Of a stretch of DNA of 50,448 nt, positions 1-50,448 are shown piece after piece. The DNA is from Candidatus Saccharimonadota bacterium. Lineage in GTDB: Bacteria > Patescibacteriota > Saccharimonadia > Saccharimonadales > UBA4665. Numbering within the stretch: position 1 is the stretch's first letter; each line of letters opens with the position of its first letter. The stretch is taken from assembly GCA_027371825.1 (NCBI GenBank), contig DAHXLE010000019.1:1-50448 (forward strand), given 5' to 3'. The notes under the pieces are model-generated. The model did not search any database, had not been told where the DNA came from, and was given only the letters and a program-made list of their open reading frames with translations. Made by a program: the position numbers and the translations under genes.

Positions 1-341
1 GCTGGATGGTAGGTTTGGGGTATGGAAGGACAAACTAATTGCCCATAGAGGAGCTTCAAAACAACGTACAATTACAATCCTTTGTAGTTTGTTCTCAAGG
101 CCAACAGATTAGTAGAGCAACTAGAATTTAGTCTTAAGCCGCAATTCGTTATCAATAAACGAGCAAGATCCATCGTAAATTCTATTAATACATAAAAGCT
201 ACCCTAGCCTACATACCTAAAAAGATAGGCCGTCAAGCGGGTCAATATTTTTCTATAAAATAACTTTTATCAGCTAAGTCTTTATGCTAAGCTAAAATAA
301 GTTCGTAAATAAAATACAAATTAAGAGAAGAAAGTAAAGTC

Positions 342-578
342 ATGGCATTATCTAAGCAAGCAGTTAAGAAACATAATGCAAGAATCAATAACACTAAACG
401 TTACGGTAACCACCACAAGCATACCAAACCATTCTTAAAGACTTACTATCCGTATCTGCCACTTTTTGGCATTGCAGCTTTTTTGATAATTTTCATGGGC
501 GTTAAAGTATTGGGAGGAGTTGGAGCTGTTCTTGGTACAATCACAGTCAGCATCGGGCTCGCAGCCGTGGTACTTTAG
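342..578 (+). CDS. small basic/membrane protein, hypothetical
   Basis: 78-aa ORF with AAGAGAAGAAAG RBS-like sequence upstream; Lys/His-rich N-terminus followed by a hydrophobic C-terminal segment. Confidence 0.6.
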   Translation: MALSKQAVKKHNARINNTKRYGNHHKHTKPFLKTYYPYLPLFGIAAFLIIFMGVKVLGGVGAVLGTITVSIGLAAVVL

Positions 579-586
579 CTCGATTG

Positions 587-3500
587 CTACTGAACTTTTA
601 GGTTATCTTCACCCACAAGCTTCTTGAGCTTGCCGAGGGAGTCTTTATCGTTCTTCAGACGGTCGGGTAGTTTAATGATTTGTTTGCTTTCACCCAGCAC
701 CAAGACTACTTCTGTCAGACCTTTGTGCTCATCTATGACGCCTTTTAATTTCATTAATAGTTTTTCGTCCTTTCCGTCGGTAAGGCGTATATAGATGCGT
801 TCCGGACTTTCTTTTTTTAGTGTAGCAGATGGAGCCGATACGGCTTTTGCGACATTACGTTTAGGCGTAGGAATCTTAATTTTCTTGCCGGTCAACTGAT
901 AGCTGGTAGCTTGCTCGTGAGTAATTTCTCTGGCGTCGTCCACTATTACCTTTAGGTCTCCTCCGCTATTACCGTCCCTATCTCGAGTCGAGACTTTACC
1001 GCGTATCAGCACTACTTTGTCTCTCTCCCAAAGACCAAGCGTTTGTTGGTAGGAGCTAGGGAATAGTATAGCTTCGGTTTCACCTGATTTATCTTCAAGT
1101 TTCGCGAATGCCATTTTTTGACCGTTTTTAGTGGTAATTATCCTTACGTCTGTTATAGCGCCTCCGATAGTTACCGACTTACCTTCTATGGCATTACTGA
1201 GAGTAGACAACGAGACAGTTTGCTCACTTAAAAAATTTTCATACTGATCCAGGGGGTTTTGACTCAAGTATAAACCGAGCAGTTCTCTTTCCCACAATAA
1301 TTGTTCGCGTAACGTATATATAATATCGGGCTTAATCATCGATAGTGTTTTGTGCACCACAGATTCATTGGCTACGGCGCCAAATAAGTCGGTTTGACCG
1401 CTGGCGACTTGTTTCTGCTGACGAGATGCAAAACTTAACATGTTATCTATGTTAGCCATTAATAATGATCGATCGGCATAGCTGTCAAATGCACCCGACT
1501 TAACTAGACTCTCCAGCGCTTTACGATTTACGATTTTAACGTCTACTCTGGAAAAAAAATCTTCAAGCGATAGAAAATGGTTGTCGTTACGAGCTCTCAG
1601 GATTTCCTCAACGGCTTGCGTCCCGACATTTTTTATAGCAGACATCCCGAAACGTATTTTCGGCTTGTCTCCCGGCACAACCGAAAATTCCACGAACGAT
1701 TCATTTACATCGGGAGGCAAAACCTCGATACCCATATGCTGACACTCGCTGATCTCAATAGCTAACCGATCGGTGCTCTCAAAATCACTAGTCATAAGAG
1801 CAGCCATAAACGCCGCAGGATAATGAGCTTTTAAATAGGCTGTCTGATAGGCAATCAGTCCGTAACAAGCAGCGTGCGATTTATTGAAGCAGTAGGCCGC
1901 AAAATCTTCAAGCTGTTTCCAGAATTTTTCCATATCCTGACGATTAGCATTGGAATATTTAACGGCTCCTTCAATAAAGTCGATTTTCATTTTTGTTAAA
2001 ACGGCCGGTATTTTCTTGGCAATACCTTTACGCAAGGTATCGGCTTGACCTCCGCTAAATCCGCACAGATCTTTGCTGATCTGCATAACTTGCTCTTGGT
2101 ATACTAAAACACCATAGGTATTCTTAAGGGCGGTTTCCATCTTTGGATGAGCGTAGACAATATCTTTAATACCTTGCTTTCTGGTTATAAAATCATCTAT
2201 AAACTGCATGGGACCCGGCCGGTATAGAGCAACCATCGCTATTATATCTTCAAACATGTTGGGCTTGAGTTCTTTTAGATATCTTTTCATTCCGGACGAC
2301 TCCAGCTGAAAAACTCCCGTCGTATCACCTCTTGCTAGAAGTTCAAATGTCGTTTTATCATCTAGTGGAAGTTTATTAATATCCAGATCCTTCGAATATA
2401 CTCTTTTGATGATTCTCAGGGCATTTTTTATTATTGTTAAATTCGACAGGCCAAGAAAGTCAATTTTTAATAAACCGAGTTCTTCTATTGGTCCCATGGG
2501 ATATTGGGTAGCAACCACTCCCTTCTGGGCCATTTCTAGCGGGGCAAATTTCACGATATCATCTGGAGCTATGACTACCCCGGCGGCGTGAATACCGTGA
2601 CTTCGAATTGTGCCTTCTAATTGAATCGCAAGATCAAAGACCTCTCGAGACGTTTTATTGCTAATATATTCATTTTTTAGTTCGGCATCCTCCTGTAACG
2701 ATATTTCCAAGGGTATGTGTCGCCCTTGTACTGGCGGAGGAATCATTTTAGCCATTCTGTCGGCTTCTTTATATGGAACTTGGAGTACTCGGGCTACGTC
2801 CCTAACGGCGTTTCTGGCTGCCATTCGTCCGAATGTTACAATATTTGCAACCCTGTCAGAGCCGTATTTGTTTACGCAGTAGGCTATTACTTCGTCTCTC
2901 CTTGAATCCTGTATATCTATATCTATATCCGGCATACTTATTCTGTCGGGGTTTAAAAATCTTTCAAATAGTAAATCATATTGCAATGGATCAAGTTCGG
3001 TTATTTTTAGGGCATATGAAATTATTGAACCTGCCGCCGATCCCCTTCCCGGACCAAAAACTATGCCCTGGCTCTTACCCCAACTAATAAAGTCTGAGAT
3101 GATTAAGAAGTAGCCGTTAAAGCCCATTTGATCAATGACTCCCAGTTCGTACTCTGCCCGTTCGAGCACGCTGGCATTCAGTGTTGCTTTTAGCTCGTCG
3201 ATGGATAATTTGGAGGCGGTGAGCTCGGTTTTATTACCATATCTATAAGCTAGGCCGGCATAAACCTTGTTCTCTAGAAAACTTTTCTCAGATTCCGTAT
3301 CGGGTAATTGGAATTTAGGAATTAATATCTTGCCTAGGTCTATCGTTACATTGCACCTTGCCGCCACCGACCTAGTGTTTGTTATAAAGTCGGGGTGCTC
3401 TTCTCCCCATCTTGCAATAATTTCGTTTGGATCCGTTACATGTAATTCGAAATCTTTGAGGCTCATTCTTTTTTCGTCTGATAAAAACGAGCCGGTCTGC

Positions 3501-4213
3501 ACGCATAGCAATATTTCGTGCGCTTGCCGATCTTCATGTTTAAGATAGTGAGCATCACAGGTGATTACGCAGGGGATCTGAAGTTCGGTGGCTATTTTTA
3601 TGACTTGATCATTCACTAGTGTCTGTTCCTTCCAGACGCTTGGATGTTTCGGATGACCGTGATCCTGAACCTCTAGATAATAACGATTTCCGAATATTTT
3701 TTTATACCAAGCAGCAATTTCTTTGGCTTTCTGATATTGACCCTGTCTTAAGTTATCTCCAATTTCTCCACCGATACAGCCACTGAGTATTATTAAACCG
3801 TCGTTATATTTCTCGAGCAAATCGTGATCAATTCTGGGCCTGTAGTACATTCCCTCCAAGTTAGCGATAGTTGAAAGTTGCATTAAATTTTGATAACCGG
3901 TATTGTTCATCGCCAAAACACAAAGATGGTAATTAAGTTTATCTTTTGCAGCCTCTTTGTCCTTGTATGTTCTGGCCGCCACATATGTTTCGATTCCAAT
4001 AACCGGTTTTATTTCGTGTTTTAAAGATTCTTCATAAAACTCTATGACACCGGATAGCGTACCGTGGTCTGTTATTGCCACAGCATTCATACCCGCTTCC
4101 TTGACCCAATCTAAAAGAGCCGGTACTTTAGTTAGCCCGTCCAGCAAACTGTACTGAGTATGGTTGTGCAAGTGCACAAAGTCTACGGCCGATAAGTTGT
4201 GATCTGACGGCAT
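587..4213 (-). CDS. dnaE: DNA polymerase III subunit alpha (C-family, N-terminal PHP domain)
   Basis: 1208 aa; PHP start FVHLHNHTQYSLLDG, PDIDIDIQDSRRDEVI and GVLVYQEQVMQI motifs, OB-fold near the C-terminus. Confidence 0.97.
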   Translation of the reverse strand: MPSDHNLSAVDFVHLHNHTQYSLLDGLTKVPALLDWVKEAGMNAVAITDHGTLSGVIEFYEESLKHEIKPVIGIETYVAARTYKDKEAAKDKLNYHLCVLAMNNTGYQNLMQLSTIANLEGMYYRPRIDHDLLEKYNDGLIILSGCIGGEIGDNLRQGQYQKAKEIAAWYKKIFGNRYYLEVQDHGHPKHPSVWKEQTLVNDQVIKIATELQIPCVITCDAHYLKHEDRQAHEILLCVQTGSFLSDEKRMSLKDFELHVTDPNEIIARWGEEHPDFITNTRSVAARCNVTIDLGKILIPKFQLPDTESEKSFLENKVYAGLAYRYGNKTELTASKLSIDELKATLNASVLERAEYELGVIDQMGFNGYFLIISDFISWGKSQGIVFGPGRGSAAGSIISYALKITELDPLQYDLLFERFLNPDRISMPDIDIDIQDSRRDEVIAYCVNKYGSDRVANIVTFGRMAARNAVRDVARVLQVPYKEADRMAKMIPPPVQGRHIPLEISLQEDAELKNEYISNKTSREVFDLAIQLEGTIRSHGIHAAGVVIAPDDIVKFAPLEMAQKGVVATQYPMGPIEELGLLKIDFLGLSNLTIIKNALRIIKRVYSKDLDINKLPLDDKTTFELLARGDTTGVFQLESSGMKRYLKELKPNMFEDIIAMVALYRPGPMQFIDDFITRKQGIKDIVYAHPKMETALKNTYGVLVYQEQVMQISKDLCGFSGGQADTLRKGIAKKIPAVLTKMKIDFIEGAVKYSNANRQDMEKFWKQLEDFAAYCFNKSHAACYGLIAYQTAYLKAHYPAAFMAALMTSDFESTDRLAIEISECQHMGIEVLPPDVNESFVEFSVVPGDKPKIRFGMSAIKNVGTQAVEEILRARNDNHFLSLEDFFSRVDVKIVNRKALESLVKSGAFDSYADRSLLMANIDNMLSFASRQQKQVASGQTDLFGAVANESVVHKTLSMIKPDIIYTLREQLLWERELLGLYLSQNPLDQYENFLSEQTVSLSTLSNAIEGKSVTIGGAITDVRIITTKNGQKMAFAKLEDKSGETEAILFPSSYQQTLGLWERDKVVLIRGKVSTRDRDGNSGGDLKVIVDDAREITHEQATSYQLTGKKIKIPTPKRNVAKAVSAPSATLKKESPERIYIRLTDGKDEKLLMKLKGVIDEHKGLTEVVLVLGESKQIIKLPDRLKNDKDSLGKLKKLVGEDNLKVQ

Positions 4214-4312
4214 AACTCCCCTGATTTACAGCTGATATTATATCAAAAACGGTTACCGCTACAGCACCGAAAGTCTGATCCGTAGATTCTCAAGGCGACC
4301 CTAAAAAACGAA

Positions 4313-4702
4313 TTATTTCTTAAGAAAGGTTTTGAGGCCCGTGATAGCCTTGGAGAGCTCCTTGGTGACGGCCTCAAACTCTTCGGTCTTGGCAGTTTTT
4401 AATACCTCAAATGCTTTTTTCTTTGCTGCTATTGCAATTTCTAGAGCATCGGTAAATTTTTTCATAGTCGGTCCACTTAATGTTTTTCCTAAGTTTTTTG
4501 CATCCTTTATGGTCTGTACTAGTTCTTTATAGGTAGCATTAAATTCTTTTTCGATAGTTTCAGCAGCATCGCCTACCCCCTCTTTTATATCCGCCCTGGT
4601 CTCTTTTCCGCTTTTTGGTGCACTTAAAATTCCGGCTATAAATCCAACAATACCAGCAACAATGGCACCAATGGTTACTTTCTTGGCTGTATCTTTTGAC
4701 AT
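4313..4702 (-). CDS. YtxH-like domain protein
   Basis: GAIVAGIVGFIAGILSAPKSGKETRADI is a typical YtxH N-terminus. Confidence 0.75.
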   Translation of the reverse strand: MSKDTAKKVTIGAIVAGIVGFIAGILSAPKSGKETRADIKEGVGDAAETIEKEFNATYKELVQTIKDAKNLGKTLSGPTMKKFTDALEIAIAAKKKAFEVLKTAKTEEFEAVTKELSKAITGLKTFLKK

Positions 4703-4704
4703 AT

Positions 4705-4965
4705 CTAATTTTCCCCTTTTTTACCTTTCGCTAATGATTCAATAATATTGGCAAGCGTACGCATTATAGATGTATGTTGTGCGGATTTTTTTAAATATTC
4801 ACCTACTACTTGTGCCGAATCGGCTATTTTCTCGGCACGTGCGACAACCTTTTTTACTGCACTCATAAGTTTCATTAACTCAACACCAATGATTATTAGT
4901 ATAACCAAGAATACCGACAATACGCTGGATACTATAATCAAGAGTACCTGAGACGCTTCGTTCAT
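4705..4965 (-). CDS. small membrane protein (DUF948-like)
   Basis: 86 aa, N-terminal TM helix then amphipathic region; directly upstream of the YtxH-like gene. Confidence 0.55.
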   Translation of the reverse strand: MNEASQVLLIIVSSVLSVFLVILIIIGVELMKLMSAVKKVVARAEKIADSAQVVGEYLKKSAQHTSIMRTLANIIESLAKGKKGEN

Positions 4966-5092
4966 GCTTAAAACTATACCATACGATTTAATAATTGCAT
5001 CTTTTTTACTTTTCCATAAGTCGTATTATTGTATGGAATTTTCAGTCCGATCCACCTGCTTTTAAGCATAAATCATTAAACACTGCGGTTGG

Positions 5093-5995
5093 CTAAAGAT
5101 CGCCAACAAGGTTTTTTAAATAGTCTTCGAAGTCTTGTTTAAGGTCTTCGTGTTTTAACGCGAACTCAACGATTGTTTTTAAGTATTCAAGTTTATTGCC
5201 GGCATCATAATATTTACCGTTCTTAATTTCACAAGCGTAAACCGGTTGATTATCTTTAATCATGAGTTTTAGAGCGTCGTTGTAATATAGTTCGGCGGTG
5301 CCTTCGACGTTTCTCTTAGCTTGTTTTAGGTAGCTGAATATATCGCTCGTAAGCAAGAAACCGCTAACCGTCGCTAAATCACCCGGCGCATTAGCTTTAC
5401 CTGGTTTTTCTACAATTGTGCGTACCTTAATTAGGCCATCCTCTATTTCATCACCGCCAGCAAAACCGTAACGATCATAGTCTACGTCACTTCTTGCTCT
5501 TACTGCCGCCAGAATTTGACCTGGCATTTTGTTATATGCGTTAATAAGCTGAGTAAAACGATTCGGCGAAGAACTGATAAAATCGTCGCTCCAGGTATAA
5601 ATAAAGGGCTCATTGCCCATTAGATGCTCGACATTTAACAGCGGCGTACCATTACCATATGCTCCTTTTTGCCTGACATAGATAAAGTTTGCTAGTTCGC
5701 TGATTGCACGCACTTCGTCAAGCAGTGCAGTTTTTGCCTTTCCGCCCTTTTTTAAATTTGTAATTAAATCCTGGTTGGGCGCATCGAAATGATCTTCGAT
5801 GCTACGCTTACTATATCCGGTTACTATTATAATGTCCTTGATTCCCGCGGCAACAAGCTCTTCGACTACATACTGGATAATCGGTTTATCTACTAACGGC
5901 AACATTTCTTTCGGCATTGCCTTGGTCTGAGGCAAAAACCTGGTGCCAAAACCGGCCGCAGCAATAACGGCTTTCGTTATTTTAGTTTGGGTCAT
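5093..5995 (-). CDS. galU: UTP--glucose-1-phosphate uridylyltransferase
   Basis: KAVIAAAGFGTRFLPQTKAMPKEMLPLVDKPIIQYVVEE nucleotidyltransferase signature. Confidence 0.95.
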   Translation of the reverse strand: MTQTKITKAVIAAAGFGTRFLPQTKAMPKEMLPLVDKPIIQYVVEELVAAGIKDIIIVTGYSKRSIEDHFDAPNQDLITNLKKGGKAKTALLDEVRAISELANFIYVRQKGAYGNGTPLLNVEHLMGNEPFIYTWSDDFISSSPNRFTQLINAYNKMPGQILAAVRARSDVDYDRYGFAGGDEIEDGLIKVRTIVEKPGKANAPGDLATVSGFLLTSDIFSYLKQAKRNVEGTAELYYNDALKLMIKDNQPVYACEIKNGKYYDAGNKLEYLKTIVEFALKHEDLKQDFEDYLKNLVGDL

Positions 5996-7488
5996 TTGTC
6001 TATTCCGAGCTTCTCTAATATTAGATCCCTGGTCAGCGATGGATTGGCTTGACCACTGGAATGCGCCATGACTTGGCCGACCAAATACCCTACTGCTTTA
6101 ATCTCGCCTTTTTTAATGTCCGATACCGGTTTTGGATTGTTTATGATAACTTCGTCGACTATTTTATCGATTTCGTTTTGATCTGATAGTTGGATTAGTG
6201 AATTCTCGGTAGCAAACTTCAGAACCGACCGACACGGCTTACCTTCGGTTAACAACTTCGTTAACAGTATTTTAGCGTTAGTCGAGCTGAGTTTATTTTC
6301 ACTGATTAGCCCATAGAGCTGTTTATACATATCCCGACGATTCAGCCCTTGTTCAAGATCTGTTCCGGATTCATTGATCTGTGCCCTTAAGGGTATTTCA
6401 ATGTTAACAAACCAATTGGCAAGCGAAGTAGCATACTCTTTATTATTCACGTCTTCACAAACTAAAGACAAAAACTCCACCCCATCATCTTTATAATCAG
6501 CTTGAGCTTCCAATAACGTCTCAATATGCATCGAACCAATCCCTAAATCAGCAAGTTGTTTTCGCCAAAAAGCAGGCATCTTGGGCATCTTAGATTCTAT
6601 TGATTTAACATATTCGGCGTCTAAAATTACCGGCGGTAAATCAGGGTCTGGCATATACCGATAGTCGTGCGCCTCTTCCTTACCCCTTTGTGCTATAGTT
6701 TTTTGCTTTGCTTCGTCCCAGCCGCGTGTTTGTTGAACGACTTTTTCGCCTTTCTCTAACAACTCAATCTGCCTGTTTATCTCGTAATCGGCGGCTTTCT
6801 CGACTGATCTGAATGAATTTAGATTTTTCGTCTCGGTGCGTGTTCCAAGTTCTTCGGTACGGCTGACGCTGACGTTTACATCAAATCTCATATTGCCGTA
6901 ATATAGGTTGGCATCACTTACACCGCTATACCTTACCAGTAAATATAGTTCCCTCACAAATGCTTTGGCCTCACTAGAAGAGTGCATGTCCGGTTCGCTG
7001 ACTATTTCTACCAGAGGAGTACCGGCGCGATTAAGGTCCACTAAGCTATAGTTTTTGCCGGCAGGATGCATGCTCTTGCCAGCATCAGCTTCAAGATGAG
7101 CTCTAGTTATTTTAATTCGTTTAATGTTATTTCCGTCGTGAATCTCAACATCCCCCCCAATAATAATCGGCTGATCGTATTGCGTAATCTGATAACCCAT
7201 AGGCAAATCTGGGTAAAAGTAATGTTTTCTGTCAAATTTACTGAATGATTGAGGCTTTGAATTTAAGGCAAAGGCGAGCACAGATGCCAGTCGCACAGCC
7301 TCTTTGTTTAAGACCGGCAATGCTCCAGGAAGACCAAAATCTATGTGATTAACTAGCGTATTGGGTGCGGCAGTTCTGGCATCGTTGTCGGCGCCCGAAA
7401 ATAACTTACTTTTAGTTTTTAACTGAACATGGCATTCAATACCGATTGTTACCTTGTACTTATTACGCGTCTTTGAATCGATATTCAT
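5992..7488 (-). CDS. gatB: Asp-tRNA(Asn)/Glu-tRNA(Gln) amidotransferase subunit B
   Basis: TIGIECHVQLKTKSKLFSG, RKHYFYPDLPMGYQITQYDQPI, DYRYMPDPDLPP. Confidence 0.97.
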   Translation of the reverse strand: MNIDSKTRNKYKVTIGIECHVQLKTKSKLFSGADNDARTAAPNTLVNHIDFGLPGALPVLNKEAVRLASVLAFALNSKPQSFSKFDRKHYFYPDLPMGYQITQYDQPIIIGGDVEIHDGNNIKRIKITRAHLEADAGKSMHPAGKNYSLVDLNRAGTPLVEIVSEPDMHSSSEAKAFVRELYLLVRYSGVSDANLYYGNMRFDVNVSVSRTEELGTRTETKNLNSFRSVEKAADYEINRQIELLEKGEKVVQQTRGWDEAKQKTIAQRGKEEAHDYRYMPDPDLPPVILDAEYVKSIESKMPKMPAFWRKQLADLGIGSMHIETLLEAQADYKDDGVEFLSLVCEDVNNKEYATSLANWFVNIEIPLRAQINESGTDLEQGLNRRDMYKQLYGLISENKLSSTNAKILLTKLLTEGKPCRSVLKFATENSLIQLSDQNEIDKIVDEVIINNPKPVSDIKKGEIKAVGYLVGQVMAHSSGQANPSLTRDLILEKLGIDK

Positions 7489-7491
7489 AAA

Positions 7492-7902
7492 CTAAAGTGC
7501 TCCCAGATCTTTTAGCGCCTGTCTAAAGCAAACTAAAACCCGTAATACTTCTTGCTTTTTTAGTTTTACGCCGGTTTCATGAGCGATTCTGTTTCTAAGT
7601 TTGTGACCAAACCAGACACCGTCATTATCCGTCAGATCTCTTTGTGCCGATACCAAACGCTCACCCATGGTTTTGCCCTTATAGTGGCGCTTTTTTAAGG
7701 CTTGATCGAGTAAACTGTCGGCGGCTATTATGACCATTCCCCAGCTGTTTTTATCGGCAAGTAGTTTTTGGTTTTTGTGCCATTCCGCATCAAAATATTT
7801 TTTGTTTAAGGGTTTAGGTCGTCGATGCAAAATACCGATACTAAATACAATTATAAGCAAAACAACTATTGCTACTATATCTTTAATGTCTGATGAACTC
7901 AT
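7492..7902 (-). CDS. membrane-anchored protein with a HEPN-like C-terminal helical domain
   Basis: N-terminal TM (IVAIVVLLIIVFSIGIL); C-terminus contains RNRIAHE, matching the HEPN RX4-6H motif; overlaps gatA by 4 nt. Confidence 0.55.
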   Translation of the reverse strand: MSSSDIKDIVAIVVLLIIVFSIGILHRRPKPLNKKYFDAEWHKNQKLLADKNSWGMVIIAADSLLDQALKKRHYKGKTMGERLVSAQRDLTDNDGVWFGHKLRNRIAHETGVKLKKQEVLRVLVCFRQALKDLGAL

Positions 7903-9320
7903 CTTAGGATTCCCTCCAGGTTCTTAGATGCCAAAAGTAATTCTCGATCCTTTTTGGCATTAGCCATAAGTTGGACGCCTATTGGTAGGCCGTTTTTCTC
8001 TCCGGCTGGGATGCTGACTGCAGGTATGCCTACCAGGTTAACCGCTACGGTCATGACATCGCTTAGGTACATATGAAGAGGGTCCTTAATATTTTCACCG
8101 ATCTTAAATGCACTCGTCGGCGCTACTGGTCCTATCAAGAAATCGCAGTTTTTAAATACCTCGTTAAACTCATTGATGAGTTTTGTTCTTACGGTTTGAG
8201 CCTTTTTGTAATAGGCGTTATAATAACCGCTGCTTAATACATAGGTTCCGATCATAATCCGCCTTTTGGCTTCCTTTCCGAAACCATATCCCCGTGATAA
8301 TTCGTATACTTCATCGAGGTTATTAGCTTCTTTATAAGAAAAACCGAAACGTTGCCCGTCGTATCGACTGAGATTACTGCTGACTTCGGCGGGACAAATT
8401 ATATAATATACGGCCAATGCTAAAGGCAAGCTGGGTATACTAACTTCACTAACCTCACACCCTACGGATTTTAACCTTAAACAGGCATCATTAACGACAT
8501 CTCTGACTTCGCCGTCAAGACCCTCGCCCATATATTCTCTAATGAGTCCTATTTTCTTACCGCGCAGATTATCCTCTGAAATATTGTTAATGTCGTACCC
8601 TTTTGGCTGTCTGTCGATCGTTGTTGAATCCAGGGAGTCGATTCCCGCCATGACATCGATCACCAAAGAAGCGTCGTTAACGGTTTTGGCTAGGGTGCCT
8701 ACCGTGTCGGTGCTACTGGCCATAGCAATGATGCCAGACCTAGACATTAACCCGTAGGTTGGTTTGTAGCCAACACAGCCAACAAAACTGGCTGGCTGTC
8801 GCGTGGAGCCGCCTGTGTCGGTTCCTAGGGCAAAGGGAGCCATATCGAGCACAACTGCTGCAGCCGATCCGCCAGAACTGCCACCTGGAACTCTCGACTG
8901 ATCGTGCGGATTGGTAGTAGTAAAGAAATCGCTGTTCTCAGTACTGGCTCCGTGCGCAAACGCATCTAAGTTTGATTTGGCAACACAAATCGCTCCTTCA
9001 CTCTCCAGCTTGTTGATAACACTTGCCTGATAAGGAGCCTTGAACCCTTTGAGTATATTGCTGGCAGCGGTCGTGTCGGAGCCATATACTAGAAAATTAT
9101 CTTTAGCTATAAATGGAACTCCGGCCAGTCTGCCTCCAAGTTTCCCTTCATCAATCATCTTGGCTCTGGTTGTGGCGCGATCTTCTAATGTAGATATTAT
9201 CGCCCTATAATCCTTTTTTTGAGTAATTGTCGCCAGGGATCTTTCAATGAGAGAGGTAGCACTTATTTGTTTTTTAGTAACTTTATCGGCGATCTCAGCG
9301 ATCGGCAACCATTGGCTCAT
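7899..9320 (-). CDS. gatA: Asp-tRNA(Asn)/Glu-tRNA(Gln) amidotransferase subunit A
   Basis: amidase signature VPGGSSGGSAAAVVLDMAPFALGTDTGGSTRQPASFVGCVGYKPTYG. Confidence 0.97.
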   Translation of the reverse strand: MSQWLPIAEIADKVTKKQISATSLIERSLATITQKKDYRAIISTLEDRATTRAKMIDEGKLGGRLAGVPFIAKDNFLVYGSDTTAASNILKGFKAPYQASVINKLESEGAICVAKSNLDAFAHGASTENSDFFTTTNPHDQSRVPGGSSGGSAAAVVLDMAPFALGTDTGGSTRQPASFVGCVGYKPTYGLMSRSGIIAMASSTDTVGTLAKTVNDASLVIDVMAGIDSLDSTTIDRQPKGYDINNISEDNLRGKKIGLIREYMGEGLDGEVRDVVNDACLRLKSVGCEVSEVSIPSLPLALAVYYIICPAEVSSNLSRYDGQRFGFSYKEANNLDEVYELSRGYGFGKEAKRRIMIGTYVLSSGYYNAYYKKAQTVRTKLINEFNEVFKNCDFLIGPVAPTSAFKIGENIKDPLHMYLSDVMTVAVNLVGIPAVSIPAGEKNGLPIGVQLMANAKKDRELLLASKNLEGILR

Positions 9321-9607
9321 AATACCCTCTGCACCATAATAAGGTTTTCTTCAACACGGGGAACGTTGCCAAGCAAATCACCGGGAGCATATCCATAATC
9401 TATGGTAATATCGTCTCTCATAACATTAACAAGTCCCGTCACTTGATCGGTCGGTGCTAAATTGTCGACATTAACTGATTTTAACTGCTCAACATAAAGA
9501 AGAATTTCTCTAAGCTCGATTAAAAACTGCTCGACCTCGTCATCAGACAATGACAATCTGGCTAATTGAGCCAACTTTAATACATCATCCCTAGAGATTA
9601 CTGCCAT
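9317..9607 (-). CDS. gatC: Asp-tRNA(Asn)/Glu-tRNA(Gln) amidotransferase subunit C
   Basis: ISRDDVLKLAQLARLSLSDDEVEQF; overlaps gatA. Confidence 0.93.
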   Translation of the reverse strand: MAVISRDDVLKLAQLARLSLSDDEVEQFLIELREILLYVEQLKSVNVDNLAPTDQVTGLVNVMRDDITIDYGYAPGDLLGNVPRVEENLIMVQRVL

Positions 9608-9867
9608 ATTATAATAGAGTATACCATCAGGATCGTATGTATGGATACCCCTAGCTTAAACTACCAAGCAGCTATTGGATAAATGGTCGTCAGAGTTTTC
9701 TAATATATCATGATGAATTTAACGCTGAAGTAAAAACCAGCATACAGTCAGTCCGGGTTAAGCTTGCTGATTAATCCTACTGGAGACGGGCAATAAAAAT
9801 ACACTATCTAAGCCGCCAATCCCCATCACCGTAGTCTGTTTGAAGGGCTTTGGGTGAGTACTTTTGC

Positions 9868-9905
9868 TTATGCCGATGAGTCCCGATAGGACGAAAAAGC
9901 AAATA
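9868..9905 (+). ncRNA. hairpin with hammerhead-stem-II-like / k-turn-like internal loop (orientation and function unknown)
   Basis: TTTGCTT-ATGCCGATGA-GTCC-CGATA-GGAC-GAAA-AAGCAAA: two stems around an asymmetric purine-rich loop, in the uvrB-gatC intergenic region. Confidence 0.4.
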
Positions 9906-9957
9906 CGGTCCGTTTATGGTGAATTCCGAGAGTTAAGAACGACAAGTTAGACAGTAG

Positions 9958-11955
9958 TTACAGCTTTTGTTGTACGTCTTTAATGATATCCCTTAGCTCT
10001 GCGGCGGTTTCAAACTGAAGATTAGCTGCAGCCAATTCCATCTGGGATGTTAGATCTTTAATCAGCGACACATACTCGTCTTTTGGTATCTTCTTAAGGT
10101 CTAGTTTGGCTCTTTTGGCTTCTTCGGGTAAGTCTGGTCTCATGCCCTTTTCGATCGATCGTTTAATACCGCGAGGAGTAATATTGTGGGCTTTGTTATA
10201 GTCTCTCTGTATATCTCGGCGACGGTTTGTTTCTCCTATTGCCCTTTCCATACTACCGGTAATTTTGTCGGCATACATAATAACATGCCCGTTTTCATGT
10301 CTTGCAGCCCTACCGATCGTCTGTATTAAAGCCTGTTCACTTCTTAAGAACCCCTCTTTATCGGCATCTAGGATCGCTACAAGAGATACCTCCGGGAGAT
10401 CCAGTCCTTCTCTTAATAGATTAATACCAACCAATACATCATACGTACCAAGCCTTAGATCCCTTAGGATATCACTTCTATCGAGCGTATCGATATCGCT
10501 GTGCAGGTAGGCAACCTTAATATTAAGCTCACCTAGATATTCGGCTAAATCCTCGGCCATACGTTTCGTAAGAGTAGTTACGAGTACTCTTTGGCGCATG
10601 GAAATTGTTGATCTGATTTCGGCTATCAAATTGTCGACTTGTCCCTCTACCGGCCTAACTTCAATTTCAGGGTCAATTAATCCTGTAGGACGATTTACTA
10701 ATTCTATCGGCTTAGGACTGCGGCTCAGCTCATATTCAGCTGGCGTTGCACTAATATATACCGCCTGATTGACATGTCTCTCAAACTCGGTAAATGTTAG
10801 AGGCCTATTATCCAGTGCCGACGGTAGCCTGAATCCATAATCAACAAGTACTTCCTTTCGTGCCCTATCGCCGTTATACATACCTCTAACCTGGGGTATG
10901 GTCATATGTGACTCATCTATTAATAGCAGGAAATCGTCAGGAAAATAGTCCATCAAGGTGGCAGGCTGTTCTCCCGGTTCACGATTGGTCAAATATCGGG
11001 AGTAATTCTCTATGCCCTTAACAAAGCCTGTCTCGACAAGCATTTCTATATCAAAACGGGTTCGTTGTTCTAAGCGCTGTGCTTCTAGCAATTTGCCTTC
11101 ATTTTTGAATTCTTTTAGTCTTTGCTCCAATTCCTGTTCAATTTTTACCAGTGCTACTTTAAGTTTGTCTTGTGGCGTAACGTAGTGACTCCCGGGGAAA
11201 ATTGTCAGATTTTTCTTGATAGCTATTATTTCCCCTGTTAAAGGATCGATCTGTGTAATTTTCTCAATGGTGTCACCAAAAAAATCCAACCTATAGGCCG
11301 TCTCTTCGCCCGCAGGATAGACGTCAACCACGTCACCTTTAACCCTAAAAGTCGACCGATGAAAATCGATATCATTTCTCTGGTATTGAATATCACTTAA
11401 TCTTCTTAAGAGCTTATCTCTAACACTTCGCTCTCCTGTAGATAACTTAATAGCCAGGTTATTGTAGTCCTCGACCGACCCTAACCCATATATGCAACTG
11501 ACGCTAGCAACTATTAAAACATCGCGCCGAGATAAAAGTGCATCGGTAGCAGCGTGTCGCAGCCTATCAATCTCCTCGTTTATCTGAGAATCTTTCTCAA
11601 TATAGGTGTCGGTTCTCGGCATGTAGGCCTCGGGCTGATAATAATCAAAGTAGCTCACGAAGTAGTGTACGGCATTATCGGGAAAGAAATTCTTAAATTC
11701 GCCGTATAATTGTGCCGCAAGCGTTTTATTGTGACTTAAGACAAGGGTTGGTTTTTGAATGTTGTTGATCACGTTGGCAGCCACGAAAGTCTTTCCACTA
11801 CCCGTGACACCAAGCAACGTCTGATGTTTTTCGCCTGCTATTAAGCCGGATGTTATGTTATCTATCGCCAAAGGCTGATCGCCGGTTGGAGTAAAATTAG
11901 AAGAAAGTTTAAACTTATTCACCAACTTATTGTACCAAGTTGCAAGATTCAACAA
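9958..11955 (-). CDS. uvrB: UvrABC system protein B
   Basis: [14 protein letters not shown] Walker [27 protein letters not shown]-terminal UVR motif. Confidence 0.97.
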
Positions 11956-11984
11956 TTGCCATACTCATATTTAGGCTATAACAA

Positions 11985-12623
11985 CTAACCTTTCCTAGGA
12001 GGTGTCGACTCGGGGTGTAGGTACCAATGCTCGTCTCTTTTGGTTAACTGATCATGGATATCTTTATACTTAGAATCTATTAACTCAATGATGCGAGTTA
12101 CTAGTCTTTCGGGGTCGTCATCGTAAATAACCAATTCACCGGCCGGAGGTTCAAGCGTCGCCATCAGCTCAGGAATTATGTCTGCCGTACCGCCACTACC
12201 GACTAACACACCACATGGTTTTCCAGCCTCTAGGGCCGACGTAAATTCGTGTAGGCTACCGAACCGACCGCCTATGGTAATCACCGCATCGCTGGATTGA
12301 ACAAGATATAGGTCCCTTCCGACGTAGTGCAGTCCGGTAAAATTTACAAAATCATAACAATCGTATGGTAGACGGTATTTCCTTAGATGTTCCCGAAGAC
12401 TGGCGGCCGGACTAAAGCCTATACTAAAACCTCCGGCTTGTTTAGCGCCATAAGCCGCATAATAAGGTAGCCCGACCGTAGCTCCGGTTGTTACTGCCTG
12501 TCCGGCTTTTGCTATAGTAGCTCCTATTTTTTCGGCCGCTTTATAAGACTGTAACACCGTTGATCCGCGTGCCGCTCCCGAGACACAAATACTATATCTC
12601 AATGGTCGATGTGCGAGTTTCAT
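11985..12623 (-). CDS. LOG/SLOG (Rossmann, lysine decarboxylase-like) family protein
   Basis: ICVSGAARGS..., VTTGATVGLPYYAAYGAKQAGG, AVITIGGRFGSLHEFTSALEAGKP. Confidence 0.7.
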   Translation of the reverse strand: MKLAHRPLRYSICVSGAARGSTVLQSYKAAEKIGATIAKAGQAVTTGATVGLPYYAAYGAKQAGGFSIGFSPAASLREHLRKYRLPYDCYDFVNFTGLHYVGRDLYLVQSSDAVITIGGRFGSLHEFTSALEAGKPCGVLVGSGGTADIIPELMATLEPPAGELVIYDDDPERLVTRIIELIDSKYKDIHDQLTKRDEHWYLHPESTPPRKG

Positions 12624-13879
12624 ATCTTTATATTCTCCAATCTGTTAGTCGATCCTAAAAAACTTTCTGATAGCGATTCACCCAATGAACTCAGGGCCTT
12701 CTCAATACTCTGACCGTCTAGATATTTATCAAGCAATTCTCGCCAAACATGGTCTCTAGCATAATTGACGACGCGATCCGAAAACGATAAGTCGTTGACA
12801 CAATTTAAAGCCACATCAAGCATATTCAAAGATACGGCTTCCGAATTATAGACCAATGCTAGATTATCGGTGTTTTCCCAGAATTCCAGAGCTGGTATAC
12901 GTTCCGATAACGCAGTCTCCGCCTGAATTAATTTAAGATCTTCAGGCTGGACGTGAGGTTCAAACACTTCGGGTAATTTATCTTGTACGTATCGTCCATA
13001 GTGATATTGCATGACTCTCCAAGGTAACATTTGATGACGACCTATACTGCCAATTGTGTATGGCAGACCCTCGGCGGTTCTGCTAATTAAAATTCCAAAA
13101 TCGGGTTTAACTTGTTGGAGCTTGAATAATGCACTGGCCGTTCGAAGGTCGTTTATGGCTTCAAAAATTAGTAAAGTGGTTGTAATTGGCAGAACTGGTC
13201 GCGTTATCGTTATGGGAAGAACGACTACACTGCCAAGTTCGGGTAAAAGAACACACGCGTCTCTTCGGGTTCTGGATAGTATTTTTATTGCTTCCTCCCA
13301 CCGTCTAGTATTTGGTAAGTTCACCGCAATTTGTCGATGTTCAAAATCTGTCGACTTGATTAGTCTATACGATCTGAGAAGTTGTTTTTGCCATTTCATC
13401 GGCTCAATCATTCTGGCCGTAGCATATAGATTATCGATCCGTTCTCGTTTTAGCATCGAGTCAAGCGATCGGTAATTTAATAGCTTCATTGTATTTGTTG
13501 GTGGTAACTGCTTTAAGATTTTTCTGGCGACGGTTGGTTTCATAGCAAAGCAGTTAAGCGGTAATTTAAGACCGTTAATGAATCTGACAACCGTACTCAG
13601 CATATCTAGTGACGAGCTGCTCGATTCAAGATGAATGCTTGCCATAAAGCGATTATTGTCCATGATCAATCTCTGATGCAGGGCAGCATAAAGCTCCGGA
13701 CCGGTAGTATCTTGCGGATCAAGCCCAAGTAGACGAATTTTTTCTTGAGTTGCTCTAATAATTTGGGCTGTCAGTCGAATATCCGAGCGAGGGAACCCAT
13801 TAGCTCTCTCAAGCTCCTTGATGATATGGCTAAAATCGGAGTGGCGCGTTCCCAACAGATCAGACAGCATCCTACTCAT
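12620..13879 (-). CDS. conserved-looking hypothetical protein, 419 aa
   Basis: long ORF overlapping the SLOG gene by 4 nt; no recognised motif. Confidence 0.75.
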   Translation of the reverse strand: MSRMLSDLLGTRHSDFSHIIKELERANGFPRSDIRLTAQIIRATQEKIRLLGLDPQDTTGPELYAALHQRLIMDNNRFMASIHLESSSSSLDMLSTVVRFINGLKLPLNCFAMKPTVARKILKQLPPTNTMKLLNYRSLDSMLKRERIDNLYATARMIEPMKWQKQLLRSYRLIKSTDFEHRQIAVNLPNTRRWEEAIKILSRTRRDACVLLPELGSVVVLPITITRPVLPITTTLLIFEAINDLRTASALFKLQQVKPDFGILISRTAEGLPYTIGSIGRHQMLPWRVMQYHYGRYVQDKLPEVFEPHVQPEDLKLIQAETALSERIPALEFWENTDNLALVYNSEAVSLNMLDVALNCVNDLSFSDRVVNYARDHVWRELLDKYLDGQSIEKALSSLGESLSESFLGSTNRLENIKI

Positions 13880-14033
13880 GATCGACTACCTGTTGGACTT
13901 TTTTAATGATTTTCATTATTTTTGTAATGCTCACCCTCTATAGATTACCATAAGCATACCTTGAATTCTATGTATAACGGCCAACTAATATCCGGGCCGA
14001 AGTCATCGACAAGGACACGCCCTGTAAATATTG

Positions 14034-15185
14034 CTAAATTCTTTCGGCTCTATACCACTCTGGAGCATTCCTTAGGTAGTGCTCAAGATCAGATTCTTTT
14101 AAGAGCCCGGCTTGCGCGCCTACTTTCTGGCAAACACTCATCGAGTTTATCGGCGCCCATTGCAACGCTCCCTCAATAGTATTGCCCTTAATTAAAGCGG
14201 CAACAAAAGTACTAGCAAAGGCATCACCTGCACCGGTCCGATCGACCGGAGGGGCAATATCTGGATAGATAGGCATTTTAAATTTGTTTTGTCCGTCTGA
14301 TGTATACGCACCGTTCGGGCCGTCGGTAATTACAACCAGCTTAGGACCCAGTTGATGCAATCGTTCAAACAGATCGTTCAAGTCGTCATGATTACCACCA
14401 CCCACTAAAACTGCTTCCTCGCGGTTTAGTATCAAAACATTAGTTTTTTGATATATTCGTTTGAGTCTTTCGGCGCCTGCTTCCATCTGGAATGTCCCCG
14501 GCTGAAACGCTAATTTGACCGTCGGGTTCTCATCCAACCAATCACTTACCTGGTCGTGATACGGTATTGCGTGGTCTGAAATAGAGCTGAAGTATATCCA
14601 TTCAGGCAACTCATTTGTTCCTATTTTCGGCCACAAATAGTCATATTCTTCATGCTTTATGAGAATCGTTCTCTCTGCTTTGTAGCGTAGAACATAATGA
14701 AAATTACTTTTTTTATCAGGATTAACTTTCACGAAACGATGGTCTACTCCTTCGTTCTGAAGAATCTTAATCATCTCCCGACCTTCCTGATCTCCGCCCA
14801 CGTTCGTCGCAAAAGTTGATTTAAGACCAAGCCGGGCAAAGGCTACGGCAGCGTTCGATGCGTTACCTACGGCGGGTATTAGATCGTGATGATCATAAGG
14901 AATCTTTGTGCCAAACGGAACAGCAAGCCAGTTGTTGCCATTAGAGTCATGTTCAAGTTTTTCTTCGTTTTCTAAAAGGTCTATAAAATCATCTGTGACG
15001 ATATCTCCCACGCTCATGACATCAAATGCTGCCGTGCTTTGATGGGCTGGTGCTTGGGGTAAGCTCGTCTGATTGGTATCGTCAGCCGCCGGATATGATG
15101 GCTTTACTGCGGAGCGCATCAATGTTGTTGGAGGCATGATTGTCGTGTGTACGTCTTTGTGTGAAATCCCACCATTATTATCCAT
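14034..15185 (-). CDS. PfkB-family carbohydrate/nucleoside kinase
   Basis: C-terminal DRTGAGDAFASTFVAALIKG signature, VGNASNAAVAFARLG. Confidence 0.9.
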   Translation of the reverse strand: MDNNGGISHKDVHTTIMPPTTLMRSAVKPSYPAADDTNQTSLPQAPAHQSTAAFDVMSVGDIVTDDFIDLLENEEKLEHDSNGNNWLAVPFGTKIPYDHHDLIPAVGNASNAAVAFARLGLKSTFATNVGGDQEGREMIKILQNEGVDHRFVKVNPDKKSNFHYVLRYKAERTILIKHEEYDYLWPKIGTNELPEWIYFSSISDHAIPYHDQVSDWLDENPTVKLAFQPGTFQMEAGAERLKRIYQKTNVLILNREEAVLVGGGNHDDLNDLFERLHQLGPKLVVITDGPNGAYTSDGQNKFKMPIYPDIAPPVDRTGAGDAFASTFVAALIKGNTIEGALQWAPINSMSVCQKVGAQAGLLKESDLEHYLRNAPEWYRAERI

Positions 15186-15348
15186 GCTTTAATTCAAACA
15201 CAGCGCCGTAATGATAGTCAACTCGCTTATGCTAATTTACCATAAATAGTTGTTTTATTTAGTATCACGAAACGAGCCGTTATATACAAATTATTTGGTT
15301 ATGAAAGTTGAATTCGTATTTTAGCCACAACTTTTTGATCGTACTAAC

Positions 15349-15585
15349 TCAGAGTTTATTGATTTTTAATACTTTACGAATTTTTTTGTCTGCCGATTCT
15401 ATGGTCGAGCCTATATTATCAACCGTCTGTCCAACCTTACCGATTGTGTTAGCGCCTTTTTCGGCTTTATCTATCGTGGCTCCCAGGGTATTTTCGATTT
15501 TATCTAAACCCGCGATAATTTTTTTCTCGAACGAATCAGGAGAATTTTCATCCAGCAGACTACTAAGTGAATTTAAGAATCCCAT
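15349..15585 (-). CDS. small hypothetical protein
   Basis: 78-aa ORF with coherent amphipathic repeat-like sequence. Confidence 0.5.
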   Translation of the reverse strand: MGFLNSLSSLLDENSPDSFEKKIIAGLDKIENTLGATIDKAEKGANTIGKVGQTVDNIGSTIESADKKIRKVLKINKL

Positions 15586-15606
15586 GCTTCTATAATAACA
15601 TCGCTT

Positions 15607-16614
15607 TCAAACGACGGCTTTGCCTGCCGAGTTGAAATTTTGTAACTTTTCTTCTACTACCGCGCTGACGGCTAGTACTACGTCTTTCGAGATAAGCTTC
15701 GCAACTGAAATTTCTTCCGGGTTTTCCTTCAAAACTTTGTCCAGGGTTTGGCGGTATACGTAACGCATGTCTGAATTGATGTTGACCTTGCTTACCCCTA
15801 TCTTAACCGCTTCAATAAAATAGTGTCCCGGGGTATCACTGCCTCCATGAAGAGATATATTACAGTTTATGGCATTTCTAATGTTATTAAGAAGCTCCAG
15901 ATCGAGTATTTTAGGAACCGGATATTTACCGTGCAGATTACCGATTTGTACGGCACATGTATCGATACCGGTTTTTTGAACAAAATCCGCCACTTCATCT
16001 GGCTTTGAGTTATATTTCTTCACTTCTTCGTAGTCAATATTCTCTTTGTGAAAATTAGAGGAACCGAAGAAGTATCGCTCTTCGGCTTCAACGATTGCTC
16101 CGGTAAACTTAGCATATTCAACGACCTCCTTTGTCCTTTCGATAATCTCATCCCTGGTTGCGTCGTGATCGGCCTGCGAAATATCTATGTGTATAAACTC
16201 AAACCCGGCATCAATACCGGCTTTGGCGGCATCAACGCTAGGTGAATGATCAAGATTAACGTATATCTCAAGTCCATATTGCGATTTGAAGTTATCGACC
16301 ATGTCCCTGACATTATCCAGGCCGATATCATCGACTTCGCCCTGGCTCACTTCTACAAGCACGGGGGCCTTATGATGCTGTGCTGCTAAAGCTACCGCTC
16401 TTAATGTAGGCTCGTCGTCAAGATTGAAGGCACCAAAAGCCCAATGTTCACTGCGGGCACGTTGCATTGATGCTCTAGCCTTAGCGCAGTTATCTCGAAT
16501 TTGATTTAACGTTAGCGGCATGAAACCATTGTAACCGCTAATGGTAGGTTTGCAAAGAGAATGTATCCGTCCTTGATATATTGGACTCTGCCAACGGTAA
16601 TCGTAGATCTTCAA
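15607..16614 (-). CDS. fba: class II fructose-bisphosphate aldolase (true start probably MPLTLNQIRDN, about 16521)
   Basis: YVNLDHSPSVDAAKAGIDAGFEFIHIDIS, QIGNLHGKYP, NISLHGGSDTPGHYF. Confidence 0.9.
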   Translation of the reverse strand: MKIYDYRWQSPIYQGRIHSLCKPTISGYNGFMPLTLNQIRDNCAKARASMQRARSEHWAFGAFNLDDEPTLRAVALAAQHHKAPVLVEVSQGEVDDIGLDNVRDMVDNFKSQYGLEIYVNLDHSPSVDAAKAGIDAGFEFIHIDISQADHDATRDEIIERTKEVVEYAKFTGAIVEAEERYFFGSSNFHKENIDYEEVKKYNSKPDEVADFVQKTGIDTCAVQIGNLHGKYPVPKILDLELLNNIRNAINCNISLHGGSDTPGHYFIEAVKIGVSKVNINSDMRYVYRQTLDKVLKENPEEISVAKLISKDVVLAVSAVVEEKLQNFNSAGKAVV

Positions 16615-16838
16615 GTAAGGCTCGCATAGGACTTTTTGGTTTTAGAATTCGGTCAGTATATTTTGTCGTACTTCCTTAATAAATTAAGCGGATGGGGTGA
16701 ATTTGACGTTCAATATTACTAAGACAAACATTTATCTCGGTTTCAGTATATGTATGATCAATCCGTACCGTGCATTGAATTACTGGATATTTAGGTTATA
16801 GTAAATAATAGCGTTTCGTCGCTACATAACCTGACGGA

Positions 16839-17231
16839 ATGTGTTCGTCGACAGAGAGGTCATCATTGAGAGAAAATTCAACAGTTAGCCCGCAAGCCTA
16901 TGTTTTGCGGGTTCTCAAGACGATGGGCATGATGTATTGTGCCGAAAGTCTAGTTGGACGGCTGACAAAAAGGAGAATACCCAAATCCAGGCTACTGGTT
17001 TTTCTGATCGGTAGTCTCTGGATTACCCAGTCGGGCTTGGCGTTTATGGATCTTATGAGTGGGGCAGATAGGTCGGTAGCCTATACCGAAAATTTCAGTA
17101 AGCTGCCTCGGTCGGTAAACGCATCGGTCATAGCGGCATCTACCGGACCAGTGCAAGTCGGTTGTTTTGTAGCAACAGTCCTATTCGGACTTTACCAAGA
17201 CATGCACGGTAGAATCAGGCCCGGTAAATAA
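16839..17231 (+). CDS. possible small membrane protein, hypothetical
   Basis: 130-aa ORF ending just before a strong hairpin; one or two hydrophobic segments; no recognised motif; the 5' part is also palindrome-rich. Confidence 0.4.
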   Translation: MCSSTERSSLRENSTVSPQAYVLRVLKTMGMMYCAESLVGRLTKRRIPKSRLLVFLIGSLWITQSGLAFMDLMSGADRSVAYTENFSKLPRSVNASVIAASTGPVQVGCFVATVLFGLYQDMHGRIRPGK

Positions 17232-17243
17232 AAGTCCAATAGG

Positions 17244-17302
17244 CTCCGGATATCGGATGCGTTCAAGAATGCAACATTCTATCTTGAACGCTCCGATCGG
17301 AG
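17244..17302. terminator. long stem-loop between convergent ORFs, possible bidirectional terminator
   Basis: CTCCG-gat-ATCGGA-t-GCGTTCA-AGAATG-CAA-CATTCT-atct-TGAACGC-TCCGAT-CGGAG (~24 bp paired); no strong U-tract. Confidence 0.6.
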
Positions 17303-17374
17303 TACATTTAGCGGCAAGAGCCACAAAAACCCCAACCACCCTAAAACCTAACCTCTGTCGACATAAATCCTAAA

Positions 17375-18352
17375 TTATTTTCTATCCATAACCTCGTAAG
17401 CTGCTTGGATGATATGATCTGATGTTAGGCCGAAGTGAGCAAACAATTCTCCCGGACTACCCGACTCACCAAATCGGTCGTTTATGCCTATCCTCTTCAT
17501 CGGTAACGGAAGATTTTCAGCCAACAGTTCTGCCACAGCCCCGCCTAAGCCACCGTTTATTTGGCCTTCCTCGGCCGTAATTGCGCATCCGGTTTTTGAT
17601 AAGCTAGCCAAGATTGTGTCCTTGTCTAAGGGTTTAATTGTCGGTACGTGCACCACCTCGATCGATACTCCTTGACTGACGAGCATAGCCGCTGCGACCA
17701 TTGCGTGATAAGTCATCGTACCGGTAGATATAATACTTAAATCCGTACCCCCCCAATACACATATGCTTTTCCTATCTGGAATGGTGTTGAATATGTTGT
17801 TATGATCGGAGTTTCTTCTCTAGCAAGCCGCATATAATTGGGCTTGTTATTAACAGCCATAGCCAGTGTTGCACGTTCCGCCTCCAATGAATCACACGGT
17901 GATATGACGACCATATTGGGCAATACTCGCATTAACGGGATATCCTCAAGCATCTGGTGTGTTGCGCCGTCGGGGCCAACGCTTACACCGGCATGACTGC
18001 CTATTATTTTAACCGGCCGATCGTTAAGACATATCGTTGTTCTTATCTGCTCCCAATTGCGTCCCGGCGAAAAAGCTGCATAACTGCTGACGAACGGAAT
18101 TTTCCCCATCGCCGCTAACCCCGACGCAACCGTTACCAGGTTTTGTTCCCCAATGCCGACTTCTATGAAACGATCTGGGTAAAATTTTGCAAAATCATCC
18201 ATTTTGGTAGATCCAGTCAAATCGGCACACAAAGCAACAACATTTTCGCTCAATTTTCCGGATGCTACTAAACCTCTACCAAAACCGCTCCGAATAGGCT
18301 CTTTTTTTAGGTCATTTGCAAGAATGTCATCAATTAAATGATAGTCTTCCAT
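17375..18352 (-). CDS. transketolase, C-terminal subunit (split)
   Basis: ALCADLTGSTKMDDF..., FIEVGIGEQNLVTVASGLAAMGKIPFVSSYAAF. Confidence 0.93.
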   Translation of the reverse strand: MEDYHLIDDILANDLKKEPIRSGFGRGLVASGKLSENVVALCADLTGSTKMDDFAKFYPDRFIEVGIGEQNLVTVASGLAAMGKIPFVSSYAAFSPGRNWEQIRTTICLNDRPVKIIGSHAGVSVGPDGATHQMLEDIPLMRVLPNMVVISPCDSLEAERATLAMAVNNKPNYMRLAREETPIITTYSTPFQIGKAYVYWGGTDLSIISTGTMTYHAMVAAAMLVSQGVSIEVVHVPTIKPLDKDTILASLSKTGCAITAEEGQINGGLGGAVAELLAENLPLPMKRIGINDRFGESGSPGELFAHFGLTSDHIIQAAYEVMDRK

Positions 18353-18356
18353 GTGT

Positions 18357-18797
18357 TTATACTTTTCCTGTCTTTGTAGGTTTTTTATATAAACAAATGG
18401 CTACGCATAGCACAACCGTGGAAATAACGAGATATATAAGAAAATCAATTAACAGATAAATTGTTTGAAAAGTACTAGCGGATTTTTGAGTTATTGATGC
18501 CGGGACAGGCTCGCCAAGAGTATAACAACTATACCAGGAGACACCGTTTGGACTACCGTTCCCCACAAACCAGAGAGGATATCCATATTGTTTCCTGTAG
18601 AATGTCTCTTTCGCTATCGTTCCGCCTTTTGTAACAATTTGTTTACAGCCTACGGAAACGGAAGTATTGGTTCTCGATACAAGCGTACTGAGACCCGAAA
18701 GTGCCAATGCCGATACGACCAAAACTATGATCATAGCTAACGCATGAGGTCGCATTAAAGTGTAGTGTTTTTTTAGGGACTTTGTATTGAGTATCAT
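18357..18797 (-). CDS. hypothetical membrane protein between the transketolase subunit genes
   Basis: 146 aa with N- and C-terminal TM helices; tightly packed spacing. Confidence 0.6.
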   Translation of the reverse strand: MILNTKSLKKHYTLMRPHALAMIIVLVVSALALSGLSTLVSRTNTSVSVGCKQIVTKGGTIAKETFYRKQYGYPLWFVGNGSPNGVSWYSCYTLGEPVPASITQKSASTFQTIYLLIDFLIYLVISTVVLCVAICLYKKPTKTGKV

Positions 18798-18798
18798 T

Positions 18799-19653
18799 TT
18801 ATTCTTCCTCGCTTATAATTTTGCCATTTAGTGTCCTAAGTTCTTTAAGTGCTAGTTTTGCCTGTTTTGCATCGGGCGCTATCCCGTGCCAGTGAAAGTC
18901 ATACTCCATAAAATCCACACCCTTGCCCGGCGTAGTAAATGCAATGATCGCAGTCGGCTGTTCGGTAATTGAACGAGCTTCGTCGCAAGCTGTGATAATC
19001 TCGGATATATTGTTGCCGTCTATCTCAATAGTATGCCAGCCGAACGACTCCAATTTTGCTTTTAAATCTCCTAGCGGCATAACAGTTTCCGTTAAACCGT
19101 CAATTTGTATATTGTTCCTGTCAATTATGGCGATAACGTTACTAAGCTTATATTTTGCAGCCAACATTATAGCTTCCCAGTTGTTCCCTTCGTCTAACTC
19201 TCCGTCACCGGTAGTCACGAAAATTCTTCTGTGAAAATCCTGGCCGATTTTTAGCGCTAGCGCCATACCACAGGCTTGGCTAAGTCCGCAACCTAACGGA
19301 CCGCTTGTCGTCTCGAGTCCGGGCAGCTTCAGTCTTTCGGGATGTCCTTGAAGTCTTGAACCAAATTTTCTGAGGGTTAATAATTCCTCGACGGGGAAAT
19401 ATCCGGCTTCAGCCATTGCTGCATAGCGCACCGGGCACGTATGACCGTTGCTTTGGATCAGGATATCCCTATCGGACCAATCCGGGTTTTTGGGATCGTG
19501 TTTTAAGATACTAAAATAAAGTGCGGCAAATATATCGGCCTGCCCTAATGACCCGGCGCTATGGCCACTTCCTGCCGCTTCAAGCATACGAATAACGTCT
19601 TGGCGAATATCATTTGCTTTTAGTTCTAGTTTTGTTATCTCAGACGCTTCCAT
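18799..19653 (-). CDS. transketolase, N-terminal (TPP-binding) subunit (split)
   Basis: AAGSGHSAGSLGQADIFAALYF, GPLGCGLSQACGMALA, TTGDGELDEGNNWEAIMLA. Confidence 0.93.
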   Translation of the reverse strand: MEASEITKLELKANDIRQDVIRMLEAAGSGHSAGSLGQADIFAALYFSILKHDPKNPDWSDRDILIQSNGHTCPVRYAAMAEAGYFPVEELLTLRKFGSRLQGHPERLKLPGLETTSGPLGCGLSQACGMALALKIGQDFHRRIFVTTGDGELDEGNNWEAIMLAAKYKLSNVIAIIDRNNIQIDGLTETVMPLGDLKAKLESFGWHTIEIDGNNISEIITACDEARSITEQPTAIIAFTTPGKGVDFMEYDFHWHGIAPDAKQAKLALKELRTLNGKIISEEE

Positions 19654-20323
19654 TAGGTAGCCCTTTCCGTTCGGTCAGTGCCGTTAAAACATCATAGGCA
19701 TGCTTAGGATCATGAGATTGCTGAATAAAACCGCCGACATTTATAACATCAACTCCGGCATCGACTATGTGCTGAATATTGTTTTCATTCACGCCTCCAT
19801 CCCAACCTATTTCCAGCGATGGCTTGCGCGATCTTGCTTCTCTAGCCTTATCGAGCAGTTTTAGATCGGCAGTTGAGCCTCCTTGATGACCTAAGTTTCC
19901 GGAAAAAATTAATATATGGTCGATAATACTTAAGGCGGGTATTAATTCGTTTAAGGAAGTATTCGGCAACAGCGCAACCCCAACCTCCACGCCGTGTTTG
20001 TGAAGATTCTCGGCCATTTGGCCAAAGTCTCCGTCTGCTTCGGCATGCACTATCACTAGCTGGGGCCCTAACGCACGAATTATGTCAAAAACCGTCGAGG
20101 GATCTTTATACATAACGTGAATGTCAGCACGAAGACCTCCCGGCCACCATATTTTATCCGGATCAATCGTATTTGTCGGAGCAAACACACCGTCACACAA
20201 GTCTATATGTATCCTTTTAGCAAATGGAGTAAGTCGGCTTATTTGAGACAGATACATAGAACTATCGTAAGCTGTTATGGTGGGGCAAATATCTGTTGTC
20301 ATGCTGTTATCCAAGTCCATCAA
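19640..20323 (-). CDS. rpe: ribulose-phosphate 3-epimerase family
   Basis: RIHIDLCDGVFAPTNTI, DIHVMYKDP, EIGWDGGVNENNIQHIVDAGVDVINVGGFI. Confidence 0.88.
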   Translation of the reverse strand: MMDLDNSMTTDICPTITAYDSSMYLSQISRLTPFAKRIHIDLCDGVFAPTNTIDPDKIWWPGGLRADIHVMYKDPSTVFDIIRALGPQLVIVHAEADGDFGQMAENLHKHGVEVGVALLPNTSLNELIPALSIIDHILIFSGNLGHQGGSTADLKLLDKAREARSRKPSLEIGWDGGVNENNIQHIVDAGVDVINVGGFIQQSHDPKHAYDVLTALTERKGLPNGSV

Positions 20324-20753
20324 GTTCAGCTAAACGTCGCACAAACCTAGGTGCTGCGGCGAAAGGTGTTTCGAGCCAGGTCGATGTAATGATCCGGAGC
20401 TTATCGCTTCTTATAACGTCAGCAGGCAAGCACAACACATTGCTATCATCATCATTTCTCGCCAAGCGTGCCTCTCTTTCATCCCAAACTAACGATGCCC
20501 TTATACCTTTGAACCGATTGGCCGCCATACACATCCCCTGTCCGCTGCCACATATAAGAATTCCGCGAGTATCGGGCGAATTGCTGGCAAGTATGGCATT
20601 CGCAACCCTTCCCGCAAATTGAGGAAAGTCATCTGTGGGGTTATAGCCCTTGCTTCCTTCATCGATCACCTCATATCCACCATACTCTAAGTAAGCAATT
20701 AGGTCCGCTTTTACTCCGAATCCTTGATGATCGGCGCCGATATATATCTTCAT
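20307..20753 (-). CDS. rpiB: ribose-5-phosphate isomerase B
   Basis: KIYIGADHQGFGVKADLIAYLEYGGYEVIDEG, GILICGSGQGMCMAANRFKGIRA. Confidence 0.95.
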   Translation of the reverse strand: MKIYIGADHQGFGVKADLIAYLEYGGYEVIDEGSKGYNPTDDFPQFAGRVANAILASNSPDTRGILICGSGQGMCMAANRFKGIRASLVWDEREARLARNDDDSNVLCLPADVIRSDKLRIITSTWLETPFAAAPRFVRRLAELDGLG

Positions 20754-20769
20754 CTATTTTTAATTTATT

Positions 20770-21819
20770 CTATTCGTGCTGATGTTCAGCGGGTTCGTTG
20801 GCGTGGAGTAATTTACCGGTATCGGCCACGACCTCGACCAGCCTGTTGGAATATCCCCATTCGTTGTCGTACCATGCCACCACTTTGAGCATATTATCGT
20901 CAATCACAGCCGTGAGGCTTAGGTCAACGATAGCAGAGTGGCTGTTACCGATGAAATCGCTACTGACCAGTGGTTCGTCGGTTACGTCCAGAATACCTTG
21001 GTAATACGGTTCTTTGGCGGCTTTTTTAAATACCTCATTGACCTCATCAACCGTTACCTTTCGTTTGGTAATTATTACAAAATCGGAAAGCGAGACTACG
21101 GGAGTTGGCACCCTAACGCTCATCCCTCCGAATTTATTAACTAGCACCGGCAATGCCTTAGAAGCCGCTACTGATGCTCCGGTGGTTGTTGGCACTATAT
21201 TCTCGGCCGCATTTCTAGCTTCTCTTAGGTCCTTGGCTGGTGCGTCTTGAAGTTTTTGGCTGGCAGTATAGCTATGTACAGTGGTCATCATAGCCTTCTC
21301 GATGCCAAAATTATTCTCAATAACAGCTGCAACCGGTGTGATGCAATTGGTCGTACAGCTCGCATTGCTAATAATTGCTCCGGCACCTTCGAGTTTATCC
21401 TCATTCACGCCAAGTACAATTGTTTGAGCGTCATCGGCATGATCACCCTTCGATGGGGCACTAAGAACAACTTTTTTAGCACCAGCCGTTATATGAGCCA
21501 TTGCTAGTTCCGGCTTGACAAAAAAACCGGTCGACTCAATCACGACGTCGATGTTCATATCCCTCCACGGAAGAGCGGCCGGATCCTTCTCGGCAAGAAC
21601 TTTTATATGTCGCCCCTCGACTATGAGATCGTTTTCATCAAATCCGACCTCATGTTGGTAAGTACCGTAATTACTGTCATGTTTTAACAAGTGCGCCAAT
21701 GTTTTGGTATCTGTCAGATCGTTAATGGCAACAATTTCTATATCGCTACGTTCAAACGCCACCTTAAAAGCGTTACGGCCAATACGGCCAAATCCATTTA
21801 TTCCCACCCTGGTTTTCAT
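20770..21819 (-). CDS. gap: type I glyceraldehyde-3-phosphate dehydrogenase
   Basis: VGINGFGRIGRNAFKVAFER, SNASCTTNCITPV, WYDNEWGYSNRLVEV. Confidence 0.97.
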   Translation of the reverse strand: MKTRVGINGFGRIGRNAFKVAFERSDIEIVAINDLTDTKTLAHLLKHDSNYGTYQHEVGFDENDLIVEGRHIKVLAEKDPAALPWRDMNIDVVIESTGFFVKPELAMAHITAGAKKVVLSAPSKGDHADDAQTIVLGVNEDKLEGAGAIISNASCTTNCITPVAAVIENNFGIEKAMMTTVHSYTASQKLQDAPAKDLREARNAAENIVPTTTGASVAASKALPVLVNKFGGMSVRVPTPVVSLSDFVIITKRKVTVDEVNEVFKKAAKEPYYQGILDVTDEPLVSSDFIGNSHSAIVDLSLTAVIDDNMLKVVAWYDNEWGYSNRLVEVVADTGKLLHANEPAEHQHE

Positions 21820-22065
21820 TTTTTGATTGACCTTTCGTTAGCTTATAATTATTCTTAATATCCACTTAAATTGTAAGAGCATAAGCGATACGATGCAACC
21901 CCCTGACAAGGTTTCTTCGTTAGATCTACCCAAATAACGTCCTATGCGCATATTTCGTCTGAGCATCTGACTTCAATGTTGTTGCAATAAACAATAGCGG
22001 CCAAAAATAGATGATGGCCCCTACGCCACACACCTTCCTTGTTTTTGAATATTATTACAGAAAGC

Positions 22066-22482
22066 TCACTTAGGCATCAGGTCATGATCAAATACATACT
22101 TATGCATTCTCAGAAGTATGTGGTAGTCGTTGTACGAAGGAAGACTGGTAAAATCCACCCATTCATACTTATCATGCTCGTTACCAAGAACAACATCAAC
22201 CGGTTCATGCAAAATACTTCTAAAGAACAGCCAGCTACCGCTACCGCCGGTTCTTAGATCACTGGTAGCATAGACAAGACGAGGAGCCAGTGGATTTAGC
22301 CCCACTTCTTCACGGCACTCTCTTACCAGGGCTTGTATATGGTCTTCGCCGGTTTCTACTCTGCCGCCAGGTATATCCCAAGCACCGGGGTGAAACGGGT
22401 CACTAGAACTTCTACGTACCAATAACAATTTGTCGTGTGCGTTAAACATCAATGCTCGGACGGTAGTAAAAACTTCAGTCAT
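22066..22482 (-). CDS. NUDIX hydrolase
   Basis: GGRVETGEDHIQALVRECREEVGL Nudix box. Confidence 0.92.
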   Translation of the reverse strand: MTEVFTTVRALMFNAHDKLLLVRRSSSDPFHPGAWDIPGGRVETGEDHIQALVRECREEVGLNPLAPRLVYATSDLRTGGSGSWLFFRSILHEPVDVVLGNEHDKYEWVDFTSLPSYNDYHILLRMHKYVFDHDLMPK

Positions 22483-23252
22483 TAATTATCCTCCTCATAA
22501 AGTTCTTTTATCCGATAATATGAACTCTCTCCGGCAGCTATTAATGATTTCTTGCGGTAATCATAATCGTCACAGCCACAATTGCTTATTAATGCCCCGG
22601 CTTCCTTATAAAGCAAACCTCTGGGCGCATAGTCCCAGTCACCGCCAAAGCCGCTGTCTATAATAACGGCGTCAATACCTCCGTTTGCAAACCTGACAAA
22701 ATCTTTTAAGCTGACAATTTCTTTAACGTTTTTTTTGAGTGTTATGTATTTATTTATTAGTGCATTACTTTTAAGATTCAGTGAATAATCAAGCCAGGCA
22801 TGATTCAGGGGACGATCACTAACATGTATCCTCTTTCCATTTCTATATGCGCCTTTGTTAAGAGTTGCGCTAAATATTTCATCGGTGACGAATTTATATA
22901 TCAGGGTATATATAGGCTCACGATTGCTAACCAGTGTTGCTATATTTCTCGGCAACGGTAGACCGCGGGTAAAACTTTCGGTTCCGTCAATGGGATCGAT
23001 CAACCAAAACGTTTCAGCCCTAGTCTGTCCACCAGCCTCCTCCCCTATGACGCCCACTCCGGGATCGAACTTTTTAAGAATTGATGAAATTTCGTTTTCG
23101 AGTTCAACATCAAATTTGGTGACAACGGTATTATCATCTTTAAGCGTATGGGGCGCATGACCCAAAGCTTCGTTGAGCTTATCTCTGTTGGACTTAAAAA
23201 CTCCGGTCAGGATGGTTTCTGCCCGCCGAAGATAATCCTCTGTCACGTTCAT
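22482..23252 (-). CDS. inositol monophosphatase family protein
   Basis: GVIGEEAGG, WLIDPIDGTESFTRGLPLP, GGDWDYAPRGLLYKEAGA. Confidence 0.93.
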   Translation of the reverse strand: MNVTEDYLRRAETILTGVFKSNRDKLNEALGHAPHTLKDDNTVVTKFDVELENEISSILKKFDPGVGVIGEEAGGQTRAETFWLIDPIDGTESFTRGLPLPRNIATLVSNREPIYTLIYKFVTDEIFSATLNKGAYRNGKRIHVSDRPLNHAWLDYSLNLKSNALINKYITLKKNVKEIVSLKDFVRFANGGIDAVIIDSGFGGDWDYAPRGLLYKEAGALISNCGCDDYDYRKKSLIAAGESSYYRIKELYEEDN

Positions 23253-23254
23253 CG

Positions 23255-23806
23255 TTAATGCTTATTGTAGCTTTCAATGGACTCTTTTATAACATTCTTG
23301 GCATCGTCGATATTGCCCCATCCCAGAACTTTAGTTGATCCGGGCTTTTTAAGATCTTTGTAATGCGAAAAGTGCTGTTCGATTTTCTCCATCCAACGCT
23401 TGCCAAGATCATCCAAAGAACCGATGCTGTCACCGTTATCACGGTCATCTGCCGGAACACAGACAATTTTATAATCCATCTCGGAATCGTCTTCGAAGTT
23501 CAGTACACCTATAACCCTAGCCTTTAAATATACTCCTGTAGGTATGGGTTCTTGACAGTATACTAAAACATCCAGTTCATCACCGTCCTCATCTAAGGTG
23601 CCCGGAATAAATCCGTAATTAACCGGCTTGGCATAAATGCTGGGCTCAACTCTATCCAGCACAAAACAACCTGTCGTACGGTCGTATTCTATTTTTAGAC
23701 TGGAACCCATAGGAATGTCGATGACTGCATTAACTACGCCGTTTTGCCAGTCTCCGGGTTGTAACACTTTGTTGTAATCTGCCATTTTTACCTCCGTTAA
23801 AGTCAT
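23255..23806 (-). CDS. ppa: inorganic pyrophosphatase
   Basis: VVNAVIDIPMGSSLKIEYD, YGFIPGTLDEDGDELDVLV, HYKDLKKP. Confidence 0.96.
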   Translation of the reverse strand: MTLTEVKMADYNKVLQPGDWQNGVVNAVIDIPMGSSLKIEYDRTTGCFVLDRVEPSIYAKPVNYGFIPGTLDEDGDELDVLVYCQEPIPTGVYLKARVIGVLNFEDDSEMDYKIVCVPADDRDNGDSIGSLDDLGKRWMEKIEQHFSHYKDLKKPGSTKVLGWGNIDDAKNVIKESIESYNKH

Positions 23807-23854
23807 GCTTTTGGCTCTTGTACCGTTTTGATTGTACCATGGACACTTGATATA

Positions 23855-25057
23855 TTAATTCTGGACAGGGTGATGTTTGCCTTCGAGATATTCCCTAATC
23901 ATTAAGGCTGCCGTAGCTCCCTCTCCTGAAGCCGAAGCAATCTGCATTGTTGCTCCGCTCCGTATATCACCGGCTGCAAATACACCCTTCATGGACGTTT
24001 CAAGCCGGTTATTGGTTATCACAAATCCGAGCTCATCGAGTTTAATGGCCGATTCTTTTAGAAATTGTGAATTTGGAGACAAACCGACAAAAACAAATAC
24101 ACCATCCGTCGGAAATTCCACCTTAGCATTGGCAACTTTATCGGTACCGACTACTTTGACTACCTGGTCGCCATCACCCACGATCTCATCGGTGGTAGTA
24201 TTAAAGTGAACACTGATCTTGTTTTTGAACTTCGATTCCAATTCTTTTTGAAGCACCTCGCTAGCCCGGAACGATTCTCCTCTGACTAAAATATCTATGT
24301 GGCTTGCGAACCTGGTCAAAAATATAGCCTCTTGAACAGCACTGTTGCCGCCACCGACAACGACTAATCTTTTGTCCCGGTAAAACGCGCCGTCACACGT
24401 AGCACAGTAGTGGACACCTTTGGCATAGTATTCTTTCTCTCCGGGTACGCCTATTTTTTTATAATCACTACCTGTCGCAATTAACACGGCTTTCGCGTAA
24501 TAATCCCCGCTGCTTGTTTCGAGTCGTTTATACTTACCCTCGTCATTTATTTTATTGACCTCCCCAAGCTCAATAACGGCTCCAAAACGCTGCGCCTGTT
24601 GCTGTAAGTTATCCGCCAGAGTCAGTCCTTCTATGCCATCGGGAAATCCTGGGTAGTTGTCTATTTTGTCGGTTACGGCCGCTAAACCGCCCACCACACC
24701 TCTTTCGAAAATCACCGTCTCTATATCTTCTCGCGTGGTATAAATAGCGGCGGCTAGTGAAGCCGGACCTCCGCCGATCATAATGACTTCGTGCGTTGAT
24801 AGCAGGTCCGAAGGAAGTTTTAATGCCGACAAAAGCACTGAATTGTCCGGATCCTGCATAATTTGGCCATCAATTTTGAGCGTCGGTATAGTGTAATGGT
24901 TGTCAGTCAAAGCCAACATTTCTTTTTCCATTTTTTTATCTTTATCGACGTCATGATACCGGTAATCAATTTTATGCTTTTCGAGTATATTCTTAACCCG
25001 CAGACAATCAGGACACCAGTCGGCACCGTAGACCACAACTTCCAGTTTATCTTGCAT
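23855..25057 (-). CDS. trxB: thioredoxin reductase with N-terminal glutaredoxin-like domain
   Basis: N-terminal VVVYGADWCPDCLRVKNIL; then GGGPASLAAAIYTTRE, CATCDGAF redox motif, VFAAGDIRSG. Confidence 0.93.
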   Translation of the reverse strand: MQDKLEVVVYGADWCPDCLRVKNILEKHKIDYRYHDVDKDKKMEKEMLALTDNHYTIPTLKIDGQIMQDPDNSVLLSALKLPSDLLSTHEVIMIGGGPASLAAAIYTTREDIETVIFERGVVGGLAAVTDKIDNYPGFPDGIEGLTLADNLQQQAQRFGAVIELGEVNKINDEGKYKRLETSSGDYYAKAVLIATGSDYKKIGVPGEKEYYAKGVHYCATCDGAFYRDKRLVVVGGGNSAVQEAIFLTRFASHIDILVRGESFRASEVLQKELESKFKNKISVHFNTTTDEIVGDGDQVVKVVGTDKVANAKVEFPTDGVFVFVGLSPNSQFLKESAIKLDELGFVITNNRLETSMKGVFAAGDIRSGATMQIASASGEGATAALMIREYLEGKHHPVQN

Positions 25058-25197
25058 AACTCTCTTTCGTTATATTGTCTTTAATGTAATTATACAGCCT
25101 ATTATCGACATCTTGCCGATGATCTGCTTGCCAGCCAGTAGATTAATATCACAAAATTCCATGATGTTTACCAAAACAACTACAAATAGATTATGCC

Positions 25198-25491
25198 TTA
25201 CGAGAGAGCGGGCGCAAGTTTGGCTAAATTAAATCCAACTATTATCTCACGGCTATCGTCATGTTTTGTAACAACAGTCACCGGGACTGTTCGAGCTCCG
25301 CTGAGCTGTTGGGCTTCGGCGTGCCGTTCGGGATTTGAGTCAAGATTGACCTCGTCGTATATATGTCCTTTAGAGCGTAGATATTTTTTAATCATACCGC
25401 AGTAGGCGCATGAATCAGTAGTAAAAATAGTAATATTCTTGACCATAAGATACCCTCTTTCTTCAACAACTTTTAATTTTTTATTTAACAC
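25198..25491 (-). CDS. glutaredoxin (translation start probably MVKNITIF at 25446)
   Basis: ITIFTTDSCAYCGMIKKYLRSKG, ARTVPVTVV; AAAGAGGGT RBS before the inner Met. Confidence 0.88.
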   Translation of the reverse strand: MLNKKLKVVEERGYLMVKNITIFTTDSCAYCGMIKKYLRSKGHIYDEVNLDSNPERHAEAQQLSGARTVPVTVVTKHDDSREIIVGFNLAKLAPALS

Positions 25492-25494
25492 ACT

Positions 25495-25542
25495 TCATTA
25501 TATATAGTGCATGGTGTTCGTGCAATACACTATATATTGTGT
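25495..25542. promoter_or_regulatory. tandem NrdR-box-like operators
   Basis: TCATTATATATAGTGC (25495-25510) and ACACTATATATTGTGT (25527-25542), 16-bp linker; consensus ACACWATATATWGTGT. Confidence 0.75.
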
Positions 25543-25594
25543 TTTTGTACACGTTTAGTTGGTACAGGTCTTAACTCCTTATGGTTACTGTGGA

Positions 25595-26137
25595 TTACTT
25601 TATTGCCAGCAGTTTAACCACAAAAACTAAAGTCGAGTTGGCAGGAATTGGTCCTTGTCCTGAGCTACCGTAAGCTAAAGCCGGCGGGATAACAAGCCGG
25701 CGTTCTCCGCCAACCCTTAATCCAACCAGGCCTTGATCCCATCCGGGAATAACCTGCCCAGCGCCAAGCTTAAATTCAAATCCTTTCGGGGTCGTAAAAT
25801 CTTCATCAAAAACGATCCCAGTGGAGGCCAAAGTACCGTAGTACTTGACGATTAAGCAGTCTCCCGATTGAGCAGCGGCCCCTGAACCTTTTATTAAATC
25901 TGTGGACTGCAAAGAAGTTGGTAGCGTTACCGGCTTGTATAGCGCTGGGGGCGATAGCGCCAGTTCTGCCGGCGTGCCGCTACAGGTTGAGCTTGTTGTG
26001 TTGCTGCTCGTGTTAGATGAATTTGTGCTCTTCTGTGTAACTAGCTGGAGTATAACCCAGAAACTAAATCCAAAACCCGTTACAAAAAATAGCAACGCCA
26101 TAGTCAGTGCAAAAACCCGTTCGCGTTTTCTAGCCAT
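25595..26137 (-). CDS. membrane-anchored FKBP-type peptidyl-prolyl isomerase
   Basis: N-terminal TM; VKYYGTLASTGIVFDEDF, VIPGWDQGLVGLRVGGERRLVIPPALAYGSSG. Confidence 0.94.
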   Translation of the reverse strand: MARKRERVFALTMALLFFVTGFGFSFWVILQLVTQKSTNSSNTSSNTTSSTCSGTPAELALSPPALYKPVTLPTSLQSTDLIKGSGAAAQSGDCLIVKYYGTLASTGIVFDEDFTTPKGFEFKLGAGQVIPGWDQGLVGLRVGGERRLVIPPALAYGSSGQGPIPANSTLVFVVKLLAIK

Positions 26138-26218
26138 CGTAGATTACTTCCTTACATGCCTATTTACTATGATATTAGAGGTTAAAACCTCTCGTCCTGT
26201 TCTTCGGCATATTATACG

Positions 26219-28003
26219 TCAGATTGCTTCAATTTCGTACTTCTTTAGACGTTTTTCCCCTGCAGTTGTGTGTATTTTTTGAAAATTCAGTAATTTAGCG
26301 TAGATTCCACCGCTATTCTCTAACTCCTCGGGTGTTCCGATTTCTTGAACAATGCCTCCATCGATAGTAATTATTCTGTCGACTGAAGCAATTGTGCTTA
26401 GTCGATGCGCGATAATTAATGTAGTTCTTCCTTTCATGAGTCGCGACAAGGCCTGCTGAACCTTGCGCTCGCTTTTCGTGTCTAAACTTGATGTCGCTTC
26501 ATCCAATATTAGTATCGGGGCGTCTTTTAGAATTGCTCGGGCGATGGCTATCCGCTGCTTTTGACCACCACTCAGTCGTAAACCTCTTTCACCAATTTCA
26601 GTATCGTAGCCCTTCTTAAATTTTGATATGAATTCATGAGCATTCGCCGATTTAGCTGCGGATATTATAGCTCGATCGGTGGCTTGAGCCGACCCATAGG
26701 ATATGTTCTCTCTTATGGTTCCGCTGAATAGATAGGGCTCTTGGAAGACTACGGCAATCGACTCCCTGAGCGATTCCTGCGTTACTTTATTGATATTTTG
26801 GCCATCAATAAGAATTTCTCCGTTTTTAATAGCATAAAGGTGCAGGATCAAACTGGTAATCGTTGTTTTTCCTTGTCCACTTTCTCCGACCAAAGCCGCT
26901 TTCATGCCCGGCTCCAACGAAAAACTGATTTGTTTTAATACTAACGGGCTACCGGGATAGTGAAAGACTACGTTTTTAAATTCTATACTCGCAGACTGGA
27001 TTATTAATTTCTTAGCATTTTTGTCATCTGTTAGATCCGGCCTGACGTCCATAGCATCAAAATAATCTTTGGTGTTGGCGACGGCTCTTTGTGCTTGGTC
27101 AACTACAAAGCTGATACTAAATATAGGTATCCGTATCAGCATGGCGTATTGAATCAGCATAACCATAGTCCCCAGACTGTATAGACCGTGAGCGGTTTCG
27201 ACAAAGATGTAGACAAACACTAGTAAAAAAATAACGTTCAGTACTAAGCGCCGGAGCACATCTTGTTTATGCCAAAACCTACTCTGTGGACGAGTGGTTT
27301 TTACGACCGTTTCAAACCGTTTATTAAAGTACTTGAGTTCACTGGCTTCTCTTAGAAAACTTTTGACGACCTTAATTTGCCCTATGCTCTCGGCAAAACG
27401 GCCGCTTGCTATATCAAGCTGTTCATTGATTTTTTTCTGATAGCTTTGCCATTTTCCGCTAGTTTTGATAGTAAACCCTATGAATATGGGGTAGAGCGAG
27501 AGCAGCATTAAAGCTACCGGCCAAGCATATATGGCGACGATTATCAGCGTAAATATGGTAGAGAAAATAAATTGAAGAAAGTTATTGCTAACCATCTGAA
27601 TAAAGTCCGTGATCTGATTAATGCCTCGGTTCATTCGGTTTATGATCTTACCTGTCAGTTCTGAATCGAAGTACGCCTGCGGAAGGGTTAAGAGGTGTTC
27701 GTAGTATCTTTGGCTCATTAATCGCTGTAACTTGACGGCAACCATGTCACCCAAATAGCCTCCTATGTTGGACATCAACGTTTGACCTACATCGGTTACA
27801 AAAATTAAGACAGCATAGAGTGCCACTAAGTCAATGTCAGCCTTACCCCCGGATAAAAGCTTAGTAATTTGATCTATGGCACCCTTAGTAAATAGCGGCT
27901 GAAGCTGGCTCATCGCCGCCATCAAAATCGTGAAGACTCCAACGCCAATGTAATATCGCCAAAGAGACGATCCAAATTTAAATATTCTTATAATATGTTT
28001 CAT
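26219..28003 (-). CDS. ABC transporter, fused permease/ATP-binding protein
   Basis: ALVGESGQGKTTITSLI Walker A, LSGGQKQRIAIARAIL signature, six-TM N-terminus. Confidence 0.95.
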   Translation of the reverse strand: MKHIIRIFKFGSSLWRYYIGVGVFTILMAAMSQLQPLFTKGAIDQITKLLSGGKADIDLVALYAVLIFVTDVGQTLMSNIGGYLGDMVAVKLQRLMSQRYYEHLLTLPQAYFDSELTGKIINRMNRGINQITDFIQMVSNNFLQFIFSTIFTLIIVAIYAWPVALMLLSLYPIFIGFTIKTSGKWQSYQKKINEQLDIASGRFAESIGQIKVVKSFLREASELKYFNKRFETVVKTTRPQSRFWHKQDVLRRLVLNVIFLLVFVYIFVETAHGLYSLGTMVMLIQYAMLIRIPIFSISFVVDQAQRAVANTKDYFDAMDVRPDLTDDKNAKKLIIQSASIEFKNVVFHYPGSPLVLKQISFSLEPGMKAALVGESGQGKTTITSLILHLYAIKNGEILIDGQNINKVTQESLRESIAVVFQEPYLFSGTIRENISYGSAQATDRAIISAAKSANAHEFISKFKKGYDTEIGERGLRLSGGQKQRIAIARAILKDAPILILDEATSSLDTKSERKVQQALSRLMKGRTTLIIAHRLSTIASVDRIITIDGGIVQEIGTPEELENSGGIYAKLLNFQKIHTTAGEKRLKKYEIEAI

Positions 28004-28124
28004 GCGGAACTAGTATTATTTTTAGTGTTTTATTGAGCCTTATAATAAATAACGTCAACTTGATTTGTGGCGAATAATAAGTAAAAACAGGCATGATTGT
28101 TGAGTGAGGGGTGGCGGGTGGAGG

Positions 28125-28590
28125 AAAAGCATAAAATTGCTTTTAACTGACTCTTTCCGCGGATCACGCATCTATTTTTGTTGACGTTTGAACCCCGGAG
28201 ATATTCTTACATCCTATTCGTACGACAGTGATACGAATGATCAGTTTGAATACCCCCGGGGCTTGTGACGCGCGAAGTCTTTCTATCAGTTCGCTACGAT
28301 GCTCACCAATAGACTGCCAAGGCCTCGCTGCTGTGAACGACTCAACCAACCCTGGTCGGGGATCCGGTTCTTCATGAACGGATTTTTTTCCATCATGAAG
28401 TAGTCGTCCACAACAACCTAAGAGCAACCGCCGTTACTCCTTTAAATTTAGCAGGAAAACTCCCCCTAGGAAGAGCTCTGTGGGAGCGCTCAAGATTGTT
28501 TTCCTGCCCAGAAGAGGGCGCTCGAGACACACGTCTTCTGGTGTGGAGGTAGAGGTTTAAATCCCGATTGGCCCAGGGATTAACCCATAG
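28125..28590 (-). ncRNA. candidate large structured RNA of unknown class
   Basis: series of long near-perfect stems in a non-coding region: 28554-28585, 28508-28541, 28451-28507, 28327-28417 (15 bp, with inner hairpin 28370-28400), 28193-28261, and 28125-28144 terminator-like hairpin; A-rich loops on the minus strand. Confidence 0.65.
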
Positions 28591-28812
28591 CTCCAAACAT
28601 TGTCATTAAAAATAGTGTTAATAATGTCAGCTTAGCTGCTCCATCATCTGAAGCGGCCGGCCAACATTATTATAATCATGCCTGTTAAGGTGCTTTAGAT
28701 GGAGGAACAACCACCGCACGCGCGATTCGCGCTCAACTCCAAAAAGCTGCACAAAATTTTACAGCAAAAACCGCGTATAGTCAATAATTCCGACTTCACA
28801 TGCCCAGTTAAA

Positions 28813-31311
28813 CTAGAGCCGTTCTGCTTTTAAGCTTTCTTTAGCTCGTAAGGATACTTGATCGAGCAGCGCGTTTACCTCACTGGCGGTCATGGTTTTT
28901 ATATAACTTGATATAGAAAGTCTGAGTGTAATATGTTGATAATTCGTGTCTTTAGGGGATTGGTATATATCTACCGGAGTTAGCTTAAAGGTTGTGTTCT
29001 TTGGCGCCTCATCGGCGATGACCTGATGCACAAAATCATAGAGAACCGAATAGCATATATCAACAGGAGCCTTGAGTGATATATCCTGTTCGACACTAGG
29101 AAATTTGGACAAAGGCACATAGCTGGATTCTTTCATGATTACATCGGCCAGAACTGTGGTATCAAGCTCAAACCCGCTGCAATATTTCGGTAGTTTAAGC
29201 TTTGAAGTAACTGACTGCTTAAATTCGCCCAAAATGCCCAAAAATTGCCCGGTTTCTTTTACGCTTACTAATGCCGACCGCCCTTGAAGGTACGGACACA
29301 TGACGGCATATTTTTGGTCTTCTATGCTAATGGGCTTAAAAGACAGTTCTTCGCCACCCGTTAAGACGTTGAGATATTTTAGTGCCATATAGTACGGAGC
29401 ACCTTCGAATAAAATATGATCATTGGCGGCAAATACCAATCCAACATACTGATCTTCAACTGGCAAATTCTCGTTATCCAAACCTCTCTCCTTAGTGTGG
29501 GTCATGCCAATCTCGAACATGGCAAAGCGTTCTGTGCCGTTTTTAATTGCAGCATGAACTTTATCAAGTAGGCTAGGAATAATGCTCATTCTATAAAACT
29601 GGAGGTCAGGACTCAGAGCATTAGCAAGCTGATAAGCCAACTCCTTATTCTGCCCTACGCCGTCAATAAGTTTGCCGTGAACAAAACTATACGTCAAAAC
29701 TTCATTGGCACCTGCCGCACTTAATCTTGAGCGTATTAAACTCTTCGCTTTAAGCAGATAATTTTTGCTTACCGGCGTCAATACTCGGCTTGGCAGTAGT
29801 AACGGCAAATTATCGTATCCCTTAAGACGACCGACCTCCTCCAGAATATCCTCCTGAATGGAGATATCGGTTCTCCAAAACGGAACTCGAATATCGATAA
29901 AGTTGCCGTTGTTATTACATTCAAATTCAACGTTTGATAATAGCTTAGAGACCTCGTCAGACTTAATATTCATGCCCAGCCGTGCTGAGAGAAAATCAGC
30001 GCTGGTCTTAAGTTCCACCGATGATGATTCGGTTTCATGCTTATCATCGACCAAATTACTGCTGATTTTACCGCTACAAATTGTCTCGATATCCCCACAA
30101 ACAGCTCCAAGAACAGCTAAATTTTGCTGAGTACTTTGACCTTTGGTAAATCTGGTTGCGGCTTCCGTAAAAATGCCAAGCTCCATACAACTACGACGTA
30201 TCGAATACATGTCAAATGTTGCGCATTCCAATATGATATTAGTGGTTGATTGACTAACCTCGCATTCAGCTCCACCCATTATCCCCGCTAAGCCGATTGG
30301 GTGCTTGTCGGTAGCAATAACAATATCCTTGTCACTTAACGTTACGATTTTATTATTGATAAGCTTAAGTTGCTCTTTGGGGCTGGCTTTGCGAACAATC
30401 AAGTTCACACTTCCTTCATTTTGCAACTTAATTTTATCGTAATCATAAGCATGTAGTGGCTGGGCAGTAAGTAACATGTAATAGTTGGTTATATCGACTA
30501 CGTTATTGACGGGTTTTTGTCCAAGTCGTACCAGGGCAGATATCAGCCAAAGGGGACTGCCCGTAACCTTTACCCCGGTTATGCCGATGGCCGTAAAACG
30601 TGGAACAAGCTGGTTTAGCTCATTATGGACGCTAAAGTTCAGCTCTGAATTGAAGGTTTCGGTTATATCCCATTTTGTTGCGTACCACGATGGACTTTTA
30701 AACTGCCGACCGCAAATTCCCGCCACTTCCCGGGCTATACCAAGCTGACCAAACAAATCGGGACGATGCGTGAACATCTTGTTTTCTATGTCTATGACAA
30801 TGTCGTCTAGCCCGTATTTGGTAGCAAAATCCTCGCCAGCATCAACCTGATCAAGTATGTCGACAATCCCGTTATGATCATCGCCCAAACCAAGTTCCCG
30901 AGCGCTGGCAAGCATGCCGTTACTCTTTAGGCCTCTTATGTCTCTAACTTCCAGTTTATAGGGATCATTATCCGTAGTCTGCGGTACGATAGTCCCGGGC
31001 GAAAGCCATACCGCCGACATATTGGCTCTTACGTTCGAAGCCCCGCAGACCACCTGAACATGCCCATCGGCGTTCCGCTCGACATCTTTGACTACTCCTC
31101 CGTCATCGATCATACATAAATGCAAATGGTCAGAATTAGGGTGGTTTACGCACGAAATAACTTTTACGATTATTACTCCTTTATATTTCTGTCCGTAGTC
31201 ATATACAGCCTCAACACCACCAAGTTGCGCGCCTATCTTTTCTATTAGTTCGTCTTTCGGCGGAAGATCAAAGTCTACCAACTGGCGAATCATATTCAAA
31301 CTTACTCTCAT
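28813..31311 (-). CDS. pheT: phenylalanine--tRNA ligase beta subunit
   Basis: EMAP-like domain VISCVNHPNSDHLHLC, B5 domain, C-terminal FDX-ACB domain; downstream of pheS. Confidence 0.97.
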   Translation of the reverse strand: MRVSLNMIRQLVDFDLPPKDELIEKIGAQLGGVEAVYDYGQKYKGVIIVKVISCVNHPNSDHLHLCMIDDGGVVKDVERNADGHVQVVCGASNVRANMSAVWLSPGTIVPQTTDNDPYKLEVRDIRGLKSNGMLASARELGLGDDHNGIVDILDQVDAGEDFATKYGLDDIVIDIENKMFTHRPDLFGQLGIAREVAGICGRQFKSPSWYATKWDITETFNSELNFSVHNELNQLVPRFTAIGITGVKVTGSPLWLISALVRLGQKPVNNVVDITNYYMLLTAQPLHAYDYDKIKLQNEGSVNLIVRKASPKEQLKLINNKIVTLSDKDIVIATDKHPIGLAGIMGGAECEVSQSTTNIILECATFDMYSIRRSCMELGIFTEAATRFTKGQSTQQNLAVLGAVCGDIETICSGKISSNLVDDKHETESSSVELKTSADFLSARLGMNIKSDEVSKLLSNVEFECNNNGNFIDIRVPFWRTDISIQEDILEEVGRLKGYDNLPLLLPSRVLTPVSKNYLLKAKSLIRSRLSAAGANEVLTYSFVHGKLIDGVGQNKELAYQLANALSPDLQFYRMSIIPSLLDKVHAAIKNGTERFAMFEIGMTHTKERGLDNENLPVEDQYVGLVFAANDHILFEGAPYYMALKYLNVLTGGEELSFKPISIEDQKYAVMCPYLQGRSALVSVKETGQFLGILGEFKQSVTSKLKLPKYCSGFELDTTVLADVIMKESSYVPLSKFPSVEQDISLKAPVDICYSVLYDFVHQVIADEAPKNTTFKLTPVDIYQSPKDTNYQHITLRLSISSYIKTMTASEVNALLDQVSLRAKESLKAERL

Positions 31312-31345
31312 CGCACAATCTCCTGGTTGGTCTGTCTTTTATCGG

Positions 31346-32386
31346 TCATTTAAACTGCCTTAAAAAATTTAGATTAGCACTTTCAAAATGGCGAATATCC
31401 TCTATGTCATACTTCATCATAACCAGACGGTCTATGCCCATCCCCCAGGCGAAACCGCTGTAACGTTCTGAATCAATGTCGGCTTCCTTTAAAACATTAG
31501 GGTGAATCATACCGCAACCTAAAAGTTCAATCCAACCGGTCTGACTGCAGACAGTACAGCCAGCCTTATCACAAAAAGGACAACTAAGCGCAAATTCGAA
31601 ACTAGGCTCGGTAAAAGGAAAATAGAATGGCTGAGTTTTCACTTCAAGAGTTTTTTCGTAATATCGTTCGAGAAACGTTTTCAAAGTGGCGATGAGGTTA
31701 CCAACGTTAGTACCTTCTCCGACATATATGCCTTCTATTTGGTAAAATGTATGCTCGTGTCTTGAATCAAGATCTTCATTCCTAAAAACCCTACCCGGTA
31801 TGACCGCTGCTATCGGGGTACCTTCTAAAAGGCCGGCTCGATAAGTTCGCAATATTCTGTTTTGCATCGTCGAAGTGTGAGCCGGTGCAATGTACCCATC
31901 GATAGTCGAGAACGTATCATAGTCATCTTTAGCCGGATGATCTTTCGGAAAGTTTAAACTCGTGAACATGTGATAATCATCATCAAGTTCTCTGCTTTCA
32001 ACAGCACCAAATCCCATCAAATAAAAAATGTCCAATACTCTCTCCAGTTCACTCATAAGTGGATGTTTACTGCCGAAATCACTGGTTAAAGTTGTCGCTC
32101 TATTGTTGATTTTGGTATTAACATCAAATGGAGCGGTAACGTCGATAGGTGGTAAATCGGCCGAACCGTTGTCGGCGGCCGTATCCACTAAGGTGCGTAG
32201 TTCGTCCTTGAGATTATTAAGTTCCTTTCCGTAAACGCTCCTATTTTCTGGCGGCATGGTTTTGATCGCATCAAAAAGAGCTCTAAGCTCAACCGCTTTT
32301 AGAATTTCTTCCTTGTTAGTCAGCGTTTGAAAACGTGATCTCAGAAGTTGAGCGGTTTTATTTATTTCTTCATTATCATAATTCAT
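31346..32386 (-). CDS. pheS: phenylalanine--tRNA ligase alpha subunit
   Basis: HPLMSELERVLDIFYLMGF, GRVFRNEDLDSRHEHTFYQIEG, GFAWGMGIDRLVMMKYDIEDIRHF. Confidence 0.97.
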   Translation of the reverse strand: MNYDNEEINKTAQLLRSRFQTLTNKEEILKAVELRALFDAIKTMPPENRSVYGKELNNLKDELRTLVDTAADNGSADLPPIDVTAPFDVNTKINNRATTLTSDFGSKHPLMSELERVLDIFYLMGFGAVESRELDDDYHMFTSLNFPKDHPAKDDYDTFSTIDGYIAPAHTSTMQNRILRTYRAGLLEGTPIAAVIPGRVFRNEDLDSRHEHTFYQIEGIYVGEGTNVGNLIATLKTFLERYYEKTLEVKTQPFYFPFTEPSFEFALSCPFCDKAGCTVCSQTGWIELLGCGMIHPNVLKEADIDSERYSGFAWGMGIDRLVMMKYDIEDIRHFESANLNFLRQFK

Positions 32387-32504
32387 CGCTGCTAAAAGTA
32401 TAACGATTTTGCCCTTGAAAAGTAAGTATATAGAATGCTTAAAATAGATCCGGTATGTTACGACTTAATAAATCAACGTATACTACAGACAAAAGGAACT
32501 AAAG

Positions 32505-33002
32505 ATGCCTAGTTTTAGTTATGATATAGTCTGCGATTACGATAAAGGTGAGATCAATAATGTTTACGATCAGGTACATAAAGAGATCGCGAGTCGTTAT
32601 GATTTTAAAGGGTCATCGGCGTCTATCGAATGGCTAAGTGCCGATAAAGACGGGTTTAAGATTACCGGTGACAGCGAATTTCAAATAGACAGCATAATCG
32701 ATATAATTCGAAAAAGATTAGCCGGTCGTAATCAGAGTCAGAAAATATTAGATGTTTCTGCAGATATTGTTGTTTCGAATCTAAAGTCGACAAAAGTTAT
32801 TCCATTTTTAAAAGGTATCAAGCAATCAGATAGTAAAAAAATCACCGCTCTTATCCGTGAATATAATCCAAAACTAAAATGTGCCATACAGGGTGAAGCC
32901 ATAAGAGTGAGTAGCAGTTCAAAAGACGACCTGCAGGCTTTAATGGGATACCTTAGAACCCATGATTTTGACTTCCCTCTGATGTTCACTAACTATCGTT
33001 AG
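32505..33002 (+). CDS. YajQ family (UPF0234) nucleotide-binding protein
   Basis: MPSFSYDIVCDYDKGEINNVYDQVHKEIASRYDFKGSSASIEW. Confidence 0.93.
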   Translation: MPSFSYDIVCDYDKGEINNVYDQVHKEIASRYDFKGSSASIEWLSADKDGFKITGDSEFQIDSIIDIIRKRLAGRNQSQKILDVSADIVVSNLKSTKVIPFLKGIKQSDSKKITALIREYNPKLKCAIQGEAIRVSSSSKDDLQALMGYLRTHDFDFPLMFTNYR

Positions 33003-33066
33003 CGACGGTTAACGATCAAAGCTACCAAAATTTCTTATGCTAATTTTAGGCTATAATTTATAAGTA

Positions 33067-34461
33067 ATGAAGGACGACAACGACCGGCGCATTAAAGTAA
33101 CAGCTGAGACTGATGCGGCTAATAGCAGCAGTTCAAAGCAGTACCTGATCGATCTGGCGCAGAGTGTATTAAAAACTAACGACAAAGGGTCTTTCACTAT
33201 TCCGGCTCAAGGTTTATATCCTCACCAATGGTTGTGGGACAGCTGTTTCATATCAATCGGAATCAGTCATTATGACATCGAACGGGCCAAACTCGAGATT
33301 TTAAGTCTACTAAGAGGACAATGGACAAATGGTATGTTGCCACATGTCATACTTAATCCCAACCCCAGGGACGAACAAGGCCATAAACTGAGGAACATTA
33401 ACATGTGGCAAAGCTGGCGCAGCCCCAATTCACCCGAGGATGTTACAACTTCCGGTATAACTCAACCACCGATGATAGCAGAAGCTGTTATTCGTATCGG
33501 TCAACTGCTTAAATGGCCGGAACGAAGGTCATGGTACAAAATGGTGTATCCTGCCCTCATAAATTATCACCAGTGGTTATATAATGAGCGAGACCCCCAC
33601 AAAGAAGGTTTGGTGATGCAGATTCACCCATGGGAAACGGGTTTGGATAATACTCCGCCCTGGATGTACGAACTTCACACTCACTTGTTGCCGGGTTGGA
33701 TACGTTTTTTAAAAAGTACCGGGCTTCATCGGATTTTCGGATTGTTTAGAAGTGACACACGATATGTTCCACGAGAGCAGCGGGAAACAAATATTGAAGA
33801 GTTGGCATCGTATTCCATAGCAAGACGTTTTCGCCGAAAAAACTATGATTTTGATAAAATTATTGATCACTCCCTTTTCGCTATTGAAGACTTAACGTTT
33901 AATTCGATCTTCATTCGTGCCAACAATCATCTTCGCACAATAGCCAATAGTATAAGAGAAAAAATTCCACCCGAATTATCCGAGGCTATGGGCAAAACAG
34001 AAAAGGCCTATGATCAGCTCTTTGATCCTTATGCCTCCGAGTATTTTTCCAGAGACTTTGTGACTCACCGGTTACTCAAAGAGTCGTCGGTCGCAGCGCT
34101 AATGCCGCTTTATGCAGGATCCATTAGTCAGGAACGTGCCGAAACAATCGTCAGGTTGCTAGAGAATGAGCACCGTTTTGGCCCGGCGTACCCCGTTCCC
34201 AGTGCGCCTTTAGATTCTCCGCTTTTTAATCCCAAACGTTATTGGCAAGGTCCTACTTGGATAAATATGAACTGGTTAATTATTGACGGACTTCGTAGGT
34301 ATGGGTTTAATGATCACGCTGAAGCACTTAAGGATAGCACGATAGAAATGGTAGAGACAGCCGGGGGCTTCTTCGAATACTTTGACCCCTTAAACGGTGA
34401 AGGTGCTGGTACCGACAATTTTTCCTGGAGCGCCGCGCTGATTATTGACCTTTTGTCATAG
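33067..34461 (+). CDS. MGH1-like (GH63-related) glycoside hydrolase
   Basis: LYPHQWLWDSCFISIGISHYD, GQWTNGMLPHVILNP, RYWQGPTWINMNWLIIDGLRRYG. Confidence 0.82.
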   Translation: MKDDNDRRIKVTAETDAANSSSSKQYLIDLAQSVLKTNDKGSFTIPAQGLYPHQWLWDSCFISIGISHYDIERAKLEILSLLRGQWTNGMLPHVILNPNPRDEQGHKLRNINMWQSWRSPNSPEDVTTSGITQPPMIAEAVIRIGQLLKWPERRSWYKMVYPALINYHQWLYNERDPHKEGLVMQIHPWETGLDNTPPWMYELHTHLLPGWIRFLKSTGLHRIFGLFRSDTRYVPREQRETNIEELASYSIARRFRRKNYDFDKIIDHSLFAIEDLTFNSIFIRANNHLRTIANSIREKIPPELSEAMGKTEKAYDQLFDPYASEYFSRDFVTHRLLKESSVAALMPLYAGSISQERAETIVRLLENEHRFGPAYPVPSAPLDSPLFNPKRYWQGPTWINMNWLIIDGLRRYGFNDHAEALKDSTIEMVETAGGFFEYFDPLNGEGAGTDNFSWSAALIIDLLS

Positions 34462-34497
34462 CCATGCTATAAATAGTCCTGTTTATGAGGTATTTTT

Positions 34498-35265
34498 ATG
34501 AATTTAAATAAACTCGGCATACCATATACCCCGTCACTAAAAGCCTACGACGTAAGATATCTTCTTGCCCAAAGTCAGACCAACGTTTCAGGCGGCGTAA
34601 CAGGGGAGCGCTACGCTTCCGCAGCTTACGACCTAGCCATGGAGGATTGCTATCGCAATACCGACCCTACAGCCGCCGGCGAAGCAGCGTCGCACGGAGA
34701 ATTACAAGCCGAAAGAGGTCAGTATGGGTTAGACTATACCGATCGTTCGACAAAGTGGTATAACGAATCTATTAGGCTGTTGTCGGGTGATGATCCATCG
34801 TCTAAACGAGAGATTCGAGCAACACATTTAAATCACTTACGTACGGTCGGTATTAGATTAGGAAGGCTGATTGTGAACGAGGAGTATGATCATTCGCTCT
34901 ATACTGATGCCCGGGAATCGTATGCTCGAGCCATGGAAGGCATTGACGCCGATGATCCGTACGGTATTATGTCTATAAAAAATATGGCTTTTGTCGAAGC
35001 TATGGTACAAAACGCCAAAGAAGCCACATCTTTATCTATAGAAGGCCTTAGATTATTACCTGGTGTACGGACCGAAAAACTCTCGGCTGCAAAGCAGGGT
35101 ATTGAGACATCGGACAGTAGAGTCGGAAAACTTAACACCGGACATTTACGATTCGTTGCTAAACAAGCTATAAGTCTGTCTGCTGCCGGTGCATTAGCAG
35201 AAACGTCACGTGTCCCCGGTACTTCCAAAAAGGTGTCACAGCTAGCTCTTCGAGCTTTATTGTAA
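34498..35265 (+). CDS. hypothetical protein, 255 aa
   Basis: long ORF 3' of the glycosidase, TPR-like helical content; no recognised motif. Confidence 0.65.
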   Translation: MNLNKLGIPYTPSLKAYDVRYLLAQSQTNVSGGVTGERYASAAYDLAMEDCYRNTDPTAAGEAASHGELQAERGQYGLDYTDRSTKWYNESIRLLSGDDPSSKREIRATHLNHLRTVGIRLGRLIVNEEYDHSLYTDARESYARAMEGIDADDPYGIMSIKNMAFVEAMVQNAKEATSLSIEGLRLLPGVRTEKLSAAKQGIETSDSRVGKLNTGHLRFVAKQAISLSAAGALAETSRVPGTSKKVSQLALRALL

Positions 35266-35269
35266 GTAT

Positions 35270-36325
35270 TTATTCTTCTAGAGACGGTTTATTTAATTCT
35301 ATAGGTTCAACCACTGAAGACGTATCGGTTATTTTTACGACATCTTTGTCTATTTTACTAAGTTCCCTATAGGTAGTATTAAAATGACCGACGGCACTAC
35401 CCAGCGACGCTCCCAGTTTCTGCATATACCCGTTATGCGCAAGTAAATGTTTACCGAGTTGCTCTATATTTTTTTTGATCTTGTCGGTATCATTTTGTAT
35501 CTGAAGTGATCTGAGCCCTTGAAGAATAATCTGCAACATAGCCGCCAAAGTACTTGGCCCGACAATGGTTACTTTTTTTTCAGCGGCTGCATAGTGCATT
35601 AAACTCTGCCCGCTTACACCTTCAAGCCCGACTCGACCGGCCAGCAAATCGTAATAAATAGTCTCGGATGGAATAAACATTAAAGCTTGGTCGAGAGTAC
35701 CTTTAGCCGGATTGATATACTTTGCTGTCTCGTCTATGCGCCGCTTCAGATCCGATAAAAATTGCTTTTCAAAAGTAGAACGTTGGTCGGATGATGCATT
35801 CAGTAAGCGAGTATAGTTCTCAAGCGAAAACTTACTGTCTATCGGCAGGATTTTACCGTCTAATTTTATTACGGCATCGACGATTAGCCCGGGACCCATT
35901 TTATATTGAAGCTCGAAGGTACCCGGAGGCAGCATATCTTTGATGACCTGTTCCAAGTAATACTCACCTAAAACGCCACGCTGTTTTGGATTAGAGAGTA
36001 CGTTTTGCAGCGTTTTCAGCTCAGCCGCTACATCACCGACACTCTTGTTTGTCCTGTCTAACTCAGTTAGTTTCTCAGTAACTTCCCTAATTATCTTAGC
36101 GCTGGCTTGGAACTGGGCATTAGCCTGTCTATTATTTAGCCCAAGCTGATCATTCAATTGCTTCTGAAGACCTTCTTTAAAACTATCAACAGTCTTATTT
36201 AACTCAGCTATGTCAGCCTTTAGCATAAGAGTTGATTCCGAAGGCGAACGTTTATATTTGGCCAACAACAATCCAAGTATTGCAGCCACAAGAAGTACGC
36301 TAAGCAAAATAACCACTGCCAACAT
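35270..36325 (-). CDS. rmuC: DNA recombination protein RmuC family
   Basis: N-terminal TM and coiled coil; GVLGEYYLEQVIKDMLPPGTFELQYKMGPGLIVDAVIKLDGKILPIDSKFSLENY. Confidence 0.92.
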   Translation of the reverse strand: MLAVVILLSVLLVAAILGLLLAKYKRSPSESTLMLKADIAELNKTVDSFKEGLQKQLNDQLGLNNRQANAQFQASAKIIREVTEKLTELDRTNKSVGDVAAELKTLQNVLSNPKQRGVLGEYYLEQVIKDMLPPGTFELQYKMGPGLIVDAVIKLDGKILPIDSKFSLENYTRLLNASSDQRSTFEKQFLSDLKRRIDETAKYINPAKGTLDQALMFIPSETIYYDLLAGRVGLEGVSGQSLMHYAAAEKKVTIVGPSTLAAMLQIILQGLRSLQIQNDTDKIKKNIEQLGKHLLAHNGYMQKLGASLGSAVGHFNTTYRELSKIDKDVVKITDTSSVVEPIELNKPSLEE

Positions 36326-36342
36326 AATCTTTATGTTACCCC

Positions 36343-37038
36343 TTAACTCTCTATAGTGACAGTCGTACCAATCGGAGCCCAGTTATATATCCACCTGGCG
36401 GTCGCCAGAGGCAGTTCTACGCAACCATGGGAGGCATTATTGGAGTATGGACTAATATTACCGAAAGCGTTAGCTGCTCTCCAGGTAGCATCGTGAAGGC
36501 CGTAAGCTCCATAGCTATTAAACAAAAATGGCATCCAATAATTGACATAATCATCCCAGCTACCGGTAGTATCGGAGCCTTTAAGGTAGATATTTGTTTC
36601 TTTGGCGTATATATGGTAAGTTCCGGGTGGAGTCAAATCTGCAGGATACTGTTCCATGCCAGTCACAACCGGCGAGTTAAACAACACTGCACTCAGGCCA
36701 CATGCCCACAAATGTCTCTGAGATATGCTCACGACTATAAGATTGGTAATGGTATTTCCGGTACACACAGTACTGACGGGTTTTACGACTATCTGGGGTT
36801 GAGATGATGTCGGTTGTTTCTGTAAAGGTTTATTATCCGATATCGTGCGCGTAGAGAATGGTGAAAAAACCGTCAGCCATACTACCAAAGCCAACAAAAT
36901 TATAGCGTAAAACCATTTTCTGTAACGCTTAGGTCTGCCGGCCGGAGACGACACATCCGAATACCGGCCGCGACCATTAGACGATCCCGCTCGATAGCTG
37001 GACGTATGTGAGTTGTTGGTCTTGGATTTATTTTGCAT
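36343..37038 (-). CDS. L,D-transpeptidase (YkuD) with N-terminal TM anchor
   Basis: LIVVSISQRHLWACG, PPGTYHIYAKETN, NASHGCVELPLATARWIYNW. Confidence 0.9.
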   Translation of the reverse strand: MQNKSKTNNSHTSSYRAGSSNGRGRYSDVSSPAGRPKRYRKWFYAIILLALVVWLTVFSPFSTRTISDNKPLQKQPTSSQPQIVVKPVSTVCTGNTITNLIVVSISQRHLWACGLSAVLFNSPVVTGMEQYPADLTPPGTYHIYAKETNIYLKGSDTTGSWDDYVNYWMPFLFNSYGAYGLHDATWRAANAFGNISPYSNNASHGCVELPLATARWIYNWAPIGTTVTIES

Positions 37039-37123
37039 ATATGTACGATCAGGTTACTTAAAAACAATAACCATTATACCACTGCCGTCCTTAAGCTGCG
37101 CTCAATGTTGTCTGTGGTAATGA

Positions 37124-37738
37124 TTAATTCGAGGATCTGTTGGCTTTCAATATTTTAGCAAACCAAATAAGTTCGCTATACAGTGAACCGATAGACTGAT
37201 CATAGTGTTTTTTAAGATCGGGCCTTATTTTGCCACTGTTGTCGAAAATTTCCTGAATTCTTGGAAAGTATACGTCAAAGCTAATAGCAACCATCCCTAA
37301 CTCCCTAACGACCGGAACCATTGATTCGACGGCTCTTGTACCACCCCATCCCCCATTACTAACTCCCGCTAATGCCACCGGCTTATGATTATATGTATCG
37401 AACTCGCTATCCAGCATGCGCTTTAGGGATCCGGAGAAGCTATGGTTATACTCGGGTATGATGATAAAAAACGCATCTGCTCTTCTTGTTATTTCTGTAT
37501 ATCTAGGATCTTTGTATTCTAGATCATTGCCGTCAAGAGGAAAGTTAAATTCTTGCGGATCAACTAGTATTACTTCGGTATTCGGAAGTTTTTTCCCGTA
37601 TTCCGCTATGTATTTAGCAGCAAATATAGACAGTCTTAATTCTCTGGCCGTACCGACAAGCACCGCAACGGTAATTTTGTCCATATAGGGTGCGATTATA
37701 TAGCAATGGACAATTACAGTAAATTGCCTAATCGACAA
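37124..37738 (-). CDS. NADPH-dependent FMN reductase family (start probably MDKITV)
   Basis: VAVLVGTARELRLS, AFFIIIPEYNHSFSGSLKRMLD, ALAGVSNGGWGG. Confidence 0.88.
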   Translation of the reverse strand: MSIRQFTVIVHCYIIAPYMDKITVAVLVGTARELRLSIFAAKYIAEYGKKLPNTEVILVDPQEFNFPLDGNDLEYKDPRYTEITRRADAFFIIIPEYNHSFSGSLKRMLDSEFDTYNHKPVALAGVSNGGWGGTRAVESMVPVVRELGMVAISFDVYFPRIQEIFDNSGKIRPDLKKHYDQSIGSLYSELIWFAKILKANRSSN

Positions 37739-37925
37739 AGAGAAGTCGTTTTACGTACTTATCTTCATCTCAACGATTGACCGTTGCAGGTTCTTACCGC
37801 AAATCACCTGACTATAACTACTCTAAGGTATGCCTTGATAACCACTATCACATAAAAAATGGTTCAAATGTCTTTGTTCCCATTCGCAGACGCACACCCC
37901 CGTCTATACAAAACAACTTTATGAA

Positions 37926-38222
37926 CTACTTGTTACGGCTGCGCTTCGCCTCGTGTTTAGGCCAATAGCTGGATGTTATCAACCCGGCAACTAGCGCTCC
38001 TGCGGCAAAGAATATAAAACCTCGTATCGGGTGTGCATGATTATGCGCAAGATGTAAAAATATTGCCCCGACTATTATAATCAACCAGCCCCAAACAACA
38101 TTAGCCTGTGATGATGAGTTACCGAATGGGGTAAGATGAGTCTTACCTCTGACACCGCTAAAAAAATATGGCAGACCGTATACCATGAATAATCCGGCCA
38201 AAAAACTCCAGACAATTACCAT
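37926..38222 (-). CDS. hypothetical membrane protein
   Basis: 98 aa, three hydrophobic segments. Confidence 0.6.
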   Translation of the reverse strand: MVIVWSFLAGLFMVYGLPYFFSGVRGKTHLTPFGNSSSQANVVWGWLIIIVGAIFLHLAHNHAHPIRGFIFFAAGALVAGLITSSYWPKHEAKRSRNK

Positions 38223-38261
38223 AACCCCTCCTTATCTTATAGTAAATATTGTACAACTAAA

Positions 38262-40100
38262 TTAATTTTTGTGCCTTTTTCTCTTAAGTGGATCTAGCTC
38301 TCTTTTGCGCAACCTTAAGTTCAGTGGCGTGACCTCTAATAGTTCGTCATTTTCAATAAAATCAAGACACTGCTCAAGGCTAAAAACGACCGGTGGTGTC
38401 AGCTGAACTGTACCGTCAGAAGATTTGCTACGCATATTTGTTAAGTGTTTGGCTTTACAAACGTTTATTTCCAGATCTTCGACTCTATTGTTAAGCCCGA
38501 TGATCTGTCCGGCATAGACATTTTGAGCCGGTCCAATAAATAACGTACCTCGAGCCTCGGCGGTCTCCAAAGAATATGGCATTGTTACGCCTGTTTCATA
38601 TGATATTAATACACCGTTTCTAAGCTGCTTCAGGGCCACCGAGACCGGTTGGTAGCCTATCAGCAATGAATTCATAATAATAGTTCCCTTAGTAGCGGTC
38701 ATTAGTAGGCTGCGAAGACCGAGTAAATTTCTGGTCGGCATCTCGTATACCAACTTGATAACTCCTTTAGACTCTGAGGCAAATTGCTCCTTAAGATTAG
38801 CACGCCTTTGTCCAAGCTCCATCTGTATGGTGCCTACATACTCGCCCGGTATTTCAATTATCACCTCTTCTACCGGTTCAACTTCCTTGCCATTCTCTTT
38901 GACAGTAATAACCTCCGGGCGACCGACTTCAAATTCATAGCCCTCACGCCTCATCGATTCGATTAACACGCCAAGGTGTAGCTCGCCTCGACCTGAAACC
39001 GTAAAACCAATTCCATTGTCTCTGACTCTAAGACCGACGTTAATCTCAAGTTCTCGCTGAAGTCTTTCTCCGATTTGTCGACTAGTAGTAAATGTTCCTT
39101 CTTTGCCTTTGAATGGACTGGTATTAGGCCCTAAGTATATTTCAAGTGTTGGTGCTTCAACCTCGATTGTCGGTAAAGCTTCGGGATGATCAACGTCCGT
39201 AATCGTTTCGCCTATACTGGCTTTTTCTATACCGGTGAGCTGCACTATGTCACCGGCAATCCCTATTTTAACCTCGCTGCGGTTTAGCCCCTGCGATGAG
39301 TATATCTGATCTACCTTGGCTCTTTCGAATGTTCCGTCTTTTTTGCAAAGCATCACTAATGTACTGGGTATGATTTGGCCGCGCGATATTCTACCTATAG
39401 CATACTTACCTTTGAAGTTATCCCATGCCAATGCCGTAACAAGCATTTGAAACGGAGCATCCAATACGACCTTTGGAGCCGGTATCTGAGCTATAATAGC
39501 GTCGAAAATCGTGTTCAGATCAGCTGGTGCATGGAGTGGATCGGACGGTAAGGTCTCCCAAGATTTCCCTTCTCTGCCGATAGCGTAATATACGGGATAA
39601 TGAAGCTGGTCCTCGTGTACGGCAAGCTCTAAGAAAAGATTGGCAAGTTCATCCTCAACTTCTGTTACTCTCGACCCGGTTTTGTCAATTTTATTAATAA
39701 CAACTATCGGGCGTAGACCACCTTCGAGAGCTTTTTCTAACACAAACTTAGTCTGAGACATCGGACCTTCGACGGCATCTACTATGAGAAGACAGCCGTC
39801 CGCCATGTTAAGAGTCCGTTCTACTTCACCGCTGAAATCGGCATGCCCGGGGGTATCGATAATGTTAATCCTGTATTCGCCATGCTGAACAGCGGTTACT
39901 TTCGCCGTGATAGTGATACCACGCTCCCTTTCTTGATCCATGCTGTCCATTATTAATGTCTGTGACATCTCGGCCTGGTTATCGCGAAAAGTCTTAGATT
40001 GCTTTAATAGCCCATCTATCAAAGTAGTTTTACCATGATCGACATGAGCAATGACAGCTATGTTGCGTATCTTGGCTGGATCTTGGTGAGTTTCTTGCAT
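38262..40100 (-). CDS. typA: translational GTPase TypA/BipA
   Basis: [51 protein letters not shown]. Confidence 0.97.
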
Positions 40101-40255
40101 TTTATTCTTATTAATTTTCCGTCAAAAAGTACACTATCTAATACTAATACTAAAATTCTAGTTCCAATTGCTTTAATTATGCCATAACCATAATATTTAA
40201 GCAAGTTTTTTAAATTGGCTAAACAGCATTTTTTCGTGATTTGTCTGATAGATAA

Positions 40256-40441
40256 TTATTTATTGATTAGCATAAACTTGATCGTTGTTGTCAGCCAACC
40301 TATGACAAAACCATAAAATACATATAATAGTGTCTTAAAGTCTTTAGGTCGCTTTATCTTCCATCTGACTATCAATACCAGGGCCCATGCCACATACAGA
40401 GCAATACTCCATGATACCCACTGTGAATTGACACTACTCAT
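40256..40441 (-). CDS. small membrane protein
   Basis: 61 aa, hydrophobic; overlaps next ORF by 4 nt. Confidence 0.45.
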   Translation of the reverse strand: MSSVNSQWVSWSIALYVAWALVLIVRWKIKRPKDFKTLLYVFYGFVIGWLTTTIKFMLINK

Positions 40442-40638
40442 GCAAAACTCCTGATATCTTCAACGAATATGAAGCGTTTAGATATCGCCGCTAATATCAC
40501 TATTAAAAGAATGCTACCAAACAGTAAAAGATCCAAAAATCTTAATGTACTCGGGCATAGATAGGCAAGCAATAAAAGTGCAGTCGAAGCAAAAGATACT
40601 GCAACGATCCGTGACCAATAAGCTGATCCTTGAATCAT
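40438..40638 (-). CDS. small membrane protein
   Basis: 66 aa, two hydrophobic segments; ATGA overlap with 40256-40441. Confidence 0.45.
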   Translation of the reverse strand: MIQGSAYWSRIVAVSFASTALLLLAYLCPSTLRFLDLLLFGSILLIVILAAISKRFIFVEDIRSFA

Positions 40639-40856
40639 TAGCTTATTATAAGACTAGTTGTTAAATTTTTAAGCACTCCGCTTAAAATATTGCATAGACG
40701 ACACGTTTAGCTATCAATTGAAGGCTTGATAGTTGCAATAGAGCAACTGTTGCGATGGTGTGATTCTATGAATGATTTTTAATTTAATCTGTGGATGAAC
40801 GATTGTATGGGCCGCCGGGCAGTATCAGTTTCAACTAGATTGTATATAGTATACGT

Positions 40857-42086
40857 ATGGACATTATACCGTTAGCCGAGAAAATGAGACCCAATACAAT
40901 CACCGAGGTTGTCGGACAAGATCATTTAATTGGTCCCGGAAAGATTATTTCTGAATTAATTAATCGTAAGAGTTTAGTGAACTTGATATTATGGGGGCCG
41001 CCGGGCAGCGGTAAAACAACCTTAGCAAGAATAATTGCCGCTGAAACTTCAGCTAAGTTTATAGAACTCAGCGCCGTAAACAGCGGTAAGTCAGATGTTC
41101 TTAAGGTCGTCGAAGAAGCTAAACAAAATAGACGTTTAGGTCAAAAAACCGTTCTGTTCATAGACGAAATACACAGATTCAATAAAGCTCAGCAAGATGC
41201 ATTTTTACCATACGTCGAAGATGGTACGTTGTATCTTATCGGTGCTACAACCGAAAACCCAAGCTTTGAAATAATTAACCCCTTGTTATCAAGAAGCCGC
41301 GTTCTCGTCTTAAAACAATTGACGTTTGAGCAAATATTAAAAGTGATAGATAAGGCCGCAAAAGCCGAAGATATTTCCGTCAAAAGACTGCCGAAAAAAA
41401 GCCGCAATCTTATCGCCGAACTATCAGGAGGAGACGCCAGGACAGCCCTCGGAACACTCGAGCTTAGTCTGGCGCTGACCGATAAAGTCATCACCGCTGA
41501 CGTAGTAGCAACAGCAGCCCAAAAAAAATTACCAAGCTACGATAAACGTGGCGATAATCATTACAATTTAATAAGTGCCTTCATTAAGTCAATGCGTGGC
41601 AGTAATCCTAACGCTGCGCTATATTATCTGGCGCGTATGTTGCAAGCCGGCGAAGATCCTAAGTTTATCGCTCGACGTATGGTAATTTTTGCCAGCGAAG
41701 ACGTCGGATTAGCTGCAACAGCCGCTCTTAATCTAGCCGTTGCGACATTTAACGCGGTAGATATAATAGGTATGCCTGAGTGCAGGTATAATTTATTTCA
41801 CTGCGCAACAGTCCTTGCAAAGACCGGCAAATCGCGTACGATAGCTAATGCTATGTCGGCAGCTTTGCAAACTGCTAGGACTTACCCTGAGCTACCCGTA
41901 CCGCAACAACTGAGGAATTCTACTCCGTTAACTACGGACAATGCGGAGCCGGTAGAAAAATATTATTGGCGGGCTGGATTTAAAACCACATTTTTGCCGA
42001 AAGAACTAGAGAACATTAATTTTTTTCCAGGCAACGACGGTCAAGACAAAGATTCTACTCGTGACGCAGAGCATCGATCGGGTTGA
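40857..42086 (+). CDS. rarA: replication-associated recombination protein A (AAA+ ATPase)
   Basis: LAEKMRPNTITEVVGQDHLIGPG, LWGPPGSGKTTLARIIA, LFIDEIHRFNKAQQDAFLPYVEDG. Confidence 0.95.
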   Translation: MDIIPLAEKMRPNTITEVVGQDHLIGPGKIISELINRKSLVNLILWGPPGSGKTTLARIIAAETSAKFIELSAVNSGKSDVLKVVEEAKQNRRLGQKTVLFIDEIHRFNKAQQDAFLPYVEDGTLYLIGATTENPSFEIINPLLSRSRVLVLKQLTFEQILKVIDKAAKAEDISVKRLPKKSRNLIAELSGGDARTALGTLELSLALTDKVITADVVATAAQKKLPSYDKRGDNHYNLISAFIKSMRGSNPNAALYYLARMLQAGEDPKFIARRMVIFASEDVGLAATAALNLAVATFNAVDIIGMPECRYNLFHCATVLAKTGKSRTIANAMSAALQTARTYPELPVPQQLRNSTPLTTDNAEPVEKYYWRAGFKTTFLPKELENINFFPGNDGQDKDSTRDAEHRSG

Positions 42087-43290
42087 TTCTGGCTGCCCGT
42101 CGCGACGGATATAGCGCGACAACCCAGCCTATAAGAAAGACAAAGACCACCGTAATAAGTAGCAGCAACGGGGTGATCAAAAAGGCATGAATAGTATTCT
42201 GTATGCCATGGTCGCCGGCATAATGAGTAAGTATAGTGTCTATGATCGTCCCGAGCAGCCAGGCTACAAACAAGCCACCTAAACCACCGATCGTAGCAAG
42301 TAACAACGATTCAATTATCATCAGGCGACGGACATCTGCCTTTCTGGCCCCCATGGTTATAAGTAGCCCGATCTCACTAGTGCGCTCCAGCAATGATATA
42401 GTTAGTGTATTAAACATACCCAGTGACGCAATAATAAGGCCAATCCCACCAAAACCGATAACCACAAAAGTAAAAATTGTAAAAATATTATTAATCTCAC
42501 TCAAGGTATCCAGAGGTGACGCCGTAGTTAGACCAAGACCGGCAATTTGTGATCTAATGGTAGGTACATTGCTGCGGTTGTCGGCAACTACCTTAATTTG
42601 ACCGTAGTTGTCGTCACCCATGGCTTGTAAGGGCGCGCTGCTAATGTACACGGCTATACCTGAGCCTATGTTGGCAACACCCGATACGATTAGTTTTTCC
42701 TCGAACGGTTTTGTTAAAGTACCGCTGGCCGAAGAAAGAGTTGCCGTTAAATCAAGCTGTTTACCTATAGCACTCTTTGGTGATGACTGACCTATTAAAC
42801 TTAATAAAGAGGTACTGACGATAGCCGAATTGTTGGTAATACGGGAATTACCACCGACAAACTTTAACGCGCTTAGCCCCACGTATGTAGAATTGGTGGC
42901 ATATACCACGACATCCGTTAATGAACCATTCTCTGAAACCTTACCGGGAAGAATATACGCAGGAGCAACTTGCGTGACATGCGCGAAACCTTTAATCTTA
43001 TTAATTCGGGCATTGTCTAGCGGAATAATGGCTGAATTTGGAGTAGTGACATCGATAGCTTTTACAGATTTTGATCCAATTACCTGTTGGTCGACTACGC
43101 TTCTAAGTCCCAACGCTAACGATACCAGAAATACTATCGCACCAATTCCGATAACAATACCTATGATCGTTAATGCTGAGCGCAATCGTTTCGAGAACAA
43201 ATTCTTAAGGGCAATGTATGTCAAAATCCGTGGCCTGATTACCGACCTTAGACGTTTTTTATGGCGCTTAAACACAGCTGGAACACGCAT
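42055..43290 (-). CDS. ABC transporter permease (MacB/FtsX type)
   Basis: ALKNLFSKRLRSALTIIGIVIGIGAIVFLVSL, FNTLTISLLERTSEIGLLITMGARKADV. Confidence 0.92.
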   Translation of the reverse strand: MRVPAVFKRHKKRLRSVIRPRILTYIALKNLFSKRLRSALTIIGIVIGIGAIVFLVSLALGLRSVVDQQVIGSKSVKAIDVTTPNSAIIPLDNARINKIKGFAHVTQVAPAYILPGKVSENGSLTDVVVYATNSTYVGLSALKFVGGNSRITNNSAIVSTSLLSLIGQSSPKSAIGKQLDLTATLSSASGTLTKPFEEKLIVSGVANIGSGIAVYISSAPLQAMGDDNYGQIKVVADNRSNVPTIRSQIAGLGLTTASPLDTLSEINNIFTIFTFVVIGFGGIGLIIASLGMFNTLTISLLERTSEIGLLITMGARKADVRRLMIIESLLLATIGGLGGLFVAWLLGTIIDTILTHYAGDHGIQNTIHAFLITPLLLLITVVFVFLIGWVVALYPSRRAARINPIDALRHE

Positions 43291-43296
43291 ATTAAT

Positions 43297-44064
43297 TTAT
43301 CTCTTCCCTTCTTGCATACCAGTTAAGCTAGCTATTTGAGCTTTGAGCGAGTCTAATATTTCCGGGGGCATTCTCTCCCCCCTTGAGCCTTCGGTTACAT
43401 ATCCATCATGTATGTATAGTTGTTTGTCGGAAAGCGGTAGATATTCAATATTATGCGTAACTAGAATGATTGTACGATTTAGATCATTTCGTATCGACAT
43501 CAACAGATCGATTATCATGGTACCGTTTTTTGAATCAAGATTCCCCGTTGGTTCATCGGCCAAGATAAGTTCTTTGCCCGAAGCTAGAGCTCTTGCCATT
43601 GAAACTCTTTGCTGCTGGCCTCCCGAGAGAATAGTCGGAAGTCTATTGGCGAATTCTTTCATGCCGACACGATCTAAGCTCTCTAGCGCCATTAGTGATG
43701 CCGATCTCTTATCTTTTCCGGCTAAATACAATGGCATAGCAACATTATCGACAACGCTCAAACTCTTAATCCAATAGTTCTGTTGATGTACAATCCCCAT
43801 AGTCTGAGCCCGAAAATGCGATCGCTCGTCACTGTTTAGTTGATATAAATCCTGCCCATCGATTGTGATGTGTCCTTTGGTCGGCGGCTCAAGACCGGAA
43901 AGAACATTTAGAAGGGTTGTCTTCCCACTACCAGACGGTCCAAAGATGATCGTAAAGCTACCCCGTGGAATCGTAAAGTCTACATCGTGCAATACTTCGA
44001 CGACGCCTCCTTTGCCGGTAAATCGTTTTTCTATGTTATGGGATATAATCAGTGATTCGGTCAT
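43297..44064 (-). CDS. ABC transporter ATP-binding protein (LolD/MacB-like)
   Basis: IIFGPSGSGKTTLLNVLSGLEPPTKG, LSGGQQQRVSMARALASGKELILADEPTGNLDS. Confidence 0.95.
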   Translation of the reverse strand: MTESLIISHNIEKRFTGKGGVVEVLHDVDFTIPRGSFTIIFGPSGSGKTTLLNVLSGLEPPTKGHITIDGQDLYQLNSDERSHFRAQTMGIVHQQNYWIKSLSVVDNVAMPLYLAGKDKRSASLMALESLDRVGMKEFANRLPTILSGGQQQRVSMARALASGKELILADEPTGNLDSKNGTMIIDLLMSIRNDLNRTIILVTHNIEYLPLSDKQLYIHDGYVTEGSRGERMPPEILDSLKAQIASLTGMQEGKR

Positions 44065-44130
44065 CTCATCGCTTCAGGCTTAAACTTCTTATGGTTATTT
44101 TGAGTGAAGTATATATTGTCATAGAATTTT

Positions 44131-47100
44131 CTACAATCCGAACACTGCCTGCAAAGCGTTAAACACTATAGACAACGCGCTGTCGGTGGCCTGTCCTACT
44201 ATTGTGGTCTGATTGGACGAAACGCCCGTGTTGCCTGCATTGTCTAGGGAAATCGCTTCTAGGTGAAAGACTTCCGAGGTAGGTAAATTGGATATGACCA
44301 CTACATGATTAGTGACCAGGGTAGTATCTTCTGCTGTCTTAGAAGAGTAACCACCACTGCTACCCTGTCCGTATGCTACTTGGGAGGTGCCAGGTTTGTC
44401 TGTTTTCCAAGAGACTATGATCTGGCCACTGGCAGATGCACCCGTTCCTCGTATGCTAGGTTGAACAACGACCGAAGAAACTATCGGAGGACGAGTATCT
44501 AGGCCGGTGTGGAAAATTTGTAAATCTGATGTAGCAATATTACCCAAACTATCTTGAGAGGTAGCTATAATCTGGTATGGCGTATTGTAATTCAGATTCT
44601 CGATCGTCATAAGATGATTAGTTGTCATAGCCGGGTCAATTGCCGAAAGTCCGGTCGATATGGACTGTCCCTGAAGAGAATAACTTATTTGAGAGGTAGT
44701 CGGCACGTTGGTTGTCCAGCTTATCTGCTCTGTGCCGGTTAACGCTCCGGGAACAGGCTGGAAGGCAACATTGGTAATAGCAGGAGCTGGGGGCGTTGAG
44801 AAAGAAAATATAGTTTGATCATATTCGTTTCCCTGCGCATCGAACGGATTTACTTTAAAAGTGTAGGTCGTTCCGGCGGTCAGACCTGAAATTGGCACAG
44901 TATACGACGATACGCTTGAAGATGTATTGATTAGCTGTGTATTGGCAAAACTGCCGTTGGGACCATAGTACAGTTTAGCCTGGCTAGCGTTGTCGACAGT
45001 AAATGTTATAGAAGCATCGTGCAGATTTACTCCACTAACCACAACATTACTGACGGTCGGAGCTGGCAAAGTAGTGAATTCATACTCTAATGACGTACCG
45101 GTATTACCGTCACCATCGGTCCAGAGTGCACGATAATAATATGTAGTACCGGCATTTAGGTTATTCAGAGTCAGATTGTGCGACACTACTTGGTCTGTAT
45201 TGGCCGCAGCGGTTGGCAAATAGTCGTTTGAAGACAACCCATACTCTACGCTGCTATCGCTGTTCCTGTCCGTAGTCCAAGATATGTTAGCACTGCGCGT
45301 GCTAACGGTGGCTGTTGGTCCGACGAGCAGATTCGCCGGCTGTGTGTATTTACCGGTCGGATACATACTCACGGGGGCGGTTAAAGCTCCGCAGTTGTTG
45401 GCACTGTCACATGCGTCAATCTCGTAGTAATAGGTCTGTTGATTGAGTCCTGTGTCTACGTAACTAGACCCGGCGGTTGAAGCAATATCCGAGAAATGAA
45501 TACCGTCGGTTGAGCGGTACACCCGATAGGTCGCAATACCGGCTCCCACCGTCGATGGACTCTCCCATGATAGCGCCAGTTTCCATAGGCTATTTGCCTT
45601 GACCGAAATGTCTGCTATGTTCATATTGAGCGGCACTCCGGGAGCAGGCGTATTGGCAGTGAATGTCGCGCTGGCTGCAGTAGCGTAATTAATGTTACCA
45701 GCTTCGTCCTTCGCTACTACATATACCGTGTTATCGCCGGGTTCGGTCGCGTAAGCACCAACGCTTAGCGAAGTCTGGCCGGCGGCAGTATAGGTACAAT
45801 TCGTAGAGGTTGGTAGAACGTTGATGGTATAACAATAGGTGATATTGGAAGCACTACCCTCAAAACTAGCCGGTTCCAACCAGGAGAACGCAAAGGAATT
45901 GGTTGTATTAACAGAAGGCGTAGCAACGAGATTCTGCGGGCTGGACGGAGAGGTAGTGTTAATCTTAATTACTGCCGTAGTATAGACAGATGAAACATTC
46001 CCGGCATTGTCCCATGTTCTGAAATAAACTATATTATCCCCCTCGACTAAGTTGGCATAATCCGGGGTAGATACCGTCGTATAAGATCCGTTATTGGGCA
46101 GAAGATCGGTGGCGTCCTGGGTACCGGTATGATTGGCTCCGTACCAGATACCGTTAGCACCGATTCGGTACTGCAGACCCGCGACTCCCGAAGCCGTATC
46201 ACTCGCAGCATCAGGACCGGTAGTTGGCCAGGTTAAATCAACACTCTTGCTCGACACAAACTCGGAAGGTGCACTTACGAAGGCCGGATTAACGGGAGGG
46301 GTATTGTCAAACCTGAATTCAAATTGCGCCGGAGTACCGGTGTATACATTATCGGCATTATCTATGGCTACAATATTCAGATAATAGGGACTCGTAGAGG
46401 TAGTGAGAGGAGTGCCAATCACACCCGATATGGACAGATCAACAGATGTAGTACTGACCACATATTGACAAGCTCCTCCAGTATTAATTGGACTGGCGCC
46501 TAAGTATCCCTTCGTAGTTATCGGGTTACCGGTAGGATCCTGGCCTAGGTAAAGACAGTAGCCCTGGATACCGGATCCGCCGGTATTATCCGCGCCGGCC
46601 GTCCAGGTAACATACGGATAAACATTAATCCATTGATCGCTAGACACCGAAGCGCCGCCGTTACTTATATACATCGCTAAGTTTGATGCATTAACGGGAG
46701 GGGGTACGGTGTCGGAAGGAGAATAGTTAATCCCGATAGACGTCAGGGTTGGCGTAGCTCCACCGTTTGAGGTAAAGACTAGCTCATATTGAACATACTG
46801 GCTTTTGTTTGGAGCACACGTTGAGCTAATTGCACCACCCGAGGCAATAGTTGAACACGTACTAAAAGCCGGAGCGTCCGACAAATCGGGTTGGTTACCA
46901 GCCCTAACCAATACACCAACAGTAGTACCGGCCGGTACATTATCGGAATATGAAAGGGTTGCCCAGTTTTCAGCCATTCCAGTATTAAAGATATTAGAGA
47001 CTAAGCTACCGGTCGATTGATATTCCCCCTGTACTGAAGAAAACGTTTCAAAAGTCGAGGGCGAAAATTGGTTATTGTATGATGTGTTAATCCAGGATGC

Positions 47101-48486
47101 GGACCTGCTAACATCAGAGATCTTCAAATCATTAATCAATCCGGAAAAATAGTTAGACCAAGCTTGATGATATCCGATAATAGTACCTCCGGATCCCGTT
47201 AACGGAGACGCGTCATTACCAATTGAGATTGCTGTCGTTGGGACCGCCTGACCATCAACATATAACTGGAACTGACTTGAAGCTATGGCTGATCCGCTAC
47301 CGGCTGACCATGTTCCCTCAACATAATGCCAAAGCCCGTCATTAAACGTATACGTTGATGCAACGCCTATACATGTAGCATTGGTGTCGTCAAAAAAGCC
47401 TAACTCTCCGGCACCTATGCCGCAGCCATACCCTAGACTCAGAGTTAAGCTATGTCCAGCGCCACTCGACCCCCTGTCTTGTTCTATTACTCCTCCTGAG
47501 GTTGTTTTTATCCAGGCGCTAACGCTATATTGTATAGCCGAGTTTTGGACTAGCGGCGTAGATATGCTGCTACCATTACCGTTAAAGCTAGCCGCTCCAC
47601 CAATCTGCCCGGTAGCTAATGATGCCAATGTATTAGTGCCATTGTTACCATTGGCGGTTGAATCATTAGTATTTAGGTTAGTGCCGTTTGCGCCTAAATG
47701 CCACACCCCGACATAATTAGCGTTCCAAGTAGCCGGAGCGTCTTGTTGGTTGGAGGCATTCGGGTTACCGTAATACATATATAATTGCGTGTCGACCGTT
47801 GACGAAAGAGCCGGAACATCCACCCAAGCTATCAACGCACCGGTTGTTGAATTATAACTTTCTATCTCGTGATTTAATTTCGTAATACCATCGGATGCCG
47901 TGAAAAGGATATCGTTCCCCGAAGGTTGAGCATACGATTGCAAGTCAGCATCAGAAGACTCACTAATTAAAACAGGGAAATTAGTTTGACTAGCATTAAC
48001 CTTAGTGTGATCTATGGTAATTTGCTTACGATATGCCCAGGCCGAGTTGTACCAATTAGCTGTCTGTGACAAAGTGACTTGGTTTGCCGTTGATGTATTA
48101 ACACCAGCAGATGATGAATACTGGTTCGTAGCCGACGAGCCTATACCGCCACTCCAGTCGCTTTGTGTCCAGGCAGAAAGGGCAAGTGCACCTTGCATAT
48201 TTAACAAACTTATAACAACCAATGCTATAGCAGCGCTGCTTGCCAGTGTTATGTGAACATGTTTGTGGTACTCCCACTTCCACCAACGAGCATATAGTCT
48301 GAATTTAGACAAGAGTATACCGTGAAAACGTTTGATTGTTTTGGTATGAATATATTTAAATGCTGCTCTGAGAGGTCTGAAAATTTTTACCACAGAAAAC
48401 ACCAACCATCTTGATGATCGTCGAATTAATGACTGTGCCGATTTAGCATGTAGGTTTATTTCTCGATTATCAGAACGCATCACCAT
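44131..48486 (-). CDS. giant surface protein: DUF2341, LamG/ConA-like and multiple Fn3-like domains
   Basis: 1451 aa; long basic N-terminus then TM/signal-like segment ending ALALSAW; WYNSAWAYRKQITIDHTKV (DUF2341), VSAWIKTTSGG (LamG-like), repeated ISWTTN...LNAGTTYYYRA (Fn3-like). Confidence 0.88.
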   Translation of the reverse strand: MVMRSDNREINLHAKSAQSLIRRSSRWLVFSVVKIFRPLRAAFKYIHTKTIKRFHGILLSKFRLYARWWKWEYHKHVHITLASSAAIALVVISLLNMQGALALSAWTQSDWSGGIGSSATNQYSSSAGVNTSTANQVTLSQTANWYNSAWAYRKQITIDHTKVNASQTNFPVLISESSDADLQSYAQPSGNDILFTASDGITKLNHEIESYNSTTGALIAWVDVPALSSTVDTQLYMYYGNPNASNQQDAPATWNANYVGVWHLGANGTNLNTNDSTANGNNGTNTLASLATGQIGGAASFNGNGSSISTPLVQNSAIQYSVSAWIKTTSGGVIEQDRGSSGAGHSLTLSLGYGCGIGAGELGFFDDTNATCIGVASTYTFNDGLWHYVEGTWSAGSGSAIASSQFQLYVDGQAVPTTAISIGNDASPLTGSGGTIIGYHQAWSNYFSGLINDLKISDVSRSASWINTSYNNQFSPSTFETFSSVQGEYQSTGSLVSNIFNTGMAENWATLSYSDNVPAGTTVGVLVRAGNQPDLSDAPAFSTCSTIASGGAISSTCAPNKSQYVQYELVFTSNGGATPTLTSIGINYSPSDTVPPPVNASNLAMYISNGGASVSSDQWINVYPYVTWTAGADNTGGSGIQGYCLYLGQDPTGNPITTKGYLGASPINTGGACQYVVSTTSVDLSISGVIGTPLTTSTSPYYLNIVAIDNADNVYTGTPAQFEFRFDNTPPVNPAFVSAPSEFVSSKSVDLTWPTTGPDAASDTASGVAGLQYRIGANGIWYGANHTGTQDATDLLPNNGSYTTVSTPDYANLVEGDNIVYFRTWDNAGNVSSVYTTAVIKINTTSPSSPQNLVATPSVNTTNSFAFSWLEPASFEGSASNITYCYTINVLPTSTNCTYTAAGQTSLSVGAYATEPGDNTVYVVAKDEAGNINYATAASATFTANTPAPGVPLNMNIADISVKANSLWKLALSWESPSTVGAGIATYRVYRSTDGIHFSDIASTAGSSYVDTGLNQQTYYYEIDACDSANNCGALTAPVSMYPTGKYTQPANLLVGPTATVSTRSANISWTTDRNSDSSVEYGLSSNDYLPTAAANTDQVVSHNLTLNNLNAGTTYYYRALWTDGDGNTGTSLEYEFTTLPAPTVSNVVVSGVNLHDASITFTVDNASQAKLYYGPNGSFANTQLINTSSSVSSYTVPISGLTAGTTYTFKVNPFDAQGNEYDQTIFSFSTPPAPAITNVAFQPVPGALTGTEQISWTTNVPTTSQISYSLQGQSISTGLSAIDPAMTTNHLMTIENLNYNTPYQIIATSQDSLGNIATSDLQIFHTGLDTRPPIVSSVVVQPSIRGTGASASGQIIVSWKTDKPGTSQVAYGQGSSGGYSSKTAEDTTLVTNHVVVISNLPTSEVFHLEAISLDNAGNTGVSSNQTTIVGQATDSALSIVFNALQAVFGL

Positions 48487-48897
48487 CCTCGTATGTATCG
48501 GTTATGTTTAATATACACTGAACTTATATTATTTGTCTACTCGAGTTCAATAGCCAACAAACATCACCTCAGATCAAAGACTATCCCCGATAGAATATGA
48601 TCGTATCATAAGCTTGCGATTGTGGCATCAAACCCGATGATTTCACGAAAAAAAATGTTCTGTGCTAACAATTAGGCGTTGTGAGCAATCCTTTAATTAT
48701 ATAGACGAGGCGTTATTTTCGGCACCAGAGCTACGTATAGCAAGATATTGTGCGAATTTAACCAGCGATCTACAAAGTATGGATTTCTGCAAAAGATAGG
48801 TTAAACCAGCCTGAACCTTAAGCTATGCAAACAACTGCATTCCAGTAGCTCGCCACTGGTTATATATTAGAGCCTTTTGTATAATCTTTGAGTGTAA

Positions 48898-48972
48898 TGG
48901 GATGTGGCCCAGCGGTAAGGCGCCTCGCTCTGGACGAGGAGATCGTAGGTTCGATTCCTACCATCCCAGCCA
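48898..48972 (+). tRNA. tRNA-Gln (anticodon CUG), CCA encoded
   Basis: TGGGATG acceptor/CATCCCA, anticodon arm CCTCG-CTCTGGA-CGAGG, T arm GTAGG-TTCGATT-CCTAC, discriminator G, CCA. Confidence 0.93.
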
Positions 48973-49000
48973 AGCATTGCGCCAAAGGTGACCGTAATGC
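48965..49000 (+). repeat. copy A of tRNA 3' end/leader repeat
   Basis: CCCAGCCAAGCATTGCGCCAAAGGTGACCGTAATGC; 28/36 ungapped identity to 50307-50342. Confidence 0.75.
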
Positions 49001-49172
49001 CTCGCTGAATCTGTTAATCAAAGCTTTATGTATTAATATGAGCACGAATGATGTGCTTTATTTATTTTGAACAAAAGTTGGGTTACAGGGGTGGTAAGGT
49101 TCGAATCTCACGTTAATAAAATCAATTCAAGTTATGCTTTGAAATACAAATACAATGGTGTAAAGTTTAGAT

Positions 49173-50209
49173 ATGACAGATCGAGAGTTCACTGAAGCTG
49201 AAGTGATGAGAGCAGCTCAAGCTGGTGCTGAAGAACTTTTTGGGCGTGATACGCTTGCAGCTAGTATGCTAGCAGGAGAAGTTGCAATGAAGCTTTTCGC
49301 CGGTGCCGTGAATGAAGAAAGTCCCACACCTGAGACGATTGACTGGAATGCGCCGCCGGACTATGCGCTGAGGGCTATTAGGGCCTCATCTACTAGAGAA
49401 CTCGCCAGCTTAATCGCTGATGGAGCTAATCGTCTTAGCAAATCAGTCGCCACACACTGTAATCGACATGCCCATAGCCGCGATGAGGCTGAAGATGGCG
49501 AAATAATCCTTAGTCCAATGGTCTTTGCTGAAGGTAGCAGAGTTGGAGAGAACTTGGTTGGCAGACTGTTCGTTCGGGTCGGTGCTGACGGCAGTAATGG
49601 AAGTTCTAGGGAATCGGTAGCCGAGTTGTCATTGGATGGCGGCGAAGATTCATCTTATAACTACCTTGCAGATGCCAAGCCGTCTTACTACCTTTCGCGT
49701 TCACTTAGTATTAGAGAGACCATGATAAGCGACCTGTTACGCAACAGCGCCGGCCAGCATACTACCCGGAAGTTAGTGTGCGGTATAACGGGGACATGTT
49801 TAGGCGTGACGATGGATTGCTTTTCGAGGCACAACGCGGTAAGCCTATTGAGGCGTACGGCCACATAGTGGTCGCCGATTTATTCTGGGCACTTGACATG
49901 GCAATTACTTATTATGAAGGTGTGCATATAGCTGGCAATAAACACCCTGGCTTAACTTACGCCGATTATCGTGAGGCTGGTTGTCTAAATGATGATCTGA
50001 CGTTAGATAATGCAAAGGCCTTGGCCTATATAAGATCCCATATGGATGACGAGACAGTGAAACGCAGCAGAGTTTGGCCCGTGCTACGAAATTGGGAAGA
50101 AACAACAGTTACGATGGATCCTGCAGCTCGTGCGGCTATAGAAAAACACAAAAGCTACTTGCGCCCAACTATCGCGGTTAATCAACCTCATTTATTGAAT
50201 GTGCGTTAG
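49173..50209 (+). pseudogene. hypothetical protein gene split by an apparent frameshift (ORFs 49173-49868 and 49778-50209)
   Basis: second frame is open from 49715 (RDHDKRPVTQQRRPAYYPEVSVRYNGDMFRRDDG) and continues first-frame SLSIR across the AGAGAGA tract at 49713-49719. Confidence 0.6.
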
Positions 50210-50290
50210 TTAATAAATCATTTTGACAGTGTTGAAATGTAAGCTAGTATAGGACGAGTTCAAAAATTGGACGTTAATGTACTATACCAG

Positions 50291-50342
50291 GTTCGAATCC
50301 CGTTTCCCCAGCTAAGACTTGCACCAAAGGAGAACGAAGTGC
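50291..50342 (+). repeat. copy B: tRNA T-loop/acceptor 3' remnant plus leader, RBS and GTG start
   Basis: GTTCGAATCCCGTTTCCCCAGCTAAGACTTGCACCAAAGGAGAACGAAGTGC aligns without gaps to the tRNA-Gln 3' part and flank; no 5' tRNA half upstream. Confidence 0.7.
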
Positions 50343-50448
50343 GTAAAAATTTGATTATTAGGGATAGTGTTATTTCATATCGCGAAATGTGTGATATTGA
50401 GAATGTTCAAACTTTACAGAGAGGTATGAACTACAAGTTAAATCCTAG
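50339..50448 (+). CDS. partial CDS running off the window; possibly an HNH-type endonuclease-family protein
   Basis: RBS AAAGGAG then GTG: VRKNLIIRDSVISYREMCDIENVQTLQRGMNYKLNP...; family assignment from memory of the LQRGMN motif, weak. Confidence 0.5.
   Translation, partial: MRKNLIIRDSVISYREMCDIENVQTLQRGMNYKLNP

Follow-up and report, generated by a model that had tools for sequence, protein, structure and literature searches.

The window analysed here is the whole 50,448-nucleotide stretch of contig DAHXLE010000019.1 from a Candidatus Saccharimonadota genome (G000). On its minus strand lie pheT (28813-31311) and a gene for an ABC exporter (26219-28003, with Pfam ABC_membrane and ABC_tran domains), and the minus-strand gap between the two, 28004-28812, contains a run of hairpins listed in the original prediction. 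A long-range stem, P1, encloses 601 nt of this gap, and the whole P1-closed structured RNA occupies 28086-28686 on the minus strand. The congener G001 is the second of the two genus genomes compared. The order pheT-RNA-ABC is found in G000, G001, G017, G052, and G098, with pheT directly upstream of the element in all five. A search downstream of pheT in relatives shows that pheT is not the constant neighbour; by synteny this role belongs to the ABC exporter gene, which lies downstream of the RNA across species. The original prediction placed the element between pheT and an ABC gene; of the two, the ABC gene is the constant one. G042, from the same family as G098, has a pheT-to-ABC gap of ~40 nt and no element. 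In a relative (L031 4483-4990), the pheT-ABC interval is full of palindromic repeats of the GTCATTCCAGACTTGATCTGGAATC type and has no P1.

Two short ORFs fall in the element, 28164-28427 and 28393-28596. Neither has a Pfam match and no counterpart was seen in G001, and a coding origin of the window element is rejected; their earlier description as short and unconvincing held. A cmscan of the element against Rfam 15 returned chance microRNA matches only, and ARAGORN detected neither tRNA nor tmRNA in it. No reverse transcriptase of the kind required by a retron is adjacent, the neighbours being pheT and the ABC exporter gene.

Folding and putative transcription signals of the window element

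The MFE fold of the minus strand is a predicted seven-branch multiloop closed by P1. In the window, P1 has 13 bp, pairing 28686-28674 with 28098-28086. Its 5' arm AACAGGCATGATT (28674-28686; family consensus about CYTTRACAGGYRTRAT) is preceded by CACCTT, and its 3' arm AATCATGCCTGTT (28086-28098) is followed by a T-rich stretch. Branch 1 is a hairpin of 54 nt (28619-28672), and branch 2 is one of 52 nt (28544-28595) that contains the previously listed GGTTAATCCC stem. Branches 3 (CCAGAAGA/TCTTCTGG, 28508-28541) and 4 (GCAGGAAAAC/GTTTTCCTGC, 28451-28507) are followed by the branch 5 hairpin (28420-28441), the 5' side of which is overlapped by the SD-like word AAAGGAGTAAC, present in G001 too. 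Branch 6 is a long two-armed hairpin of 91 nt (28327-28417). Branch 7 is a composite domain (28106-28326) including the CCCCGG hairpin (~28261-28193) and the AAAAGCA hairpin (28144-28125). The claim of consecutive minus-strand hairpins held in full: those of branches 2, 3, 4, and 6 and the two within branch 7 are all in the sequence, and the MFE fold includes every hairpin listed. The claimed extent of 28125-28590 is corrected to 28086-28686, the closing stem having been missed.

Compared with dinucleotide shuffles, a 703-nt region around the element has a z-score of -7.85. For the P1-closed region, z is -9.8 on the sense strand versus -6.2 on the opposite strand with 100 shuffles, and -13.6 versus -5.3 with 40 shuffles. 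The 200-nt windows at the element are among those with the lowest z-scores in a sliding scan of the 50-kb window, and its interval is among the top structured intergenic regions of both genus genomes.

Several other structured or conserved intervals were observed. In the window, strong structure is seen a second time at 16615-17374 (z -5.9 for 781 nt; z -7.0 for 16995-17374), an interval flanked by genes for fructose-bisphosphate aldolase and a transketolase C-terminal part; the syntenic gap in G001 is ~3 kb. A 619-nt structured interval at 29484-30102 of G000 contig C1 (in L220; z -7), whose flanking genes are ~85 nt apart in G001, is read as a species-specific structured insertion. About 388 nt of presumed non-coding sequence at 3932-4320 of L217 (G000 contig C34) is 87% identical to 55600-56002 of G001 contig C5 and has no Rfam match, and is a candidate conserved, slow-evolving RNA. 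Contig C10 of G001 (L166, 6090-6313) holds a group I intron match of 62.5 bits, above the gathering score.

A promoter-like pair, TTGACT-17-TAAAAT, is located at 28756-28784 on the minus strand and agrees with 10 of 12 consensus positions, which is a consensus match only. The equivalent site of G001 has TTGACT-17-TAGCAT, and most homologues carry TATAAT-like boxes upstream of P1; in a promoter scan of the region, the number of such consensus matches was not above that in shuffles. Comparison with the upstream sequences of other members identifies a leader motif, GCTTTTTGGAGTTGAG, at 28732-28747 (minus strand), with a family consensus of about GYTTTTGGTTGAGT. A stable terminator-like hairpin lies 3' of P1 in several members, with a T run in G044, G052, G116, and G098. 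The promoter boxes, the leader, and the post-P1 hairpins are resemblances to consensus that recur across members, inferred from sequence alone without transcript data. The word CUUURACA before P1 resembles the E. coli boxA, and a NusB/S10 boxA antitermination signal was considered; it is not supported because the 16S leaders of the relatives G052, G098, and G055 bear a different motif (CGTTAAAAATTG, CCTTAAAAACT).

Homologues and covariation of the closing stem

Ten homologues of the element were found in Saccharibacteria, giving 11 loci in six taxonomic families together with the window. In nine of these the gene directly downstream is the same ABC exporter, and in a tenth the element precedes a similar ABC start. 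The equivalent place in G001 is an interval of 854 nt that has in common with the window AGCACCTTAACAGGCATGAT towards its beginning (20/20) and ATCATGCCTGTT towards its end, with only short shared words between them; these conserved end segments pair as P1 in the MFE fold of both. The P1 motif is single-copy in G000 and in G001, both examined in full. Intervals upstream of the same ABC gene in relatives are likewise large and unusually structured, and four of them have a closing P1 whose arms are altered yet complementary. When 3.9 Mb, both complete genus assemblies among them, were scanned for the stem pattern on both strands, only ABC-upstream loci were returned, and G098 and G116 were newly added. 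A pattern search across 393 genomes of the class gained G017, and examination of twenty additional ABC-upstream regions gave no new member. The distribution is sporadic, with the element in 8 of the 105 ABC-upstream regions examined.

G085 was found independently of P1, with a profile of the ORF of G044 and G055 (E 3.5e-16). Its element, 607 nt long, precedes an ABC start and contains the ORF, and its P1, GACAAGACGATTT/AAATCGTCTTGTC, shows a GC-to-AT double change inside an otherwise constant core. The same profile found G002, whose version of the element carries a frameshifted ORF and is ~34 kb away from the ABC gene, as well as G106, which has a protein relative in a unit without P1. Member lengths are 509-859 nt, the short version of G002 being 344 nt. 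No homologue was detected in phage or plasmid records by DNA similarity, pattern scans of IMG/VR gave no contig with a convincing paired P1, and the proteins of the small ORFs were not found in phages.

P1 is present in all 11 members, and 93.5% of its cells are paired. Over these members, compensatory double changes occur in 10 of its 14 pairs, with 34 such cells versus 9.2 expected. Its covariation score is 0.600 versus 0.183 in shuffles, none of 500 shuffles scored as high, and no slid register of P1 comes near the covariation of the true one. The paired fraction is inflated by the selection of most members for having P1, which does not apply to G085. In the nine members first collected, sense z-scores range from -5.9 to -13.6, the sense strand is stronger than the antisense in every case, and P1 is part of each MFE fold with a mean pair probability of 0.89-0.98. 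Folding of G085 is slightly stronger in sense (z -6.6 versus -5.9), and the two strands of the short G002 version are no different. In most members the MFE fold is a multiloop that P1 closes, and ~6 to 11 branches are common. The body cannot be aligned between members save within one genus (G052 and G116, 86% identical), and with no alignable body in most members, covariation supports P1 only, plus the tRNA-like domain in that genus.

The proposal that the structured RNA is of a new class, or a very divergent one, is supported: no Rfam family matches the element, it has homologues, and strong covariation is seen in their closing stem. Besides P1, the original prediction had not recognised the promoter-like boxes, the leader motif, or the association with the ABC gene, nor the tRNA-like domain and small ORFs of the relatives.

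tRNA-like domains and small ORFs in the family

A tRNA-like cloverleaf occurs in four of the 11 members, G015, G052, G085, and G116, and all four fold as such in isolation. The window member and G001 have no tRNA-like domain. The domain of G052 and G116 is scored as tRNA by cmscan (53.3 and 49.7 bits); its T and D arms look canonical and its anticodon arm is too long. Compensatory changes between these two genomes are seen in this domain and in an adjacent hairpin. The G015 cloverleaf is called tRNA-Gly by ARAGORN. In G052 and G116 the loop includes GAA, which is the Phe anticodon, and this connection is only a lead because the loops of G015 and G085 differ. Such tRNA-like domains with an over-long anticodon stem and GAA in the loop are located at L096 918-994 and L255 577-654, next to pheT in G052.

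Small ORFs are found inside the element in six of the 11 members: G017 (51 aa, with weak zinc-ribbon similarity), G052 and G116 (48 aa), G044 (a frame that requires a CTG start), G055, and G085. A seventh, in G002, is frameshifted, and G000, G001, G015, and G098 have no convincing ORF. A strong SD, such as AAGGAGGTGATT in G085, precedes most of these frames. Anti-SD pairing was considered as a universal trait and rejected, being strong in ORF-bearing members and absent in G000, G001, and G098. Related Cys-rich proteins are encoded by four members, G044, G055, G085, and G002, and those of G044 and G055 share 46% identity with the cysteines retained. The conservation of cysteines across families argues for coding in this ORF type, an inference drawn from the sequences. 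Coding selection is not shown in G052 and G116, between which six codon differences are synonymous and six nonsynonymous. In G106, a small Cys-rich protein (CPGCCPDC...CSTCNSTKHQASC) related to the ORF products of the G044, G055, and G085 elements is encoded as a plain short gene at ~1500-1650 of L374, with a terminator-like hairpin after it.

Interpretation and relation to known RNAs

The main reading takes the element as a stand-alone RNA gene belonging to an undescribed RNA family of Candidatus Saccharibacteria, a scaffold whose ends are locked by P1. A probability of about 0.7 is given to this reading, which has no transcript data behind it. Under the same limitation, there is little doubt that the element is a stand-alone structured RNA gene of some kind, and a trans-acting role, as opposed to that of an ABC-gene leader, is inferred with good confidence. 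Transcription would begin at its own promoter just downstream of pheT, and the RNA would end before the ABC-exporter gene. P1 would hold the ends of the transcript together, putatively protecting them, and would enclose a ring of stable hairpins. The body may be a scaffold that docks to the translation apparatus, and in some species the RNA may double as a messenger for a small Cys-rich protein. A translation-linked scaffold or dual-function RNA is less likely than not, the function being inferred, and for the window member the link to translation is an extrapolation because neither it nor G001 has a tRNA-like domain or a convincing ORF. A bolder reading, no more than possible, is that the family is, after tmRNA, a second natural kind of RNA to unite a tRNA-like domain with a small ORF, here one initiated independently, in a single closed scaffold encoded beside the phenylalanyl-tRNA synthetase genes, and that it acts on the translation machinery of ultra-small epibiotic bacteria.

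Three rival explanations can be weighed against the stand-alone RNA gene. The element might be a cis-regulatory leader of the ABC exporter gene, a very long riboswitch or attenuator in which P1 and the following hairpin form the switch. Nine of 11 members, and probably ten, lie directly upstream of the ABC start on the same strand, and a terminator-like hairpin often stands between P1 and the ABC gene. Against this are the length of 509-859 nt and the internal ORF and tRNA-like domain of some members, the lack of any conserved sequence resembling a ligand pocket, and the lack of visible antiterminator pairing between the 3' arm of P1 and the terminator. Moreover, the short version of G002 is far from its ABC gene, and most orthologous ABC genes have no element, so a leader is unlikely. 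It is likewise improbable that the element is a structured messenger for a small Cys-rich or other protein, with the fold as a UTR-like stabiliser and the ORF-less members as decayed copies. The small ORFs, mostly behind a strong SD, the related proteins of G044, G055, G085, and G002, and the protein relative encoded by G106 in a unit without P1 favour a messenger. However, no convincing ORF is present in the window member (z -13.6) or G098 (z -10.4), which rank with the strongest folders, the same RNA frame hosts unrelated ORFs (the zinc ribbon of G017 and the 48 aa of G052 and G116), and the codon differences between G052 and G116 are evenly divided.

A MITE-like mobile element with terminal inverted repeats, or a P1-bounded hotspot of cargo swapping, with the folding incidental, is the least credible of the three. 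Its interior is variable and its occurrence sporadic, and related intervals hold other repeats (L031/G035) or are nearly empty (G042). In contrast, transposase-recognised repeats need not change jointly, and the P1 arms do so between species. No target-site duplication was seen, the leader outside P1 is conserved, and one strand folds more strongly in nine of nine members tested. A MITE is rejected, as several copies with invariant terminal repeats are lacking; the element is single-copy in both genus genomes, with arms that covary between species.

Known RNA families were also excluded. No RF00023 match was obtained by cmscan in the window, the congener, or the other members, and ARAGORN, applied to the window and to all 11 members, likewise gave none. 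With ends that form P1 rather than an acceptor stem, and a separate tmRNA elsewhere in G000 (RF00023, 76.8 bits, contig C6), tmRNA is rejected. RNase P has no RF00010 match in the element and is absent by model search from the G000 and G001 assemblies, and a clear match is found elsewhere in 12 of 12 relatives tested. This absence briefly suggested a divergent RNase P at the element, and the idea was rejected on grounds of assembly incompleteness. In relatives, rnpB adjoins rplT/infC/RNase HI, and blastx of the flanks found no counterpart in either assembly; incompleteness explains the missing RNase P RNA because the rplT/infC neighbourhood is missing too. The Rfam models of GOLLD, ROOL, and OLE gave no match to E 10 in the window and congener or to E 2 in the other members, and no group I/II intron core was matched by Rfam in the element or congener. 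In the literature searched, no RNA of this sort is described from Saccharibacteria or Patescibacteria.

Among bacterial RNAs, large structured ones are very rare, and new classes have tended to uncover unexpected biology. The present element pairs a covarying closing stem with a body that evolves extremely fast and is almost free of sequence constraint, in small Saccharibacteria genomes that have little room for a dispensable 600-nt RNA. With a stem that is conserved, ends that are defined, and a neighbour that is fixed, it lends itself to direct tests in metatranscriptomes and cultured epibionts.

As in tmRNA (RF00023), a single structured RNA carries both a short frame and a tRNA-like domain in some members. 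Unlike in tmRNA, the tRNA-like domain is internal, the ends are formed by P1 instead of an acceptor stem, and the 3' arms of P1 are followed by TTT, CTT, CGT, and similar words with no CCA. The ORF also has its own SD and start, encodes ~50 aa, and has no ALAA-type end. With GOLLD and ROOL the element shares a large size (about 500-860 nt), an ornate fold, rarity, and an unknown function. The GOLLD linker sometimes contains tRNAs, and pull-downs show ribosomes bound to GOLLD (PMC12286853). In contrast to both, the element is chromosomal beside an ABC gene, with no member found in phage records or IMG/VR and no cmscan match, and its body lacks a conserved region such as GOLLD members share. OLE RNA and the raiA motif are likewise large structured bacterial ncRNAs with their own genes, but the element has no Rfam match to them and differs in hosts, neighbours, and structure. 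RNAIII and SgrS are dual-function bacterial RNAs, structured with a short ORF inside, as in some members; RNAs of this type are not known to have a closing stem or a tRNA-like domain, nor any sequence relation to the element. To our knowledge, the combination of features seen here has no counterpart, and the element fits no described family. GOLLD and tmRNA are its nearest analogues, and it fails the membership tests of both. If it is simply another large scaffold RNA, it would be a variant of the GOLLD/ROOL/OLE kind.
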